Positions 1 through 64,000 of a DNA stretch of 64,000 nucleotides are shown piece by piece (within the stretch, counting starts at the first letter, position 1; every line of letters starts with the position of its first letter). The stretch comes from Methanobacteriota archaeon (GTDB taxonomy: Archaea > Halobacteriota > Methanomicrobia > Methanomicrobiales > Methanospirillaceae): contig JAKPPB010000038.1 in NCBI GenBank assembly GCA_029547605.1, forward strand, positions 1 through 64,000. Reading direction: 5' to 3'. The notes below the pieces were generated by a model, which ran no database searches, was not told the origin of the DNA, and was given only the letters and a program-made list of their open reading frames with translations. A program made the position numbers and the translations under genes.

Positions 1-74
1 ATCCCAAAATGTGCTACGGTCTGGATGGATTCTTCATCAAATCCATCGATTATAGGCATATTTTAGGTTTTTAA

Positions 75-542
75 CCAAGGGTACAAAGATCTTTCGGTCG
101 TTTAATTCGGGATCTTCAAGTTTTTACTGCGAATTGTGGGATAGTAATAGGACGTGGTGAATTGGGATTAGGCTCATCGTTATGGTCACGATATACCCAA
201 GTAACAGTGTTGGCGATAACCGGTCTGTACCTGATCAGCCTGGATATATTCCGGTCGCAGGGTATGAGATCAATATTATATCCTGCGATTTTCGTGTTAG
301 TCACTTTGATAGTAATTAATGGTGCAACATATGGATATGTTGAAGGTATAAAATCTGGTGAAAATTTAAGAATGCAGCGATTGAACGCAGTAAATTCCAT
401 TCTTCACTATAAAACAGCGGATCTTGTTCTCGATGAGTTGAATCTTTTTGATAGCCCTGAATATATTCTCAAACAGATAAAAACCCTTGATTATTATAAT
501 CTCAGTGTTTTTTATAACCGCGATCACTTACTGTCTCATTGA
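75..542 (+). pseudogene. C-terminal fragment of a polytopic membrane protein
   Basis: The frame is open from base 75 to the TGA at 540-542. No ATG precedes the membrane part, and the first plausible start codon is TTG at 162. The translation has a GRGELGLGSS stretch followed by SRYTQ, then two hydrophobic segments (about residues 15-35 and 40-58 counted from the TTG), and a polar tail ending in DHLLSH. This looks like the last two membrane spans and tail of a larger multi-spanning protein. A TAA at 72-74 separates it from the sequence before it, so the gene is probably 5'-truncated or frameshifted near the window edge. Its 3' end overlaps the convergent glycosyltransferase gene by about 40 bases. 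Function is unknown; a surface-polysaccharide role would fit the neighbour but is only inference. Confidence 0.45.
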
Positions 543-2589
543 CGATATGATCCAGCTGGTCCTGCCATGAATTCCATGAAAAATGGTCTTCCGCGGTCTT
601 CAGTAAATTTCTTGATATCATTTCCCATAATGCTTGGTTTGTATAAAGACTCACTACTTTTTCAGCAAATTCCTGCGGATCATCAGTGATGAAGGAATTG
701 TAACCATCACACAGATATGCGCCTTCTGCTCCGACCGTAGTTGTTACAAGGGGCATTCCGGTCGACATGCTCTGGATTATTTTACCCTTCAATCCAGAGC
801 CATACCTGATGGGTGCGACAAAGACTCTGCATGTATCGAGATATTTTCGCAATTCCCTGCAATATCCTAATACAATGATATTTTCCTTGGCAAGTGTCCG
901 GAGATTTACAGGAGGATTCTCCCCGATTATTAACACCTTTACCTCTGGAAGCATCTTGCATATAAGAGGGAAGATTTGCTTTAAGAACCAGATTATTCCA
1001 TCGGTATTCGGATGGTGGTTGAAACTACCAATAAAAAGCAGATCTTTGCGGTCAGTAAATTGGTTATTCGATGGAGAAAGAGGATATATATCTGGCACAA
1101 TATCGATAGGAACGTCATTACAGTGTTCAATGAGGATTTTTTTATCTACATCGTTAACAACCAGAATACGGTTTACTTTAGAGAATAAACCTATTTCAGA
1201 TTTCTTCATATGTTCTGCATATCGCATGAGTTTGTCATCGTTGGCGATGAGGGCGTACCTTGATAAACGTATGTACATCAAATCAACAGTATCATAAATG
1301 ACTGCAGCATTGGGACAATACCTCTGAATATTCTGAATGAATTTCAATGCCACACGCAACCTGCCTAAAATTACTATATCAAAACTTTTTCCATTTTTTT
1401 TCAAATAACTCCTGTAAAAAAGTGCATGACGACCATACAGGACTTCGATTCCATCTTGTTGTAAAAACTCGATATATTCAGTACAATATGTCGGTTCACT
1501 TTCCAAAAATGTAATTTTATGTCCTTTTTCCGACAAGGACCTGAGGATTAACCATAATCGGTGAGATCCTGAATCTCGGTCATAGGTGGGAACGTGATAA
1601 TCAATAACCAAAATATTTTTTCCACTTTTATGTGTGCGGGCATTAAATTCGTTGGATTCGGTCGGATTTTGATGATTATGACACAGGGTCTCACTCCATT
1701 TTTGGAAAAATTTTTCTTTATTTATCACTTGGTATGCTTTACTCCCTTTTTGCGGGCATTTCTTCCCTGTACTTCCCTCAAAGTGAATTACCAAGGATAA
1801 TGGCTGATATAGTACTTGGTATCCTAAATTCCATATCGAGAGACAGAGATCAGTATCCTCGTAGTATGCAGGAGCGAATTGGATATCGAAACCTTTCAGT
1901 GAATGAAAAAGGTCGCTTCTGATCATCAGTGCAGCACCTGAACAGTAATCGACAGGGCGGACGAAATTATACCAAGGTTTTGATGCAGGATTATTCCTGC
2001 CGTAATTCCTGGCAGACCCGTCAGCCCAGACAATCCCTCCGGCTTCCTGCAATGTCCCGTCTGGATATACCAGACGGGCACCAACAGCTCCGACCTTTTC
2101 GTTGGCCATAACAGCAATGAGTGGATTCAGCCAGTTTTCCGTGACAAGCGTATCATTATTTAAAAAAACAATGAAACGCCCCCTGGAAATATTCAGGCAT
2201 CGATTGCATGACCAAAGGAATCCGGAATGCGTTTCGTTTCGAATGACTTTTACGTGCTCAACAGATTTTAACCAAATACTTGTTTCGTCAGAAGAGCAGT
2301 CATCGATTATGATAAGTTCATACGGTGAACAAGTATTTTTAAGGACAGAATTTAAGCATTGCTGGGTGATGTGAATCTGGTCATGGACAGGGATTACTAT
2401 TGAAACATCTGGTGATTCTGAATGAGGAAAAACAAGCTTCTTGGACCTGTAACAATTAGTAGTATATTGTATTACATTCTCTATTTTTTTATTGTCGCGT
2501 ATAATAAAAGGATCAGGAAACCTGATGATATTGAAAATCCTGAAAAAGGAATGGATCTGGTTTTTTAAAATAAAAAATGAGGAGAGCAT
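502..2589 (-). CDS. bifunctional glycosyltransferase: GT2 domain fused to a GT4-like domain
   Basis: A 695-residue cytosolic or peripheral enzyme predicted to build surface glycans. Residues about 61-290 form a GT-A family 2 domain: SIVIPVHD, the IIDDCSSD strand end, the NND metal-binding triplet at 144-146 and a later YEDTDLC acidic motif. Residues about 325-690 form a GT-B domain with an LLFIGSFNHHPN strand, a GSGLKGKI nucleotide-sugar loop and a C-terminal SWNSW segment, as in family-4 glycosyltransferases. Two activities in one chain suggest sequential sugar additions. The gene is clearly more AT-rich than the operon at 2.8-9 kb, which is common for transferred cell-surface glycan genes. 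It converges on the membrane-protein fragment and overlaps its end. Acceptor and sugar donors cannot be deduced. Confidence 0.85.
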   Translation of the reverse strand: MLSSFFILKNQIHSFFRIFNIIRFPDPFIIRDNKKIENVIQYTTNCYRSKKLVFPHSESPDVSIVIPVHDQIHITQQCLNSVLKNTCSPYELIIIDDCSSDETSIWLKSVEHVKVIRNETHSGFLWSCNRCLNISRGRFIVFLNNDTLVTENWLNPLIAVMANEKVGAVGARLVYPDGTLQEAGGIVWADGSARNYGRNNPASKPWYNFVRPVDYCSGAALMIRSDLFHSLKGFDIQFAPAYYEDTDLCLSIWNLGYQVLYQPLSLVIHFEGSTGKKCPQKGSKAYQVINKEKFFQKWSETLCHNHQNPTESNEFNARTHKSGKNILVIDYHVPTYDRDSGSHRLWLILRSLSEKGHKITFLESEPTYCTEYIEFLQQDGIEVLYGRHALFYRSYLKKNGKSFDIVILGRLRVALKFIQNIQRYCPNAAVIYDTVDLMYIRLSRYALIANDDKLMRYAEHMKKSEIGLFSKVNRILVVNDVDKKILIEHCNDVPIDIVPDIYPLSPSNNQFTDRKDLLFIGSFNHHPNTDGIIWFLKQIFPLICKMLPEVKVLIIGENPPVNLRTLAKENIIVLGYCRELRKYLDTCRVFVAPIRYGSGLKGKIIQSMSTGMPLVTTTVGAEGAYLCDGYNSFITDDPQEFAEKVVSLYTNQALWEMISRNLLKTAEDHFSWNSWQDQLDHIVNETVSDRGYKKH

Positions 2590-2810
2590 TATCTACTTAT
2601 CATATATTCTCAAATCTCCATAATAAATATTGTTGGTTAGGAAGATATCATAAAATGAGAGAATTCTATTTGTAAATGGCATTACATCAATGCTATCCCC
2701 CTTTACTGATTTCTTGCTGGGAACTGATGTGAAGCCCGCTCCAGAATCCTATACTTCACCACCAGCAAAGAAGAGAGCCCATCATTACTTTCACCCCACC
2801 CCCCTTTCAC

Positions 2811-2816
2811 TTATAA
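2811..2816 (+). promoter_or_regulatory. TATA box of the mre11 operon
   Basis: TTATAA lies 31-36 bases before the mre11 ATG at 2847. Archaeal transcription starts about 25 bases after the box, so the transcript would begin near 2838-2842 with a leader of under 10 bases. No other clear box lies between 2590 and 2846, a stretch that otherwise holds nothing recognisable. Confidence 0.5.
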
Positions 2817-2846
2817 CCCCGGCCGTCCAAACAGAGAGAAGAAAAG

Positions 2847-3989
2847 ATGAAACTGATCCACGTCGCCGACACCCACCTCGGCCTCTCGCAATTCAACCGC
2901 CTCGATCCCGAATCGGGCCTGAACCTGCGGGAGAAACAGATATATGAGAATTTTTTATCGTCTATCGATCGGATCATCGCTGCTAAACCTGATGTGCTGG
3001 TTCATGCGGGAGACCTTTTTGACCAGGTAAAACCAAAGACCAGGGCTTACACGACCGTCCTTGAATCACTCGAACGGCTCCATAGCGCTGGAATCCCTCT
3101 GGTCGTCATCGCGGGAAACCACAGCATGGTGAAGACGCGATACACGACGTCCCCCTTCGAAGTGCTTGCCTACCACCCGGGGGATATCGTTGCTGCCTAC
3201 TCGTTCTGTTACGAAAAGAGAGAGATTGGAGACTGCATGTTTCACCTCATCCCGAACATGCTTCGCGCAGAAGATTACCGGAGTGCATATGATGCTGTGG
3301 ATCTCTCGAACAATCACCACAACGTGCTCGTGACTCACGGGCTTGCTACCCAGGTAAGAGACCTGAGACTGGCAACAGTCGCAGAACATGAACTGGACAG
3401 CACCATCCTCTCTGACTCGTTCGATTACATCGCTCTCGGCCACTACCATTGCCAGTCACAGATAACCGGCAATGCCTGGTATTCTGGTTCCATCGAGTAC
3501 CTCACCTATGGGGAGATCTCTGATTCAAAGGGAGGCCTCCTTGTCAGCCTCGGCTCCAGTACCGTCACGCGATTCCCGCTTCCTCACACACCCATGTTCG
3601 ATCTCGGGACGATACCCTGCGAAGGAGTTACTGCCGGAGAGATTACTGGCGAGATTATCACTCGGGTGGAAAAGAGAGATATTCCTCTTTTTTCCATGGC
3701 CCAGATAACCCTCGAAGGCCTCTCCCGGGAACATGGAAAGGGGCCGGATACACAGGAGCTGATTCCCGTCAGGGAGAGATTGCTGGATCTCAAGATCCGG
3801 GTAAGGGCTTCTGATACAGGTCAGGCCGTCCCCCTCCAGCAGGATGTGAGGAGTGTCGACTACCTAAAGGAGTTCTCCTCCTTCCTTGAAAAGCAGCAGA
3901 TCCCTGCCGTCCAAAAGGAGTATGTCGGACGGTGCGGTCTTAAAGTACTCGGGCTGGTGATGGAGCGGCACAGGGAGGAAGCGGAGTGA
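2847..3989 (+). CDS. mre11: DNA double-strand break repair nuclease Mre11
   Basis: A 380-residue metallophosphoesterase that forms the nuclease core of the Mre11-Rad50 complex, with Mn-dependent 3'-5' exonuclease and endonuclease activity at DNA ends. All phosphoesterase motifs are present: VADTHLG (D8, H10), HAGDLFD near 52-58, GNHS near 89, THG near 163 and GHYH near 198. The C-terminal part, which in the family forms the capping domain and Rad50-binding region, is also present. The stop codon overlaps the GTG start of rad50 by four bases, so the two subunits are translationally coupled. It is the first gene of the four-gene end-resection operon. Confidence 0.95.
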   Translation: MKLIHVADTHLGLSQFNRLDPESGLNLREKQIYENFLSSIDRIIAAKPDVLVHAGDLFDQVKPKTRAYTTVLESLERLHSAGIPLVVIAGNHSMVKTRYTTSPFEVLAYHPGDIVAAYSFCYEKREIGDCMFHLIPNMLRAEDYRSAYDAVDLSNNHHNVLVTHGLATQVRDLRLATVAEHELDSTILSDSFDYIALGHYHCQSQITGNAWYSGSIEYLTYGEISDSKGGLLVSLGSSTVTRFPLPHTPMFDLGTIPCEGVTAGEITGEIITRVEKRDIPLFSMAQITLEGLSREHGKGPDTQELIPVRERLLDLKIRVRASDTGQAVPLQQDVRSVDYLKEFSSFLEKQQIPAVQKEYVGRCGLKVLGLVMERHREEAE

Positions 3990-6424
3990 TCATCGACCGC
4001 CTCATCATGAAGAATTTCAAGCGATTCCGACAGCAGGAGATCCGATTCAGGGACGGCATCACAGGAATCCTTGGCAACAACGGGGCCGGGAAGAGCACCA
4101 TCGTTGAGGCCATCTTCTTTGCGCTGTACGGCGTCCAGGCAACGGGTATTCTCTCTGAATATATCGTCTCCTCGTTTGCAAGCCCGAGGGAAAAATGCGA
4201 GGTCCGGCTCGATTTCAGGGTTGGCGGTGACGAATACACCGTTCTCCGTACGTTCAGGAAAGGAAAGACTGTCCAGCATGATGCGACATTCTACCGGCAG
4301 GGAAAACTCCGTGCGACTGGTGTGAGCCAGGTCGAGACAGAGGTCAGGAGAACGCTCGGTATGGGGCCGATTGATTTCCGGAACACCGTCTATGCAGCCC
4401 AGAAGGACCTCCTCACTCTGCTCGAACACACTCCGGGGAAACGCAAGGAATGGTTCCTTCGCGCACTGGGGATCGACTACCTCAAGAACGAGAGTGACAG
4501 GGTACTCAAGGAGCGGATCGATGCAAAGGAGCGGGAACTACAGTTAAGGGAGGGCGAGCTCAAAGGACTCCTTGATCGGCATGATCCGGACACAGGGCGA
4601 AACCTGGAAGTTAACGCTGACGAATGCAGAGTCGCTTTGAGGGATCTCGCACGCGAGCGTGATAATCACGTTACCCAAAGAGAGGCCATTGTCCGGGAAA
4701 TGCAGGATTTTTCCGAGAAGAAGACTGAACACACCCGACTTGTAGAACGGCAGCGTTCGCTTCTCGCTGAAGTCGCGGGGCTCCAACAACAGAAGGACCT
4801 GGTCAACGCACAGGTTGCCGCATTAGCCGGACAAGAACAGGAATACAGGCACCTCGAGCACGAATTGTCCGGGTTTGAGGCGAAGGTTCAGCGGCTCTCG
4901 GAGTTACGTGAGCAGAGAAGGGAATTCGATCGCCTGCTCTCAAACCGGAGGTTTGCAGAGCAGGAATGCAGGGATATCGAGGCTAGGATCGATAAGGAGC
5001 GTGCGAAGAGAGGAGCACTCGATCGTGAAACTGACAGGCTTTCATCCCTCAGGAAGGGTATCCGTCGACATCTCGGAATTGGGGCCGATGTTTCAGATCA
5101 AGCCCTTGAAGAGGAGGTTGCATCGAGGGAAGCGCGTATCATTCATGCCATTGGAAATGTCTCGGCGAGGCTTGAGCACCTGGTCAACGAAAGGAAAGCG
5201 ATCGTTTCAGACTGGAACGTGATAGAGTCTGCCGGCCCTGACGGGGTCTGTCCCCTCTGCCGACAGACACTCGGCGCCCATTTCTCCCGGATAGAGGATG
5301 AATTCTCATCACGGCTTGAACAGGTCGAAGAAGCTGCGCTCCGGGCATGCGGCGAGGAGGACCGCCTCAACAGAGAGAAGGATTTGCTAATCAGGCAGAG
5401 GCCAGTCCTCCAGGAGATCCGTGAGATCACCGAAAGGCTCAAAAGTCGCGATTCCATTGATGCTGACCTCCGGGAACTATCCGTGGTGTTGCAGGAAAAA
5501 AAGGCATCCCTTGCCACCATAAACGAACAGATTCAGAGCATGGGGTTTGACGAGGCCCTCCATGCAGCTACTGAAAAGGAAGTTGCGGAACTCGAACGCC
5601 TCCACAGGCGCTTCGTCGATATTGGCAGGATCATTGCGCATGCAGATGCCCTGAAGAACCAGGGAATCGATCTCGAACTCCGGATTGGACAAAAGAAGGA
5701 AGAACTCACTACCGTCAGGGACCAGATTGACCAGACCGGGTTCAACCCCAATGAGGGGATCCGGCTCGAAGAAGCTCTTTCAGCTGTTGATTCCGCAATC
5801 CGTGCATCAGAAGCTGAAATTGCACGTACCACTGAGCGGATCAGATATCTTGAGGAGTTGATCGAGAGGCACAGAAATGAGGAAGCAGCAATCACACGTC
5901 TGAAAGCGCAGACCTTCGCACTTGGTGAGGAGACAGGACTCCTCCGCCTCACACGAACAGTGATCGGGGAGTATGTGCTCTACCTGATGCAGGTCGTCCG
6001 GAGTCGAATCGAGGCTGAAGTCAGCCTCGTACTCGCTGAGATTACGGGAGGCCGTTACGAGCAGGTGCTGCTTGACGAAGACTTCAACCTCCTCGTCAGG
6101 GATATTGACAATGATTATCCCATCGAGCGATTCAGCGGCGGAGAGCAGGATGACATCGCTGTCGCCCTCAGGATTGCCCTCTCAAGGTATCTTGCAGGGC
6201 TTCATCAGGTTCACGAGAGCACCCTGCTCATATTTGACGAGATATTCGGTAGCCAGGACGAGGAACGCCGGAACAACCTCCTTACAGCGCTTCGAACACA
6301 GGAATCGAGGTTTCCTCAGATCATCCTTATATCCCACATCCCTGACATCCAGGGCGAGTTCACAAACACCCTGATGGTAGAGATAGGAAGCGATCTCTCA
6401 AGCAGGGTTCAGGAGGTGACGTGA
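3986..6424 (+). CDS. rad50: DNA repair ATPase Rad50
   Basis: An 812-residue SMC-like ATPase that tethers DNA ends and gates Mre11. Visible features are the Walker A GNNGAGKST at residues 30-38, a Q-loop region YAAQKDL near 138, long coiled coils on both sides of the zinc-hook CPLC near 422-425, the ABC signature FSGGEQDD near 715, and Walker B LLIFDEIFG followed by a D-loop-like SQDEERR. The chosen start is GTG at 3986 inside a GTGA overlap with mre11; it gives the usual MIIDRLIMKNFK beginning. Length is within the normal archaeal range. The end overlaps the start of nurA. Confidence 0.95.
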   Translation: MIIDRLIMKNFKRFRQQEIRFRDGITGILGNNGAGKSTIVEAIFFALYGVQATGILSEYIVSSFASPREKCEVRLDFRVGGDEYTVLRTFRKGKTVQHDATFYRQGKLRATGVSQVETEVRRTLGMGPIDFRNTVYAAQKDLLTLLEHTPGKRKEWFLRALGIDYLKNESDRVLKERIDAKERELQLREGELKGLLDRHDPDTGRNLEVNADECRVALRDLARERDNHVTQREAIVREMQDFSEKKTEHTRLVERQRSLLAEVAGLQQQKDLVNAQVAALAGQEQEYRHLEHELSGFEAKVQRLSELREQRREFDRLLSNRRFAEQECRDIEARIDKERAKRGALDRETDRLSSLRKGIRRHLGIGADVSDQALEEEVASREARIIHAIGNVSARLEHLVNERKAIVSDWNVIESAGPDGVCPLCRQTLGAHFSRIEDEFSSRLEQVEEAALRACGEEDRLNREKDLLIRQRPVLQEIREITERLKSRDSIDADLRELSVVLQEKKASLATINEQIQSMGFDEALHAATEKEVAELERLHRRFVDIGRIIAHADALKNQGIDLELRIGQKKEELTTVRDQIDQTGFNPNEGIRLEEALSAVDSAIRASEAEIARTTERIRYLEELIERHRNEEAAITRLKAQTFALGEETGLLRLTRTVIGEYVLYLMQVVRSRIEAEVSLVLAEITGGRYEQVLLDEDFNLLVRDIDNDYPIERFSGGEQDDIAVALRIALSRYLAGLHQVHESTLLIFDEIFGSQDEERRNNLLTALRTQESRFPQIILISHIPDIQGEFTNTLMVEIGSDLSSRVQEVT

Positions 6425-7452
6425 TGTCGAAGGACCACATCCCAAAGATTTCAGCGGAGGCAACCGCGAGACGTATCCGGGCAATGGTTTCGGAAGACCT
6501 TGCCGAACGCTTGTGTCGGGAAGAAGGAGTCACAAAGGACGATTTTCATTCCTGCACCCCCGTCCCAAGCCGCGAGGTATGTGGCGTGGACGGGAGCAAT
6601 GCACTCCTGCTTGAATCGGGGAGCATGGGGGTCACGGTGTACCGTGCAGCCCAGAGCACCTTCTTTGACCGGGAGCGGGTCAAAAGATCGCTCTCGCCAC
6701 TCTTCTTCTCTCTTATCGGTCCCGCTGAAGAAAACGAGGACTTTCCCGGACTCTACATGGAATGCTTCGGGCAGCCGCCGGGCTCTCAGCTTGGAAACGA
6801 TGACCGCACACGCACTGCGGGTGTACTTCGTGATACCCTGGAGTTCTGGGTCACACAGCAGATGGCACATTCCCTTTCATCGGGGGCCATTCTCCTCCGC
6901 GATGGGCCACTCCGTGTCTCCCATGCGAGCCATGACCCCGTCCTCTCCGGAATTGCCCGGGTATGCAGGGACCAAAAGATCGATCTTGTTGGGGTAAGCA
7001 AGAAGACATCGGCAACCTGGGGAGGGGGGTACCCACTTCTTCCATCAATTGCGGCGCTTGCAGATACATTCGGGATCCCGGCCCCATGGTGGATGCGGAT
7101 CGACCTGGACATGCTCGACCACACCCAGTACGCACAGTGGCAGCATGGCCAGCCATATGTCGTATGCCTCCACCGGAGGGCAAGGGCGCTCATCAAGGTT
7201 GACCTGGTTTTCGGGCTCCATGACCAGCAGGTTTCCGAGATCATGAGTCGCCTTGCAGGGTGTTCAGGGGATGGGAGGGTTCCAGGTTACCCCTACCCCC
7301 TGCTCGATGCCCACAGGACGGTGGTGCTGACCAGTGAGATAGTGGAGGAGGCAAGGTCTGACCTTATGAGACGCCTTACTTCTTCCGGACTGAAAAGACG
7401 AACATATGAGATCCTGTTCGGAGATTATCATGATGAATTTGCGCGATATTGA
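6421..7452 (+). CDS. nurA: DNA repair 5'-3' nuclease NurA
   Basis: A 343-residue RNase H-like nuclease that works with the HerA motor to resect DNA ends and give 3' overhangs for RadA. The metal-binding strand VCGVDGSNA (Asp near 57) and the later acidic IDLDMLD segment fit the NurA fold. Two start codons are possible in the same frame: GTG at 6421 and ATG at 6424. Both overlap the rad50 stop, so the protein is made by coupled translation. The gene's own 3' end overlaps the start of herA. Function rests on family knowledge plus the classical operon order. Confidence 0.9.
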   Translation: MMSKDHIPKISAEATARRIRAMVSEDLAERLCREEGVTKDDFHSCTPVPSREVCGVDGSNALLLESGSMGVTVYRAAQSTFFDRERVKRSLSPLFFSLIGPAEENEDFPGLYMECFGQPPGSQLGNDDRTRTAGVLRDTLEFWVTQQMAHSLSSGAILLRDGPLRVSHASHDPVLSGIARVCRDQKIDLVGVSKKTSATWGGGYPLLPSIAALADTFGIPAPWWMRIDLDMLDHTQYAQWQHGQPYVVCLHRRARALIKVDLVFGLHDQQVSEIMSRLAGCSGDGRVPGYPYPLLDAHRTVVLTSEIVEEARSDLMRRLTSSGLKRRTYEILFGDYHDEFARY

Positions 7453-9052
7453 TGCGGGTGACCCATCGAAATACCGGTTGATAGGGCGATCTGTCCTCTC
7501 GTATAAGTTTATTGCACCCTATGATTCTGAACTCTACATCGGCCAGATCAAGAAGATCACCGATACCGCGAAGAATGTGACATTTTTTGCAAAGATCACC
7601 GATCTCTCTCATGACAGTAACTTTGCAGATTCCCGCTGGGACACGCGGGTCTATACCGAGGAGTTCTACGGCCTTGGGGAGGATGTCTTCCTCGCGGTGG
7701 ATGCAGTCCCTCTGGGATACGTCGAGAATTCGAGCGGGACATTCCATAAGCCACGCACGATCCCCTCGAAGTTCTCCCTGGTCGATGATCCTGCCGGTGA
7801 GGACTTTTCTTTCCTGACCGATCTCATGGGAGAGATCGAGGTTGGCCTCATGCGAAGCGGACAGGACGTGATTCGTGACGTGGCCGTCCGTATCCCAAGT
7901 CGGATTCTCCCCCAGCACATGGGTGTATTTGCAACGACAGGGATGGGCAAGAGTAATTTCATGAGGGTATTTTGTGCTTCCTGCATGAAGGAAAGGAAAT
8001 TCGGCCTCCTCATCGTGGACCCCCACGGCGAGTACGTACGCGGCGGCAGATCATCCATTGGCGAGCCAACATCCGGCCTGGTCCATTACACTGCGGGGAG
8101 GGAGGGACTCTCAATATTTACGATACGGTCCGAAGATGACCGCAGGAAATATGGGTTGAACCGGCTCTCCATCGAGTACGACGATTTCAGGATGGGAGAC
8201 CTCGCCATCCTCTACGACCTCTCCCCGGCTCAGGCTGAGATCGTGGAGGCGTTCTCCGGAGTTCCCGGAAGCGAGGTTATCGGGTTCTTCAAGTCGATCG
8301 ATCCTGAGATCTTCCCTGTCAGGGACCCCGCCGCATCAGGCATCAGCGAGGGGAGCCTCGCGTGGAAGATACGAAACTCCATGGGCGGTCCTGTCCGTGT
8401 TATCAAGAGCCATATCGAGAACATCGTCAATGGCAACAGGGCGTTCTTCAAGCCGAGGGGATCATCCATCCCCGAGATAATCGCCCACCTGCACGATAAC
8501 CGCGTGGTTCTGGTGGACATCCCGGATATGAGCGAGCGGAGCGAGCTCTTTGTCCTCTCGATCATCACCCGCACCATCATGGAGCGGCACCGCTCTGATG
8601 CACGGACATTCGGGATTGACGAACGGCATGAGTCCGCCCATCAGGTCCTTATCACAATCGAAGAGGCCCAGCGGGTGCTCGCAAGTGGCGGCGCCTCAAC
8701 ACAGGTCTTTCGCGAGTGTGCCATGGAAGGAAGAAAATTCGGGGTCGGGCTCTGTGTCATCACTCAGCAACCGAAAAATATCGATCCAAGGGTACTCGCG
8801 CAGATCAACACCTTCGTCGTCATGGGGCTTGGTGACCGGGGAGACCGCGATATCATCATGGGGAGTGCCAAGCAGGACCTCTCAAAAATGGAGATCGAGA
8901 TCCAGACCCTCGACAGGGGTGATGCGATCATCAGCACCATCGGCATCCCATTCCCGGTCAGCACCCGGATCCATAGGTTCGAGGACTATATCGGCGTGTT
9001 GAACCGGATCCATGATCCCTCTGTCGCTGATGGGCTTGAAAGGGGTTTCTGA
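7430..9052 (+). CDS. herA: DNA double-strand break repair helicase HerA
   Basis: An FtsK/HerA hexameric DNA translocase that drives NurA. Start choice: the frame is open from an ATG at 7406, but a GGAG at 7420-7423 sits just before the ATGs at 7430 and 7433, so the protein is taken as about 540 residues starting MMNLRDID. It shows an N-terminal HAS-barrel region, Walker A TTGMGKSN near residue 169, VDPHGEYV near 197, Walker B VVLVDIPD near 360, ITIEEAQRVL near 409 and a terminal TQQPKNIDPRVL sensor region. It overlaps the end of nurA and is the last gene of the operon. Confidence 0.93.
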   Translation: MMNLRDIDAGDPSKYRLIGRSVLSYKFIAPYDSELYIGQIKKITDTAKNVTFFAKITDLSHDSNFADSRWDTRVYTEEFYGLGEDVFLAVDAVPLGYVENSSGTFHKPRTIPSKFSLVDDPAGEDFSFLTDLMGEIEVGLMRSGQDVIRDVAVRIPSRILPQHMGVFATTGMGKSNFMRVFCASCMKERKFGLLIVDPHGEYVRGGRSSIGEPTSGLVHYTAGREGLSIFTIRSEDDRRKYGLNRLSIEYDDFRMGDLAILYDLSPAQAEIVEAFSGVPGSEVIGFFKSIDPEIFPVRDPAASGISEGSLAWKIRNSMGGPVRVIKSHIENIVNGNRAFFKPRGSSIPEIIAHLHDNRVVLVDIPDMSERSELFVLSIITRTIMERHRSDARTFGIDERHESAHQVLITIEEAQRVLASGGASTQVFRECAMEGRKFGVGLCVITQQPKNIDPRVLAQINTFVVMGLGDRGDRDIIMGSAKQDLSKMEIEIQTLDRGDAIISTIGIPFPVSTRIHRFEDYIGVLNRIHDPSVADGLERGF

Positions 9053-9209
9053 GAGGAACTCCCTGCGGAACCTGAACGATCAGGACGAATCCATTCCAAG
9101 ATGAATGATTTGATCACCCGGAAAGTGCCGTCTGATTGGGAGGGGGCCCCCTCCGAAACGCTCCAGACCGGGTATCTTAAAGTCGGATCCTTCATATTCA
9201 TATGGTGAT

Positions 9210-9395
9210 ATGGTGTCTAGACCGGCAATCGATGCGGTATTCGAGGCGATGTTCATCCTTACAGATATACGGGTAATGCTTCGGGAGACAGCCCCAACCC
9301 ACGTCCTCTCACCTTCCCAGAGGGAGGAAGCGCTCGCACTGCTTGACGGCCTTGAGGAGAAAGTACAGACCCTGCGCCGGGAGCTCCTGCCATGA
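9210..9395 (+). CDS. small helical protein translationally coupled to pscS
   Basis: A 61-residue ORF starting with ATG GTG TCT and ending in a TGA that overlaps the ATG of the SepCysS gene (ATGA at 9392-9395). The product is hydrophilic and predicted to be mostly helical, with a C-terminal LDGLEEKVQTLRRELL stretch typical of a short coiled coil. I recognise no family. The four-base overlap argues that it is a real gene serving, or at least co-expressed with, the tRNA-dependent cysteine pathway. It is not obviously SepCysE, which is larger. The 157 bases between herA and this ORF hold no clear promoter beyond AT-rich patches. Confidence 0.65.
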   Translation: MVSRPAIDAVFEAMFILTDIRVMLRETAPTHVLSPSQREEALALLDGLEEKVQTLRRELLP

Positions 9396-10570
9396 AGTGC
9401 GCAGGCGCAATCGATGTGCGGGACCTGGACGAGTCATGCATCAACATCGATCCCATCCAGGTCGGAGGACGACTCACCCCCGAAGCAATGAAAGCGGTCA
9501 TCGCGTACGGGGACGGATACTCGGTCTGCGATCACTGCCGAAAACCCTTCCGGCTCGACTTTATCAAGACTCCTCCTGTCGATGTCTTCTTCAGGGACCT
9601 TGCGGCATTCCTGCACATGGATGTCGCACGGGTAGTCCCTGGTGCACGCCGCGGCTTCCAGGCAGTGACAGACACCTGCGTCCAGAAGGGGGACCCGGTA
9701 CTGATTACGGCCCTTTCTCATTATACCGAAGTGCTTGCCATCGAGGCAAGGGGGGGTCTCATCAGGGAGATACCAAAGAGCTCTGCAAATCTCATCACTC
9801 CCGATGCGGCTGCCGACAAGATAGAGTCTGTAAAAAGGGAGACGGGAAAGGCACCATCTCTCCTCTTCATCGACCAGGTGGATTACCAGTACGGAAATCT
9901 CCATCCCGTCAGGGAGATTGCAAAAGTCGCCCACCAGTACGATATCCCGGTCCTTGTCAACGGGGCCTACACAGTCGGGATCATGGATGTGGACGGGAAG
10001 GATCTCGGTGCCGACTTTGTCGTGGGTTCAGGGCACAAGAGCATGGCGTCTCCGGCGCCTTCGGGAGTGCTGGCCACAACCGCCGAGTGGGCAGACCGGG
10101 TATTTCGCACCACCTCGGTCAAGACAGACGTGACTGCCCGGACATTTGGGATTAAGGAAGTGGAGATGATGGGCTGCACCCTCATGGGAGTCACGCTCGT
10201 TGGGATGATGGCCTCGTTTCCACGCGTGCGCGAGCGGGTAAAACGCTGGAATGAGGAACTTTCAAACGGTGCCCTGGTCGTGGATGCATTAAGGCGAATC
10301 GAGGGGACCGAGATCAGGAGCGAATATCCCAGAAAACATACCCTCACCCGCGTGGACACAACGGGATCCTTTGATACGGCTGCGAAGAACCACAAGAAGC
10401 GCGGGTATTTTCTCTCAAGCGCCCTCATAGCCAGGGGCATCGCCGGCACGATCCCGGGTGCAACCAAGGTATGGAAGTTTAACACCTACGGTATGACACG
10501 GAGGCAGGCTGGCCACGTTGCATCTTCGCTTATCGAGATCGCAGAAGAAAACGGTCTCTCTGTGAGGTGA
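9392..10570 (+). CDS. pscS: O-phospho-L-seryl-tRNA:Cys-tRNA synthase (SepCysS)
   Basis: A 392-residue PLP enzyme that converts Sep-tRNA(Cys) to Cys-tRNA(Cys) using a sulfur donor. With SepRS it is the methanogen route to cysteine. The PLP lysine is K216 in GSGHKSM. Candidate sulfur-relay cysteines are C46 and C49 in the SVCDHC motif and C262 in MMGCTL, matching the three conserved cysteines of the family. The PLP ring region ALSHYTE and the IDQVDYQYGN strand are also present. Start ATG at 9392 overlaps the preceding small ORF. Transcription probably ends at the hairpin at 10584-10604. Confidence 0.94.
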   Translation: MKCAGAIDVRDLDESCINIDPIQVGGRLTPEAMKAVIAYGDGYSVCDHCRKPFRLDFIKTPPVDVFFRDLAAFLHMDVARVVPGARRGFQAVTDTCVQKGDPVLITALSHYTEVLAIEARGGLIREIPKSSANLITPDAAADKIESVKRETGKAPSLLFIDQVDYQYGNLHPVREIAKVAHQYDIPVLVNGAYTVGIMDVDGKDLGADFVVGSGHKSMASPAPSGVLATTAEWADRVFRTTSVKTDVTARTFGIKEVEMMGCTLMGVTLVGMMASFPRVRERVKRWNEELSNGALVVDALRRIEGTEIRSEYPRKHTLTRVDTTGSFDTAAKNHKKRGYFLSSALIARGIAGTIPGATKVWKFNTYGMTRRQAGHVASSLIEIAEENGLSVR

Positions 10571-10583
10571 TACAGCTTTTAAA

Positions 10584-10604
10584 GTGAAAGTGGCGATCTT
10601 TCAC
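10584..10604. terminator. hairpin between convergent genes
   Basis: GTGAAAG, a seven-base loop and CTTTCAC form a perfect 7-bp stem between the end of pscS and the end of the convergent amidotransferase gene. It is followed by pyrimidine-rich sequence. It may help end transcription from either side; the role is inferred. Confidence 0.35.
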
Positions 10605-10610
10605 CTCATC

Positions 10611-11171
10611 TTACTCGATGCACATCTCCAGGAATACCTCCACTATGCGATCGTTGCGCACTTCAGGGTGGAACATCACTCCAAAACGCGGGTGATGGGG
10701 ATCACGTATCGCCTGTATGCATGCAGATGAGACTGCCAGTATCTCCCACCCTGGGGGCGGCTCGCACGAGTGCGAATGGAGCTCGTATGCATGGAAGGAC
10801 GGGAGCGGAGGGAGGAGAGGATGTGGCGCTGTCACATGAACTTCCGTCATCCCTATCTCGAATCCCTCTCTCACCGTTCCGCCACATGCAAGGCAGAGGA
10901 CCTGCATGCCCGCGCAGATGCCGAGCACCGGAATTTCTGTCTCTTTCAGCCAGTCGAACCAGTCAATAGCGGAAAGAAAACCATTATCCTTCAGCGCAGT
11001 CCCGCAGATGATGACACCTTCGGTCTCTTCCGGGATGCCCCCCTCCATGTCTGCATAGTGCCGGTATCTCCAGGTTCTTTCGTTCCTCTCGACGATTCGC
11101 CCGACCGGAAGCACGAATTCATCCATCGAAAGGGACCCTGCCCGAAAGGCGGGGTCCACAAGAAGGATCAT
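10611..11171 (-). CDS. class I glutamine amidotransferase (GATase1)
   Basis: A 186-residue stand-alone GATase1 domain. The nucleophile elbow is GICAGMQ with C86, and the His-Glu pair is in FHPEVR (H168, E170), so the triad is complete. It resembles GuaA-type glutaminase subunits, but a GMP synthetase partner is not in the window. Its start ATG overlaps the stop of the upstream diphthine-ammonia ligase gene (shared bases 11168-11171). That ligase consumes ammonia, so this protein may supply it; this is inference from coupling. A role in GMP synthesis remains an alternative. Confidence 0.8.
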   Translation of the reverse strand: MILLVDPAFRAGSLSMDEFVLPVGRIVERNERTWRYRHYADMEGGIPEETEGVIICGTALKDNGFLSAIDWFDWLKETEIPVLGICAGMQVLCLACGGTVREGFEIGMTEVHVTAPHPLLPPLPSFHAYELHSHSCEPPPGWEILAVSSACIQAIRDPHHPRFGVMFHPEVRNDRIVEVFLEMCIE

Positions 11172-11857
11172 CGCTCCTCCAGGCGTGCCCGCTTCACGTC
11201 AAGGACACCCCTGTGGTTCCGGTACCAGGACTCCGATTCCTCGATGACGATCCTCCTGTGAAAAAAAGGAGCGTCCAGGACCAGTGTCTCGTACTCTCCA
11301 CCTTCGCCTGTCAGGGTGATTCGAAAGTCCCGTGCATACTGCATCAGGATGGAGAGCGCGTCTCTGTCCAGCTCGCGTCCAAGCCAGGAGGCATCGAACG
11401 GAGCAGAGAAGACGCCTGACACAATCACACGGAAGCCGGATGTGATCAGCCGTTCCATGTAAGTGCCCGGATCGCTATACCAAAGGGGGTTGAAGCACCA
11501 GAGGTTCAGGTCGTGGCAGACACGCTGTATCCGGGTGGACTGGTATACCGACATAAGTGCGCCGGTCACCACGCCCTCGATACCATGGCGTTCGGCGGCA
11601 ATCGCGAGAGCTCGGGACAGGTCATTGATCTCCTTCTCCTCGATCCCGGTCGTCACTTCCGAGACGAGCGGAAGTCCTGCGGCCCTGGCCTGAAGAGGGA
11701 CCATATGCAGGTTCGGGGTATGGAAAAGATAACTCTCGGGATTTTCCGGGACCAGTGTGACAAGGCAGGCGACCTCGTCCTCCTGCATTGCACGGTAGCA
11801 CGCAAAGAGCGAGTCCTTGCCACCTGAACAGAGCACGCCGAGTCTCAACGAGTCCAC
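11168..11857 (-). CDS. diphthine-ammonia ligase family PP-loop ATPase (Dph6-like)
   Basis: A 229-residue N-type ATP pyrophosphatase. The PP-loop is SGGKDS at residues 11-16, and the family C-terminal signature GEGGEYETLVLDAP is intact. In eukaryotes this domain carries out the last step of diphthamide formation on elongation factor 2; archaeal members (MJ0570 type) are assigned the same role. It is read leftward ahead of the coupled amidotransferase gene. The 180 bases between its start and the divergent MFS gene hold only short imperfect inverted repeats around an ACCCGGGT sequence near 11920-11945. Confidence 0.82.
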   Translation of the reverse strand: MDSLRLGVLCSGGKDSLFACYRAMQEDEVACLVTLVPENPESYLFHTPNLHMVPLQARAAGLPLVSEVTTGIEEKEINDLSRALAIAAERHGIEGVVTGALMSVYQSTRIQRVCHDLNLWCFNPLWYSDPGTYMERLITSGFRVIVSGVFSAPFDASWLGRELDRDALSILMQYARDFRITLTGEGGEYETLVLDAPFFHRRIVIEESESWYRNHRGVLDVKRARLEER

Positions 11858-12039
11858 ACTCTTTCCCTCACATTCTGGCGTGTGAGCAGAAGAAATTCAC
11901 GGCAACATGGCAGGACAAGATACCCGGGTAATTCCCACAGACCGGGTACCTTTCTGATGTTTCCTGGCGAAATCAAGCACCAAATACTCATCAGGTTTCG
12001 GCGCACACCTCTCAACAGCCTGACCGGTGATGATACCCT

Positions 12040-13440
12040 ATGGGAAAGAGTGCCAGTCAAGGGACTATTACCCCCACCATGAAGAGAGTCGTCCTCTTCA
12101 TCGCGGTGATCAGCAGTTTCCTCACTCCTTTTGACGGGTCCGCGGTCAATATCGCTCTCCCTGCCATTGGGGAAGAGTTCTCCCTTGATGCAGTGACTCT
12201 CTCCTGGATCACCACTTCGTATCTCCTTTCCATCGCTATTCTCCTCGTGCCGTTTGGAAAACTCGCTGACATGAGGGGGAGAAAACGGGTCTTCCTCATC
12301 GGGATCAGCACCTTCTCCACGGCGTCGATCCTGTTGGCATTCTCAGCCGATGCCGGCATTCTCATTGGTCTGCGCCTCCTCCAGGGGGCGGGTTGCGCAA
12401 TGATATTCGGGACGAGTCTTGCCATCCTTTCCGCGGCATACCCCCCGGGGGAGCGCGGAAAAGTGCTTGGGATCACCATTGCCGCAGTATACCTTGGTCT
12501 CACGCTCGGCCCGTTTCTTGGAGGAATCATGACCGAGTGGCTTGGGTGGAGGAGCATCTTCCTTGTCAATGCTCCCCTTGGCATCCTCTGTATCCTCTTT
12601 ACCATCTGGAAACTCCCGCTTGAATGGAGGGATGAGCCGGGTGGGAAGTTCGATATCGCGGGATCGCTTCTCTGGGCAGTATCTCTTATCGTTACCATCT
12701 ACGGCTTATCGATCCTTCCTTCCCTTGCGGGAGTGGTTCTTATATGCACCGGAATCATCCTCCTCGTTGCCTTTGGAATCCTTGAACTCCGGGTCCCCTC
12801 GCCTGTGCTCAACATGCAGATGTTCCTTGAAAACCGTGTCTTTGCCTACTCGAACTTCGCTGCACTCATTAACTACAGCGCAACCTACGCGGTTACTTTC
12901 CTCCTCTCTCTTTATCTCCAGCTCGCGAAGGGGTTCTCAGCCGATTATGCCGGGCTGATCCTCGTAGCCCAGCCTGCGATGCAGGCGCTCTTTTCTCCAA
13001 TGGCAGGAAAACTCTCAGATAAAATAGATCCTGGATTCGTGGCTTCTGCAGGGATGGCTGTCACAGTTGCTGGTCTCTTTCTCCTCACGTTCCTCGATGC
13101 AGGCTCCTCTATCCCCTTTGTGCTGGGCTGCCTTCTCCTACTTGGAGTGGGGTTTGGGTTCTTCTCGTCACCGAACACCAATGCCATTCTCGGCTCGGTG
13201 GACCGTCGTTCCTACGGTGTTGCGTCCGGCATGGTGGGCACAATGCGCCTTCTCGGGCAGATGCTTTCAATGGGGCTTGCACTGACCATCTTTGCAATCA
13301 TGATCGGCAGAGAGGAGATTGGTGAGGGAAACATCCCGGAATTGATCGAGAGTATCCACCTCATGTTCCTGCTCTTCCTTGCTCTCTGCGTCATTGGGCT
13401 TGCCTTTTCCCTGGTAAGGGGAAAAAACGCGGTGATATGA
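12040..13440 (+). CDS. MFS multidrug exporter of the EmrB/QacA (14-TM) type
   Basis: A 466-residue integral membrane protein with about 14 hydrophobic spans. Motif A is GKLADMRGRKRVF in the second loop and the antiporter motif C is GLTLGPFLGG in the fifth span. The NIALPAIGEEF start is typical of the DHA2 drug:H+ antiporters. The ATG at 12040 gives 13 extra residues; ATG at 12079 (MKRVVLF) is equally possible. Substrate unknown. It stands alone, divergent from the dph6-like gene and convergent with the next gene. Confidence 0.88.
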   Translation: MGKSASQGTITPTMKRVVLFIAVISSFLTPFDGSAVNIALPAIGEEFSLDAVTLSWITTSYLLSIAILLVPFGKLADMRGRKRVFLIGISTFSTASILLAFSADAGILIGLRLLQGAGCAMIFGTSLAILSAAYPPGERGKVLGITIAAVYLGLTLGPFLGGIMTEWLGWRSIFLVNAPLGILCILFTIWKLPLEWRDEPGGKFDIAGSLLWAVSLIVTIYGLSILPSLAGVVLICTGIILLVAFGILELRVPSPVLNMQMFLENRVFAYSNFAALINYSATYAVTFLLSLYLQLAKGFSADYAGLILVAQPAMQALFSPMAGKLSDKIDPGFVASAGMAVTVAGLFLLTFLDAGSSIPFVLGCLLLLGVGFGFFSSPNTNAILGSVDRRSYGVASGMVGTMRLLGQMLSMGLALTIFAIMIGREEIGEGNIPELIESIHLMFLLFLALCVIGLAFSLVRGKNAVI

Positions 13441-13519
13441 ACGAACGGGTCCGTGGTCCCTGAAATGCGGGAAAAAAGGGAAATACCTGTTTCCTGGAGA
13501 GAGGGAACGGGAGATCGGA

Positions 13520-14038
13520 TCAGCGGGTGTCGTCCTTCTCTGCATCCTCGCGTTTCATGATCTTGAGTTCGCAGGTGCGGTCCCCGGTGCACATGCTCCT
13601 CACGAACCGCAGAGTGTATCCCGGGTTCAATTCCTCTACGGTCGCAATGGAGAACGCAAGACAACGTGAGAGCAGGTGCTCAGAGCCATTTCTCGTCTCC
13701 ATCTCACAAAAGAGAAACGGGCAGCGCTTGATCATGAGGACTGCCCTCTCTGGACTGATAACAACTTCCTCGGTGCGGAGGTCCGGACCGAAGAAGACCC
13801 CGAATATCACCCGGAGCGTCTCCATCAGGTCGCGTGCATCGCGGACAGGAAGGTTTGCGCTGCCTGCAAGGACTTTTGCCTCACGTGCGAGGTGCACCCA
13901 AATCTGCTGTTCGAGTGTATCGTAGCGATCTCCCACCTCATTCCTGAAGGTGATGTCATACATCAGCGGGAGGCTCGTGACCAGCCGGGACGTGACCTGC
14001 CACTTCATCTCAGGCGTAAGAGGGTCCCTCTTTGTCAT
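13520..14038 (-). CDS. conserved hypothetical protein with a C-terminal Cys motif
   Basis: A 172-residue soluble protein. The first half is helical; the second half has a strand-rich region with cysteines in CPFLFCEME, SRCLAFS and SMCTGDRTC. The spacing resembles the C-terminal part of L-2-amino-thiazoline-4-carboxylate hydrolase-like and related uncharacterised archaeal proteins, but this is a loose impression. It lies 23 bases after the DUF1848 gene on the same strand and is probably co-transcribed. Function not assigned. Confidence 0.6.
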   Translation of the reverse strand: MTKRDPLTPEMKWQVTSRLVTSLPLMYDITFRNEVGDRYDTLEQQIWVHLAREAKVLAGSANLPVRDARDLMETLRVIFGVFFGPDLRTEEVVISPERAVLMIKRCPFLFCEMETRNGSEHLLSRCLAFSIATVEELNPGYTLRFVRSMCTGDRTCELKIMKREDAEKDDTR

Positions 14039-14061
14039 GCGGTGGTGTTGCCGGGCGGAAG

Positions 14062-15111
14062 TTATATGCCTTTTTGGTTCCCGCAGATCGATTCGGGGAA
14101 GACCCCACTATGGGAAAGTGCCTGATACTTCCGTGCATTCTCCTCAACGGCATGGGCGGAGGCATTCGCATAACAGTAGCGGCAGAGATGCATGCAGGTT
14201 GAATACTGTCCGATATCTTTGCTCGCGATACATCCGCACGCCCCTCTCTGGCCGGGATCCTTGAGGTGCCGGAACGGTATGCTGCGGGGGCGTTCAACCT
14301 TCTTGTTCTCTGGTTCGCCAAGAAACTGCATGAGTGCTTGATCGTGCCGGAACTCATCCCTCAACAGGTCTCCGCTGATGCACTGCCCCCTGCTGATGCC
14401 ATAGGATGAGAGATCTCGCGGCTCCCCGCAGGCAGAGAGGGAGAGCCCCCATTCCGCATTCATGTCGGCCAGACCGCTGCAGAAGAGGTCGATGTCCTGG
14501 TCCGAGAACTCCCTGACATCAGAAAAACCGCCCTTTTCGAGGGTTCGGCGGACAGTTGGATATTTTTGTATGTCGATGAAACTGATCACCAGTCTGCGGG
14601 TATGCCTTTTCAGGCGAAATCCTATCTTCTCAACCCTCGAGAGGAGGTCATCAACGCCAAGAGAATCCGAGAGGAGCAGCGGGTCGTACCTCCAGACTAC
14701 CCTTCCGGGCCCGATCATCCGGGAGAGTTCTAAAAAAGTCTTCACTCGTTCGGACAATTCAGGAATGCCCGGTTCGAGGCCTTCTGATTCGTAGTCGTTC
14801 AGGGTAAAGAGAAAATAATACGAGTAGCCCATCTCCCTAATTGAGCTGAGAGATGTCATGAAAGGCCTCGGGTTCTTGGACCAGAACGCGAATACCCGTG
14901 TATGCGCAAATGAGACAAAAACCCCCTGCCTATTCCAGGGGTTGATCCATGCAACGTGTCCCCGCATGAGCCGGTGGATGAACCATTCTCCGAAAAAGGC
15001 AGGGATGTCGGTTGATCTGCTGGCAGAGACGATTACAGGGGCTATTGCATCACGCCGGATCCCCTCATCGTCCATGATCTCCACGTGTTCCCAGCCTGCA
15101 AATCGTCCCAT
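14062..15111 (-). CDS. DUF1848 family protein with a C-terminal Fe-S-type cysteine cluster
   Basis: A 349-residue protein that begins its domain with VSASRSTDIPAF and continues with FWSKNP and VWRYDP, all marks of DUF1848, a family related in fold to spore photoproduct lyase-like radical SAM proteins. Near residues 300-325 it carries ACGC, STCMHLC and RYCYAN cysteines, a pattern that suggests a metal or Fe-S cluster in the tail rather than at the N-terminus. Substrate and reaction are unknown. It is first in an apparent two-gene unit with the 172-residue protein downstream. Confidence 0.75.
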   Translation of the reverse strand: MGRFAGWEHVEIMDDEGIRRDAIAPVIVSASRSTDIPAFFGEWFIHRLMRGHVAWINPWNRQGVFVSFAHTRVFAFWSKNPRPFMTSLSSIREMGYSYYFLFTLNDYESEGLEPGIPELSERVKTFLELSRMIGPGRVVWRYDPLLLSDSLGVDDLLSRVEKIGFRLKRHTRRLVISFIDIQKYPTVRRTLEKGGFSDVREFSDQDIDLFCSGLADMNAEWGLSLSACGEPRDLSSYGISRGQCISGDLLRDEFRHDQALMQFLGEPENKKVERPRSIPFRHLKDPGQRGACGCIASKDIGQYSTCMHLCRYCYANASAHAVEENARKYQALSHSGVFPESICGNQKGI

Positions 15112-15264
15112 GTGACTCCTTCCATGTGCGTATGCGCCACAGCGTTATCAATTCCCCGACCACCCCAACCGGTCCGGCAACACATTCTGGCAAGCTATAT
15201 CAAAAATGAGGGTCAATATCAGTGATTAGAGTTATTCATACCATATCTGGACAAGGGGCGGGCT

Positions 15265-16515
15265 ATGGGCATCCGGTTTTTCCAGGGACAGAAGATCAAG
15301 TACGAGCATGAATTTTCCCAGCTCCGGGAGATCGTTGAGATTCTTCGCAAAGAGTACCCAGCGGAGCCCGTATATTTTCTCACTGGAGTGCTGGTGGCAA
15401 ACGGCCAGATAGACTGTGTCATCCTCACAAAGAACGGACCGCTCGTCCTTGACCTGAAGGCATTCAGAGGCGAGATTACCGGTGTTGAGAATGGGAACTG
15501 GGTGGTAACGACCAAGGATGGCCCGATTCCCCTCCCGAATCTCTTTCTCCAGGCCAAGATACACCGGCAGGACTTCATTGACAGGCTGATACCAATCTGC
15601 AGGCAGCATTTTCCGCACATCGGCGAAAAAAACCTCCGAAAAATTAGTTCCTGGCTCTACTTCTGCCGCGGGAGCACCTTTGCGGAGGGGCAAATCGATT
15701 TTCGAAAAGTGAAGTGGTTCCGAATCGTCACTGCGGATGATCTCATCCAGAAGATGCGCTTCCTTGATTCAGGCTACACGTTGCGTATCCAGGACATGGA
15801 TGCCATCGTCGATGGACTTGGACTCAGGGAATACTCCTTTGAGGATGGAAGCGCGCTTGTCCCCGCTTCCCGTAGAATAAGAAGGCCGCTCGTCTCCCGG
15901 ACCACTCTCATTATCCTGCTTGCCATTTTCGGCTTATTCACCATCGGCATATTCATTGTGGTCACGTTTCCAGGCGCCAAAGTGGCGGCAGCGAATGCCC
16001 TCCAGGGGCTGATCACGCTGGTGGGTGGGTGGGTGCACCTCGTCGCCCAGGAGACTGTCAAGAAAAATTCCACACCAGAAGACAGCCAGCAGGCGATAAT
16101 CTACCTGAACCGCTTCCGTGTCGCAGAAGGGCTGCTTCCCATCGCCTACGATGGCCGTGCATACTCGCTCGCGCTTGCCCGGGCAGAGGACATGGCAGAT
16201 TTCAAGTACCTCAACTATACCAATCCCCAGACGGGCTCATCGGCGCTGGCGCTGAAGCGGTGGCATGGGTTCTCCGAGAACGAGACCCTGCTTGAGACAC
16301 TGTACGGGCAATGGACTGGGTATACTCCAGGGATCGAGCGCCAGGCAATTGATGCCTGGATCACAGACTCGGGGAACCGTCAGCGTCTCTTCTTTGCACA
16401 AATCTCCGGGGCAATCGCCTGTTCAGAAGGGTACTGTTCATATATCGGGGTCCGCCCGGCCCCAACTGCCGTAAATGAGACGGCCAACAAGACAGCAAGC
16501 CTTGCGGCTGCGTAA
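15265..16515 (+). CDS. NERD nuclease-related domain - TM - CAP domain fusion protein
   Basis: A 416-residue protein with three parts. Residues about 5-110 look like a NERD domain: a QKIKYEHEFSQL helix, GQIDCVILTKNG and VLDLKAFRGEI, where the acidic residues and DLKA lysine match the endonuclease-like core. A linker with basic RRIRRP precedes one membrane span at about 213-236. Residues about 270-405 form a CAP/SCP-like domain: LNRFRVAEGL, LALARAEDMADF, and paired cysteines in ACSEGYCSYIG. By the positive-inside rule, NERD would be cytosolic and CAP outside. Start ATG at 15265 gives the natural NERD beginning. I know of no assigned function for this combination. Confidence 0.78.
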   Translation: MGIRFFQGQKIKYEHEFSQLREIVEILRKEYPAEPVYFLTGVLVANGQIDCVILTKNGPLVLDLKAFRGEITGVENGNWVVTTKDGPIPLPNLFLQAKIHRQDFIDRLIPICRQHFPHIGEKNLRKISSWLYFCRGSTFAEGQIDFRKVKWFRIVTADDLIQKMRFLDSGYTLRIQDMDAIVDGLGLREYSFEDGSALVPASRRIRRPLVSRTTLIILLAIFGLFTIGIFIVVTFPGAKVAAANALQGLITLVGGWVHLVAQETVKKNSTPEDSQQAIIYLNRFRVAEGLLPIAYDGRAYSLALARAEDMADFKYLNYTNPQTGSSALALKRWHGFSENETLLETLYGQWTGYTPGIERQAIDAWITDSGNRQRLFFAQISGAIACSEGYCSYIGVRPAPTAVNETANKTASLAAA

Positions 16516-16527
16516 GCGTGGGGGCTT

Positions 16528-17730
16528 TCAACCTTCCACAAGGATGCCATTGAGCGCACGGAACACCTGCAGCCGACCCATGACCGACGATATATGGGCA
16601 TCCATGCCTATCTCTTTCTCCATTGCGATTATTTCCTCGAGTCGCGAGACAGTGGCAGGAATTCTCGGTACCGCTGCACACGAGAGGTCACCTGGCTGCC
16701 GCTCGAACGTGCCGATCTTCCTTGCGAGGTCAACTGCCTCCTGCTTGTCGAAGGCAACCAGGGGTCGGATAAGCGGGACCCTCGCAGCCTCCGACACAAC
16801 GGCCAGGTTGGCCATGGTCTGGGATGCAACCTGGCCTATGCTGTCTCCTGTGCAGAGCGCAAGGTACCCGTCGCGACCGGCAAGCCTGCTGCCAAGGTGC
16901 ACCATGAACCGCTTGCAGAGCACGCAGCGGAAACGCGGTTCTGCTTGCTGAACCAGCGTTTCGTAAAAATCCCCGGCCTCCGCAAGATAGAGGGTGACCG
17001 GAAACCCGGCACACCAGGATGAGAGCACGGAGAGGTGGCGAAGGGTCACTGCACGCACGTCAGAACCGGCGAACTTCCCGGAATCCACATGCAACGCGTC
17101 CACCTCGCACCCTCTCCTCATCATCAGCCAGATGGCAACCGGCGAATCGATGCCCGAAGAGAGCAGCGCGAGAACCCTGCCCTGAGTCCCCCAGGGGAGG
17201 CCGCCAGGTGCTGGGATGCGGGTGTCGTAGACAAGTCCGCCGAATTCCCGGAGTTCAGTGAATATCTCATACTCGGGGGAATTGAGATCAACCGACGCTG
17301 AAGGAACCGCTTCAAGAATTGATGCTCCCACCGCAGCCCCGAGTTCCTGGCTGCTCATCCCTTCAACCCCTTGCCGCCTCGCACGGACCGCAAACCGCTT
17401 CCCGGGCGCGAGTCTTTCATACGCCAGTGCAACCGCCGCATCTCTCACTGCCGAAGGTTCCGGGAGTGTCAGGACGCAGACCGAGACGTCCACTACACCG
17501 AAGAGGCGGGACACCACCGATGCAATCTCTTCAGGCTGCGGACCATGGATGAGAATCCGCCCGCGATGCACCTCGGCCCGGTGAGAAAGCCCCGCGGCAT
17601 CGAGCGCTCTTGCACAGTTCCTGAGGAGAGTGCCCACGAAGTGCCGCTTCACCGGCTCGCTCTTGAGAAATAATTCTCCGTAACGGAGCATGACTACCTG
17701 CTCCTTTCGGAATGACGCAGCGGGATTCAT
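16528..17730 (-). CDS. thiI: tRNA 4-thiouridine synthetase ThiI
   Basis: A roughly 400-residue enzyme that adenylates and thiolates U8 of tRNA. It has an N-terminal ferredoxin-like/THUMP region (LRYGELFLKS) and a PP-loop SSGIDSP near residue 190. It lacks the C-terminal rhodanese domain of the E. coli protein, as is usual in methanogens, and has a CVLCKRF cysteine pair of the kind shown to relay sulfur in methanogen ThiI. The open frame extends to 17790, but ATG at 17730 (MNPAASF) is the better start. Convergent with the NERD-CAP gene, with 12 bases between the stops. Confidence 0.9.
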   Translation of the reverse strand: MNPAASFRKEQVVMLRYGELFLKSEPVKRHFVGTLLRNCARALDAAGLSHRAEVHRGRILIHGPQPEEIASVVSRLFGVVDVSVCVLTLPEPSAVRDAAVALAYERLAPGKRFAVRARRQGVEGMSSQELGAAVGASILEAVPSASVDLNSPEYEIFTELREFGGLVYDTRIPAPGGLPWGTQGRVLALLSSGIDSPVAIWLMMRRGCEVDALHVDSGKFAGSDVRAVTLRHLSVLSSWCAGFPVTLYLAEAGDFYETLVQQAEPRFRCVLCKRFMVHLGSRLAGRDGYLALCTGDSIGQVASQTMANLAVVSEAARVPLIRPLVAFDKQEAVDLARKIGTFERQPGDLSCAAVPRIPATVSRLEEIIAMEKEIGMDAHISSVMGRLQVFRALNGILVEG

Positions 17731-17943
17731 TCTTCCTGAATATTGGACGTGCGGGTTCTTATAAAAGGGAGATACGTGCAATGATTCCAAAGGATCTGAG
17801 TTCTCTTTTCGCTATCTCTTGATATTGCTTCTTTGGACACTGCTCATACCTCGTGTCCCAGTCAACCGGTAAATGTTAAATCCACCGAAACTAAGGAATA
17901 CAAAATTGAAAGGGCCATGAGAAGGAATTCCCGAAAGAGAGCG

Positions 17944-17963
17944 CGACTCTCCTGGTGGAGTCG
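17944..17963 (+). promoter_or_regulatory. small hairpin upstream of the usp gene
   Basis: CGACTC and GAGTCG flank an eight-base loop, 42-61 bases before the usp ATG. It could be a leader hairpin or an operator half-site pair. The rest of 17791-18004 shows only AT-rich sequence with possible TATA-like TTAAAT near 17875. Confidence 0.2.
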
Positions 17964-18004
17964 ACAGCCGTTCAATCTTTCAGGGTATTCAGGGAGTCTC
18001 AGAC

Positions 18005-18874
18005 ATGTATGAAAAAGTCCTCGTCCCGTTTGACTTCTCCGCCGATTCCCGGCATGCGATAGCGCACCTCACACACATCCCGGGACTGTCCCGGGTAGTC
18101 CTCCTCCATGTCATCTACACCAAGTACCCTAAATCCGACACCGTAACAATGGATCCCTCGGCTGACTATGCCCGCCTGCGTCTTGAAGAGTATGCGAGGT
18201 CAATCGACTGGCAGGGAATATCGGTGCGCACCCGTATCGAGGCGATCTCCGGTGGTGATATCTCTGCAGTAGTCAACCGCGTCGCAACAGAAGAGAGCGC
18301 ATCGCTTGTCGTGATGGGAAAAAGGGGGATGGGTATCATCGAGACGCTCCTCATCGGCAGTGTCGCGTCCGAGGTACTCCGGTACGGCGATCGCGACCTC
18401 CTCCTTGTACATGCGCCGCGGTCCCAAAAATCGGATACCCAGGAACCCTTAGAAGTGCCCCCTCTCTTCTCACACCTGTTGGTCTGCACGGACTTCTCCG
18501 CACCAGACATTGTTGCGCTCTGCAAGGAGGAGCTCCCCTTTGCATCCCGTGTGACTCTCCTGCACGTGGTCAGTACGTACGACTCCGGGGAAGGAGGCCA
18601 CCTCAATTCAAGTGATGCCTGGACGAGACTCAAAGCACTCCGTGATGAATATTCAAGTCTCCGGATCCCTGTCCGGGCAACGGTCTGCGAGGGAGATCCG
18701 GCAGAAGAGATCATCAGGCATGCACGGGAGAATGATGTCTCCCTCATTGTCATGAAATCCGCAGGAAAGAGAGGCTTTATCAAAAATTTCCTGGGAAGCA
18801 CCACCATGAACGTAACGCGGAATGCAGATATCCCCGTGTTAGTACTGAAACGCATCGAACCCATGACGAGATGA
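18005..18874 (+). CDS. tandem universal stress protein (UspA x2)
   Basis: A 289-residue cytosolic protein made of two Usp domains. Domain 1 starts KVLVPFDFS and ends with the nucleotide-binding signature GKRGMGIIETLLIGSVASEVLR. Domain 2 starts HLLVCTDFS and ends SAGKRGFIKNFLGSTTMNV. Both keep the G-2x-G-9x-G(S/T) type of ATP-binding loop, though domain 2 is looser. It is followed by a phosphate transporter gene after 132 bases, which hints at a shared role in phosphate or energy stress, but co-transcription is not shown. Confidence 0.9.
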   Translation: MYEKVLVPFDFSADSRHAIAHLTHIPGLSRVVLLHVIYTKYPKSDTVTMDPSADYARLRLEEYARSIDWQGISVRTRIEAISGGDISAVVNRVATEESASLVVMGKRGMGIIETLLIGSVASEVLRYGDRDLLLVHAPRSQKSDTQEPLEVPPLFSHLLVCTDFSAPDIVALCKEELPFASRVTLLHVVSTYDSGEGGHLNSSDAWTRLKALRDEYSSLRIPVRATVCEGDPAEEIIRHARENDVSLIVMKSAGKRGFIKNFLGSTTMNVTRNADIPVLVLKRIEPMTR

Positions 18875-19006
18875 AGCAACATGGACTGGGTCTTGCAGCA
18901 TGCACAAGGCAGTTCTCTGTTGATACAAATTTTTTTACCTGGCAAAGCATGCGTCATGGAATCCATTCTGCTCCCCAGGTCGTGACCCTGTTGTGAGGCC
19001 GATCTG

Positions 19007-20602
19007 ATGATCTCCCTGGACCTCATCTTTGCCATAATCCCCGGCATTATCCTGTTCCTGTATGGAATCGAGCAGTTCTCACGAGAGTTCCAGGTTGCCG
19101 CAGGTGAACAGTTCCGCGCCCTGATCCAGAGGTTCACCAGCACCCCTCTCCGGGGAACGGTCGCCGGCGCGATCGTGACCGCGTTGGTCCAGTCGAGCAC
19201 TGCGACCACGGTTATCACGGTCGGGCTCGTCAATGCCGGGATCATCTCATTTGCTGCCTCCCTTGGGATCATCATCGGGTCAAATATCGGGACCACATTC
19301 ACCACCCAGCTGATCGCTCTCAACCTGACCGCCTTCGCCCCGGTCTTCATCCTCGCGGGATTTCTCATCGGGATAGTAGGGGGAAAATACAGGGTGTTCG
19401 GTCGTCCTGTCTTTTACTTTGGGCTGGTCTTCTTCAGCCTCTCCATGATATCAACCATCATGGAGCCCTACCGGTTCGACCCGCAACTGATCTCGCTCCT
19501 CTCATTCCTCGACAATGTCTTCCTCGAGATTGCATTCGGTTTTCTTGTGACCACCATCTTCCAGTCAAGTGCCGTCACTACGGGTCTCGTCATCGTCCTG
19601 ACGCAGAACGGGCTCGTCACACCCGACCTGGCGATCCCGATCCTTCTTGGGGCAAACCTTGGGACGCCCACCACCTCCCTCCTTGTCGCCTGGCGGATGA
19701 ACACCGCGGCAAAGAGGGCTGCCATGGCCCATTTCCTCTTCAACTTCCTGGGCGTCCTCATTTTTCTCCCGTTCCTCGGTCCGTTCACTGATCTTGTCAT
19801 AAACCTGGGAGGGTCCCCCGGCCAGCAGGTGGCAAACGCCCACCTTATCTTCAACATCAGCTGCGCAGGAATATTCCTTGTCGCAATCAGGCCTTTCTCC
19901 TATCTCGTGAAGAAGGCCGTGCCGGGCAGGGAAGACGATATTGTTTTCCTCCCCCGTTTTCTTAAAAAGCCGCTCCCTGATGACACAGACTCTGCCATCG
20001 AAATGATCGAGAAGGAGATAATTCACTTACTGGAGATAGGAGGTGAGATGCTCAGGGAGTGCAACAACCTCCTCGATACGCCAGATGCACCGTTCCAGCG
20101 GGTGCAACAACTCCGGGAGTATGCCCATTACCTCGACGACCAGATCGCTGATGCAATCCTTGAGATGTCCAGGCGGGACCTGGAGAGGGGCGATGCCGCC
20201 TACTATGCAGTGCTCCTCCGGATCTCGAGCCATGGAAGAGTGTTGGCAGATGAAGCGGGGGACTTTTCTGATATCCTGCTCCAGAGCCGGGAGCGCGGAC
20301 TGGAGTTTTCCCCGGATTCCATACTGATCCAGAAGGACCTCCTGGCATCATGCGAGAGGAATGTCGGGATCCTCCGTGACGCATTTCCCGATATGTCCGA
20401 CAGGGTCGATGCTGCAATGCGTTCTATCGATGAGACGCTCCGTGTTGAGATTACACGCCACTACCACCAGCATGTCATCCGAATATCCAGCGGGAAGAGC
20501 ACTGCCAGCAGCACGATCTCCCGTATGCTCTTTCATATTGAGGGGATGGCCGCGACCATCCGCGAGTTGAGGAAGTCGACACGCCTGCTTCGTATGGTCT
20601 GA
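19007..20602 (+). CDS. Na+/phosphate cotransporter family protein with C-terminal PhoU-like domain
   Basis: A 531-residue membrane protein. The two inverted Na/Pi cotransporter repeats are seen as VQSSTATT near residue 61 and FQSSAVTT near 185, each followed by a Gly-rich span (GIIIGSNIGTT, ILLGANLGTP). Residues about 330-525 are helical and PhoU-like, with heptads such as QQLREYAHYLDDQIADAIL. Proteins of this NptA/YjbB class move phosphate with sodium. Start ATG at 19007 is preceded by GAGGCCGATCTG. The tail ends just before a non-coding gap that holds the next gene's promoter. Confidence 0.88.
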   Translation: MISLDLIFAIIPGIILFLYGIEQFSREFQVAAGEQFRALIQRFTSTPLRGTVAGAIVTALVQSSTATTVITVGLVNAGIISFAASLGIIIGSNIGTTFTTQLIALNLTAFAPVFILAGFLIGIVGGKYRVFGRPVFYFGLVFFSLSMISTIMEPYRFDPQLISLLSFLDNVFLEIAFGFLVTTIFQSSAVTTGLVIVLTQNGLVTPDLAIPILLGANLGTPTTSLLVAWRMNTAAKRAAMAHFLFNFLGVLIFLPFLGPFTDLVINLGGSPGQQVANAHLIFNISCAGIFLVAIRPFSYLVKKAVPGREDDIVFLPRFLKKPLPDDTDSAIEMIEKEIIHLLEIGGEMLRECNNLLDTPDAPFQRVQQLREYAHYLDDQIADAILEMSRRDLERGDAAYYAVLLRISSHGRVLADEAGDFSDILLQSRERGLEFSPDSILIQKDLLASCERNVGILRDAFPDMSDRVDAAMRSIDETLRVEITRHYHQHVIRISSGKSTASSTISRMLFHIEGMAATIRELRKSTRLLRMV

Positions 20603-20739
20603 TAATCTCCAGTGTTGATGAGAGATATCCAGCCTCTTTTCTCCGATACTCATGGCAAAGGATTCCCTCCTCCATTCCATCTTCCCGAAATTTCTCCAGC
20701 GATTCCTTGGGAGAGAATCCTGCATTATTCCGATACACC

Positions 20740-20749
20740 TTTAATATAC
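20740..20749 (+). promoter_or_regulatory. TATA-like box before the DUF2150 gene
   Basis: A TTTAATATA sequence stands about 15-25 bases before the ATG at 20764 and is followed by an AGGAG ribosome-binding sequence nine bases from the ATG. The box is close to the start codon, so the exact initiation point is uncertain. Confidence 0.3.
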
Positions 20750-20763
20750 AGGAGAAAACCTGT

Positions 20764-21402
20764 ATGACAATGGCGAAAAAGAAGGAGAAGGCGGCAAGTT
20801 CCGAAGAGCCGCTTAAATTGTTCTATATCTTCTATAATCAGGAGCGGTGGGACAACTGGATCAATACTCTGAGAGAGGCGCATTTCGATGCAGGTTCGGA
20901 CAGCGAGGAGATGCCAGATGGCTATACAACCCTCTATAACTTCTCGATGGACATCACTCTCTCGGTCTTAAAAATAATCAGGCTCTTCCAGAACGGTCGT
21001 TATACGAAGGAGGAGGCGCTCGAAAAGCTCAACGCGGTCGAGGCCATCGTCATGGGTGAGTCCCCGAAAGATGACCTGGAGGAGTATATCGAGTCCCTGC
21101 AGCTCTCGCTCCTTGTTCTCTTTGCAGGATGCCGGAAATTCCTGGAAGGCGAGTACAAGACTGATATCAAGGCGCTCGTAAAGGATGGGAAGAAGTGCAT
21201 CGAATCCGACATGGAGAAGGCGCTTGACATCGCTGCCGATATCGCCGCAAACGTGATTAATGGGGCCTCCTGCTGCGCGAAATACGTAAAAGACGATATT
21301 GAGCAGCCTACGCTCTTTGACGAGTGGCTGATCGAGGTCGAGAGCATGTCAGAAGCAGTCTCTTCACTGAAAAACTTTGACGAAGAGGCCGGAGAGACGT
21401 GA
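20764..21402 (+). CDS. DUF2150 family protein
   Basis: A 212-residue soluble helical protein of the methanogen DUF2150 family: an FYNQERWDNWINTLREAHF block, LYNFSMDITLSVLKII, and a GRYTKEEALEKLNAVEAIV block. The start is ATG at 20764, nine bases after AGGAG; ATG 20770 is a near alternative. The stop overlaps the GTG of the next gene by four bases, so the two are coupled. No biochemical role is established for the family as far as I know. Confidence 0.75.
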   Translation: MTMAKKKEKAASSEEPLKLFYIFYNQERWDNWINTLREAHFDAGSDSEEMPDGYTTLYNFSMDITLSVLKIIRLFQNGRYTKEEALEKLNAVEAIVMGESPKDDLEEYIESLQLSLLVLFAGCRKFLEGEYKTDIKALVKDGKKCIESDMEKALDIAADIAANVINGASCCAKYVKDDIEQPTLFDEWLIEVESMSEAVSSLKNFDEEAGET

Positions 21403-21851
21403 TCGCCCAGAAAGCCCGGTTCCGTCACTCCCGGAAACTGGAACGCCTGGCAGGCTATCGGCTCCCCGACCAGGCATTCCATGGCGCCACCCTTGAAGCC
21501 ATCTCTTCCCGGCTCGATTTCGGCCGCCTTGACCACACGCTCCACCAGCAGATCCTCAACTTCATCCACTCCTTCCTGCGTTGCACCTGCCGTGACGCTC
21601 CCATGTGTGGCTGCCCGGAGAAGAAGTTCTCCCGGGAGATCCTGGAACTCCGTGAGAATGGACTCGACCACCGGCAGATCGCCCAGTACCTCCAGGAGGA
21701 GTATGGAATCGACCTCTATCCTGCAGACATCCTCTCTTTTCTTGAGGACTCGGTCCATGTCCTCGAAGCGATCCGGGACATCGCGAACCTCCAGGGAATG
21801 CACGATCTCTGCAAGAACGCAGACTCCCACATCGAGCTCCTGGAGAGGTGA
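21399..21851 (+). CDS. small Cys-containing protein coupled to DUF2150 (DUF5814-like)
   Basis: A 150-residue protein starting with GTG inside a GTGA overlap with the DUF2150 gene. A cysteine block CTCRDAPMCGCPEKKF near residues 62-77 is followed by a helical segment RQIAQYLQEEYGIDLYPADILSFLEDSV that reads like a small helix-turn-helix or helicase-accessory domain. It resembles the C-terminal domain of the archaeal DUF5814 group, but here it stands alone. The cysteines could bind zinc. Function unknown; partnership with DUF2150 is inferred from the coupling. Confidence 0.6.
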   Translation: MIAQKARFRHSRKLERLAGYRLPDQAFHGATLEAISSRLDFGRLDHTLHQQILNFIHSFLRCTCRDAPMCGCPEKKFSREILELRENGLDHRQIAQYLQEEYGIDLYPADILSFLEDSVHVLEAIRDIANLQGMHDLCKNADSHIELLER

Positions 21852-22051
21852 ACACGAGGTTCACCCTCTCATTATTTCTCGTCACTTTGATATTCGATGA
21901 CCCCGCTCATCTCTGAGATCATGCCTGGCCTGCAAAGCGAGGGACGCCCTGACAGAAGGAGGACTTCTCCCATCGAGAGGTCTTCTTCGCTCCTGAAGGG
22001 AGTTATCCCACTCAAATCCCGGGTTGATCCGATGGGTGCGGGGGCTTCCTG

Positions 22052-22432
22052 ATGCGAGGAATACTCACGGTGGCATGGCGACCTCGCACCAGTGTATCCA
22101 CACCCTGCGCGGTCTGCAGCGATTCAGGGCTCACGTTCCTCGAACTCCTCTCTTCTGTCATCCCTGTTCTGGAAAGGGATGGGATCGAGGGAGTAATCGG
22201 CAGTGAGCTACCCTGCCGGGACGCCTCCACGCATGACACAGGGTTCTTTCTCAACGACCACCCGCTCGAAGACCTTCTCCGCGAATGCGACCGGGCGCAG
22301 TTCATCTGCCATTCATCAAGGTGCCAGGCCTTTGTCCCTTCAGTGGAGATAGTGAGGGACGAGCGGGGAGACCGATGTATATGGGCCCCCGAAATGCTCT
22401 TTCGAAAAGCGATCCTCCTGTCGCTCGGATGA
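22052..22432 (+). CDS. DUF2703-like small thiol protein
   Basis: A 126-residue protein with CAVCSDSG near the N-terminus, a helix FLELLSSVIPVLERDGIEGV, a central FFLNDHPLEDLL segment and a second cysteine pair CHSSRC, ending PEMLFRKAILL. This order (CxxC, long helix, NG-like turn with PLE, second Cys pair, Pro-Glu-x-x helix) matches the DUF2703 pattern. The family is thioredoxin-like in outline and probably binds metal or forms disulfides. The match is by pattern only. The 200 bases before it hold no clear signal. Confidence 0.5.
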   Translation: MRGILTVAWRPRTSVSTPCAVCSDSGLTFLELLSSVIPVLERDGIEGVIGSELPCRDASTHDTGFFLNDHPLEDLLRECDRAQFICHSSRCQAFVPSVEIVRDERGDRCIWAPEMLFRKAILLSLG

Positions 22433-22551
22433 GAGCCACACTTATCCGTGAGAAGAGAGGGTTGGCAAAGTATTGCGCCCCTGATGAAAATCGCAAGAAT
22501 GGGGAGTAATGGGATTACCACCAGGTGAAGAGTGGGTGCATATTATTGCAC

Positions 22552-23511
22552 TCATTCAACAGTCTTATCCTTCTCTTCCGGTTTTTTTACATCACGCTCG
22601 CGTCCCTTTTCCTTCTGGCCTCTTACCACGGCCTGGTCCTGGAGCTGCCGAGAGAGAGAGATGATGCCCGACGTGTCCCCGAGAGTCATGGTGTCAAGGA
22701 CAGATGCCGGCACGATGACAAGGGTAGCCTTCTCCTTGAGGCCTTCGTAGAGCATGTTCATCGCCCGGAGGTGGAGAGCGGTCGGGTTGTCCTGGTAGGT
22801 CCTGGCCGCCTCTTCGAATTTTTCCGCGACCTGCCTCTCGGAATCCCCGAGGATGACCCTGGCCTGGCGTTCGCGTTCAGCCTGCGCCTGCATCGACATT
22901 GCGTCCTGGAGTTCCGCAGGGATGAGCACGTCCCGTATCTCCACCGATGAGACATGGATACCCCAGTGCTCGGCACGGCCCTCGATGATCCTCTGGAGCT
23001 CGAGGTCCAGTTTCTCCCTCCCTTCCAGCATCTCGGCGAGGTTTGACCTCCCGATCACCTCACGAAGCGCAGTCTGGGCAGCCCAGCTCACCGCTGTCCG
23101 GTAATCCTCGACCTCGAGTGCAGCCCGCTGCGGGTCGACCACTTTCCAGAAGAGTACTGCCTCGACATCCACGGGAACGGTGTCCTTCGTGAGTGTCTTT
23201 TCCGCCGTAAAGGACGTAGTAATAATACGGGTGTCTATCCAGTATGCGACAGTTTCAGCAAGAGGGGTGATGATAAATACCCCGGGGCCATAAAGCCCCT
23301 TGTATTTGCCGAGCCTGAGCACAACCGCTTTTTCCCACTGGTTGGCCAGCTGCACTGCGGCGGCAAGGGAAACGGCAACCACCAGTGCCGCAAGCGCTAT
23401 CCCAAGGAATATTGACTGACCCGTGAAGGAATACAGCGAGTATGCGACCCAGAGTCCCAGCAGAAAGAGGATGAGAAAGACTGCAGCCTGTACAGGGTTT
23501 GGCTGTTTCAT
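22552..23511 (-). CDS. SPFH/Band 7 (stomatin/prohibitin-like) membrane protein
   Basis: An approximately 319-residue protein. Two N-terminal hydrophobic segments (about residues 8-60) anchor it, then the Band 7 domain starts at QLANQWEKAVVLRLGKYKGLYGPGVFII and runs through RAALEVEDYRTAV and REVIGRSNLAEML to IHVSSVEIRDVLIP. A charged helical coiled-coil region (MQAQAERERQARVILGDSERQVAEKFEEA) and a Lys/Glu-rich tail follow. ATG at 23511 (MKQPNP) is preferred over the upstream in-frame ATG. Such proteins scaffold membrane microdomains, often with an NfeD protease; no NfeD gene is next to it. Confidence 0.88.
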   Translation of the reverse strand: MKQPNPVQAAVFLILFLLGLWVAYSLYSFTGQSIFLGIALAALVVAVSLAAAVQLANQWEKAVVLRLGKYKGLYGPGVFIITPLAETVAYWIDTRIITTSFTAEKTLTKDTVPVDVEAVLFWKVVDPQRAALEVEDYRTAVSWAAQTALREVIGRSNLAEMLEGREKLDLELQRIIEGRAEHWGIHVSSVEIRDVLIPAELQDAMSMQAQAERERQARVILGDSERQVAEKFEEAARTYQDNPTALHLRAMNMLYEGLKEKATLVIVPASVLDTMTLGDTSGIISLSRQLQDQAVVRGQKEKGRERDVKKPEEKDKTVE

Positions 23512-23597
23512 AGTTCTGCACTGTTCCATTCTCATCCCATAATGGTATGGGTCGTGGAACCGTCCCGGTTTGAGGGAAGATGTGAAGCGTTTGAGGA

Positions 23598-24419
23598 TCA
23601 GTCCTGCGATATTCCCCGTCGCCGTTTGACCATGTCAAAGGCGTACCTCGCAATCCCCGGTGCGACGTGTCCACACTTCCGGACAGTGCGCACTTCGAGT
23701 CCTGCCCCCTCGTATTCACTCTGGACAGCCGGGACCTGTGAAGCCCTCTTGAAAGTATAGAAATTGATGGCGCCTCCTTCCCTTATCATCGGGAGAACGG
23801 AGAAGAGTGCCTCATCATGCCCGTACGGCGCCGGGATGATCGCGCGATCATACTGGGCTGAAATTTCAGAGAGGACTTTCCTGACATCGCCTTCGTGGAT
23901 AATAACCCTGGCGTCCACCTTGTTGAGAGATACATTCTGTCTAAGAAACCGGCAGGCAAGAGGGTTCTTCTCGACTGCTGTCACCATCGCGCCTCGGCTG
24001 GCCGGGGGAATAGCGAAAGGACCCACTCCCGCGTATGGGACCAGCACCTCTTCTCCCGGAGTCACCTGCATCCAGACCCTCTGCCGTTCAGATGCCAACC
24101 TCGCAGAGAAGAACGTATTCTTCACATCAAGCCTGTAGCAGAACCCGAATTCCCTGTAGACAGTGATCGTGCAGTCAATACCCGCAATCACCTCAAGGTC
24201 TGCGACACGATAGTCTCCCCTGGGGATCTGTTCCCGCGATACGACTGTGCGAACATTGCGGTGGCGGGAGAGGATCGCCCCTGCTACGATGTGCCTGAAT
24301 TCATGCAGTTCCGGGGGCAGCAGGATGACTGCAACATCGCCGATGACCTGGAACCCCCTTGGAATCCTTTCGGCAACCTCGTCAGGAAGCAACGCTCTGA
24401 GATCGTCCTTCAACGCCAT
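23598..24419 (-). CDS. Trm5/Tyw2-family tRNA methyltransferase-like protein
   Basis: A 273-residue class I SAM methyltransferase with an N-terminal D2-like domain (VIGDVAVILLPPELHEFRH) and FSARLASERQRV before the SAM loop VPYAGVGPFAI. These match Trm5, which makes m1G37 in tRNA. The motif that in Trm5 reads NLP is here IIPAPYGHDEAL, and the DMFAGVGP loop reads VPYAGVGP, so it may be a separate subgroup, possibly working in wyosine formation or on another base. ATG at 24419 (MALKDD) is taken as start; the frame is open further upstream. Cytosolic. Confidence 0.75.
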   Translation of the reverse strand: MALKDDLRALLPDEVAERIPRGFQVIGDVAVILLPPELHEFRHIVAGAILSRHRNVRTVVSREQIPRGDYRVADLEVIAGIDCTITVYREFGFCYRLDVKNTFFSARLASERQRVWMQVTPGEEVLVPYAGVGPFAIPPASRGAMVTAVEKNPLACRFLRQNVSLNKVDARVIIHEGDVRKVLSEISAQYDRAIIPAPYGHDEALFSVLPMIREGGAINFYTFKRASQVPAVQSEYEGAGLEVRTVRKCGHVAPGIARYAFDMVKRRRGISQD

Positions 24420-24519
24420 TGTGGGATACCAGGAGATTGTCGCAGGGATGAAAAAAGGTTCAGGAAAAAAAGGACACCGGGGCCGTAGTAAGCCCACCTC
24501 TCACCCGATTTTTGTCTTC

Positions 24520-24640
24520 CCGTTGTTTTATGCGGGGAACCGAACAGGTGTCATTCTCTCGTACGCCGATTCAGTCATTGAACCGGCACAGGAACACTCA
24601 ATCGGGGGTAGCGGCGTGGCATCCCATGCGGGCGAGTGCG
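24520..24640 (-). repeat. degraded copy (E) of the 187-bp dispersed element
   Basis: Bases 24520-24640 align with the distal half of the element found at 33.9, 56.7 and 61.6 kb: GCGGGGAACCGAACAGGTGT, GATTCAGTCATTGAACCG and CGGGGGTAGCGGCGTGGCATC are recognisably related. The hairpin half is gone or too diverged to see. Orientation is that of the 33.9-kb copy. Confidence 0.45.
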
Positions 24641-24713
24641 GGCAAAGAGCTCCTCCAAAATTTACATGGTTCGTCAATCCTGCCTGTAACACCTCGCACA
24701 CAGTCAATTGTCT

Positions 24714-25262
24714 TTAGGAACTGGTAAGGTCCGGTGTCGGGCTTGAAGGGAGAGGCCCAGTCTCTATGACCTGTCCGTTGTGTGTTATCGTGACTGATGC
24801 CGGGTCGGGTCCCCGGATATGCACTCTGAATTGGTACGTGCTTGAGGTAAATTTTACCCAGGTATCGGAGACATTGCGACGAACAGTGTAGAGTCCATGT
24901 GCGGCCACGCTCTTTCCGCCGGAAGCGCCATCCCTCTCAAAACAGAGATAGAAAGAACCAATTGTAACCTCGTCCTCGCCGAGAGTGGTCCTTTCCAGGA
25001 TGTGAATGTCCACATCACGCACGGCGATGTTGAACAGTGCAAGGAACTGCCTGAAGAAACCCGACTGGCACCCGCAATCGGTACATGAGATGACCTGTTG
25101 TGCAAGGAGAAACTGGAGCAGGATCTCCCCCATCCGGGAATCACACCGTCCATTCACCGGTGTATCCCCCCAATCCCGGATTTCCATGTCCTGTGTGAAG
25201 GGGAGGCTGAAGTCATGAGCATACTCCCCACAGAAGTTGGTAGTGTCTGGTTCTTTCTGCAT
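24714..25262 (-). CDS. hypothetical protein with beta-rich C-terminal region
   Basis: A 182-residue ORF. Cysteines occur in SCTDCGCQSGF. The C-terminal half (TWVKFTSSTYQFRVHI, VTITHNGQVIETGPL) has alternating hydrophobic residues as in extracellular beta domains. No signal peptide is visible at the ATG at 25262, so the real start may lie elsewhere or the N-terminus may be lost. A TAAATATG box on this strand lies near 25330, about 60 bases before the ATG. I do not recognise a family. Confidence 0.45.
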   Translation of the reverse strand: MQKEPDTTNFCGEYAHDFSLPFTQDMEIRDWGDTPVNGRCDSRMGEILLQFLLAQQVISCTDCGCQSGFFRQFLALFNIAVRDVDIHILERTTLGEDEVTIGSFYLCFERDGASGGKSVAAHGLYTVRRNVSDTWVKFTSSTYQFRVHIRGPDPASVTITHNGQVIETGPLPSSPTPDLTSS

Positions 25263-25414
25263 GATCTGAGAAGCATACTCTCTCCAGAGAACCCTGGCTC
25301 CATCGAGTATGTTCGGTGCAGAAACCCATATTTATCACGGGGTTTCACATTCATCGCTGCGATGAATATTCATCATCACAATGAATGTGAATCTCATGAG
25401 CGATTCTTAATCTC

Positions 25415-26338
25415 ATGGAATATGCAGGATCATACCTCCATGAGGTTCCGGGGCAGCATGAAAGGCGCTGCTGGCTTGAATTTCTCGAAAAAACCTGGGA
25501 ATTCTTCCTTTACAGCTCAATCTACCTTGGTGCAGCTGCAGTAGGAATGGCATATATTTCCTGCCTTATCCAGGGAGCCGGTTTCTCTCTTCCGGTCGCC
25601 ACGACACTTGGCCTCGTCGTCTTTTCGGTGTATAACCTGAACCGGAAGACAGATGAAGCAGAGGACGCACTCAACCATGCCAGTCGTCACAGGATCACGA
25701 GCACATTCTCCCGCCCGCTCCTTGGAATGGCAGTTGCCGCGTATGCGGTCGCTCTCTCCATCGCCGCACACTCCGGACCCTCAGCCATTGCCGTCACGGT
25801 TCTGCCCCTCGCCGCAGGGTTAGTCTACAGCCTTCCGTTTCTCCCCAAGGTATCCGGATACCGTCGCCTGAAAGAGATCCCGGTGTGCAAGAACCTTGTG
25901 GTCTCATTTGCCTGGGGGTTCTCTTTCTCCCTTCTGCCGGTGATGATGCTCGGGATCGAACCTGGACCTGCGTCAATTCTCGTATTCACATTCATCTTCT
26001 GCTGGACATTCATTGCATCCGTCATTCCAGATGTCAGGGACAGGGCAGGCGATGCCGCAACTGGCGTGCTGACGATCCCTGTCCTCTGTGGAGTGAAGGG
26101 TACCCGGATACTCCTCTCCGCGTTCAACTTCCTGTCGGCGATCATCATCGGAATTCTTGGGGCAGGTCTCCTTTCTTGGGGCTCTGCGGCGGTGATCGCG
26201 CTCTCACTCCTCTATTCGCAGGGCTGCATCCTCGCCATCGGGCTGACTCAGCATGACGGGTTCATATGCGATGTGGTTTCAGACGGGCAGTTCCTTGTGA
26301 TCGCACTCGCAGGGTTCATTTTTACGTGGGGGATGTAA
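25415..26338 (+). CDS. UbiA-family prenyltransferase
   Basis: A 307-residue membrane protein with eight or nine hydrophobic segments. The two Asp-rich prenyl-diphosphate sites are present: NRKTDEAED near residue 75 (NxxxDxxxD) and DVRDRAGDAATG near 206, the second preceded by the conserved LKEIPVCKNL. UbiA enzymes attach isoprenoid chains to lipids or quinone-like acceptors; in archaea they include DGGGP synthase, but this one belongs to a more distant group. Substrate cannot be named. It is divergent from the 24.7-kb gene. Confidence 0.82.
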   Translation: MEYAGSYLHEVPGQHERRCWLEFLEKTWEFFLYSSIYLGAAAVGMAYISCLIQGAGFSLPVATTLGLVVFSVYNLNRKTDEAEDALNHASRHRITSTFSRPLLGMAVAAYAVALSIAAHSGPSAIAVTVLPLAAGLVYSLPFLPKVSGYRRLKEIPVCKNLVVSFAWGFSFSLLPVMMLGIEPGPASILVFTFIFCWTFIASVIPDVRDRAGDAATGVLTIPVLCGVKGTRILLSAFNFLSAIIIGILGAGLLSWGSAAVIALSLLYSQGCILAIGLTQHDGFICDVVSDGQFLVIALAGFIFTWGM

Positions 26339-26438
26339 CACATGGAAATTTCACGGATTTACTGAACCTGTGTAGTGCAGTTTTCTCCCGATACCAATCG
26401 AATAACATATTTTCCGGTCTGTGGTATGTATATCATAT

Positions 26439-27263
26439 ATGGATATCCTGGAGATCTACCATCAGCATTCCAGGCTGATCCACTCTATCTACAACTCGCG
26501 CCTCAAGATACAGGTGCTGCTGACCCTGCTCCAGGGGAAAGCCTCACTCTCGAAACTCCGGAGCATCACCGGGAGCACGTCCCAGGCCATTATCCCCAAG
26601 ATCCGAAACCTCGAGGCGCTTGCGCTCGTCGAGGCGGAAGGGTACGAATACCGCCTGAGCACTCTCGGGCGCGTGGTTGCCAACGAGGTGAAGACCTACG
26701 TGACCCTCATGGGGGGGATCGCCTCTCATCAGCAGTTCTGGGTCACCCATGACCTGTCGGGACTTCCTCCCAGGTTCCTTGCCCGGATCGGTGATCTGCA
26801 GGTATCGCATATCCAGACCGATACGACGGTGGACATGTTCTCGGTCTACACCCATTACCTTGCCATCATCAGGGAGGCCCGCTATATCCATGGAATTTCG
26901 TCGGTCGCAAGCCCAGGTCTTGCACAGTTCCTTGCAGAGAAGGTCAACGAGGGGGTGCCGGTGGAGCTCGTTGTCAACGAGGAGGTGATCGACATCCTGA
27001 AGCAGGATCCCTATGCGAGTCATATGAAAGCCCTTGCATCATCACAGAACTTCCATGTCTGGGTGACAGGGGAGAGCCTGAGGGTAGGGCTTACCGTAAC
27101 CGACAGGAACCTCTCGCTCGGACTATTCAAGAGGGAGAGCAATCTCTATGACAGCTCGTCTGACCTCTTCAGCGACGATCCTACGGCAGTAGGATGGGGC
27201 GAAGACCTCTTCCAGTATTACCGCAAACGAAGCGAGGAACTACTCATCTCGAACCTTTTCTGA
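26439..27263 (+). CDS. winged-helix transcriptional regulator with DUF1724 (FilR1-type) domain
   Basis: A 274-residue regulator typical of methanogens. An N-terminal winged helix (KIQVLLTLLQGKASLSKLRSITG, IIPKIRNLEALALVEAEG) is followed by the DUF1724 sensor region with ARYIHGISSVASPG, VELVVNEEVIDIL and LRVGLTVTDRNLSLGLF. ATG at 26439 (MDILEIYH) is chosen because the HTH begins there; an in-frame upstream ATG exists at 26421. Ligand unknown. It could control the neighbouring ubiA or lysE gene, but no operator is evident. Confidence 0.85.
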   Translation: MDILEIYHQHSRLIHSIYNSRLKIQVLLTLLQGKASLSKLRSITGSTSQAIIPKIRNLEALALVEAEGYEYRLSTLGRVVANEVKTYVTLMGGIASHQQFWVTHDLSGLPPRFLARIGDLQVSHIQTDTTVDMFSVYTHYLAIIREARYIHGISSVASPGLAQFLAEKVNEGVPVELVVNEEVIDILKQDPYASHMKALASSQNFHVWVTGESLRVGLTVTDRNLSLGLFKRESNLYDSSSDLFSDDPTAVGWGEDLFQYYRKRSEELLISNLF

Positions 27264-27303
27264 GACCTGCCAGCAATTGGTGTTGGGGCCGGCGCAATCC
27301 TGC

Positions 27304-27930
27304 TCAACAGATCGAGGTCCACGAAAATGCAGTTGCCAGGTAGTAGGCGCCAAAGGCCAGGAGAAACACCCCGCAGCCGCGCAGCAGCCAGGTATATCTC
27401 CTCTCATCAAAGACCTGACGTCCCTTGTGGACGCTCGCCGAAACGATGGTATACCACCCAAAATCAGCCGACCAGTGACCTATCAGGAACGCAAGCGCAA
27501 AAGGAAATGCCTTCTGGGCTGCGGCAAGGACCAGTGCACTGCCGACCGAGAACCACCACATCCAGAAGTACGGGTTCGAGACGCTGGTGATCGCACCCGC
27601 CAGGTAGGGGTTTACAAACGCCTGATCAGCCTTCCCTTCGGGCATCGTCCTCCCCGCCCCCCTGATCGTAAGGATACCGAAGACCATGAGCGCGACACCT
27701 CCGACTGCCGCGATGACCCCCATATACTCGTCCAATGCGGCCACAGACCCGAGACCAAGGATGATGATGAGAAAGATTACCGCCTCAATAGCTGCATGGC
27801 CAGCCATGACACGGGGGCCTGTGCTCCACCCGCCCCTTGCCGATGAGTTGATGGTAGCAACAAGCGTGGGGCCCGGGACAAGCGCCCCGGTAAGGCCAAT
27901 GAGAAGCCCGAGGAGGAATGTCTGGATCAT
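27304..27930 (-). CDS. LysE/RhtB-family amino-acid exporter
   Basis: A 208-residue protein with six hydrophobic segments. The family hallmark ALVPGPTLVATI is near residues 16-27, and the SNPYFWMWWF block sits in the middle. LysE proteins export basic or other amino acids. Convergent with the DUF1724 regulator, with 40 bases between. Confidence 0.82.
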   Translation of the reverse strand: MIQTFLLGLLIGLTGALVPGPTLVATINSSARGGWSTGPRVMAGHAAIEAVIFLIIILGLGSVAALDEYMGVIAAVGGVALMVFGILTIRGAGRTMPEGKADQAFVNPYLAGAITSVSNPYFWMWWFSVGSALVLAAAQKAFPFALAFLIGHWSADFGWYTIVSASVHKGRQVFDERRYTWLLRGCGVFLLAFGAYYLATAFSWTSIC

Positions 27931-28175
27931 TGGGCGGTCTCTCTCCCGACAGGGGATTCATGGTGAGAAATAACAGGATATTTTGTCATCCTTTCATCAA
28001 AGAGGTGCCCCCGCCTCATGCAGCCTGCACATCTCACTGTTCCGGATCGATGCATCCTTGCTCCATGGGATTCAACCAATTCCCATGCACAAAGATCTGC
28101 AGGATGCCATATCATTCCTCCTGCGCTACTTGCAGTCTCGAGATACATGTCCGAACGCGACCCGGGTGATCCCAC

Positions 28176-28787
28176 ATGCATTTTAAGACTTCTGGCACCG
28201 CGCTTTATGCAATGGAGGCTCTCGCTGGGCAGATCGGATCCTGCCGAAAATGTGCACTCGCGCTCTCGCGGACAAAGACTGTTCCCGGCGAAGGCCCTGC
28301 TCCCTGCCGTGTCATGCTTGTGGGGGAAGGGCCGGGGAAAAAGGAGGATGAGAGTGGGAGGCCTTTTGTGGGGCGGGCAGGAGCGATCCTCTCCGATCTC
28401 CTCGCGCAAATCGACCTCTCGCGGGATGAGGTATTCATCACCAGCGTCGTGAAGTGCCGTCCGCCGGGAAACCGCACCCCGGGGAAGGAGGAGATTGCAG
28501 CCTGCATGCCATTTCTTGAACGCCAGATCGCAATCCTCTCGCCGGTGATCGTTGTCCCGATGGGGAGGGTAGCCACGTCGGCCATCTTTTCAAGGTATGG
28601 CATCGCCTTCCCTTCTTTCAGGGAGGTCAGGGGGAAGAGATTTTTAATGAGTGAGAATGAGACGGGACGGGAGATGAGTGTCATCCCTGTCTATCACCCG
28701 GCAGTGATCACCCACAACCCTCCTGCACGCGCAGCACTGGAAGAGGATTTCACGAGGCTCGGAGAGATACTCTGCACTCTCATTTGA
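28176..28787 (+). CDS. family 4 uracil-DNA glycosylase (Fe-S type)
   Basis: A 203-residue repair enzyme removing uracil from DNA. The four Fe-S cysteines are C23, C26, C94 and C110; motif 1 is GEGPGKKEDESGRPFVG near 50-66 and motif 2 contains H174 in YHPA. The spacing suits family 4 (UDGa). ATG at 28176 is used; an in-frame ATG at 28212 starts only ten residues before the first Cys. Upstream 27931-28175 has no recognisable gene. Confidence 0.9.
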   Translation: MHFKTSGTALYAMEALAGQIGSCRKCALALSRTKTVPGEGPAPCRVMLVGEGPGKKEDESGRPFVGRAGAILSDLLAQIDLSRDEVFITSVVKCRPPGNRTPGKEEIAACMPFLERQIAILSPVIVVPMGRVATSAIFSRYGIAFPSFREVRGKRFLMSENETGREMSVIPVYHPAVITHNPPARAALEEDFTRLGEILCTLI

Positions 28788-28973
28788 GAACGCAACGGCA
28801 CCAGGTGGGGGAGCCGACATCCTTTGTTGATGGCTGCGCGTGGCATGCAGCGGATCGAAGAGTGGCATTGAGTTGCGGCTCCGGATGAACCCCTGGAGAG
28901 ATCTGTTTCCAAAACGAGATAATCCCGCAAAGAATGGTGGACCCGGGGGAGTACCTCTCCCTTTTCCAGGTCA

Positions 28974-29762
28974 TCAGGGTAATTTCGCTGAGGCCTTATT
29001 TGCCAGGTCAAATGCGAGGAGTTCGTCTGCGTCGGTGCCGATGATCATGATGATCTCATACAGGTTTCCTTTTCCGAATATGACCAGGAACCCATGGAGC
29101 GGGTCTTCGGTTGAGGGGAATTCGAACCGATACGCCACGCTTGCATCGCCGAGGGCCGGCGCCGCAAGCTCGGCAGGGCTGCCTGCTGCAATCTCGGGGA
29201 ACTGGTCCATCAGGACGTCATTCAGTGTCTCTCTGGTTGCAGTCAATGTATAGCGAGAGATCATCTGGTCAACAAGTGTAGTGTTCTGTGCATCGCCTGT
29301 GACCATCGAGATTGAATAGCCGCCGAGGTAGCAGAACCCGCCGGAAGGGCACTCCTCTTCCCCGGGGAGCATCGCTCCTTCGTGTATCAGGGCATATCCT
29401 TCGGGAAAATCGGTTGGATTGAGGAGATATCCCTGCATTTCAGTTATCATAGGCGCAGGCATGTCAGGACTGCCAGAGAGGGTGTCAACATCAGTTCCGG
29501 CAGGTTTCACCTCATGGGAGGGGGACTCCTCGATACCGGTGGTCGGAGGCAGGGTGTGCAGGGAGGTGGGTGGGAAAAGGGTATCAGGAGTGGCAATATC
29601 GCCTGCTCCGGTCTGTTCCACGACAGGGATGGGAGATGCCGCGACACTGGGGGTCGGGGTGTGGGGGTGCGGGGATGAGGGGGAATTCGAAGTGCATCCT
29701 GCTGCAAATGCCAGGAAAACTGCGAGTGAAAGGATAAGAATCAGACCGATTGTGTTTTTCAT
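28974..29762 (-). CDS. secreted lipoprotein of unknown function
   Basis: About 262 residues. The signal peptide (KNTIGLILILSLAVFLAFAAGC) ends in a lipobox, so the protein should be lipid-anchored outside the cell. A Pro/Thr/Ser-rich linker of about 75 residues follows, then a folded domain with two cysteines (EECPSGGFCYLGGY) and an NTTL sequon. ATG at 29762 gives the best signal peptide. A TTTTATACAG box lies about 40 bases upstream on this strand, with GAGGT just before the ATG. Confidence 0.72.
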   Translation of the reverse strand: MKNTIGLILILSLAVFLAFAAGCTSNSPSSPHPHTPTPSVAASPIPVVEQTGAGDIATPDTLFPPTSLHTLPPTTGIEESPSHEVKPAGTDVDTLSGSPDMPAPMITEMQGYLLNPTDFPEGYALIHEGAMLPGEEECPSGGFCYLGGYSISMVTGDAQNTTLVDQMISRYTLTATRETLNDVLMDQFPEIAAGSPAELAAPALGDASVAYRFEFPSTEDPLHGFLVIFGKGNLYEIIMIIGTDADELLAFDLANKASAKLP

Positions 29763-29870
29763 GTATGACCTCAATTACAAAGGCATTTTTTTCTGTATAA
29801 AACAGTTCGTTTTACTCCGGACCGTCTTTCACTCCTTTCGCAGGAGAGCGCGCTCTTTTTCTTTATTCAT

Positions 29871-30494
29871 TCAGTCCATCACATGTGTTAGTATATCCGG
29901 CATGGCATCCGAGACCCCATTCAGGATGAACTGTATCGCAATTGCGAGTACGAATACTGCAAGGAACTTGGTGATGATCCGCAGCTCCTGCTCGCCGATA
30001 AACGTGAGTATCCGCGATGAGTACTTCATCGCAATGTAGGATGCCCCGATTGCGACCAGCACTGCGGCAATTACAGCCAGGTTCTCAAGTATTCCTACTG
30101 CCTGTGATGAGATCAGTATCACTACCGTGATCGTCCCGGCACCGCAGGTGAGCGGAAATGCGAGCGGCACGACGGCAATGTTCTCGAGTTCCTCTGGGGA
30201 ATACACCTCCTTTTTTGCCGACAGCATCCCGGTTGCAAACGAGACAAGGAGGATACCCCCCGCAATCTTGAATGCAGGGAGGGTGAGGCCAAGGACAGTG
30301 AAGATTAACTGGCCGGTCAGAGCGAAGAATATCAGCACCACAACTGATATGCGAAGCGAGTTGATCATCACCTCTCTCTGCTGCTCAGGGGTGAACCTTT
30401 CGGTCAGGATCGAGAATACCGCGGCAGTGCTGACCGGGTTCATGATCGCGATGACAGATGTGATTGCAACTATGAGAAACTCGACAGCCGACAT
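29871..30494 (-). CDS. MarC-family integral membrane protein
   Basis: A 207-residue protein with six hydrophobic segments. The IAIMNPVSTAAVF segment near residues 15-27, PAFKIAGGILLVSFA and VPLAFPLTCGAGTITVVI are diagnostic of MarC/UPF0056. Transport function is suspected but not established for the family. The TTATAAAA on this strand ends only a few bases before the ATG, too near to be an ordinary box for this start. Confidence 0.88.
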   Translation of the reverse strand: MSAVEFLIVAITSVIAIMNPVSTAAVFSILTERFTPEQQREVMINSLRISVVVLIFFALTGQLIFTVLGLTLPAFKIAGGILLVSFATGMLSAKKEVYSPEELENIAVVPLAFPLTCGAGTITVVILISSQAVGILENLAVIAAVLVAIGASYIAMKYSSRILTFIGEQELRIITKFLAVFVLAIAIQFILNGVSDAMPDILTHVMD

Positions 30495-30613
30495 GTCAGG
30501 GGTTTTATAAGGGCATGGATGGAAGAACAGATATACTTTCTCAGATGCGGCATACCATGGCAGGCTTAAACCCGTAATAGGTGCAAAAAAAGGGAGATTT
30601 TGAAGAGGTCAAA

Positions 30614-30991
30614 TCAGGACTTCCCGAAATACCTCTTCACGTTCGCCTGGAAGAGGTACCAGAGAATGATTGCCGAGATGATGATCCCGATGAGTGCTCC
30701 CATACCGCTGGTGAAAAGGTCAATAATCCCCATTACCAGGCTGATAATAGTGATGATGACCCCTACGGTCCATACCCAGCCCCATGCCTTGAAGCATCCG
30801 ATACCGAGGATGATCTCAATAATTCCGACGATAACAAGGATAAAACCCAATGCAAGGCCGATTACACCTCCAATCGGGCCTCCGATTACTGCACCGAACG
30901 CGGCAACTCCGAGTCCTCCGAGCAGCATGATCAGTCCCCCGATAATCCAGAGGATGCCGATAATGGTGACTCCCAATGGTCTTTCTGCCAT
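30614..30991 (-). CDS. small four-TM membrane protein, paralog 1
   Basis: A 125-residue hydrophobic protein: MAERPLGVTIIGILWIIGG, Gly-rich spans, ILGIGCFKAWGWVWTVGVIITIISLVMGI and a C-terminal SAIILWYLFQANVKRYFGKS. The frame is open to 31102, but the start at 30991 matches the start of its neighbour. It is a tandem duplicate of 31111-31467. A third copy is decayed at about 53.9 kb. Function unknown; the fold resembles small DUF-type membrane proteins of bacteria and archaea. Confidence 0.75.
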   Translation of the reverse strand: MAERPLGVTIIGILWIIGGLIMLLGGLGVAAFGAVIGGPIGGVIGLALGFILVIVGIIEIILGIGCFKAWGWVWTVGVIITIISLVMGIIDLFTSGMGALIGIIISAIILWYLFQANVKRYFGKS

Positions 30992-31110
30992 AGTTGTGGC
31001 TTGAATGAGGGAGATAATAAAGCTATGGTCGATACAGGCGTGAGAGCGGATCTTCCGCGTAACGGAGATGAGAATTGAGCAGGAGTGGTTTTCCTGCCCC
31101 ACGTGGTTGT

Positions 31111-31467
31111 TCAGGTCTTCCCGAAGTATGCTTTCACATCAGGCCTGAAGAGATACCAGAGAATGAGTGCGGAGATGACGATACTGATAAGCCCTGTTGA
31201 GAAGAAACTGGCAAATCCCATGATCAGGTCGATGATGGTGATGACTATGCCTCCAGTCCATACCCAACTCCATGCACTGAGTGCACCAATACCGAGGATT
31301 ATTCCCAGTATTCCGAGAATCATGTAGATCACACCGAATGGTTCCATGAGCGATCCAAGCGCCTCTCCAAAGAGGACCACAAAGCCGATTCCCCCAAACA
31401 GAGTGATCAGCCCGCCGATAATCCAGAGGATTGCAACAATCGTGACACCCAACGGTCTTTCTGCCAT
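31111..31467 (-). CDS. small four-TM membrane protein, paralog 2
   Basis: A 118-residue paralog of the 30.6-kb protein: same MAERPLGVTI start, same WSWVWTGGIVITIIDLIMGF middle and SALILWYLFRPDVKAYFGKT end. It is read first, then paralog 1 after about 120 bases. Similarity is visible in the DNA as well, so the duplication is fairly recent or conserved by selection. Confidence 0.75.
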   Translation of the reverse strand: MAERPLGVTIVAILWIIGGLITLFGGIGFVVLFGEALGSLMEPFGVIYMILGILGIILGIGALSAWSWVWTGGIVITIIDLIMGFASFFSTGLISIVISALILWYLFRPDVKAYFGKT

Positions 31468-31978
31468 AACAGGGCTTTACGAGGGGTATTAATAAACCTA
31501 TGGGTTATTATTGCCTGATATGGCTCAAATGGACTTATAAAAAGCCTCCCCATAGTTTTGTGAGGGGATGAATCGAGGTTGTTGACCAGAATTCGTATTC
31601 AGTCAATGAACCGCCACCGGGACACCACTTCGGGGGCAGCAGCTGCATCAGATATATTTCATATAGGGACGTGGGAGCGTCGAAAATACCGGGTGATACC
31701 GCACTCCAGTCTGTGGCAAGGTCGCTTGCAGAATGCGAAACCGATAATATCTCCCGTTTCGCAGTCAGCTGCAATGATGCGCATGTCCTGGTCCTTACGA
31801 AATGGGGGTATATTCCCGTGCAAATGGGAGAGACTGGCCAGGATCGATCCCATGGCGGCGGCTCACTGGTCTGTTGGTGAGGAAGACACGAGTAGAGAGC
31901 GTTGCAGTCTCATGGGTGAGGGGAAAAAAGGCGTTTACTTCCCGGATGATCCACTCTCCCGGGCCTTTCATGGCACTA
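31468..31978. other. intergenic region with repeat fragment, no clear gene
   Basis: Contains a partial dispersed element at 31546-31650 and a perfect inverted repeat TGCGAAAC/GTTTCGCA at 31734-31741 and 31756-31763. Several short frames are open across 31660-31980 on both strands, but none resembles a protein I know or has good starting signals. Confidence 0.4.
31546..31650 (-). repeat. partial copy (D) of the 187-bp dispersed element
   Basis: GTTTTGTGAGGGGATGAATCGAGGTTGTT, ATTCAGTCAATGAACCGCC and TTCGGGGGCAGCAGCTGCATC follow the same order as in the copy at 33881-34068 but stop before the hairpin half. Same orientation as that copy. Confidence 0.6.
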
Positions 31979-33025
31979 TCACGCATCACCCATCTCCTCT
32001 CCGAATATCCGGTCGACTCCGAGCAGGACGTTCACCCACGCCAGGTCTTCGCTGAACTGGATCGCGATGAGCACCATCAGCGTGAGAGGGACTGCAAAGA
32101 CCATCCCCGCAATCCCAAGGAGCCACCCCCAGAATATGACGGAGAGTATCACGAGCAGCGCAGGGATCTCGAATTTTCGTGCGGCAAAGTAGGAGAATAC
32201 GGGGTTCTCAACGACAAGGTTCAGGATACAGACAATCGCGATGACTGCCGCGGCGCCCCAGAGGCCGTACTGCAGCCAGGCAAAGAAGATGGCCGGAATT
32301 GCCGCGATGATGAGGCCGATGAAAGGGATGTACGAGAGAACGAATGTCAGCACCCCCCATAACACCGCTGCATGGACCCCCAATGCATAAAGTGATCCCC
32401 CAAAGAGCACGCCATGGACAACGTTCGTCTCGGTCCTGACCACCACGAAGTCTATCATGTACCCACTCATGCGCGAGAGACGGACCATTTTTTCCCGATT
32501 GATCCAGGGGATGCGGGTAAGCCTCTCTGCCAGGCGGGGGGCTTCAAGCAGCATAAAAAACGTGGTAACCGCGATGAAGAACAGGTAAAGGAGGAGGTCA
32601 GAGAGGTTCATCACCGAAGAGAGGATCAGGCCGACAAGGGAGCCAAGGTCGGGAGATCCGGGAACGAACCCCGCCGGGAGTCCCCGGCCGGCGAGCATCC
32701 CCGAGATATGCGCCAGGCGCTGGTTGAGTTCTGCCTGGTAGAGCGGGAGGTCATGCATCAGGACTCCAAACGAGTAGAGAGAGATGCCTATGAGCGCGAG
32801 GACTGCCGCAATTGCTACAAGAGTCAGGATGGTCACCGAGACGATATCGGGAATCCCCCTCTTTCTCATCCGGTCCATTGCAGGGCAGGCGATGAGGGTG
32901 AGGATGAGGGAGATGACGATGATCGTGACAACGTATGCACAGAACTTGAGGCCGATGATCACGAGAAAGAAGAATCCTGCGAGCACAAGGGCGCGGGAAC
33001 CGGATGGCCACTCTTCTGGGATCAT
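31979..33025 (-). CDS. AI-2E family transporter/permease
   Basis: A 348-residue membrane protein with about eight spans. The family signature is in the second half: GLIIAAIPAIFFAWLQYG, FLSYIPFIG and IPALLVILSVIFWGWLLGIAGMVFAVPL. Members are called AI-2E transporters after E. coli TqsA, but several act as Na+/H+ antiporters or have no known substrate, so the role here is open. Single gene unit. Confidence 0.88.
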   Translation of the reverse strand: MIPEEWPSGSRALVLAGFFFLVIIGLKFCAYVVTIIVISLILTLIACPAMDRMRKRGIPDIVSVTILTLVAIAAVLALIGISLYSFGVLMHDLPLYQAELNQRLAHISGMLAGRGLPAGFVPGSPDLGSLVGLILSSVMNLSDLLLYLFFIAVTTFFMLLEAPRLAERLTRIPWINREKMVRLSRMSGYMIDFVVVRTETNVVHGVLFGGSLYALGVHAAVLWGVLTFVLSYIPFIGLIIAAIPAIFFAWLQYGLWGAAAVIAIVCILNLVVENPVFSYFAARKFEIPALLVILSVIFWGWLLGIAGMVFAVPLTLMVLIAIQFSEDLAWVNVLLGVDRIFGEEMGDA

Positions 33026-33193
33026 TCATGGGAAGATATCTCTTTCATCCCTTTCAAATGTTCCATGAAAAAAGCCAGGATGTGGATATTCCTCTCGGCA
33101 TGATTGATAAAGAAATACCGGGACCTCTCGAGGCGAGAATTCCGGAAAAAAGGCCATGGAACCCGATTCACCCCCTCCAATCTTCCCTTATAA

Positions 33194-33679
33194 TTACATC
33201 TCCATCCAGACTGTATCAAAAACTATCCCTTTTTTCTTCCCCACGGCACGGAACCGCCCTGCTTCAAAGAACCCGTTCTTCTGGTGGAACCGAATACTTC
33301 CCTCATTGAGGGAGGAGATGTGTGCAAGGATGACGAAAATACCGCTCTTCTTTCCCTCCTCCTCGATGCAGTGAAGTATCCTTGTCCCGAGGCCTTTTCC
33401 TGTTTTTTCGGGACGGAAAAGGTATGTTATCGCTGTGGTATGGGCAAAGGCGGGGAGCAGATTATAGGAGCGGAGCATCCCGAAACCGGCACTCACTCCT
33501 TCCATGTCACGGGCGGCAACCGTGGGATACCCTTGTGCGAGCATCAGCGTATCTTAGAATTCATATCGCGCTGGGTGCTCCAGAAAGGCTGCAGAACTTG
33601 TTCTGACAGATAGATTGAAAATATCCACAACCTCGACCTTATCTTATTCTGTCAGTGGAACGAGGGTGAGATCGGACAT
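33194..33679 (-). pseudogene. GNAT N-acetyltransferase with two in-frame TAA codons
   Basis: From the ATG at 33679, preceded by GAGGTG and a TATA-like GATATATTATC about 35 bases upstream, one single frame of 161 codons encodes a whole phosphinothricin-type acetyltransferase: LTLVPLTE, VVDIFNLSV, FLEHPARYEF, GFGMLRSYN, the acetyl-CoA loop EKTGKGLGTRIL, SSLNEGSIRFHQKNGF. Two codons in it are TAA: codon 12 (33644-33646) and codon 42 (33554-33556). There is no frameshift. From the next Met (33544) a 116-residue product lacking the N-terminal third could still be made. Either a young pseudogene, sequence errors, or recoding; the first is most likely. Confidence 0.75.
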
Positions 33680-33880
33680 CCTGCACCTCATTTTGTTCAA
33701 GACAGATAATATATCGATCCAATTATGACATGCATTCCGGGAGGGCTATGGCCGTACGTATCTCATAGTTCGTCGTGGGCCGTTCAACAGTTGGAAATCA
33801 ATCCTGGACATGGATTGGTTGTATCTTTACCACTTCCGTACCGTATTCATGCTCCTGAAACACACATACCACATATTCGC

Positions 33881-34068
33881 CTCCTCACTGTTTTGTGTGG
33901 GGAGATTGAATCGAGGTTGTTTTCTGTATATCAATCCAGTCACTGAACCGCCGCCGGGGTGTTTTTCGGGGGCGTCGGCGTGCATCGGATGTGGGGGTGT
34001 GGGGGCTGATAGCCCCTACAATATGTGTCCGGTTCACCAATCCTATCCACACCAGATAACGAAGAGCC
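33881..34068 (-). repeat. 187-bp dispersed element, copy C
   Basis: Reverse complement of the elements at 56.7 and 61.6 kb, with about 80-85 percent identity by eye. It runs from GGCTCTTCG (34068 side) through GGATTGGTGAACCGGACACA, the hairpin TGTAGGGGC...GCCCCCACA, and GATTCAATCTCCCCACAC to GAGGAG. It lies between the GNAT pseudogene and the HNH-like gene. Confidence 0.8.
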
Positions 34069-34074
34069 ATATAT

Positions 34075-34446
34075 TCAGACCCCAAACCGGAAACGAGAGG
34101 AGCATGCGTCCTTGTAAGCCTCTTCAAGGTCTGTATCCGGCGGCGTATAAGGTCGGGGGACGTATGCCAGGATCTCCCTCATTCTCATACGGACCTCAGC
34201 TGGTCGCTGATCGACCAGCATTGACTGGTCATGGAATGCAGTGCCATACTGGTGCAGATCGTGGTGGCACAGGAAACAGAGAACAAGCAGAAAAGATTCG
34301 AGATCGACAGGGGGGCGTTCAGATGCCTGCTCCTCATCGATAAGGGTATGGATCTCCAGGTCTTCCAGTGCTGTCTGCTTCCCGCATAGCTCGCATCGAA
34401 GGCCTGCGGTAAGCTTGATCTTCTTCGCCTTGATCGCATGGGTCAT
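34075..34446 (-). CDS. HNH-endonuclease-like zinc protein
   Basis: A 123-residue basic protein. LRCELCGKQ gives a first CxxC, LEIHTLID supplies the E/H of the core, and VLCFLCHHDLHQYG gives the second CxxC followed by histidines. This is the layout of HNH nucleases of the zinc-finger type, though the middle Asn is not evident. Small size fits stand-alone HNH proteins of unknown role. Its stop lies only seven bases from the edge of repeat copy C. Confidence 0.6.
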   Translation of the reverse strand: MTHAIKAKKIKLTAGLRCELCGKQTALEDLEIHTLIDEEQASERPPVDLESFLLVLCFLCHHDLHQYGTAFHDQSMLVDQRPAEVRMRMREILAYVPRPYTPPDTDLEEAYKDACSSRFRFGV

Positions 34447-35169
34447 GAAGAATCGAAGCGTTGACAGAAGGATCTCTCCTCAACTCCGGAATCTAATTTC
34501 TGGATAATAATAGTTCGGATCATGCAGGTGTCCCCGGATGTGATGTAAGGATACCCCAACTTCAGCCGGGAAAAGATTGGACCGAATACAGCAGATGATT
34601 TCTGGTATACCCTGTCAGGGTCGTCAGATGCGAATGGACCTTTCGCGAAATCCCGGGTATATCCCGGGCAAAGTGTATCCCGGCACTTCCGCAGTCCATA
34701 GGTATCGAAATAAGGCCACGATATAATCCCCCGCATTATGAACGAGAGGATGACAGGAATGCCTGCAGGAATCAGAGCTGGGACATGGTGATGACGGCGA
34801 TCCCCGAAAAGAGATATGCGGACCGCCCTTGCATGCCGTCATTGACGTCGAAGTTTTAAATAGGACGACGAATATTCCTGGCTGCATACCTTCCCCTGGT
34901 CTCCTAAAAGGAGATCCCGCTATTCCTGATTGCATCAACCACTTCTCTGTCGACGAGAAAGTAAAAAAGAATCAGATGAAGGGAGATTTTGATCGAAAGC
35001 ATTGATAAGGGCAACAGTGTTGTGTGCTGCATCAGGGACGGGTCACCTGGCCCCACATGAAAATTCCCAGGGTATCTGTGGATGCGCTTGAATCAATGTA
35101 TCGCGGGACTCCCTGATTTTATCCCCGGATGCCTCACCCTTTATTCCCGATTCCCCCTTACCTTTCTCC
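34447..35169. other. 723-base region without a convincing gene
   Basis: A TTTAAATA box is at 34855-34862 and a CTCCT/AGGAG inverted repeat near 34908-34920, so a short transcript is possible. An open frame of 97 codons on the minus strand (34443-34736) reads partly protein-like (GLRKCRDTLCPGY, SSAVFGPIFSRLKLGYPYI) but has no family resemblance and overlaps the start of the HNH-like gene. Nothing firmer is seen. Confidence 0.3.
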
Positions 35170-35883
35170 ATGGACCCGGTCGTCAATCGTATCCGGCAGG
35201 AACTTTCCGAGCGTGCGGACCCTGAAATACAGAAAAAGTCTCGGCGTTTCTTCAGGGAAGAGATAAAGTGTTACGGGATGAAAACTGCCGCGGTGATTGT
35301 GATTGCAAAGCATTACTGGAAGGAGGTCAAATTTAGGGAAAAAAAGGAAATTTTTGCACTCTGCGAGGAACTTTTCCGATCGGGCTACATGGAGGAGTCG
35401 TTCATTGCGGCCGAGTGGGTGTATCGGCTCTCGGAGCACTTCGAATGGGAGGATCTTCCGGTTTTCAGGCACTGGATCGATGATTACATCACCAACTGGG
35501 CCTCCTGCGACGGGTTCTGCAACCACACGATGGGGGCTTTCGTCGTCAAGTACCCCGAAACAATCGACGAACTGAAGCGCTGGACCCACTCTGAAAACCG
35601 CTGGATGCGCAGGGCGGCAGCAGTCTCGCTGATCATCCCGGCAAAGAAGGGGCAGTTCCTTGCAGAGTCGCTCGCAATTGCCGACCTTCTCCTCACTGAC
35701 AGGGATGACCTGGTTCAGAAAGGGTATGGCTGGCTCTTAAAAGAGGCGAGCCGGATGCATACCGAGGAGGTTTTCTCATTCGTGATGGAAAAAAAGAGGG
35801 ACATGCCCAGGACTGCGCTCCGCTACGCAATCGAGCTGATGCCTAAGGAGTTGAAGAACGAGGCGATGAAGAAGAACTGGTAA
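35170..35883 (+). CDS. DNA alkylation repair protein (AlkD-like HEAT-repeat glycosylase)
   Basis: A 237-residue all-helical protein of the AlkC/AlkD superfamily. The catalytic region TNWASCDGFCNHTMG (Trp and Asp near 111-115) and ENRWMRRAAAVSLI (Trp/Arg near 140-150) match the residues that hold flipped N3- or N7-alkylated bases in AlkD. Length is normal. Start ATG at 35170 gives MDPVVNRIRQEL. No co-transcribed partner; the next gene begins 86 bases downstream. Confidence 0.85.
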   Translation: MDPVVNRIRQELSERADPEIQKKSRRFFREEIKCYGMKTAAVIVIAKHYWKEVKFREKKEIFALCEELFRSGYMEESFIAAEWVYRLSEHFEWEDLPVFRHWIDDYITNWASCDGFCNHTMGAFVVKYPETIDELKRWTHSENRWMRRAAAVSLIIPAKKGQFLAESLAIADLLLTDRDDLVQKGYGWLLKEASRMHTEEVFSFVMEKKRDMPRTALRYAIELMPKELKNEAMKKNW

Positions 35884-35968
35884 CACGAGGAGCGATCGGT
35901 CTGGTTGCAGAGTATTCACCTGCACGGTTCACAACCTCTATCGTGGCAGAACACAAAATATTCTGTTC

Positions 35969-36838
35969 GTGAGTGCCGACAGCAGGCCGGTCGTACTGGT
36001 TCACGGCTGGAAAAGTCACCCTGGGATCTGGGACCGGCTCGTAGAGGCACTGGATGGAGAAGCGATACCCTCGTGGACGTTCGATCACTCCAGGGTCCGA
36101 GGGGCATCTGTCGAGTCGCTTGCCATCCTCCTGCAGGAGTTCATCCGAGACCAGAGGACTGAAACAGGATACTGCGGACCGGTAGATATGGTCTGCCACT
36201 CCATGGGGACAGGGATCGCACGGTACCTCGTCGAAGTCCTTGATAAAAACGCAAGGCGTGAGAACGTGCGGCTCCTGGTTGGCCTTGGGCCGCCGAATAA
36301 CGGCTCTTCCCTTGCGGAACTCTTCTTTGATCCCACTCACTCTCCGCGCATCCTGAAGAGCCTCGGCGGGATCTTCGTGCCCAGACGTTTCAATCCCGGT
36401 GACGACATCATCGTACAGGAGTTCAGACCCGGGAGCAACACGATGGCATCACTCCGTGCCGCGGGGACCCGCGATGACATCAGATACAGGTTCATCCTGA
36501 CCGGGAACTGCAACGCAGACCCGGAGTTCTTCCCTCCTTTCCATGGCAAGACATGGGTCAAGACCGGGACTGGCTGGGTGACGACATATGCGGGAGACGG
36601 GATCGTCCCGCACGCAGACTCCTGGTTCCCGGGGCCTGGGTACGACATCCTGCCCCACGATCCCGCCTCGCTCATCCACTCTCCCAATCTCTACTGCCAC
36701 CTTCACCTGCCGAAAAATCCCGAGGTAATCAAAAGGATACTCGATCACCTCTCCAATCCAGAAGCCAGCCCGGGGAACGGGTGTCCCGATTGCCTGGCCA
36801 TGTACAGGCAGACTGAACGAGGAGAGAGAACAGTGTAA
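35969..36838 (+). CDS. alpha/beta-hydrolase, lipase-like
   Basis: A 289-residue hydrolase. The oxyanion region VVLVHGWKSHPGIWD is near residues 8-22, the nucleophile elbow is CHSMG with Ser near 77, an Asp lies in YAGDGIVP and a late His in HLHLP. This matches triacylglycerol lipase/PGAP1-like hydrolases. The start is GTG at 35969; no ATG gives the full first strand. Real substrate unknown; cytosolic, since no signal peptide is seen. Confidence 0.8.
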   Translation: MSADSRPVVLVHGWKSHPGIWDRLVEALDGEAIPSWTFDHSRVRGASVESLAILLQEFIRDQRTETGYCGPVDMVCHSMGTGIARYLVEVLDKNARRENVRLLVGLGPPNNGSSLAELFFDPTHSPRILKSLGGIFVPRRFNPGDDIIVQEFRPGSNTMASLRAAGTRDDIRYRFILTGNCNADPEFFPPFHGKTWVKTGTGWVTTYAGDGIVPHADSWFPGPGYDILPHDPASLIHSPNLYCHLHLPKNPEVIKRILDHLSNPEASPGNGCPDCLAMYRQTERGERTV

Positions 36839-36903
36839 AACCAGCACCGCGCATCTTCGCGATGAAGAAGTGGTTTTTCATTATTGAAGAGAGATGATCC
36901 TCC

Positions 36904-37152
36904 ATGTATGGCTGGACCGGGACAACTCTCTGGATCGACCTCTCGACATCCACCGTCACCCGGCATGCACTGAACATTACCTGGGCAAAAAATTCCTGGG
37001 CGGGAAGGGAAGACCTGGCGCGGTACCAGGCACTGACTGATGCCTATTACGCCCTTCATGGGTGCAGCCCAGTGACAGGCATCCCGGAACGGACCCAACT
37101 CGAAAGGTTTGGCCTTCGTGATATGGCCGATGCGCTGTATGGGCCCAATTGA
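36904..37152 (+). pseudogene. internally deleted aldehyde:ferredoxin oxidoreductase remnant
   Basis: An 82-codon frame whose first about 35 residues (MYGWTGTTLWIDLST..., WAKNSWAGR) match the N-terminus of tungsten aldehyde:ferredoxin oxidoreductases, and whose last about 45 (ALTDAYYALHGCSPVTGIPER, LERFGLRDMADALYG) match the C-terminus of the same family, where one expects YYRLRGWDPETGIPTR and LGLxDVADELYG. The roughly 530 residues between, including the pterin and 4Fe-4S binding parts, are missing, yet the join keeps frame. The product cannot be a working oxidoreductase. The junction is near 37000-37012. Confidence 0.75.
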
Positions 37153-37257
37153 AGACATTGCACCCACCTTGCCGTTCTCCCGCGAGCAATCTGAACGCCC
37201 GGGAGTATAAGAGACATCCCCATATCTCTCCCAATGACGCGTGCTGGCTTCGCAAGC

Positions 37258-37263
37258 TATAAA
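37258..37263 (+). promoter_or_regulatory. TATA box for the 37.3-kb gene
   Basis: TATAAA stands 24-29 bases before the ATG at 37287, the exact distance from which archaeal transcription would start at or near the A of the ATG. A leaderless mRNA is therefore likely. Confidence 0.55.
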
Positions 37264-37286
37264 TGAAATGATCTGGATTTTACCTG

Positions 37287-37829
37287 ATGAGTACCATGGC
37301 CGATGATTCAATTTCGGGGGAAGGGGCCAATGCGAGGTCTCCTGTTCCCGGGTCTGAAAAGAAGGTCGACAGGAACTATCTCATCGCGGGGTCGATAATC
37401 GGCATCTTCGTCATCCTGATCATCGCCGCATTCCTCACCCTTTCCGTCCAGGCTGACCTGCCGCCAGAACCTGGAACCGTCTATCCCTATACCACGACGT
37501 ATGCGGTCCTCATCCCTGACGGGCTGCCCATAAGGATCGCGGGAACCACTGTCCTCGTCCTCACATCGGGCGACGAGTTGATCATGAAGATCGGGGACCA
37601 GAACGAGAAGTTCGTTGCCGGGCAGACAAAGACCATCTCTGAACGAAGGGCCGAGTTCAGGGCGCTCGGGATTCCGCTCCTTTCTACGAACTATCTGATT
37701 GAGGCAACGTACCGGGGGCGTTCCGGTCCGAATGCAGACTTCTTCCTGATCGTCCGCACCTCCCGCCAGGTCCCCTCGTTCCTCATAGAACGAATTCTCC
37801 CTTCCGAGATCCAGGCAAGGCCGGCCTGA
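37287..37829 (+). CDS. single-span membrane-anchored protein of unknown function
   Basis: A 180-residue protein: a polar N-terminal about 28 residues, one membrane span (NYLIAGSIIGIFVILIIAAFLTL), then an outside domain with beta strands (YAVLIPDGLPIRIAGTTVLVLTSG, ADFFLIVRTSRQVPSFLIERIL). No family recognised. The TATA box at 37258 places the transcription start at the ATG. Confidence 0.65.
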   Translation: MSTMADDSISGEGANARSPVPGSEKKVDRNYLIAGSIIGIFVILIIAAFLTLSVQADLPPEPGTVYPYTTTYAVLIPDGLPIRIAGTTVLVLTSGDELIMKIGDQNEKFVAGQTKTISERRAEFRALGIPLLSTNYLIEATYRGRSGPNADFFLIVRTSRQVPSFLIERILPSEIQARPA

Positions 37830-38044
37830 TCTCCCGATTTTTTTTATATATCGCAGCCTTCTGCCAGTGTCCCCGAATTCCTGCCGGGCTCCCACATATG
37901 TGTGTTTTTTTTGTCCTGGTGCATCTCATGCGTGGGAAGGAGAGTCATGTGTTATTAGAGGCAATTGGAATCTTTCACACATCCCGTTCGCATCAGAGAG
38001 AGAGGTCAACGGTTTTTCATCTCTTACACCAATCACTCTGGAAG

Positions 38045-38788
38045 ATGTTGGTCACATTCCTTGGAACAAACGGGTGGTATGACACCCATACAGGGAATAC
38101 CTGCTCGGTGCTGGTCCAGTCCGAAGACTATAACGTGATCCTTGATGCGGGTTGCGGCATTGCAAAGGCTGACCGGTATCTCGACCAGGAGTTGCCCACC
38201 TTTCTGTTTATCAGTCATTGCCACCTCGACCATATTACGGGGCTGCACACCCTCAACAAATTCAGGTTCAGTCACCCCCTGCACATCTGCGGCCAGAAAG
38301 GTATTTCGCAGGAGCTCCATTCGATTGTGCGGGAGCCATTCACCGTGCCGTTCGACCAGCTGCCGTTTCCTGTCAGTTTCACCGAGCTTGACGAGGGGTC
38401 CCATGAGATTCCCTTCCCGATCGAATGCAGACCTCTGGTCCATACCGCCCCGTGTTTCGGGTACGCGCTTACTCTGGATGGAAAGAAGATCGCGTATTGT
38501 ACCGACACGGGCTTCTGCGCGAATGCCGTCGCGCTTGGACGGGACGCGGACCTCCTCATCACCGAGTGCGGGCTTAAACCGGGGAAGGAGAGCCCTGAAT
38601 GGCCGCACCTGAACCCCGGGGATGCGATACGGATTGCACGGGAAGCACGTGCGAAACGGCTCGCCCTGAATCATTTTGCCGCCCACACCTATACCACCCT
38701 CGAAGAGAGGTTCGAAATTGAAAGTATGTACAAAGGAGAGTGCCCTGGCCTCGTTGCTGCCATCGATGGGCTGTCAATCAAGATCTGA
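38045..38788 (+). CDS. MBL-fold metal-dependent hydrolase (RNase Z-like group)
   Basis: A 247-residue metallo-beta-lactamase-fold protein. The frame is open from 37898 but homology-like sequence begins with ATG 38045, MLVTFLGTNGWYDT. Metal ligands are SHCHLDH near residues 57-63, VHTAPCFGY near 135, CTDTG near 155 and a final NHFAAH near 217. The absence of an extra insert points to a small hydrolase of the RNase Z/phosphodiesterase branch; the substrate is not known. The stretch 37830-38044 holds no other gene. Confidence 0.82.
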   Translation: MLVTFLGTNGWYDTHTGNTCSVLVQSEDYNVILDAGCGIAKADRYLDQELPTFLFISHCHLDHITGLHTLNKFRFSHPLHICGQKGISQELHSIVREPFTVPFDQLPFPVSFTELDEGSHEIPFPIECRPLVHTAPCFGYALTLDGKKIAYCTDTGFCANAVALGRDADLLITECGLKPGKESPEWPHLNPGDAIRIAREARAKRLALNHFAAHTYTTLEERFEIESMYKGECPGLVAAIDGLSIKI

Positions 38789-38838
38789 AATCGACTGTTC
38801 GTCAATCTGGGAAGATCCCAGGTATGTATCCCGGGTTC

Positions 38839-39531
38839 ATGGCAATTCAAGTGAAAATACAGCTATACCTGTTCATTGGGGACACAGACTTGACTGACAC
38901 GGTGAATTCACGTTTTTTCCGCGAACTCAACAGTTTTTACCTGATCACTCTCGTGAACGTGATCTTCGGGGCCCTGGCGATCGCATTCGGCGTGCAGTAT
39001 ACGGTATCTTCGGTGCTTGGCCTGGCGGACGGAGGGACTTTCCGACTGTTGCGAATAGCAACCGCAGCTTTCTCCATGGCCGGGTTTGGCCTCGGCCTCT
39101 CCTGGATCGTATTGAGCGTGAAGATCCTGGATGGCCTTGACAATATCCGGAGTGCCTGTAAGGAGCAGAAATCCCCTGTCCCGGGAGAAGTCACGACACG
39201 CGGGATCATCAGTATGATCGCCCATTACCGCAGGAATAAAAAGACCCTCAGGATTATGATCCTTGTCTGCACACTCGGCGGTTAACTCTTCCTTGCCCTT
39301 GGAATCTTTTACAGCATCGAATTTTTCTCGTTCAGCCTCACCTCGGGCACGGTCACGCTGAAAAGCGCACTCCTGATCCCACCGGTTCTCCTTGCCATCC
39401 GCATTGGCATCGTGAGCCTTTTGAGTTCTTTCTCCTTTGCGAGGTTTTCAAAGGCATGGGATGTCCGGGAGGGTGAGATTTCCCGGTTGGAACAGTTACT
39501 TGCGGATACACTGGAACGGGGTCCGCGATGA
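38839..39531 (+). pseudogene. membrane protein gene interrupted by in-frame TAA
   Basis: The frame from about 38839 encodes two to three membrane spans (ELNSFYLITLVNVIFGALAIAFGV, LLRIATAAFSMAGFGLGLSWIVL, TLRIMILVCTLGG) and stops at TAA 39283-39285. Past that codon the same frame continues without a break (LFLALGIFYSIEFFSFSLTSG, LLIPPVLLAIRIGIVSLL, a coiled REGEISRLEQLLADTLE) to a TGA at 39529-39531 that overlaps the ATG of the next gene by four bases. The overlap shows that the original gene ended there, so the TAA is a secondary nonsense change or an error. No family recognised. Confidence 0.8.
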
Positions 39532-39803
39532 GCACCGAGCGCCGCACGCCATATGAGATCTACTGGGAGATCCTCGTCTTTTGTAAAACACCCAGGTCGT
39601 TTACTTCGATTGTCCACCGCTGCAACCTCAACTCGAAGACCGGGCAGGACTATCTCGGTTTTCTCACTGAGAGAGAATATCTCTTCCGGAGAATCGACGG
39701 GGAGAAGACCACCTACGTTGCGACGGCGCGTGCCGGAGAATACACTGCCCTCTTTACAAGATTGTACCAGACATTGTTCGATGCGGCCCCGGGGTTCAGG
39801 TAG
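39528..39803 (+). CDS. small winged-helix protein
   Basis: A 91-residue DNA-binding candidate: RTPYEIYWEILVFCKTPRSFTSIVHRCNLNSKTGQDYLGFL is a helix-turn-helix of the archaeal type used in HTH_45-like proteins, and REYLFRRIDGEKTTYVATARAGEY is the wing. The ATG overlaps the end of the preceding membrane gene, so the two form a unit, possibly a membrane sensor with its regulator. Confidence 0.75.
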   Translation: MSTERRTPYEIYWEILVFCKTPRSFTSIVHRCNLNSKTGQDYLGFLTEREYLFRRIDGEKTTYVATARAGEYTALFTRLYQTLFDAAPGFR

Positions 39804-39911
39804 TGAGTATCAGGATTAATCACCCTGGTTGAGCGTATCCCTCATCATACAGAACATTGACCCTATCCTCAAATCCTCCTTTTTATTTTGTATGGGACGC
39901 AACGAATTGGT

Positions 39912-40502
39912 ATGCATGAGATGGCAACCGTCTGGACCAACCGGAAAGGGCTCTTGTGGATCGCTGCAACAGCACTCCTCTATGCCCTGATCCTTATCCC
40001 CTTCAACCAGGTCGGCCTTACTGTGGACGGAATATCCATCCGGCCGGCGGCAGCGCTCCCGGTATTCTTGGGAATCCTTTTTGGTCCTGCTGCCGCATGG
40101 GGCCTTGCCTTCGGGAACATTGCCGGCGACTTCTATGGTTCCTGGTCCCCGATGAGCATCTTCGGGTTTCTTACAAATTTTCTCATGCCGTATCTCTCTT
40201 ACCTGCTCTGGCACAGAATGATGAAAAACCAAGAGATACGGGTGGACAAAAAGAGTACCGGTTTCTTCATGCTGGTCTCGTTCGTCGTCATTCTTGCATG
40301 CATGCTCCTTCTTGCCGGGTGCGGGACAATCTTCTTCGGACGGCCATTTGAGAGCAAGTTCATCAGTTACTTCGGAAACAACATCCTGTGGGCGCTCACT
40401 GTGGGGCCCGTCCTTTTCTGGCTGTTCCTTGAGGCGGCGGCGAGGAACGGGTACATATACGGAAGGGAATGGGAGAGACGAAGGCCCGGCTCGGAAAAAT
40501 AA
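39912..40502 (+). CDS. uncharacterised membrane protein, ECF/QueT-like in outline
   Basis: About 196 residues with five or six spans. Its core SIRPAAALPVFLGILFGPAAAWGLAFGNIAGDFYG recalls the substrate-binding components of ECF vitamin transporters (a Pro-rich loop followed by a Gly-rich span), but no signature proves it. ATG 39912 or 39921 both suit; a TTTTTATTT box lies about 35-40 bases upstream. Function open. Confidence 0.5.
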   Translation: MHEMATVWTNRKGLLWIAATALLYALILIPFNQVGLTVDGISIRPAAALPVFLGILFGPAAAWGLAFGNIAGDFYGSWSPMSIFGFLTNFLMPYLSYLLWHRMMKNQEIRVDKKSTGFFMLVSFVVILACMLLLAGCGTIFFGRPFESKFISYFGNNILWALTVGPVLFWLFLEAAARNGYIYGREWERRRPGSEK

Positions 40503-40612
40503 AGGGATTTTCTTTGTGTGTATGGCGAATGGCCATCGAATTGGCTCCCCCCAGAATCATTCCGTTAAACATGAGTAGGTTCACATCAGTCGGGCCGGGG
40601 ATGTCGCCCGGG

Positions 40613-41659
40613 TCACACGTTCACCGTTGCAACGACTGCCGCGTGATCGGATGCCTCGGTTCTCCTGTTCGTTACGGTCTCATACTTTTCTCCCCTGGGT
40701 GTGTATATGCCCTTCCGCTCGATGCGAACATCCCTGATATTCTTCTTTAACGCATCCGACACTAAGATGTAATCGAGCTGGTCCTTGCCGGTCCGGTATG
40801 TTCCGCGTCTTCCTTCGGGCAGCTCTTCACTGACATTATACATGTTCTCATTATCCAGGAGCGGGGCAAGCGAGGGGCTCGCTGGTGGGGAATTGAAGTC
40901 CCCTGCAACGACAACGTACTCCCTGCCGAGGTTGTGCTCTTCCAAAAGCTCAGCAACTCTCCTGGCCTGCGCAAGACGTCGCCTGTTCCCCTGTGGATCG
41001 TTACCGGAAGAATAGCCCATAGACTTGAAGTGGTTGATAAGAAGGTGCAGCGATGTATCAGGAGAAAGCGCGAAGTTCACTTCCAGGCAGTCACGGGAGA
41101 AGAGCGGGGTATTCTTTTCGGTGAGTTCATGGACATGGCTCTGCATCCAGCGAATGGGAAGCCGGGACATCACGGCCACGTTGATCCCCCGGCCATCGTT
41201 TCCCTGGATACACATGATGTACGGGTACGGTTCTTTTCCTTCTGGTTTTAAACACTCAGGGTATAGGATATCATGGTGAAAGCCTTTGAGCGTGAGCCGG
41301 TCCTCGATCTCTATCAGGCTGATGATATCGGCGTCCGTGTCGGCGATGACGCGGGCGATATTCTTCGCCGATGCGTCTTCAAGACATACCTTGTCAAGGC
41401 TCACATATCCAAGCCAATCGGCTGCACCCTTCGCGGAGGCCGCCTTGCCCCGGATATCGACGATGGTCGCATACTTCGAGAGCGCTCGTGAGAGCCTGGA
41501 GATCTCGTCGTGGTCAAAGACCGGCTTCTTCAGTTCCGCCTTGAGCTGATCCACCATGGCTAGGAGTTCACGCGATTTCGCATCGGATTCTTCAAATATT
41601 CCGGGCCTTGAGAAGAGATTCTCACAATTGTAGGTTGCAATGGTGTATTCGGTGGACAT
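40613..41659 (-). CDS. endonuclease/exonuclease/phosphatase (EEP) family protein
   Basis: A 348-residue metal-dependent phosphodiesterase. EEP motifs: IATYNCENLF at the start, DIISLIEIEDR (the catalytic Glu), NHFKSMG, VVAGDFNSPPASP and ASDHAAVVATV at the C-terminus. ATG at 41659 (MSTEYTIATYN) is used because the domain begins there. A TATATA-rich box lies near 41740-41750 on this strand. May act on nucleic acid or lipid; no signal peptide. Confidence 0.87.
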   Translation of the reverse strand: MSTEYTIATYNCENLFSRPGIFEESDAKSRELLAMVDQLKAELKKPVFDHDEISRLSRALSKYATIVDIRGKAASAKGAADWLGYVSLDKVCLEDASAKNIARVIADTDADIISLIEIEDRLTLKGFHHDILYPECLKPEGKEPYPYIMCIQGNDGRGINVAVMSRLPIRWMQSHVHELTEKNTPLFSRDCLEVNFALSPDTSLHLLINHFKSMGYSSGNDPQGNRRRLAQARRVAELLEEHNLGREYVVVAGDFNSPPASPSLAPLLDNENMYNVSEELPEGRRGTYRTGKDQLDYILVSDALKKNIRDVRIERKGIYTPRGEKYETVTNRRTEASDHAAVVATVNV

Positions 41660-41956
41660 AAGGTATCCCGGGCCGGATTTTTGGCCCTGGCTGGACGGCG
41701 TCGGAACCCATCCGGCGACGGAGTGTCGCATCTAAAAGGGTATATATTTTTCATGTCATACGTTCAACCCTGAAAAACCTGGGAATATAAGAGTATCCTG
41801 GAAAAAATCAACTTATTCCATTCCCCTCCAGGCACATGAGTATCCCAGACTCTCCCGGCGATTCGTCACCTGTTCCGGAGATTACGTCCATAGTGTTGGG
41901 GTTCAAAGACTTTTGTCAAGGCCAACCATTCATGACCCTGCAGGCACTCTATCTGC

Positions 41957-42085
41957 ATGCAGATCTCGGGCCTCTTCTTAAAAGTCGAAGAAGACAGGTT
42001 ATCCGAGTTTGACATCCCCCTGCTCCACAGGGCATCGCAACTGCCAACATCATTCCCCGCCAATGGATACACGAAAATGCTATGA
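41957..42085 (+). CDS. possible tiny ORF coupled to the PreA-like gene
   Basis: A 42-codon frame (starting MQISGLFLKVEED, ending NGYTKML) whose TGA overlaps the ATG at 42082 by four bases. Another frame, from ATG 41837 after an AATATAAG box at 41784-41791, is open for 57 codons and ends at 42010. Together they could be one small gene with a frameshift near 41955, or chance. No family recognised. The rest of 41732-42081 holds nothing else. Confidence 0.25.
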   Translation: MQISGLFLKVEEDRLSEFDIPLLHRASQLPTSFPANGYTKML

Positions 42086-43284
42086 ACAACGACCAGTCGC
42101 TCACCACTACGCTCGGACAGTTTCACCTGCAGAACCCGTTCCTGCTCGCGTCTGCTCCCCCTACTGCATCGTATGAACAGATAAGGAGAGCGTTCTCGGT
42201 TGGCTGGGCCGGGGCCGTGATCAAGACAATCCGCCCGGATGGGATGGTCATCGAGGATGTCTCCCCCCGTTTTCACGCGATTAAGGAAAGCAGCGGAGAG
42301 ATCCTGGGATTCGAGAACATCGAGCTGCTCAGCAAGAAAACTGTCTCATACTGGACATCCCAGATCCCAAGGCTCAAGCAGGAGTTCCCAAATCGGCTCC
42401 TGGTTGCAAGCATCATGGGGACTCCCGACCCGGCTGATTGGAAGAGCCTTGCCAGCCAGGTCGAAGAAGCCGGTGCGGATGCCATCGAGATGAACGTCTC
42501 ATGCCCGCACGGGATGCCCGAGCAGGGGGTGGGTGCAGCAATCGGTCAGGACCCTGCGATGGTCCGTGACCTGACCCGTGCAGTCAAGGACGCGACCGAA
42601 ATCCCTGTAATCGTGAAGTTGACGCCGAACGTGACCGACATCCTGCCAATCGCGCGGGCTGCTGCGGCCGGTGGAGCTGATATGATCTCGGCAATCAATA
42701 CGGTCCAGTGCCTCTCGGGGATTGACCTCGACACCTTCGAACCACTTCCCTCAGTTGCCGGGTACTCGACTTACGGCGGTTACTCGGGCCCGGCAGTCAA
42801 GCCCATCGGATTGAGGATGGTCTCGCAGATTGCATCATCAATAGACCTGCCGGTGATCGGTATCGGCGGCATATCCGGGTGGCGGGACGCCGCAGAATAC
42901 CTTCTGGCAGGCGCCTCTGCGGTCCAGGTCTGCACCGCGGTCATGTGGCACGGGTTTGGGATCGTCAGGGAGATGCAATCGGGGCTCTCCTCCTACCTGG
43001 CAGGGAAAGGAGTCTCTACCCCTGACCAGATCAGGGGGCTTGCACTTGGAAGACTTCGTTCCCACCAATCGCTTGACCGGGCAGCCAGGATCCGGCCATC
43101 CCTCTCTGCCCGTACTAGGTGCACGTCATGCGGGCGCTGTGTCATTGCATGCAGGGATGGCGGGTACCATGCGATCGCTCTCCATGACGGGAATCCCGAA
43201 TTCGATTATTCCCTGTGCGACGGGTGCTCTTTATGCTCCCAGGTCTGCCCTGAAAGCACTATTATCCTTTCAAGGGAGGGATAA
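42082..43284 (+). CDS. dihydroorotate/dihydropyrimidine dehydrogenase-like flavoprotein with 2x4Fe-4S domain (PreA-like)
   Basis: A 400-residue protein. Residues about 8-320 form an FMN-binding TIM barrel of the DHOD type: FLLASAPPTAS, AIEMNVSCPHG (active-site Cys near 141), VIVKLTPNVTD, VIGIGGISG. The tail carries two ferredoxin-type clusters, CTSCGRCVIAC near 347 and CDGCSLCSQVC near 379. This is the layout of PreA, the catalytic half of NAD-dependent dihydropyrimidine dehydrogenase; no PreT partner is beside it, so electrons may come from ferredoxin. Function in pyrimidine metabolism is inferred. Confidence 0.85.
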   Translation: MNNDQSLTTTLGQFHLQNPFLLASAPPTASYEQIRRAFSVGWAGAVIKTIRPDGMVIEDVSPRFHAIKESSGEILGFENIELLSKKTVSYWTSQIPRLKQEFPNRLLVASIMGTPDPADWKSLASQVEEAGADAIEMNVSCPHGMPEQGVGAAIGQDPAMVRDLTRAVKDATEIPVIVKLTPNVTDILPIARAAAAGGADMISAINTVQCLSGIDLDTFEPLPSVAGYSTYGGYSGPAVKPIGLRMVSQIASSIDLPVIGIGGISGWRDAAEYLLAGASAVQVCTAVMWHGFGIVREMQSGLSSYLAGKGVSTPDQIRGLALGRLRSHQSLDRAARIRPSLSARTRCTSCGRCVIACRDGGYHAIALHDGNPEFDYSLCDGCSLCSQVCPESTIILSREG

Positions 43285-43285
43285 A

Positions 43286-43777
43286 GTGATCGTGTCCAAT
43301 CACGGAACAGCAGGACCCGACAGGGCAGAAAAGGACCATGGATGGGAGTACGAGCACACCCAGCGGGGGACTCTCATCATCGGAGCAATCATTGCAGTGA
43401 TCATGATCATCGTCGCATCCATGATTCTCTTCGGGCCTGTCTGGATTACACTCATCGTCGCAGGCATCATGCTATTAATGCTCACGATCCTCTCTACGCT
43501 GACTGTCTCCGTCCGTAGGGATGCACTGCGGATATTTTTTGGGCCCATACGAGTCATCAAGAAGAGCTGGCGGATCTCCGACATTGCTTCGGTCACCACA
43601 GTCAGGAATCGCTGGTATTATGGCTGGGGCATCCGCTGGACACCCCACGGGCCGCTCTATAATATTGCTGGATTTGAGGCGGTGGAGGTGATGCTGATCT
43701 CGGGAAAGAAGTTCCGGATCGGGACCGATGAGCCGGAAGAACTGAAGCGTGCTATCGAGAGGGCACAATACGGTTGA
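43286..43777 (+). CDS. membrane protein with PH-like cytoplasmic domain
   Basis: A 163-residue protein starting with GTG at 43286, just after a GGGAGG and one base beyond the preceding stop; no ATG suits. Two membrane spans (LIIGAIIAVIMIIVASMILFG, WITLIVAGIMLLMLTIL) are followed by a beta-rich part (DALRIFFGPIRVIKKSWRISDIASV, EVMLISGKKFRIGTDEP) that reads like a bacterial-type PH domain. Probably co-transcribed with the PreA-like gene. Function unknown. Confidence 0.7.
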   Translation: MIVSNHGTAGPDRAEKDHGWEYEHTQRGTLIIGAIIAVIMIIVASMILFGPVWITLIVAGIMLLMLTILSTLTVSVRRDALRIFFGPIRVIKKSWRISDIASVTTVRNRWYYGWGIRWTPHGPLYNIAGFEAVEVMLISGKKFRIGTDEPEELKRAIERAQYG

Positions 43778-43800
43778 TATTTCTTCAGGTTTTAAGACAG

Positions 43801-43809
43801 AAATATAAG
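43801..43809 (+). promoter_or_regulatory. TATA-like box for the SRPBCC gene
   Basis: AAATATAAG lies 50-58 bases before the ATG at 43859, giving a leader of about 25-30 bases. A second TTATAAAG lies only about 10 bases before the ATG, too close for normal use. Confidence 0.3.
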
Positions 43810-43858
43810 GCAGCCTTTTTAGACTTTGTCGTCAGACTCCTTATAAAGAGACCTGTCT

Positions 43859-44296
43859 ATGCGAATCATTCGTTCCGAGATCCGGATCAACGCACCCGAT
43901 GATGTGGTATGGAAAGCCCTCCTCGCATCCGATGCAATTCCTCCGGAGATTGGGAATGCTGTTCACGACATGAGGATTCGACAGCCTTTCAGGGTTGTGA
44001 TGAACAGTGAAGGGAGGAACATCACCCTGACCGTGACCATCCTCGCAATCAATCCATCACGGCACATGCGTTGGAAAGGATACCTGTGGGCTCCGGGACT
44101 CTTTACTGGTGAACACAGTTTTGACATAATCGAGGAATCCAGGGAGTGTTCCCTGCTTATCCAGCAAGAAACATTCTCCGGGATCCTGGTCCCATTTCTC
44201 TCCCGCACCATCGATCAGACAGAGGAGCAGTTCGGAGAAGCGAATGCCGCCGTGAAAACCCTGGCAGAACAGGAATATGCACGAAGCAAACCATAA
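43859..44296 (+). CDS. SRPBCC-fold (START/Bet v1-like) protein
   Basis: A 145-residue cytosolic protein beginning MRIIRSEIRINAPDDVVWKAL, the usual first strand and helix of SRPBCC polyketide cyclase/dehydrase-like proteins. The middle strands (MRWKGYLWAPGLFTGEHSFDI) and last long helix (IDQTEEQFGEANAAVKTLAEQEY) complete the fold. Ligand unknown. Followed by the TPR membrane gene after about 215 bases in which nothing else is seen. Confidence 0.8.
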   Translation: MRIIRSEIRINAPDDVVWKALLASDAIPPEIGNAVHDMRIRQPFRVVMNSEGRNITLTVTILAINPSRHMRWKGYLWAPGLFTGEHSFDIIEESRECSLLIQQETFSGILVPFLSRTIDQTEEQFGEANAAVKTLAEQEYARSKP

Positions 44297-44513
44297 GTGG
44301 TCATTTAGTGTATTGCCCCCTATGTTTAAAGGGAACTTATCTCTCCATTCCAAATTTTTTTCCTTTGACCACGTGTGTTTCCCACCGGGGAATCCCGAAC
44401 AGGGCAATGCCATGTCGAATCCCCACCTTTTCCGGCCTTTTCCATACTCTGGTCTATCCCCAAAACAAGAGACATGTTTATTTCCCTTAATTGTATATGC
44501 AATACTTGGCATC

Positions 44514-45005
44514 ATGGCGGGCAGTCATTACCGGGGGAACTCAGTCGACGACCCCGTGGTCTGGAAGATCTCCGGGAACAAGTTCTTCAAGAAAGGGCTC
44601 TATGGAATCGCACTCAGGTTTTATGCGAGGGCAATCCAGCTGAACCCTGATTTCATCGAGGCATGGAACAATATCGGGCTCTCGTTTCAAAAACTCGGGA
44701 GAATGGATGAAGCAAGGCGGTGCAACGAGAAAGTGAAGGAGCTGAGGATGAGATCGGGCAATCCACTGGATCCGGTAGGCAGGGCTACGAGGGTTCGCAC
44801 CGCTTGGTCAGGTTCTCTCCTCAATGACAATTTCTGGTATGCACTCTGCATCGCGGTCCTGAGTGGGATCAGCCTCACCATCCTGACGTTCGATCCCGCC
44901 TCTCCTGGTTCATTCCAGGTGCTTGCATTCATATGGGGATTCTCATTTGTCTGGTTCGTAATCGCCTATTTGCTCCTCCAGTTCATCTTTAACCGACCTG
45001 AGTAG
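44514..45005 (+). CDS. TPR protein with two C-terminal membrane spans
   Basis: About 163 residues from ATG 44514 (MAGSHYRG); the frame is open from 44277 but the upstream part is not protein-like. It has one to one-and-a-half tetratricopeptide repeats (NKFFKKGLYGIALRFYARAIQLNP, AWNNIGLSFQKLGRMDEARRC), then two spans (WYALCIAVLSGISLTILTF, VLAFIWGFSFVWFVIAYLLLQF). A TTTATTT box near 44478 would give a short leader. Likely a protein-protein scaffold at the membrane. Confidence 0.75.
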   Translation: MAGSHYRGNSVDDPVVWKISGNKFFKKGLYGIALRFYARAIQLNPDFIEAWNNIGLSFQKLGRMDEARRCNEKVKELRMRSGNPLDPVGRATRVRTAWSGSLLNDNFWYALCIAVLSGISLTILTFDPASPGSFQVLAFIWGFSFVWFVIAYLLLQFIFNRPE

Positions 45006-45190
45006 CAGAGACTCCCTATCCCCCTGTGTTCCCCGGTAACACTGATGACCCTCTGGTCCATGATCCTCTATTACGACGAATCTCCTGGTGACTGGTTGAA
45101 CCGCGCCCAATCACCGCCACTATTCTAAACCATTATCTTATCTCTTTTTAAACAACTGATACATTGAAGGGCAGGTGACGCTCCCATTCC

Positions 45191-46144
45191 ATGCATGCAA
45201 TTGAGGTGAATGGTCTCGAGAAACGGTTCGGTGAGATCCTCGCGCTCGATCATGTCAGTTTCACCGTTGAGACCGGAGAGGTCTTCGGCTATCTCGGTCC
45301 AAACGGTGCCGGCAAGACAACCACGATCAGGATCCTGACGGGGATTACCGCTCCGACGGGAGGTTCTGCCACCATCTTTGGATGGGACATTGTCAGGGAC
45401 ACGACCCAGGCGAGGAGGAAGATGGGGATCGTGTACGAGACCTCGAACGTCTATGATGACATCACCGCCTGGCAGAACATGATGTTTGCAGGGGAGCTGT
45501 ACCATGTCGGAAGAATTGATCGCGAAGAACGAGGGAAAGAACTTCTTGAGATCTTCGGCCTCTGGGACCGCCGAGCGAGCAGGGTAAAAGGATTCTCGAA
45601 GGGGATGAAACGGCGCCTCACCCTTGCGATGGGGCTTATCCACGATCCGACGCTCCTCTTCCTCGATGAACCGACCTCCGGCCTCGATGTCCAGAGCAAC
45701 CTGATAATCCGGGAAGTACTTCAATCTCTGACAGAACGGGGGGTAACTGTCTTTCTGACCACACACAACATCGAGGAGGCGAACCAGACCTGTGACCGGG
45801 TCGCAATCATCAATAGGGGCAAAATCGCGGCAATTGATTCTCCCGAGCGACTGAAAAAGACCATCCAGAGTGTCCAGTCTGTCGAGGTGGCATTTGAGGG
45901 GGGTGGTGCACGGGCACTCTCCGAACTTGCAGGTCTCCCGATGGTGAGCGAGGCAAGAAAGGTCGGGGACAAGGTGAGGTTTTACACGGAAGACCCGGGA
46001 GGGCTTCTTCGGGAGATTGTCTCCTACGCAGATTCACACCAGGACAGGGTGGTGAGTGCCACGACTCTCGGGCCGACGCTCGAAGACGTCTTCATACGAC
46101 TGACAGGGGTCCAGCGCCCAAAAAGCAGAGAGGAAGAGCAATGA
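45191..46144 (+). CDS. ABC transporter ATP-binding protein (ABC-2 exporter)
   Basis: A 317-residue ATPase with Walker A GPNGAGKTT near residues 36-44, a Q-loop, the signature SKGMKRRL, Walker B LLFLDEPTSGLD and H-loop TTHNIEE, followed by a C-terminal regulatory part of about 90 residues as in DrrA/CcmA-type drug or lipid exporters. It is coupled by ATGA overlap to the permease gene. A TTTTTAAACA stretch near 45142 may be its TATA box. Confidence 0.92.
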   Translation: MHAIEVNGLEKRFGEILALDHVSFTVETGEVFGYLGPNGAGKTTTIRILTGITAPTGGSATIFGWDIVRDTTQARRKMGIVYETSNVYDDITAWQNMMFAGELYHVGRIDREERGKELLEIFGLWDRRASRVKGFSKGMKRRLTLAMGLIHDPTLLFLDEPTSGLDVQSNLIIREVLQSLTERGVTVFLTTHNIEEANQTCDRVAIINRGKIAAIDSPERLKKTIQSVQSVEVAFEGGGARALSELAGLPMVSEARKVGDKVRFYTEDPGGLLREIVSYADSHQDRVVSATTLGPTLEDVFIRLTGVQRPKSREEEQ

Positions 46145-46899
46145 ATGCGGGCTTTGACAGGAAGCAGCTCGCCGCGGAAGCGGTTGCGGCATGGGCGATC
46201 GCAAAGAAGGACATGATTATCTATTACCTGAAGCCAAACATCGTTATCGCCGGGCTTCTCTTCCCCCTCTTCATGTTCCTCGCATTCGCTGCCGGAAAGA
46301 ACGTCCCGCTCGGGGCACTGATCCCGGGCCTCATCTCGGTGACCATCCTCTTCTCCTCCTCCTCAATTGAGCCGGTCTCCATCCCAATTGAGCGGAGGAC
46401 GAAGACGTTCGAGCGTCTCCTCTCGGCACCGGTCTCTCTCCATGCAATCGTTGTCGGGGAGAGCCTCTCCGGATTCCTGTACAGCCTTGGCATCGCGCTC
46501 GTCCCGCTTACCGTGGGGATTGTCGCGTTCGGGGATACAATATCCTCGCCCATTATGCTCATGGGAGGAATGCTCCTTTCCGCTCTCTGCTTCTCCACCA
46601 TGGGGACACTCTTTGCCGCATATCCGACCGAGAGCCCTGGAGACATCATGTCAATGCTGAACCTTGTCCGCCTTCCCCTCATCTTCGTCTCGGGAACATT
46701 CATCCCTCTCGATGCCATGCCACCCATCGGAACGGCAATTGCATATTTTTCTCCCCTTACCTACGGCAATGATCTCATCCAGTCCGCCTATGGGCATCCG
46801 GCATCATTTAACCCTCTGGCCGATGTGGCGATGCTTGTGATCTTCTTCGTGATATTCCAGCTCATCGCCAACCGTCTCTATGCGCACTTCAACGACTGA
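46141..46899 (+). CDS. ABC-2 type transporter permease
   Basis: A 252-residue membrane protein with six spans. IPIERRTKTFERLLSAPVSLHAIVVGESLSG and the late LVRLPLIFVSGTFIPLDAMPP are marks of ABC2_membrane permeases of the DrrB/NodJ type. The start ATG overlaps the ATPase stop. Substrate cannot be inferred. Confidence 0.9.
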   Translation: MNAGFDRKQLAAEAVAAWAIAKKDMIIYYLKPNIVIAGLLFPLFMFLAFAAGKNVPLGALIPGLISVTILFSSSSIEPVSIPIERRTKTFERLLSAPVSLHAIVVGESLSGFLYSLGIALVPLTVGIVAFGDTISSPIMLMGGMLLSALCFSTMGTLFAAYPTESPGDIMSMLNLVRLPLIFVSGTFIPLDAMPPIGTAIAYFSPLTYGNDLIQSAYGHPASFNPLADVAMLVIFFVIFQLIANRLYAHFND

Positions 46900-46915
46900 G
46901 AAATAGCCCACCAGA

Positions 46916-46931
46916 AGCCCCCCGAAGGGCT
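46916..46931 (+). terminator. hairpin after the ABC operon
   Basis: AGCCC, a CCCGAA loop and GGGCT form a GC-rich stem about 17 bases after the permease stop. It may mark the transcript end. The rest of 46900-47173 holds no gene. Confidence 0.3.
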
Positions 46932-47173
46932 GCCCGGCGATAGTTCAAAAAACATTCGTGTTGGTGCAAAAAAAACGAAATTATCAGTGGATATTCACAA
47001 AACAGCAAGGAAACCTGCCTCTCTGAATGGGATTCCCCATATAGTGAGAAAAAAGCGGGTGGCTTAATTGACACTATACCCTTTTTTGCTCTGGATGAAA
47101 GATCCACGAAGGAAATACCGTTTCCGTGCAGGTGATACTCATTGCAGGTTTACATTTCCAGATACATCGGGGG

Positions 47174-47434
47174 TCAGTCCCGGATTACCGTGCCGCCGCC
47201 AGCCCGGACGGCTTCCTCAATGGTGGTGAGCAGTTCCTCATCCGCGAGCGCAAAATCCAGGAAATCATACTTATTCACCAGTGCGATGGGCTTGAGGATG
47301 GCAACCGGTTTCCTCCCATCGGTCTCTCCCTTGTAATCCTGTGGTACCAATGTGATGGTATCGTCAGTCCACACCGCGATATTCCCGTGTCCGGCCTCAT
47401 CCCAGAGTCTCCGCACGATATCCTGTGTTTTCAT
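47174..47434 (-). CDS. small conserved-looking hypothetical protein
   Basis: An 86-residue protein, MKTQDIVRRLWDEAGHGNIAVW at the start and VNKYDFLDFALADEELLTTIEEAVRAGG at the end. An AAAGGAGTG ribosome-binding sequence lies just before the ATG. Codon use and composition are like those of real genes. Alpha/beta fold expected; no family recognised. Confidence 0.6.
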   Translation of the reverse strand: MKTQDIVRRLWDEAGHGNIAVWTDDTITLVPQDYKGETDGRKPVAILKPIALVNKYDFLDFALADEELLTTIEEAVRAGGGTVIRD

Positions 47435-47554
47435 TCCATGTCACTCCTTTTACCCGGAACAGGATATGCAGTGCAGTGTATTTAAGCGGGAGTGATACGG
47501 CATTGAAAGAGAACGATAAGGGCAAATGTCTGGAAGTAATACGCGTATACAGGC

Positions 47555-48295
47555 ATGTCTCTTCCACTTGATACTGCCATCCGTTCTCTTGCCTCTTCGA
47601 TGGGGGCCGATTTCTTCGGGGTTGCGGATCTCGGGCCGGCAAGGGACTTTATATTCAGGCAGGGGGGTGATCGTATCGCCCGGTATTCCATTGCCGTGGC
47701 AATCGGAATCCGGCTGTCCGACGACCTTGTTGACCTCCTGCCAGAACAGGATCAAGAGGGTGCGATCCTCTATCGGCACAACTGCTACGAAGTCACAAAC
47801 CAGGTACTCGACCAAATCGCGGTCCGCCTGGCAGGCGTTCTCCAGCGAGAAGGCTCCCATGCATTCCCCGTTCCTGCATCCCGGCGCACAGACGATGGAG
47901 AGATACGTTCGGTATTCTCGCACAAACTCGCCGCTCACCTCGCAGGCCTGGGATGGATAGGAAAGAGCTGCCTTCTCGTCACCCCTGATCACGGTCCCCG
48001 TGTCCGGTGGGTGAGCGTGCTCACCGACGCTCCTCTTACGCCTTCAGGGTCGCCGATGAACACACGCTGCGGCGATTGCACCGCATGCGTCGATATCTGC
48101 CCTCAGCACGCATTCACGGGGCGAATGTTCAATCCTGAAGAGCCCCGGGAAGCGCGGTTCGATGTCGCAGCATGTGACAGGTATTTTGCGGAACTGCAAC
48201 AGTCAGGCGGCGTCGCAGTCTGCGGGCTGTGCCTGTATGTGTGCCCGTATGGCAAAAAAAAGGAGGAAACACGCTCTGATAATAAAAGAAGATGA
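47555..48295 (+). CDS. 4Fe-4S protein of the epoxyqueuosine reductase (QueG)-like group
   Basis: A 246-residue protein. A QueG-type N-terminal part (ADFFGVADLGPARDF, ARYSIAVAIGIRLSDDLVD) is followed by AAHLAGLGWIGKSCLLVTPDHGPRVRW and two ferredoxin-type motifs, CGDCTACVDICP near 172 and CGLCLYVCPYG near 223. It lacks the HEAT repeat tail of true QueG and the cobalamin-binding residues cannot be judged, so it may be a related reductase. Cytosolic. Confidence 0.75.
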   Translation: MSLPLDTAIRSLASSMGADFFGVADLGPARDFIFRQGGDRIARYSIAVAIGIRLSDDLVDLLPEQDQEGAILYRHNCYEVTNQVLDQIAVRLAGVLQREGSHAFPVPASRRTDDGEIRSVFSHKLAAHLAGLGWIGKSCLLVTPDHGPRVRWVSVLTDAPLTPSGSPMNTRCGDCTACVDICPQHAFTGRMFNPEEPREARFDVAACDRYFAELQQSGGVAVCGLCLYVCPYGKKKEETRSDNKRR

Positions 48296-48457
48296 GGGTA
48301 ATATTCAATTCAATACCTCACCTTTGCTTTTTTACGATAGTGCGAGCTCCAATGTGGTAAGGGATCCTCTACTGAGACCCCCGCTATAGAGTTATCCATC
48401 GATGGTGTATTCGTCAACTAATCAGGGTTATGTAGCCGGCAAAATCAAAAAAAAATA

Positions 48458-48685
48458 TCAAGGGAGGGTATATACGGGGAGGTCGAAATACGCTGACGGC
48501 GTATATCCTGTCCCTTCAAAGAAGGTGGAAGGCTGATACATAGGAGTGTCGAAATACGCTGACGGCGTATATGTATCAGAAGGCATGAATATATCCGATC
48601 CAGAATACTCTCCCGATACCAAGGAAACAAATATGATGGTACATACCACCACGAAAATACCAATGGCAAAGGACATTTTCTTCAT
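48458..48685 (-). CDS. small secreted peptide made of TPSAYFD-type repeats
   Basis: A 75-residue protein with a signal peptide (KKMSFAIGIFVVVCTIIFVSLVSG) and a mature part consisting of repeats: YTPSAYFDTPMY, YQPSTFFEGTG, YTPSAYFDLPVY. The repeats are visible in the DNA as two copies of GAAATACGCTGACGGCGTATA, each containing the inverted repeat ATACGC/GCGTAT. TATAAA on this strand near 48708-48716 lies 24-30 bases before the ATG, so a leaderless transcript is likely. No family recognised. Confidence 0.6.
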   Translation of the reverse strand: MKKMSFAIGIFVVVCTIIFVSLVSGEYSGSDIFMPSDTYTPSAYFDTPMYQPSTFFEGTGYTPSAYFDLPVYTLP

Positions 48686-48707
48686 AATGAAATCTTAAAA
48701 CACTCCT

Positions 48708-48716
48708 TTATAAAAA
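48708..48716 (-). promoter_or_regulatory. TATA box for the secreted repeat peptide
   Basis: TTTATAAAG on the minus strand, about 25 bases upstream of the ATG at 48685; predicts transcription starting at the start codon. Confidence 0.5.
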
Positions 48717-48956
48717 AATGATCGCAGGATAAGAAAGATGTCCTTTTGGGATGTTCAGCATAAAAATGTCTTCTAATAGAAGGATTGGAATGATACAGTG
48801 ATATGGGTTATAATAATCATAACAAGTGATTTCGTAGATCAAATCCCGTTCGGAAATATTCCGCCCAACTCGAATTGAGGGACTGTATTATACGGGAGAC
48901 GTATGTCATCTGATTGGAACGACTTTTACGATGATGTATAGTCTCCAATCTCTAAT

Positions 48957-48962
48957 TTTATA
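48957..48962 (+). promoter_or_regulatory. TATA box upstream of the 49.0-kb pseudogene
   Basis: TTTATA lies 27-32 bases before the ATG at 48989 and would give a near-leaderless message. The rest of 48717-48956 is AT-rich and contains no other feature I can name. Confidence 0.4.
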
Positions 48963-48988
48963 CAATCGGTATACCATTCCTCTCTCTC

Positions 48989-49366
48989 ATGATTAAGAAT
49001 ACGTACTTTATTGCAGCCCTCCTTATGGCTGTCGCGTTTTTAATAGCCCCCATGACAGCAGCATTCTTCATCCCGCCAAAGAGCAACATACTATAAATCT
49101 CTGTGCCGAGGATATTACTGCCAGGCTTTGATGTGAATGACTAGTCAACATTCCACCAGTTCCAGGTGCGGGTCGGGACGATGAACCTGATATCCCTACT
49201 TATCCCACAGATGTCCCTGACATCAATTGATGGAAAATTAGACTACAATTGGAGAAGCGCACGGTTCAAATCCGGCGGTGCATGGGTGTATATGACTGGA
49301 GGGTATGTACAGGAAAACGGAATATCTCTTTTTTTATCTTGTAAGGAAATTCGAACATATAATTAA
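48989..49366 (+). pseudogene. secreted protein gene with in-frame TAA and TAG
   Basis: From ATG 48989 a clear signal peptide (IKNTYFIAALLMAVAFLIAPMTAAF) is read, then TAA at codon 36 (49094-49096) and TAG at codon 52 (49142-49144), after which the same frame stays open for 73 codons (FHQFQVRVGTMNLISLL, DYNWRSARFKSGGAWVYMTGGYVQENG) to TAA at 49364-49366. The promoter box is in place. Probably a decayed gene for a small secreted or surface protein; no family recognised. Confidence 0.5.
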
Positions 49367-49631
49367 GAACATCTTTTTGAAGCGATTCCCTGCAATAAAT
49401 TCTCCAGGAAAACTCTTTTCCTGATGATAAGGGATAATCGGGAGAATGGTGAGGAGTAAAATCTCCAGAAAATAAGTATATAGCTTATCTCTTTTCGCAT
49501 CGGTGTCCACGGATAATGAGAACAATTCTCCATACGGGTATTCTTGTGATGGCAGGCGATACCCAACTTACCAATTATGAGAACGAAATACCTGGAGCGT
49601 CAGTGACTGCCGAGAGATGCACCGGGTGATA

Positions 49632-50276
49632 TTATGCCTTCACTGCGGCGAGATAGAGCCCTGAAAATCCCCCAGGATGAGCTGGATCCTGTAACCGCTC
49701 TGTTGTCTGTATCAAAAATCCTCCACGATTAACAAGGTCGCACAGCGACTGTTCTGTAAACAGGACAGTCCCCGGCTGCCTGAATTGCCCGAATACTCTT
49801 TTATTACGAATGATGGTACGCAGGATATCCGAAATGCGGAGACCATCAATGATTGGTGTAACTACGATAAGCCTTCCACCTGGAGTGAGAATGCGGTACG
49901 TCTCGGCAAGGGTCGTCGGGCCATCGACCAAATGAATGGTAAGACCAAAAAATGCAGTATCAAAGTACGAGTGGGGAAAGGTAGTCTTTTCGCAGTTCTC
50001 TTTCTTCACTGTCACCTTAGGATGGCAGAGGATACGCTTCCGCGTCCGTTCGAGCATCTCTTCGGCAATGTCGGTCGCAACCACACTCGTAGACCTCTCT
50101 GCAAGGAGCGAGGTATAAAAGCCGGTACCGCAGCCGAACTCTACGGTCCTGCCAAGGTTTGACTCTCGCTTCAGGGCATCCAGGAGGATCTGCCGCATGG
50201 AATTCCCAAAAACGCAATCTATTCCCTCATCGTAGACGCTGGCTGCGTGAGCCCAGAATCTCTCTGAATCAGTCAT
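49632..50276 (-). CDS. class I SAM-dependent methyltransferase
   Basis: A 214-residue methyltransferase of the Methyltransf_11/UbiE-like type. Motif I is VEFGCGTGFYTSLLAE near residues 45-60, then VVATDIAEEMLERT, and motif IV-like YFDTAFFGLTIHLVDG, and RILTPGGRLIVVTP. Substrate unknown. It stands alone; upstream AT-rich sequence between it and the AbrB-like gene contains promoters in both directions. Confidence 0.85.
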   Translation of the reverse strand: MTDSERFWAHAASVYDEGIDCVFGNSMRQILLDALKRESNLGRTVEFGCGTGFYTSLLAERSTSVVATDIAEEMLERTRKRILCHPKVTVKKENCEKTTFPHSYFDTAFFGLTIHLVDGPTTLAETYRILTPGGRLIVVTPIIDGLRISDILRTIIRNKRVFGQFRQPGTVLFTEQSLCDLVNRGGFLIQTTERLQDPAHPGGFSGLYLAAVKA

Positions 50277-50431
50277 AAGTTAACAATTTACACAAAGGAT
50301 TTGAATTTTATGAAAATTCCTGATCGGGAATTCCCTCCTGGTTCTTCCTGTGACCCTCTGTTCAGCACCATATTTATCTTACATTTCACACAAATATGAT
50401 TGTATGATTAATATGAATGGAATGATAAATC

Positions 50432-50674
50432 ATGTTTGATGGGAGTCACGAGGGGAAGCATATCTTCGGCACAGTCAAGGTGGGCGAGAGGGGTCAGATC
50501 GTCATCCCAAAGAAGGCACGCGAGGTCTTTTCAATCCAACCCGGCGATACGCTCCTCGTGCTGGGAGATGAGAAGCGGGGAATCGCCATCGTCAAGGCTG
50601 AAACCTTCCATGCGATGGCAATGAAGATGCTGAAGATATTCGACAGGGATCCGGAAGAGGCCCCTGAAAACTAG
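50432..50674 (+). CDS. AbrB/SpoVT-type DNA-binding protein
   Basis: An 80-residue swapped-hairpin transcription factor: VKVGERGQIVIPKKAREVFSIQPGDTLLVLGD is the canonical SpoVT_AbrB domain, with a short C-terminal helix (FHAMAMKMLKIFDRDPEEA). It precedes the double-flavodoxin gene by 24 bases and probably regulates it. The region 50277-50431 holds an ATATTTAT box near 50370. Confidence 0.88.
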   Translation: MFDGSHEGKHIFGTVKVGERGQIVIPKKAREVFSIQPGDTLLVLGDEKRGIAIVKAETFHAMAMKMLKIFDRDPEEAPEN

Positions 50675-50698
50675 GAAAAGTTCCAGGGGAATACACAC

Positions 50699-52102
50699 AT
50701 GAGGATCTGCATTATTTCCGGAAGCCCCAAGGGAGAGGAGAGCATCACCCTGCAGTATGTCAGGTTCATCGAGCAGGCATTTCCAGAACACACCTTCCCG
50801 ATTGTGCATGCAGGACGGGACATCAAGAAACTGGAGGGAGAGCAGGAGGCATGGGACGAGGCGCTCGCGAAAATTCAGGATTCTGATGGCGTGTTCTTTG
50901 CGACACCCGTTTATTTTATGCTCGTCCCGGGCCAGCTGAAGCGGTTTATTGAGTTGGTATTTGAACGGAATGCAGCACCTGCATTTTCACAGAAATATTC
51001 TGCGGCACTCACCACCTCGATCCATTTCTTCGATCACACTGCGCATTCGTACCTTCACGGGATATCCGAGGACCTCGGCATGCACCATGCCGGGCTCTAT
51101 TCAGCCCACATGGAAGACCTGAAATCTGAAGACGAACAGATGCGCCTGTTGCTCTTTTTCTCCGACTATCTTGATGCGATTTCTGAAAAGAGGGCAATTC
51201 CGCGTGAATATCTCCCGCTGCCTAAGGTCTCCCCCTCTTATAATCCCTCCACCCAATCCACCGGCGTAGATACCCACGGGAAACGTGTGGTGATCCTCCA
51301 TGATGCAAGAAATGGTTCCGACCAGCAGGCAATGGTCCGCCAAATGGCCGCACTATTTGACGGGAAAGCCACTGTTGCCGATATAAGGGATTCCATGATG
51401 AAGGGGGGTTGCCTTGGCTGCTGCAGGTGTGCGTTTGACAATACGTGCGTATATCGGGACGGGTTCCGAGATTTCTGGGATAAATACGTGGTCCCGGCGG
51501 ATATCCTGATCATGGCCGGGACCATTCAGGACCGGTATTTATCGGCAACATGGAAACAGTGGAACGACCGGAGTTTCTTCAACGGGCATGTCCCTGCACT
51601 CAAGGGAAAGCAGGTCGGATACCTGGTGGAAGGGCCGCTCGCACACCTCCCAAATCTGAGAGAAGTGCTGGAAGCCAGAGCAATGATCGGCGGGGCGAAT
51701 CTTGTCGGGATCGTGAGCAGCGAGGCGGGAAACCGCGCTCATATTGACGCAGCGCTCGCAGCACTTGCCGAGCGCTCGATCAGGCTGGCAGATCAGGGCT
51801 ACATCATGACGGAAACGTTCTCCGCCATTGCAGGCAGGAAGCTCTTCCGGGACGAGATCTGGGCACACATGCGGGCAATATTTCAGGCAGACGACCGGTA
51901 TTACCGGTCTCATGGCTACTATGACTTTCCTACAAAGAACTACCTGCAGAGGATTGGGACGCGGGCATTCTCACTTTTCCTGTGTATCCCTGGTGTCAGG
52001 ATGAAAGTCAAGAAGGACATGGTCTCCTACATGGTCCGCCCCCTTCAGGAAGTGGTTCAAAAGAGCAGGGTAATAAAAGAGTGGAGAGCGAGAAAACAAT
52101 AA
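50699..52102 (+). CDS. double-flavodoxin NAD(P)H-dependent FMN reductase-like protein with Cys cluster
   Basis: A 467-residue protein with two flavodoxin-like domains. Domain 1 (residues 1-170) starts RICIISGSPKGEESIT with ATPVYFMLVPGQLKRF, as in NADPH-dependent FMN reductases. Domain 2 (about 193-400) starts KRVVILHDARNGSDQQAM and contains KGGCLGCCRCAFDNTC near 235-250, the cysteine pattern of iron-sulfur flavoproteins or disulfide-bonded relatives. The tail is basic with a short hydrophobic patch (LFLCIPGVRMKVKKDM). Tandem arrangement suggests two flavins and an internal electron path. Downstream of an AbrB-like regulator. Confidence 0.75.
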   Translation: MRICIISGSPKGEESITLQYVRFIEQAFPEHTFPIVHAGRDIKKLEGEQEAWDEALAKIQDSDGVFFATPVYFMLVPGQLKRFIELVFERNAAPAFSQKYSAALTTSIHFFDHTAHSYLHGISEDLGMHHAGLYSAHMEDLKSEDEQMRLLLFFSDYLDAISEKRAIPREYLPLPKVSPSYNPSTQSTGVDTHGKRVVILHDARNGSDQQAMVRQMAALFDGKATVADIRDSMMKGGCLGCCRCAFDNTCVYRDGFRDFWDKYVVPADILIMAGTIQDRYLSATWKQWNDRSFFNGHVPALKGKQVGYLVEGPLAHLPNLREVLEARAMIGGANLVGIVSSEAGNRAHIDAALAALAERSIRLADQGYIMTETFSAIAGRKLFRDEIWAHMRAIFQADDRYYRSHGYYDFPTKNYLQRIGTRAFSLFLCIPGVRMKVKKDMVSYMVRPLQEVVQKSRVIKEWRARKQ

Positions 52103-52389
52103 TGGATATCACTCGTTTCTTTGAGAAAAGCATCGTTATTCGTTTCAAGAGAATCATTCAAAAAGGAGCCACCTGCCATCACCACTGATCATCTCTTCCC
52201 CTTTTGTTGCAGCAAACATACAAAAGAAGTGTTCCTTTTTTAAAAAATTAGAATGATCTAAACCTCCGGGGGATCGCTTAATAAGCGAAAAAGAGTTGTC
52301 AAAAGAGAGGGTAGTAAACGTATGCAATCAGGTTTTTTCGTTGTCTGCTCCACATTCCCTCAATCAGCAACTCTATTTATTGTTGAATA

Positions 52390-52587
52390 TTATTCGCGGT
52401 ATTTCTTCAGTAAAAAATACGCTGCGCCAGAACATGCCGCAAAAACTACGAGGGAAACAAATCCCACGAGAATATCCTCAAACAAAAAATTTCCAATAGA
52501 GACAATCAGAAAGAATATCCCCACGACTACCAGGATAAAAAGTACGAATATCAGGAACATCATGTCAACCGAGGTCATGTATGGCAT
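52390..52587 (-). CDS. small two-span membrane protein
   Basis: A 65-residue ORF, mostly hydrophobic: FLIFVLFILVVVGIFFLIVSIGNFLF and ILVGFVSLVVFAACSGAAYFLL, ending KKYRE. Real coding is likely because the second half has a natural basic C-terminus, but no family is recognised. The neighbouring 52103-52389 stretch is AT-rich without a visible gene. Confidence 0.45.
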   Translation of the reverse strand: MPYMTSVDMMFLIFVLFILVVVGIFFLIVSIGNFLFEDILVGFVSLVVFAACSGAAYFLLKKYRE

Positions 52588-53160
52588 GCTTCGTTACACT
52601 GCTATTCATTGATTCGTTATCTTTCTGTTGATGTGTTCATCTCATGCCACACAAAGAAGCGAGTGCAAAAAAAATGTAGGATCGCTTTTGACTTTCCCAG
52701 GCAAATGGCAAATGTGTACTGATTCCTCTCTTCTTCTGGTGAGGATCTTGCTGACCTTTGGACCACCTGAATTGATACCTGTTGTCATGAGTTCCTGATC
52801 ATCTTACAAATGGAGCGAAATATTCTCGGAGTGTAATCTCTGGAAAAACTGGGCAGGAACTTGCATAAATCTAACAATAAATGAGTATTATAACCGGCTC
52901 TGCACCGCGGAAGACATCCCTGCATTTTTATGCTCATGCGATTTATGAAATACCTCACTGCAGACAATATACCTGAGTGAGACAAATGCCAAAAGGTCAC
53001 GATTCTGCTTGTAACTTATACAGGGTTTTGAAAAATCAATTTCTGCAATTCAGAGAGATATCTTCCACCTGCTGTTCTCCTGTCTTTTCACAATTCTACT
53101 GTAAAGAGAATCAGTGTGCACGCGTGTATTTATTATCAACAATAGGCAAAGTGTTAAGGG
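52588..53160. other. AT-rich intergenic region, no gene seen
   Basis: About 570 bases with stop codons in all frames and no ORF worth naming on either strand. Some poly-A and poly-T runs occur. No repeat copy or RNA gene is recognisable. Confidence 0.4.
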
Positions 53161-53167
53161 ATATAAA
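53161..53167 (+). promoter_or_regulatory. TATA box giving a leaderless start at 53189
   Basis: ATATAAA is 22-28 bases before the ATG at 53189, so transcription should start at or next to the ATG. This also decides the start against the longer open frame from 53114. Confidence 0.6.
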
Positions 53168-53188
53168 CCTCACGGGGCAGCGCACTGT

Positions 53189-53761
53189 ATGAACCGATCC
53201 TCCCATAAAACACCTCTCAAAGCCCTTATATCCGGGCTGTTCGGCATTCTTCTCTTTCTCATCGTCCTTGTCGTGCTCAGGTTCATTGCAGCGCACACGT
53301 CATGGCCGCTCTTTGACGGCTTCGTGGATCTCCTTTTTGCGAACGCCCCGCTCATCATCTTCTTCTCGATTCTCTTCACAATCGGGGAGATGTTCGCCGC
53401 GTTTTCCTTTCCGTTCAACCTCCCGTTCCCTGTCTTCAACGCAGTGGCAAGCGTACTCCTCGTCTCGTTCCTCATGTCGCTCCTCCAATTCATCAATGCA
53501 TACTACACGCTCGGAATCGGCGATGCCCTCGACGTAGTCAAGCTCTTCCTCCTTCCATTGACCCTGATAATCGTTCTCGTCGCAGGCTACCTCGCTATCT
53601 TTGTAAAACTGAAAGGGCCTGAAACGACTCCTCCCTCATCTGCCCAAGAGAAAGCAGAAGAGAGGCAGGTTTGTCCCACCTGGGAGACAATCGGCGAAGA
53701 GTTCCGGCATATGGTTGCCGACCTCATCCGGAAGATCAGGAACGAGATCAACAAGGATTGA
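53189..53761 (+). CDS. membrane protein of unknown function
   Basis: A 190-residue protein with four spans (LISGLFGILLFLIVLVVLRFIA, LIIFFSILFTIGEMFAAF, VFNAVASVLLVSFLMSLLQF, VKLFLLPLTLIIVLVAGYLAIFV) and a charged cytosolic C-terminal tail of about 55 residues containing TWETIGEEFRHMVADLIRKIRNEINK, probably helical. No family recognised. Confidence 0.7.
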   Translation: MNRSSHKTPLKALISGLFGILLFLIVLVVLRFIAAHTSWPLFDGFVDLLFANAPLIIFFSILFTIGEMFAAFSFPFNLPFPVFNAVASVLLVSFLMSLLQFINAYYTLGIGDALDVVKLFLLPLTLIIVLVAGYLAIFVKLKGPETTPPSSAQEKAEERQVCPTWETIGEEFRHMVADLIRKIRNEINKD

Positions 53762-53884
53762 GATGACTGGAGAATCGTCTTTCCCATAGTATCTAAGCAA
53801 GAATACCTCGCAAGACGTATCATCAGGAAACAAAGAGAACGATTTTATCCTCTCCTTTCCCCGCGAAAAAACAAGTTGATTGAG

Positions 53885-54060
53885 GGACTTCCCGTAATAC
53901 GTCTTTACTTTTTTGCTCGAAGAGGTAACAGAGGATAATTCCGGCGATGATAATGCTGAGATGGGCGGTCAAGAAGTTCTAGAAGAGGGTCAGGATCCCG
54001 AACAAGAGATTGATCGCCATTGATATCACGAGCCGCTTGCATGCCGGTGAATTCAGGGAA
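53885..54060 (-). pseudogene. decayed third copy of the 30.6/31.1-kb small membrane protein
   Basis: Reverse-strand translation reads ACKRLVISMAINLLFGILTLF, then TAG, then NFLTAHLSIIIAGIILCYLFEQKSKDV. This lines up with the C-terminal half of the two tandem paralogs (IITIISLVMGIIDLF..., ISAIILWYLFQANVKRYFGK). The N-terminal half cannot be found. The TAG falls where the paralogs carry the loop between the last two spans. It is a decayed fragment; nothing else was seen in 53762-54216. Confidence 0.6.
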
Positions 54061-54216
54061 ACCGGGGTATGACATACCGATCACTCATATGGAAATGGGT
54101 CAGGGTTACGTCCTTTACACCTTGCCTCCCGCATGGAGCGGTGCACCCAGACAGAGAAAGAATCAATCCCCCCGAAAAAACAAGTACCTTTACAACCTTT
54201 CCAGCTGGGAGAAGAC

Positions 54217-54768
54217 ATGGCACTCCAACTCATGACCGCACGGCTCATCCTCGAAGACCTCACTGAGGAGGACCTCCCGAATATCCAGAAAATCGCCCGC
54301 AACCCTGACCTGATGCGATACGTCCTTATCTGGCTCGAAGACGACGAGCAGATAGCCAGGTTCCTGCAGAGAGGGATCGAGGAGGCGAACAAGACTGACA
54401 GGACTTCTTTTATGCTTTCGGCAAGGGTGCTGGAAACCGGGGAATTTGGCGGTCTCACTTTCCTGGAGATTGATCCCGAAATTCCAACCACAGGCGAGGT
54501 CGGGATTATCCTCCTTCCGGAATACCAGGCATCAGGGTATGGAAAAGAGATCCTCATGAAATACATGGAGTTCGGGTTCGATACGCTCTCGCTCCACCGG
54601 GTGTTCGGAAAGTGCGACGCACTGAACTCTGCATCTGCCCGCCTGATGGAACAATGTGGAATGACCTACGAAGGAACGATCCGGGAGCATGTCTGGCTCC
54701 GGGATCACTGGCGATCGACGCGGTACTACGGGATGCTTGCAGAAGAATATGCAGCAAGAAAGAAATGA
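54217..54768 (+). CDS. GNAT acetyltransferase of the RimJ/RimL type
   Basis: A 183-residue acetyltransferase: MTARLILEDLTEEDLPNIQKIA at the start, IGL-type strand GEVGIILLPEYQASGYGKEIL with the acetyl-CoA loop, and HRVFGKCDALNSASARLMEQCGMTYEGTIREHVWLRDHW, typical of the family that acetylates ribosomal proteins or small amines. The ATG at 54217 is preceded by GGGAGAAGAC. The upstream open frame from 54133 is not needed. Confidence 0.85.
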   Translation: MALQLMTARLILEDLTEEDLPNIQKIARNPDLMRYVLIWLEDDEQIARFLQRGIEEANKTDRTSFMLSARVLETGEFGGLTFLEIDPEIPTTGEVGIILLPEYQASGYGKEILMKYMEFGFDTLSLHRVFGKCDALNSASARLMEQCGMTYEGTIREHVWLRDHWRSTRYYGMLAEEYAARKK

Positions 54769-55193
54769 TTTCAATCGGTAATCCGTTTCCTTACCTTCGC
54801 ATTCAACATACTCACGGAATCCCTGGCATTTTAAAATTGTAACCAGGATGGCATGCTGATACACTTTTCCCATTCTTCCTCTTTCGATATGGAGACACCG
54901 CCTATCAGCAGGTTAACCCGGTTAAAAAAAGGTGATTTCTTCTCAAATCAAAGGCAGACATCCAGAATCATTTCACATACAGCCACTAAAGTATACTAAC
55001 TGGTAAAATGGGAAGATGGTATGGTAGACCCGGTTTGGGAGTGTGCAGGACTCTCCCTTGCTGAAGAAGACAACTTACGTGATCATCACATTTTCCCCAT
55101 CATGCCAGATGTATCTGCAGGGTAGAGCTACCCTTCAGTGTTTTCGTGTTCAGGAATTCAGGGAAGCCATCTGCTTTCCCCCCATGCACCCGT
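54769..55193. other. 425-base intergenic region, nothing recognised
   Basis: No ORF with protein-like composition or signals on either strand, and no copy of the dispersed element. It contains TATA-like AT tracts near 54990-55000 of uncertain meaning. Confidence 0.35.
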
Positions 55194-56030
55194 TCATCCG
55201 CACCTCTTCGGCGAGAAATCCGGCACCATGACCATGATGCTCTGGTTTACCTCCCCGGTCATCGTGACATTCCGGTCATTTCCAACGCAATAGCACCTTG
55301 CCGAGATGATCGGCACGCCGGATCCCTCCTGGATGAAGGCGACGTACCAGCCTTCCGGGGTTCGCTCGGTCCTGATTGACTTGATCGGGAAGGTATCTGC
55401 CGGGTATCTCTTCAGTTCAGGGTACGCATTCTGGATAATCCTGACTGCTTCCCTCTCCTCGGGAAAGTTCCATCTGCCATAGGTCTCCCACCAGGATCGC
55501 ACCTCGGTCCTGTTGGGATGGAAGTAGTACAGCGAACAGAGTGCCGGAGGATACCTCCCGGCCCGGTACCCCTCGATGAGGAAGAGCGCCTCGTTTCCTG
55601 CAGTGGACGTCTGGTTAAACGGCCAGTAAGAGCTGAAAGGCGAAAAGACCGTGGCAGCAGGTTCGGTGGAATCGATCTCCTGCATCAGTCGTTCAACGTC
55701 GGCATGGGTAATCCAGTTGTCAGGCACCTCAAGCACCATTACCTGCACGCCAGGGTGTGTGCAGAGGTCACGATGGAACTCAACCGGCGTGTGTGTGGAA
55801 AAGTAACAGGCATCGGCTTCCATCAGGTGGACTTCCGGGGATCCGATCAGCCGATCGAAAGAGCATGCACCCCCGATATGTCCTGACGTATTTTCCGCAG
55901 AGACTATTGTCCCATGCCCATCTCCAGGATTGCCGATACACCCTGCACAGGCGAGCAGCAAAGCGAGGAAGGCAATGCCGGGATTGATTCTGCGAAGATT
56001 CTTGAGGGGTGGTTGCAGAAGGAGTGCCAT
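55194..56030 (-). CDS. lipoprotein of unknown function
   Basis: A 278-residue protein with signal peptide (INPGIAFLALLLACAGC) and lipobox Cys near residue 31. The mature part holds several cysteines (GGACSF, ADACYF, DLCTH, RCYC) and aromatic-rich segments (FSPFSSYWPFN, WETYGRWNF). An AGGAG sits about ten bases before the ATG. No family recognised. Likely surface-anchored and disulfide-bonded. Confidence 0.7.
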   Translation of the reverse strand: MALLLQPPLKNLRRINPGIAFLALLLACAGCIGNPGDGHGTIVSAENTSGHIGGACSFDRLIGSPEVHLMEADACYFSTHTPVEFHRDLCTHPGVQVMVLEVPDNWITHADVERLMQEIDSTEPAATVFSPFSSYWPFNQTSTAGNEALFLIEGYRAGRYPPALCSLYYFHPNRTEVRSWWETYGRWNFPEEREAVRIIQNAYPELKRYPADTFPIKSIRTERTPEGWYVAFIQEGSGVPIISARCYCVGNDRNVTMTGEVNQSIMVMVPDFSPKRCG

Positions 56031-56220
56031 ATTCCAGTCTCCTGATCACCATTTGGTGCCTGAGAATTAAGGTATTTCCAGGTCGTCAACTCCCGGTTCA
56101 ATTTTTACGAAGGCACATGGTCCGTCACCATATTCCCAGGCAGATATGATCTATGCAAGTGTTTGCCCAGATCCACTGTGACCTGTCCCTCTCAATGAGA
56201 GCCAACTTGGGAATCGATTA

Positions 56221-56228
56221 TTTATAAG
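56221..56228 (+). promoter_or_regulatory. TATA box of the flavodoxin gene
   Basis: TTTATAAG ends 21 bases before the ATG at 56249, predicting a leaderless or near-leaderless transcript. Confidence 0.55.
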
Positions 56229-56248
56229 AGAACCCTCCATGAGAGACT

Positions 56249-56671
56249 ATGACTGATATCGCGGTATTTGTTGATTCAAGGGGTGGGAACACGAGGAAGG
56301 TGGCGGACGCCATTGCAGCCGGATTGAATGTGACAGTGGGGGATCTGAGTGCCGCGCTCCCCGCGGGTGCAAAAGTCGTATTTCTCGGCAGCGGAGTCTA
56401 CGGGGGAAAGCCTGGCGATGCCATGACAAAATTCATCTCGTCCGGAGACTTTAGGGGGCGAAAGGTGGCCCTCTTTGCCACCTCAGGCGGTGCAGAGGGG
56501 GCAAAGAAAGTGCTTGAGACGATGGGTGTTGCTCTGAAAGAGAGGGGAGCGGTTATCCTTGGCACCTACCACTGCAGGGGAAAGTTCCTCTTCACCAACA
56601 GGGGGCACCCAGGGCCCGAAGACCTGGAGAACGCACGTATTTTTGCAAGGGAGATTCTCGCAAAGTCCTGA
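56249..56671 (+). CDS. flavodoxin-like protein
   Basis: A 140-residue FMN-binding electron carrier. DIAVFVDSRGGNTRKVADAIA holds the phosphate-binding loop, VVFLGSGVYGGKP the second loop and FATSGGAEGAKKV the third. Length is that of a short-chain flavodoxin. Partner unknown; its 3' end is followed after about 40 bases by repeat copy A. Confidence 0.85.
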   Translation: MTDIAVFVDSRGGNTRKVADAIAAGLNVTVGDLSAALPAGAKVVFLGSGVYGGKPGDAMTKFISSGDFRGRKVALFATSGGAEGAKKVLETMGVALKERGAVILGTYHCRGKFLFTNRGHPGPEDLENARIFAREILAKS

Positions 56672-56712
56672 AACCCGCCAAGGGGAGAAAGAGGCTATCT
56701 CCTCATTTTTCG

Positions 56713-56898
56713 GCTCTTCGCTATCTGGTGTGGGCAGGATTGGTGAACCGGACACATATTGTGGGGGCTATCCGCCCCCACACCCCCACATGCGATGCAC
56801 GCCGCTGCCCCCGATGGACGCCCCGGCGGCGGTTCAGTGTCTGGATTGATATCCAGATAACAACCTTGATTCAGTCTCCCCACACCACACAGGGAGGA
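56713..56898 (+). repeat. 187-bp dispersed element, copy A
   Basis: About 186 bp from GGCTCTTCG to GGGAGGA. It contains near-terminal inverted repeats GGTGTGGGCAGGAT (from 56728) and the complement of GGTGTGGGGAGACT (ending 56890), and a strong internal hairpin TGTGGGGGC-TATCC-GCCCCCACA at 56761-56783. The first about 75 bases are identical to copy B. It abuts the 3' end of the Cache lipoprotein pseudogene. Confidence 0.85.
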
Positions 56899-56902
56899 GA
56901 CC

Positions 56903-57416
56903 CTTTTTATGATGCTGCCCCTTCAACCGGACCGGTATAGATGCCGGAACCGGGCCACCAGCTCCCATCGATCTTCACGCCATACCCGGGTTTTGCCTCA
57001 AGCGTCCGGTTGTGCATGGGACTGATGCAATAAAACCGGTAACAGCCACTCCCGCTCCTGAAAATGTCCCCATCTCCCTGATAAATATCCCGGCTACACC
57101 CTCATCCAGCCGGTTCTTTCCGACCACTTCGGGATTGATCAGATGTGTAAGGTTGGCCATATTGGAATCGCAGGCTTAGATGTTTAGCTCGCCCTGGATG
57201 AACGAGCCGTTTGGGTCGTTGAACTCTGCAAGGGCCTTCTCCTTGCCGTGGATGTGGACATAATCGACCGCCTGCTCTACGAAGGCCACAAGTGTCTCAT
57301 TTGAGGCAGAGATCACCTCCGTCCGGGAGCCCCGGGACCACCGGTTTCATATGGTAATTACTATCAGGGATGTGGATGCACCCGCCCAGAAGGAGAAAAA
57401 AGCCAAGCGTCATCAT
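56903..57416 (-). pseudogene. Cache-domain lipoprotein, frameshifted and with in-frame TAA
   Basis: From ATG 57416 the minus strand reads a short signal peptide with lipobox (TLGFFLLLGGC). The frame changes near 57320, then reads SNETLVAFVEQAVDYVHIHG, KALAEFNDPNGSF and GELNI, a TAA at 57176-57178, then INPEVVGKNRLDEGVAGIFIREM. A second frame change near 57050 is needed to continue with YRFYCISPMHNRTLE and PGYGVKIDGSWWPGSGIYTG. This is the order of a single-Cache sensor domain (FNDPNGSF, HPxNPExVGKN, HNRTLEPK, WWxGSGIY). The gene is dead; the end lies five bases from repeat copy A. Confidence 0.75.
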
Positions 57417-57516
57417 CCCAATAAAAGCTCATATCGAACTCATCATGGGAATACCCTGGTTGTTGCTCCCCAAATAAAAAAATCACATGATTCTCACCGG
57501 GACGCACGCATACAGA

Positions 57517-57542
57517 ATGAAAAACGCGAACGCGTTTTTCAT
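57517..57542. promoter_or_regulatory. perfect 26-base palindrome
   Basis: ATGAAAAACGCG, two bases AA, then CGCGTTTTTCAT: a perfect 12-bp inverted repeat in the gap between the dead Cache lipoprotein gene and the divergent M23 lipoprotein gene. It could be a regulator's binding site or a cruciform/RNA hairpin. No second copy was noticed in the window. Confidence 0.5.
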
Positions 57543-57650
57543 AGGAAAAAGAATATGCCTCACACGTCATGCTCGATGCTTTCCAATCAGTGCATCCGAT
57601 CCATCAATTCGTTTTTCATCCTGTTCACCAAATAGTATCAGGTTCAGATC

Positions 57651-58874
57651 ATGCCAAGAATACCCATTCTCCTCATCCTCATCGTGGCCCTGGCAATCTT
57701 TGCCGCCGGGTGCACACAGCCCATCGAAGAGCACAAATCTGCACCCGTGGGGTCGCAAGTAAACATCACGGTCCCGGTCCCCCCAATTCCGGTCCGGAGC
57801 AGTGCGGGTATGAACCTCGCGTACGAACTCGAACTCTCGTCAGAAAAGGGTCTCATGTTCGTGCCTGAGCATGTCGAGGTCATCGACCCCGCGACCGGAA
57901 AGGTACTCTACTCTCCTGAAAAGGACCTGCTCCCGTCCCTGTACCACCCGGCAGCAGATCCACTGCCTTCTCAGGCAGATCTACAGAACGGCACAGGCAA
58001 GGTGCCGGTCCCGAGGATCTCGCTCTGGTTTGCAGTCGATCCGGCTGCCGTGCCGGACCGCCTTGTCCACCGGGTCACGCTCAACATGAGCGGGAGCGGG
58101 CAGCCCCCGCTTACCTTCACCGGCGGCGAGGTCAGGGTGCGAAAGGACCTCTCCCCCGTCATCGTCGGCTCTCCGATGCGTGGACCGGGCTGGCTCGCGC
58201 TCGAGACCACCGCACCGAATACACACCACTTCGGCGCCCAGATCACGATTGGGGGGGTGACCCGCGTCCCGCAGAAGTTCGCACAGGACTGGATCTACGT
58301 TGACCCCGTGACCGGCAAGGCGGCTGAAGGTGATGCGGGCCTTTCCCGGAACTACTACGGGTTTGGAAGAGAGATCCTCTCGGTCTCAAACGGCACGGTC
58401 GTAGACATGCTCGACGGGCTGCCGGACCACGAGCGGATCTATTCCCCGCAGGGAGTCAGCATCGGGACTGCCGCAGGCAACTACGTGATCGTCGATATGG
58501 GAAACAGCAAGTATGCCTGCTATGCCCACATGGTCAACGGGTCTGTCCAGGTCGCGAACGGTGACCACGTCACCGAGGGACAGGTCCTCGGCCTGATGGG
58601 CAACAGCGGCAACTCGGATATCCCCCACCTCCACTTCCAGGTCGTCGAAGGGACACCCTCGTTCCTTGGTGCTGAAGGGTACCCCCATGTCTACCGGGCC
58701 TTTGACGTGACAGGCGAGGTCAACCAGACCCGTGGCATCGCACTGTTCTCCGAGCCTGGCTTTACCATGGAACAGTTATGGTCAGAATTTGACACGCTCG
58801 TTTCGTTCTACCCTTCACCCGTGCACCAGGAGGAGAGCCTCCCCGGCAACTGGGTGATCATGGACCTTCCCTGA
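57651..58874 (+). CDS. M23-type (LytM fold) lipoprotein
   Basis: A 407-residue secreted protein with signal peptide and lipobox (ILLILIVALAIFAAGC). The C-terminal half carries the peptidase M23 fold: QKFAQDW, NYYGFGREILSVSNGTVV, ACYAHMVNGSVQVANGDHVTEGQVLGLMGNSG and PHLHFQV near residue 326. Metal ligands are the FAQDW Asp and the HLHF histidine; the exact first His of lysostaphin-type enzymes is not evident. Archaea lack murein, so it probably acts on pseudo- or protein substrates, or is only structural. Confidence 0.82.
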   Translation: MPRIPILLILIVALAIFAAGCTQPIEEHKSAPVGSQVNITVPVPPIPVRSSAGMNLAYELELSSEKGLMFVPEHVEVIDPATGKVLYSPEKDLLPSLYHPAADPLPSQADLQNGTGKVPVPRISLWFAVDPAAVPDRLVHRVTLNMSGSGQPPLTFTGGEVRVRKDLSPVIVGSPMRGPGWLALETTAPNTHHFGAQITIGGVTRVPQKFAQDWIYVDPVTGKAAEGDAGLSRNYYGFGREILSVSNGTVVDMLDGLPDHERIYSPQGVSIGTAAGNYVIVDMGNSKYACYAHMVNGSVQVANGDHVTEGQVLGLMGNSGNSDIPHLHFQVVEGTPSFLGAEGYPHVYRAFDVTGEVNQTRGIALFSEPGFTMEQLWSEFDTLVSFYPSPVHQEESLPGNWVIMDLP

Positions 58875-58959
58875 ACATCATTTTTTAACAGGAAAATAAC
58901 TCTGTAATGTTCCATTTTTCTATCACACCCCCCATGTTTACCCACCCCAGAAAAGAGTA

Positions 58960-60975
58960 TCACATCCCTTTGATCACCAGCACCGTGATGTCGTCGAACT
59001 GGGGCATGTCCCCTGAAAATTCCCGGAGTTCCGAGAGGATCCGGTCGAGTATCTGCGGGGCAGAGAGGTGGACGTGCTCCCGTATGATCGCATGAAGCCG
59101 TGCCTCGCCAAAGAACTGCTCCTGCGTATTCATCGAATCCGTGACCCCGTCCGTATACATGACGACCACGTCACCGGTCCCGATCGCCACGGTGCGGGAG
59201 GAATACTCCTGGTTTGCATCTGCGCCGAGCGCGATGCCGGTGGGGAGGAGCTCTTCCAGTGTCCCGTCCTGCGTGCGGATCACGACAGGGGGGTTGTGGC
59301 CGGCATTCACATAGGTGAGGGTGCGGTCCGATTCCGAGAGCCTCCCGAAGAAGAGGGTGACGAACATGCCGGACTTTGAGTCCTCGGTGATAATGTTGTT
59401 TGCATCCCTGATGGCCTGTGCCGGGTCGCGGTGCCAGAGGGCGTTGACCCGGACGACGATCCGGGAGAGCGCCATGAAGAGCGCGGCGGGCACGCCTTTC
59501 CCGGACACGTCTGCGACGAGGAGGCCGAGCGTTCCCTTCGACAGGGCGATGATCTCGAACGGGATCACGTCAAAAAAGTCGCCGCCGACCTCCTTTGCCA
59601 TCACGGTCCGTGCAGCGATATCAAATCCCCTGATCTGGGGAATTACGTCGGGCATGAAGCTCTTCTGGATATCCGCGGCGATCTGGAGCTCGGCGTTCGA
59701 GCGGGCAAGCCTCCCCTCCATCTCGCGGCGCTCGGTGATGTCCCGGATTGTCTCGATGGCGCCGGTGACATTTCCCTGCGGGTCGTAGAGGGGGCTTGCC
59801 TTCGCCCAGAAATACCTCCCTGTCCGGCCTGCAAGGCTCGGGATGAAGGTGTCCACGACAAGTGTATCCCCTTCACGCCTGACATGGGTATAGAGACGCT
59901 CCAGTTCAGCCTCGGGCATCAGGACAAGGTTTGCGAGCATCGGCCTGCGTTCCTGGTAGAACGGCAGCGAGTACTCGTAGTCTCCCTTCCCGATCATGGA
60001 CTCTGCGGGAATACCGGTCAGCTCCTCCATTGCCCGGTTCCAGGTGATGACGACGCCGTCCTTGTCGATGGCAAGGGTTGCATCCGGCAGGAAACTGATA
60101 ATATCCGCGAGGCTCCGGCGGGACCGGACGATCTCCTGCTCGTCTCGCTTCCGGTCGGTGATGTCCCGGATTGTCTCGATGGCGCCGGTGACATTTCCCT
60201 TCTCATCGTAGAGCGGGCTCGCCTTCGCCCAGAAATAGGCCCCTCCAGGCCGGAAGTCCGGGATGAAGATGTCGACGATGAGGGTATCGCCCCTCCGCTC
60301 GACAAAGTCATACCGCTTCTCGATCTCTTCCCCGGGCATGAAGACGAGATTGGCAAGCATCGGCCGCCGCTCCTTGTAGAACGGGAGGGCATACTCGTAG
60401 TCGCCCTTGCCAACCATGTTGCCTGCAGGAACGCCAGTCAACTCCTCCATCGCCCGGTTCCAGGCGATGACCGTGCCCTCACGGTCGATGACCAGCGTTG
60501 CGTCAGGGAGGAAATCGATGATCTCGGCCATCTCCCGGGTTGTCTTTGCCATCTCGTGCTCGGCCCGTTTCCGGTCAGTGATATCACGGATCGTCTCGAT
60601 GGCGCCGATGATGCTGCCATCCGCACCATAGAGGGGACTTGCCTTGGCCCAGAGGTATGCACCACCGGGCCGGAAGTCCGGGATGAAGATGTCCACAACC
60701 AGCGTGTCACCCGTCCGCACCACGGTATCGTATTTTTTCTCAACCTCGGCGCCGGGCATGAAGATGAGGTTGGCGAGGATGGGGCGCCTTTGGCCGTAAA
60801 AAGGGAGGGCATACTCGTAGTCGCCCTTCCCGAGCATTTCTCCCGCAGGAACGCCGGTCAGCTCCTCCATCGCCCGGTTCCAGGCAATCACCCTTTCCCC
60901 GCGGTCGATGACCAGCGTTGCATCCGGCAAAAAGTCAATGATCTCTGTCTGGAAAGAGCGGCCTGGGGACTCCAT
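58960..60975 (-). CDS. triple-PAS sensor with SpoIIE-type PP2C phosphatase domain
   Basis: About 671 residues. Three PAS domains of about 139 residues each (starts IIDFLPDATLVID, again IIDFLPDATLVID, then IISFLPDATLAID) are almost identical to one another, each with AWNRAMEELTG, GKGDYEYALPFY and GAIETIRDITDRK. They are followed by a PP2C domain: EVGGDFFDV near 463, VADVSGKGVPAALFMA, NAGHNPP, GDVVVMYTDGVTDS and FDDITVLVIK. Such proteins dephosphorylate anti-anti-sigma-like or other partners in response to a signal. ATG at 60975 is preferred to TTG 61029. Cytosolic. Confidence 0.88.
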   Translation of the reverse strand: MESPGRSFQTEIIDFLPDATLVIDRGERVIAWNRAMEELTGVPAGEMLGKGDYEYALPFYGQRRPILANLIFMPGAEVEKKYDTVVRTGDTLVVDIFIPDFRPGGAYLWAKASPLYGADGSIIGAIETIRDITDRKRAEHEMAKTTREMAEIIDFLPDATLVIDREGTVIAWNRAMEELTGVPAGNMVGKGDYEYALPFYKERRPMLANLVFMPGEEIEKRYDFVERRGDTLIVDIFIPDFRPGGAYFWAKASPLYDEKGNVTGAIETIRDITDRKRDEQEIVRSRRSLADIISFLPDATLAIDKDGVVITWNRAMEELTGIPAESMIGKGDYEYSLPFYQERRPMLANLVLMPEAELERLYTHVRREGDTLVVDTFIPSLAGRTGRYFWAKASPLYDPQGNVTGAIETIRDITERREMEGRLARSNAELQIAADIQKSFMPDVIPQIRGFDIAARTVMAKEVGGDFFDVIPFEIIALSKGTLGLLVADVSGKGVPAALFMALSRIVVRVNALWHRDPAQAIRDANNIITEDSKSGMFVTLFFGRLSESDRTLTYVNAGHNPPVVIRTQDGTLEELLPTGIALGADANQEYSSRTVAIGTGDVVVMYTDGVTDSMNTQEQFFGEARLHAIIREHVHLSAPQILDRILSELREFSGDMPQFDDITVLVIKGM

Positions 60976-61029
60976 CTCATGCACCTCGCAGGATGTGTGC
61001 GGTGATAGGGCATCAAGGTTCGGAATCAA

Positions 61030-61569
61030 GGGAGACGAAAAATGGTAGTTCCTGTGATTACCCGCAGTCTCATTTCCCCCCCCGGCATCCTCCGATCCTG
61101 AATCCGGCTCTCCCTCGATTCGAAAATTCGGAGAAAGGGAGAAATTTTCCGGGTTCCTGCCTCAATCCCCCTTCCCATCCGGATAATCCCAGGCCATGCA
61201 CCTCATCGTTCCTGCCGGCGGAGGGTCTTCGCGAGCGTGATAGTCTTTCCCATGCTATTCGTTCCGCTTGACTTGGGTGAGTGCGATCGTCATGGTATCG
61301 GTACCTGTTGAGCGTCACCTTGAACCAGGGGGGTGTGGGGGTGGAATCCTTTTGCTGCAGAATCATGCGGGAGATACCTGGAACTGGCGATACCGCTGGG
61401 ACAGCGCTCATTTTCAGGCAGCCCGTCATGAAAGGGATGAGGGATGAGAACGTAAAGCCACCAGGCTCCCTGACAATAAGGCAGGGGATATGCGACAGGA
61501 GATCCTCATTATGTATCTTGTGAACTGCTCCAGACACACGGTATAATTGGATGAACAGGAAAAAAACGA
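61030..61569. other. 540-base region without a firm gene
   Basis: Open frames on the minus strand between 61070 and 61570 do not look like known proteins. A short minus-strand frame starting MGKTITLAKTLRRQER at about 61256 has a protein-like beginning but ends after 16 codons and may be the leftover of a gene start. Repeat copy B follows. Confidence 0.3.
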
Positions 61570-61756
61570 GGCTCTTCGCTATCTGGTGTGGGCAGGATTG
61601 GTGAACCGGACACATATTGTGGGGGCTATCCGCCCCCACACCCGCACATGGGATGCACGCCGCCGCCCCCGAAGGATGCCCCATCGGCGCTTCAGGGACT
61701 GAATTAATATACAGATAACAACCTTGATTCAGTCTCCCCACACAACACAGGGAGGA
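61570..61756 (+). repeat. 187-bp dispersed element, copy B
   Basis: 187 bp from GGCTCTTCG to GGGAGGA, with the hairpin TGTGGGGGC-TATCC-GCCCCCACA at 61618-61640. The first half is identical to copy A, while the second half differs at scattered positions. On the opposite strand a frame of about 57 codons with CxxC and CPVHQSCPHQ stays open in copies A, B and C. Confidence 0.85.
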
Positions 61757-61775
61757 GGCAAAAAAGAAGAAATGG

Positions 61776-62621
61776 TCACCCAGCCACCGGGATCTGGACT
61801 TCTGTGAGGAGTTCGTCTGCAGGCGTTTCGTCCGGGTTGTTCAGGTAGACCTGGCGGTCGGGGCCGGTCGGCTCGAGCCCCTGTCCGGCTGCATACCCGA
61901 ACGCCTTTTCGAACGCGACCGACAAGCCCTCGTGTTCGTAGGGCCCCCGGTACACGACCGATATGACCCGGACCGCGGGGAGCGTCCTGACCGCAAACCG
62001 CGGGTCGGAAACCGCCACCATCCCCTGGATCGGAATTGCCATCTCGATATCAGCATCGGTCTTTCGGTACTCGTGGTCGTAGCAGATAGAGAGGCAGGGG
62101 CCCGTGATCGCAACGCCGTTCTTCTGGTTCTCTGGCGAGAAAATGATCGCCATCAGTTCCGACGACACCCCCCCGCATACCTCTTCGTAGGTGCCGGTCC
62201 TCCGACCAGAGATCACTTTCATCGCGGGGATCTCCTTTATTACAGGTTCTGATACGTTCATGGAAAACAACTCTGAAAAGTCCCTGTTCTCGATGAGAAG
62301 GGACGATATCTTCTCCAGCCGTGCGATCTCGGATAGCGCCGCGTTCTTCCTCTTCTCGACCAGGGCTCTCACGGCATCCCGGTCCCCGGAATCGTGGGCA
62401 GAGAGGATCTCTCCGATCTCGGCAAACCCGAACCCGAGCGTGCAGAGTGTCCTGATCTTCAGCGCATGCTCAATCTGGGAGACCGTGTAATAGCGATACC
62501 CGGTAAACCGGTCCCTGACTTCGGGGACGAGTATCCCCTTCGTGTCATAGAGCCGAAGCGCCTTCTTCGAGAGGTGAGTGAGGGTCGAGAACCTCCCGAT
62601 GGTGATCCGGTCGGACGGCAT
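61776..62621 (-). CDS. MerR-family regulator with GyrI-like effector domain
   Basis: A 281-residue regulator. The N-terminal MerR helix-turn-helix is TIGRFSTLTHLSKKALRLYDTKGILVPE with a RFTGYRYYTVSQ wing, then a long dimerisation helix (DAVRALVEKRKNAALSEIARLEKI). The C-terminal about 150 residues form a GyrI/BmrR-type drug-binding domain (VISVVYRGPYEHEGLSVAFEKAFGYA). Such proteins activate exporters on binding cationic drugs; the RND exporter next to it on the same strand is the natural target, but it lies upstream, so control in cis is only inferred. Confidence 0.88.
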   Translation of the reverse strand: MPSDRITIGRFSTLTHLSKKALRLYDTKGILVPEVRDRFTGYRYYTVSQIEHALKIRTLCTLGFGFAEIGEILSAHDSGDRDAVRALVEKRKNAALSEIARLEKISSLLIENRDFSELFSMNVSEPVIKEIPAMKVISGRRTGTYEEVCGGVSSELMAIIFSPENQKNGVAITGPCLSICYDHEYRKTDADIEMAIPIQGMVAVSDPRFAVRTLPAVRVISVVYRGPYEHEGLSVAFEKAFGYAAGQGLEPTGPDRQVYLNNPDETPADELLTEVQIPVAG

Positions 62622-62711
62622 GGTGCATCAAAAGATTATTTATTCCTGCGATATAGTGGGTTCTTCTCTCTCCCGGGGGAAGGTTTCAGGAAAAGAAGAT
62701 GAGAATTACTC

Positions 62712-64000
62712 CTACTCCGCAGCAGGAATCGTTTCATTTTTGCTTTTCACGGCAAGGCCCTGGGACCGGTACATGAGGGCAATGACTGCCGGCATGATCA
62801 GGATCGCGCCCAGTAGTGAGAAACCGACAGTGATCACCGTCGTGATCCCGAAGTTTGAGATGATATTGAACTCCGAGAGGATCAGGGCAGAGAAACCGAA
62901 CACCGTGGTCAATCCGGAGACGGTGATGGCCGCTCCAATCTTCTGGACACTGGTCTGGATCGCCGAAAAGAGGTCCAGGCCCCGTGCCAGTTCCTCATCG
63001 ACACGCTCCATGATCAGGACCGTATATTCAGATGCCACCCCGATGGTCATTGAACCAAGGACGGCAGTGAGGGGTGTGTAGTCAAGACCCAGGAGATACA
63101 TGATCGCCCCGTTCCATCCCACGATGGCAATGATGGGCAGGAGTGGAGAGACGGCGTGGATCCGCCTGTACACGACGAGGAGGAAGACGAGGATGAACAC
63201 AAAGCCCAGCGTCGTCATGAGAAGCTTTGAGTCGATGATATCGTCCATAAGAGCTGCAAACATCTCGATCTGCCCGGTGACACGTGCATCCACACCAGGT
63301 GGAGGAGAATACCACCCTACATCACTCTCTATCACCTGCACAAGCGACCTTGCCTGGGATATTGACATGTCAACAGTCGAAAACTCCAGTACCGTCTCGA
63401 TATTCCCGTTGAGGTAACGGTCCCTCGTGACGCCCGGGATCCTTTCAATTGTTGCCCGGATCTCTCTCTCTGTCACTGGAAGACTCCCTCCATTGTACTG
63501 GGTAAGAAGGGTGGCGATGCTGGTGACGCCAGTGATCTTGTCGTTATGATCGATCTCGTACTCCCCAAAGTCCCGTATCCACGCAATCGTATCGGGATTC
63601 AGGACGGCTTCTCCGGTCACAACGACAGGGATAGTGCTCGTCGAGCCCATCGCCCTCGTCACCTTGTTCATGTTCTGGAGTGCGGGCATCTCTGACGGGA
63701 CAAATGTCTTCTCATCGGCGCTTATGGGCACATCATTGTCGAGGTTGAACCCAACGATTGCCACCAGGAATACAAACAGGAGAATGGGTACCGGGTTCTT
63801 TGCGATCCTGTAGGCGACCTTTCCGAGAAACGCATCGTACTTCTCGATGAAGGAACCACGCGAGCCTTCTATGTGATGAGGAGTTGAATTACAGCCCTTC
63901 CATTCCAGTTCGCATGCGGCAACACCGTTGATCTTCCCTCTTGGTTCCTTGGGGCGATACCGTATAAGGACACCAAAGACCGGAACGATAATAATGGCGG
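62712..64000 (-). CDS. RND/MMPL superfamily exporter, C-terminal part (cut by window end)
   Basis: The frame is open from the right edge to its stop at 62712, giving at least 429 residues. Visible parts: a membrane start AYRIAKNPVPILLFVFLVAIVGF, a periplasm-like loop of about 140 residues, then a five-to-six span block with LGFVFILVFLLVVYRRI, PLTAVLGSMTIGVASEYTVLIMERVDEELARG and TVFGFSALILSEF, as in hydrophobe/amphiphile efflux HAE3/MMPL proteins. The part preceding residue 1 of this fragment (PRGKINGVAACEL...) looks like an inter-repeat linker, so the first half of the transporter lies beyond 64000. Confidence 0.88.
   Translation of the reverse strand, partial: AIIIVPVFGVLIRYRPKEPRGKINGVAACELEWKGCNSTPHHIEGSRGSFIEKYDAFLGKVAYRIAKNPVPILLFVFLVAIVGFNLDNDVPISADEKTFVPSEMPALQNMNKVTRAMGSTSTIPVVVTGEAVLNPDTIAWIRDFGEYEIDHNDKITGVTSIATLLTQYNGGSLPVTEREIRATIERIPGVTRDRYLNGNIETVLEFSTVDMSISQARSLVQVIESDVGWYSPPPGVDARVTGQIEMFAALMDDIIDSKLLMTTLGFVFILVFLLVVYRRIHAVSPLLPIIAIVGWNGAIMYLLGLDYTPLTAVLGSMTIGVASEYTVLIMERVDEELARGLDLFSAIQTSVQKIGAAITVSGLTTVFGFSALILSEFNIISNFGITTVITVGFSLLGAILIMPAVIALMYRSQGLAVKSKNETIPAAE

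Follow-up and report, generated by a model that had tools for sequence, protein, structure and literature searches.

The 190-bp element dispersed in the window (the whole stretch of 64,000 nucleotides that was analyzed) is very probably a MITE that arose as an internal deletion derivative of an insertion sequence (IS) of the ISL3 family. This assignment follows from ends that match those of ISL3 elements, exact 8-bp duplications, and a direct match between a MITE and an IS in the sister genome G009. The hairpin core of the element, about 55 nt long, is a separate, family-restricted dispersed palindrome.

The first-pass annotation had described a dispersed element of 187 bp. The element stands, and its unit was refined to 190 bp with shifted borders. 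The copies in the window are as follows.

56712-56901, plus strand: MITE copy A, 190 bp; flanks CATTTTTC (56704-56711) and CCTTTTTA (56902-56909), a decayed 8-bp duplication (6/8)
61570-61759, plus strand: MITE copy B, 190 bp; flanks AAAAACGA (61562-61569) and AAAAAAGA (61760-61767), 7/8
33879-34068, minus strand: MITE copy C, 190 bp; flanks ACATATTC (33871-33878) and ATATATTC (34069-34076), 7/8; empty site in G011
about 31544-31760, minus strand: decayed MITE copy D, right half recognizable, left (5') half disrupted
about 24514-24712, minus strand: MITE copy E, full length but decayed; identity to the consensus 132/190

Copies A, B, and C are each identical to the consensus at 175-178 of 190 positions. 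Over 188 nt, the identity was 93% between A and B and 89% between A and C, so the likeness reaches over the entire length, beyond the hairpin half in which it had originally been noted, and these copies are not a product of chance. Copies D and E, listed earlier as degraded, have an identity of approximately 69%, and the hairpin model recovered both of them, with E values of 3e-7 and 6e-4, respectively. The search of the genome, a draft assembly of 2.26 Mb in 128 contigs, retrieved about 27 MITE copies among the matches listed, with E values down to 1e-80 and copy A itself excluded, and further copies were present in the genomes of sister species. The mean pairwise identity of the copies in the window's own genome was 83% and their identity to the consensus was 90%, indicating that the family is not recent. 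The MITE is non-coding, and the open reading frames (ORFs) that cross its copies look spurious.

Multiple alignment of the copies revealed sharp ends formed by imperfect terminal inverted repeats (TIRs) of about 30 bp (GGCTCTTCGCTATCTGGTGTGGG / GCCTCCTCGCTGTTTTGTGTGGG), the left end being GGCTCTTCGCTATCTGGTGTGGGTAGGATT in the aligned copies. In copy A they lie at the following positions.

56712-56741, plus strand: left TIR, GGCTCTTCGCTATCTGGTGTGGGCAGGATT
56872-56901, minus strand: right TIR, consensus read inward GCCTCCTCGCTGTTTTGTGTGGGGAGACTG

The inverted terminal sequences noted at first are thus present, but they extend beyond the GGTGTGGG core given for them and start with GGCTCTTCGC / GCCTCCTCGC. 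The pattern of the left TIR occurred 24 times in the genome, as compared to 0 occurrences of the reversed control. For a lone TIR match on contig C38, no element was recognizable by eye in the surrounding stretch.

The copies are bordered by target-site duplications of a fixed length of 8 bp. Among the copies of the window's own genome and of the sister genomes for which both ends were found, the identity between left and right flanks rose over precisely eight positions and at no others, reaching 6.13/8 as compared to 3.07 when flanks were permuted among copies, a procedure that controls for A/T richness (z = 9.6). With the 24 copies of the own genome alone, z was 7.5, and none of 5,000 permutations reached a value as high; the duplicated octamers in this genome were 87% A/T. 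Furthermore, the flanks of copy C are continuous in the sister genome G011 (contig C1), which carries the empty site CCACCTATTC|AGACCCC, whereas the filled site in the window reads CCACATATTC-[190 bp]-ATATATTC|AGACCCC. Copy C thus inserted cleanly and duplicated 8 bp of its target. Of the two readings that the first-pass annotation had offered, a MITE-like non-autonomous element and a mobile structured RNA, the former is borne out by the copies outside the window, the sharp ends, the duplications, and the empty site.

Copy A begins 41 bp past a flavodoxin-like ORF, the end of copy B is 17 bp short of the 3' end of a MerR-like gene, and copy C lies a few base pairs from the end of an ORF, the gene names having been read by eye from the sequences. 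Most copies are intergenic, and 35 of 51 neighboring gene ends were 3' ends (P = 0.011, using a rough ORF rule). This distribution would speak for the repeats being regulatory or structural sequences of the host, such as terminators or sites for nucleoid proteins, and not mobile DNA. This explanation is extremely unlikely, and for the 190-bp unit it is refuted by the empty site and the target duplications; the ends common to ISL3 elements equally speak against it. The lean to gene 3' ends probably arises because A/T tracts lie there and insertions are tolerated. Another repeat in the window, at 59729-60978, consists of three tandem units of 420 nt that are 63-70% identical over 300 nt and lie inside a single ORF of 689 amino acids; the ORF is sensor-like, and the repeats appear to be duplications of PAS-type domains.

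The ISL3 transposase domain PF01610 was detected in 20 of 232 genomes of the order. The ISL3 elements of the order have the ends GGCTCYTCGCT...GTGGGTA and are bordered by exact 8-bp duplications (CAAAAAGT, TTATTTAT, and GTTTTTTA). The two ends of the element in G037 deviate from those of the MITE at 2 of 20 and 4 of 20 positions, the minimum in 200 shuffles being 5 mismatches. In G037 and G009, the transposases combine PF01610 with a zinc ribbon (PF14690) and a helix-turn-helix domain (PF13542), and their genes lie between the matching ends. In G009, a sister Methanolinea genome, the left 110 nt of a MITE of like build correspond to the left end of a transposase-bearing ISL3 element at 107 of 110 positions, and its last 33 nt to an ISL3 right end at 32 of 33. 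The right end of the MITE in G005 retains sequence coding for the C terminus of the transposase (AMIHIRCGQLEFNLPT). The sequences of the G009 and G005 MITEs thus identify them as internal deletions of ISL3 elements, and we infer the same origin for the family in the window from its architecture and ends, which are as in these MITEs. Three observations weigh against this parentage: for the right third of the MITE in the window, a counterpart in a full ISL3 element was not recognized; the direct match between MITE and IS comes from a sister species and a different subfamily; and the own genome yielded no ISL3 transposase or remnant.

A search for a PF01610 transposase in the window's own 128-contig draft genome found none, and a search of the same genome for ISL3 remnants, using as query N-terminal and C-terminal pieces of Methanolinea transposases joined from two sister genomes, was likewise negative. 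The transposase with the same ends that the first-pass annotation had proposed to look for is therefore present in full-length elements of relatives but was not found in the own genome. The MITE family accordingly looks stranded there, although in a draft of this kind a multicopy ISL3 element may have escaped assembly.

Between its termini, the MITE contains two hairpins.

56760-56782, plus strand: hairpin 1, TGTGGGGGC-TATCC-GCCCCCACA
56790-56847, plus strand: hairpin-2 module, the dispersed palindrome, GCGATNNACG-CCGCCGCCCCCGAAGGNCGCCCCGGCGGCGG-TTCAGTGACT, with its stem at 56802-56832

Hairpin 1 is the strong stem noted earlier, and the stem arms of hairpin 2 are CCGCCGCC...GGCGGCGG. Both hairpins also occur in ISL3 elements (G009, G010, and G062). 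There they follow the left end and precede the start codon of the transposase, forming the leader of genes whose products have Zn_ribbon_ISL3 and HTH_Tnp_ISL3 domains. The hairpin region is therefore the ISL3 5' leader and no hallmark of the MITE. By analogy with other IS elements, hairpins in this position would most likely shield the transposase gene from being switched on by read-through transcription.

The hairpin-2 module extends far beyond this element. A covariance model of hairpin 2 and its flanks, applied to 231 genomes of the order, had matches in 76, of which nearly all belong to one family, and many genomes contained at least 24 copies. A pattern search for hairpin 2 in 84,980 genomes returned 47 matching stretches, all of them from Methanomicrobiales or from unresolved Euryarchaeota, with Methanolinea and Methanoregulaceae making up the majority. 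The module occurs both with and without transposon ends. Elements of the IS256 family (PF00872) carry it in their 3' region, 25 nt after the stop codon of the transposase gene (L148 near 7652, minus strand; L124, L129, L145, and L165 near 116; L152 near 287); it lies upstream of a right end, ...CCTTACACTACC, that four copies share down to the last base. The module is also carried by another MITE family, which is about 299 bp long and GGGTATAGTG-ended (ends GGGTATAGTGTCATTG) and has flanking A/T repeats of 7-8 bp (L252-L259, L131, L144, and L150; in the own genome L295, C119:75491). Other hairpin-2 copies were seen close to an IS21 istB gene and to an rve-type transposase gene (L130 near 159; L160 near 1523).

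Solo copies of the module are found in other genera of the family and have sharp borders at about GCGATNNACG and WTCARTGACT. In G024, the module forms short tandem arrays with a spacing of about 165-280 nt (L229, L230, L231, and L233), in which it alternates with another GC-rich repeat. The small size of the palindrome, its high copy number, and the sharp, short borders of the solo copies are reminiscent of REP and REPIN sequences of bacteria, which are likewise short, GC-rich, high-copy palindromes. One could accordingly suppose that a Y1 (RAYT/IS200-IS605) transposase spread the module as a REP-like element, but this is very unlikely: a Y1 transposase was present in none of the Methanolinea genomes tested and in 5 of 108 genomes of the family, all of one genus, and module-rich genomes such as G024, G019, and G007 are without it. 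In addition, the copies in the window move as a transposon that duplicates 8 bp. Spread of the module by viruses was also considered and set aside, as no hairpin-2 match was obtained in IMG/VR.

Two chimeras were identified whose left half derives from the 299-bp MITE and whose right half derives from the ISL3 MITE, the joint being the hairpin (L294 in the own genome, C55:45602; L135 near 1890 in G004), which suggests recombination at the common palindrome. A further candidate, in L187, was set aside because its right half scored low.

Alternatively, the conserved unit may be the hairpin module itself, which would then function in the Methanoregulaceae as a structured RNA or as a structure of single-stranded DNA (ssDNA), travel as a passenger of transposons, and exist solo as well. 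We regard this as possible but rather unlikely. The family-restricted abundance of the module and its occurrence with and without transposon ends are in its favor, as are the compensatory changes observed at 3 pairs of hairpin 1 across related modules. For the whole module, 20 cells were changed on both sides, as compared to 7.0 ± 2.2 in shuffled alignments and at most 9 when slid, the shuffles ignoring relatedness. Hairpin 2, however, hardly varies and thus provides no covariation.

Related evidence comes from several relatives in which the ISL3 MITE measures 246-292 nt and has an extra domain inside hairpin 2 (L297-L316 and L317-L346). This domain forms two covarying hairpins, with 29 cells as compared to 7.5 ± 2.2 in shuffles that ignore relatedness, in an alignment (A5) that was fitted to the structure. 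It was found in 14 of 108 genomes of the family, with at least 30 copies in G004, G032, and G063, and was absent from the window's genome. The extra domain had no Rfam match; the Rfam covariance models gave no match in the window at the gathering score, and permissive searches with copy A and the long MITE forms returned nothing convincing. Because the controls ignore relatedness and the larger alignment is structure fitted, the covariation is suggestive of function and is no proof of it. For the 190-bp unit, moreover, a functional RNA or ssDNA structure does not compete with the MITE, since its ends and duplications are made by a transposon.

Taking the observations on the module together, it is conceivable, though we hold it to be improbable, that the hairpin is an exchangeable structured cassette of the Methanoregulaceae. 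Such a cassette would reside in three or more transposon types that are unrelated to one another (ISL3 leaders and MITEs, the IS256 3' region, and the GGGTATAGTG-ended MITE), persist solo at high copy number, and act as a recombination junction, and its long form would be an undescribed structured RNA or ssDNA that is functional for the host or the transposon.

For the 190-bp MITE, the sequences point to the following course of events. An ISL3 DDE transposase would have acted in trans, recognizing both MITE ends and carrying the DNA to A/T tracts. The central hairpins are inherited from the parental leader, which separates the left end from the start codon of the transposase. With the transposase now apparently gone from the window's genome, or unassembled, the family would be decaying, as its mean pairwise identity suggests.

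ISL3-derived MITEs are a known kind of element in archaea, since ISMac21 of Methanosarcina acetivorans has been reported as an ISL3 MITE of 179 bp with 22-bp inverted repeats, 7-bp direct repeats, and 6 copies (Kamoun et al. 2013, PMC3852290). By description, ISMac21 and the element studied here are both archaeal, non-coding, attributed to ISL3, and bounded by inverted ends, and they are similar in length (179 and 190 bp) and in the size of their repeats (7 and 8 bp). They differ in that the present element belongs to another host order, has about 27 listed copies, had no partner transposase detected in its genome, and contains the Methanoregulaceae hairpin module. The ISL3 elements of the Methanomicrobiales (e.g., that of 1,351 bp in G037; L064, L072, and L074) resemble it in their ends and 8-bp A/T-rich duplications but encode a DDE transposase of 411 amino acids, whereas the element in the window is geneless.

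These data add a well-documented, apparently stranded ISL3 MITE family for a little-studied group of archaea. The less ordinary part is the hairpin cassette that unrelated transposons and solo sites have in common within one archaeal family, together with the chimeras joined at it. This cassette offers a natural case for studying how regulatory or recombination modules come to be shared among transposons and whether functional structured RNA may be carried by MITEs of archaea.
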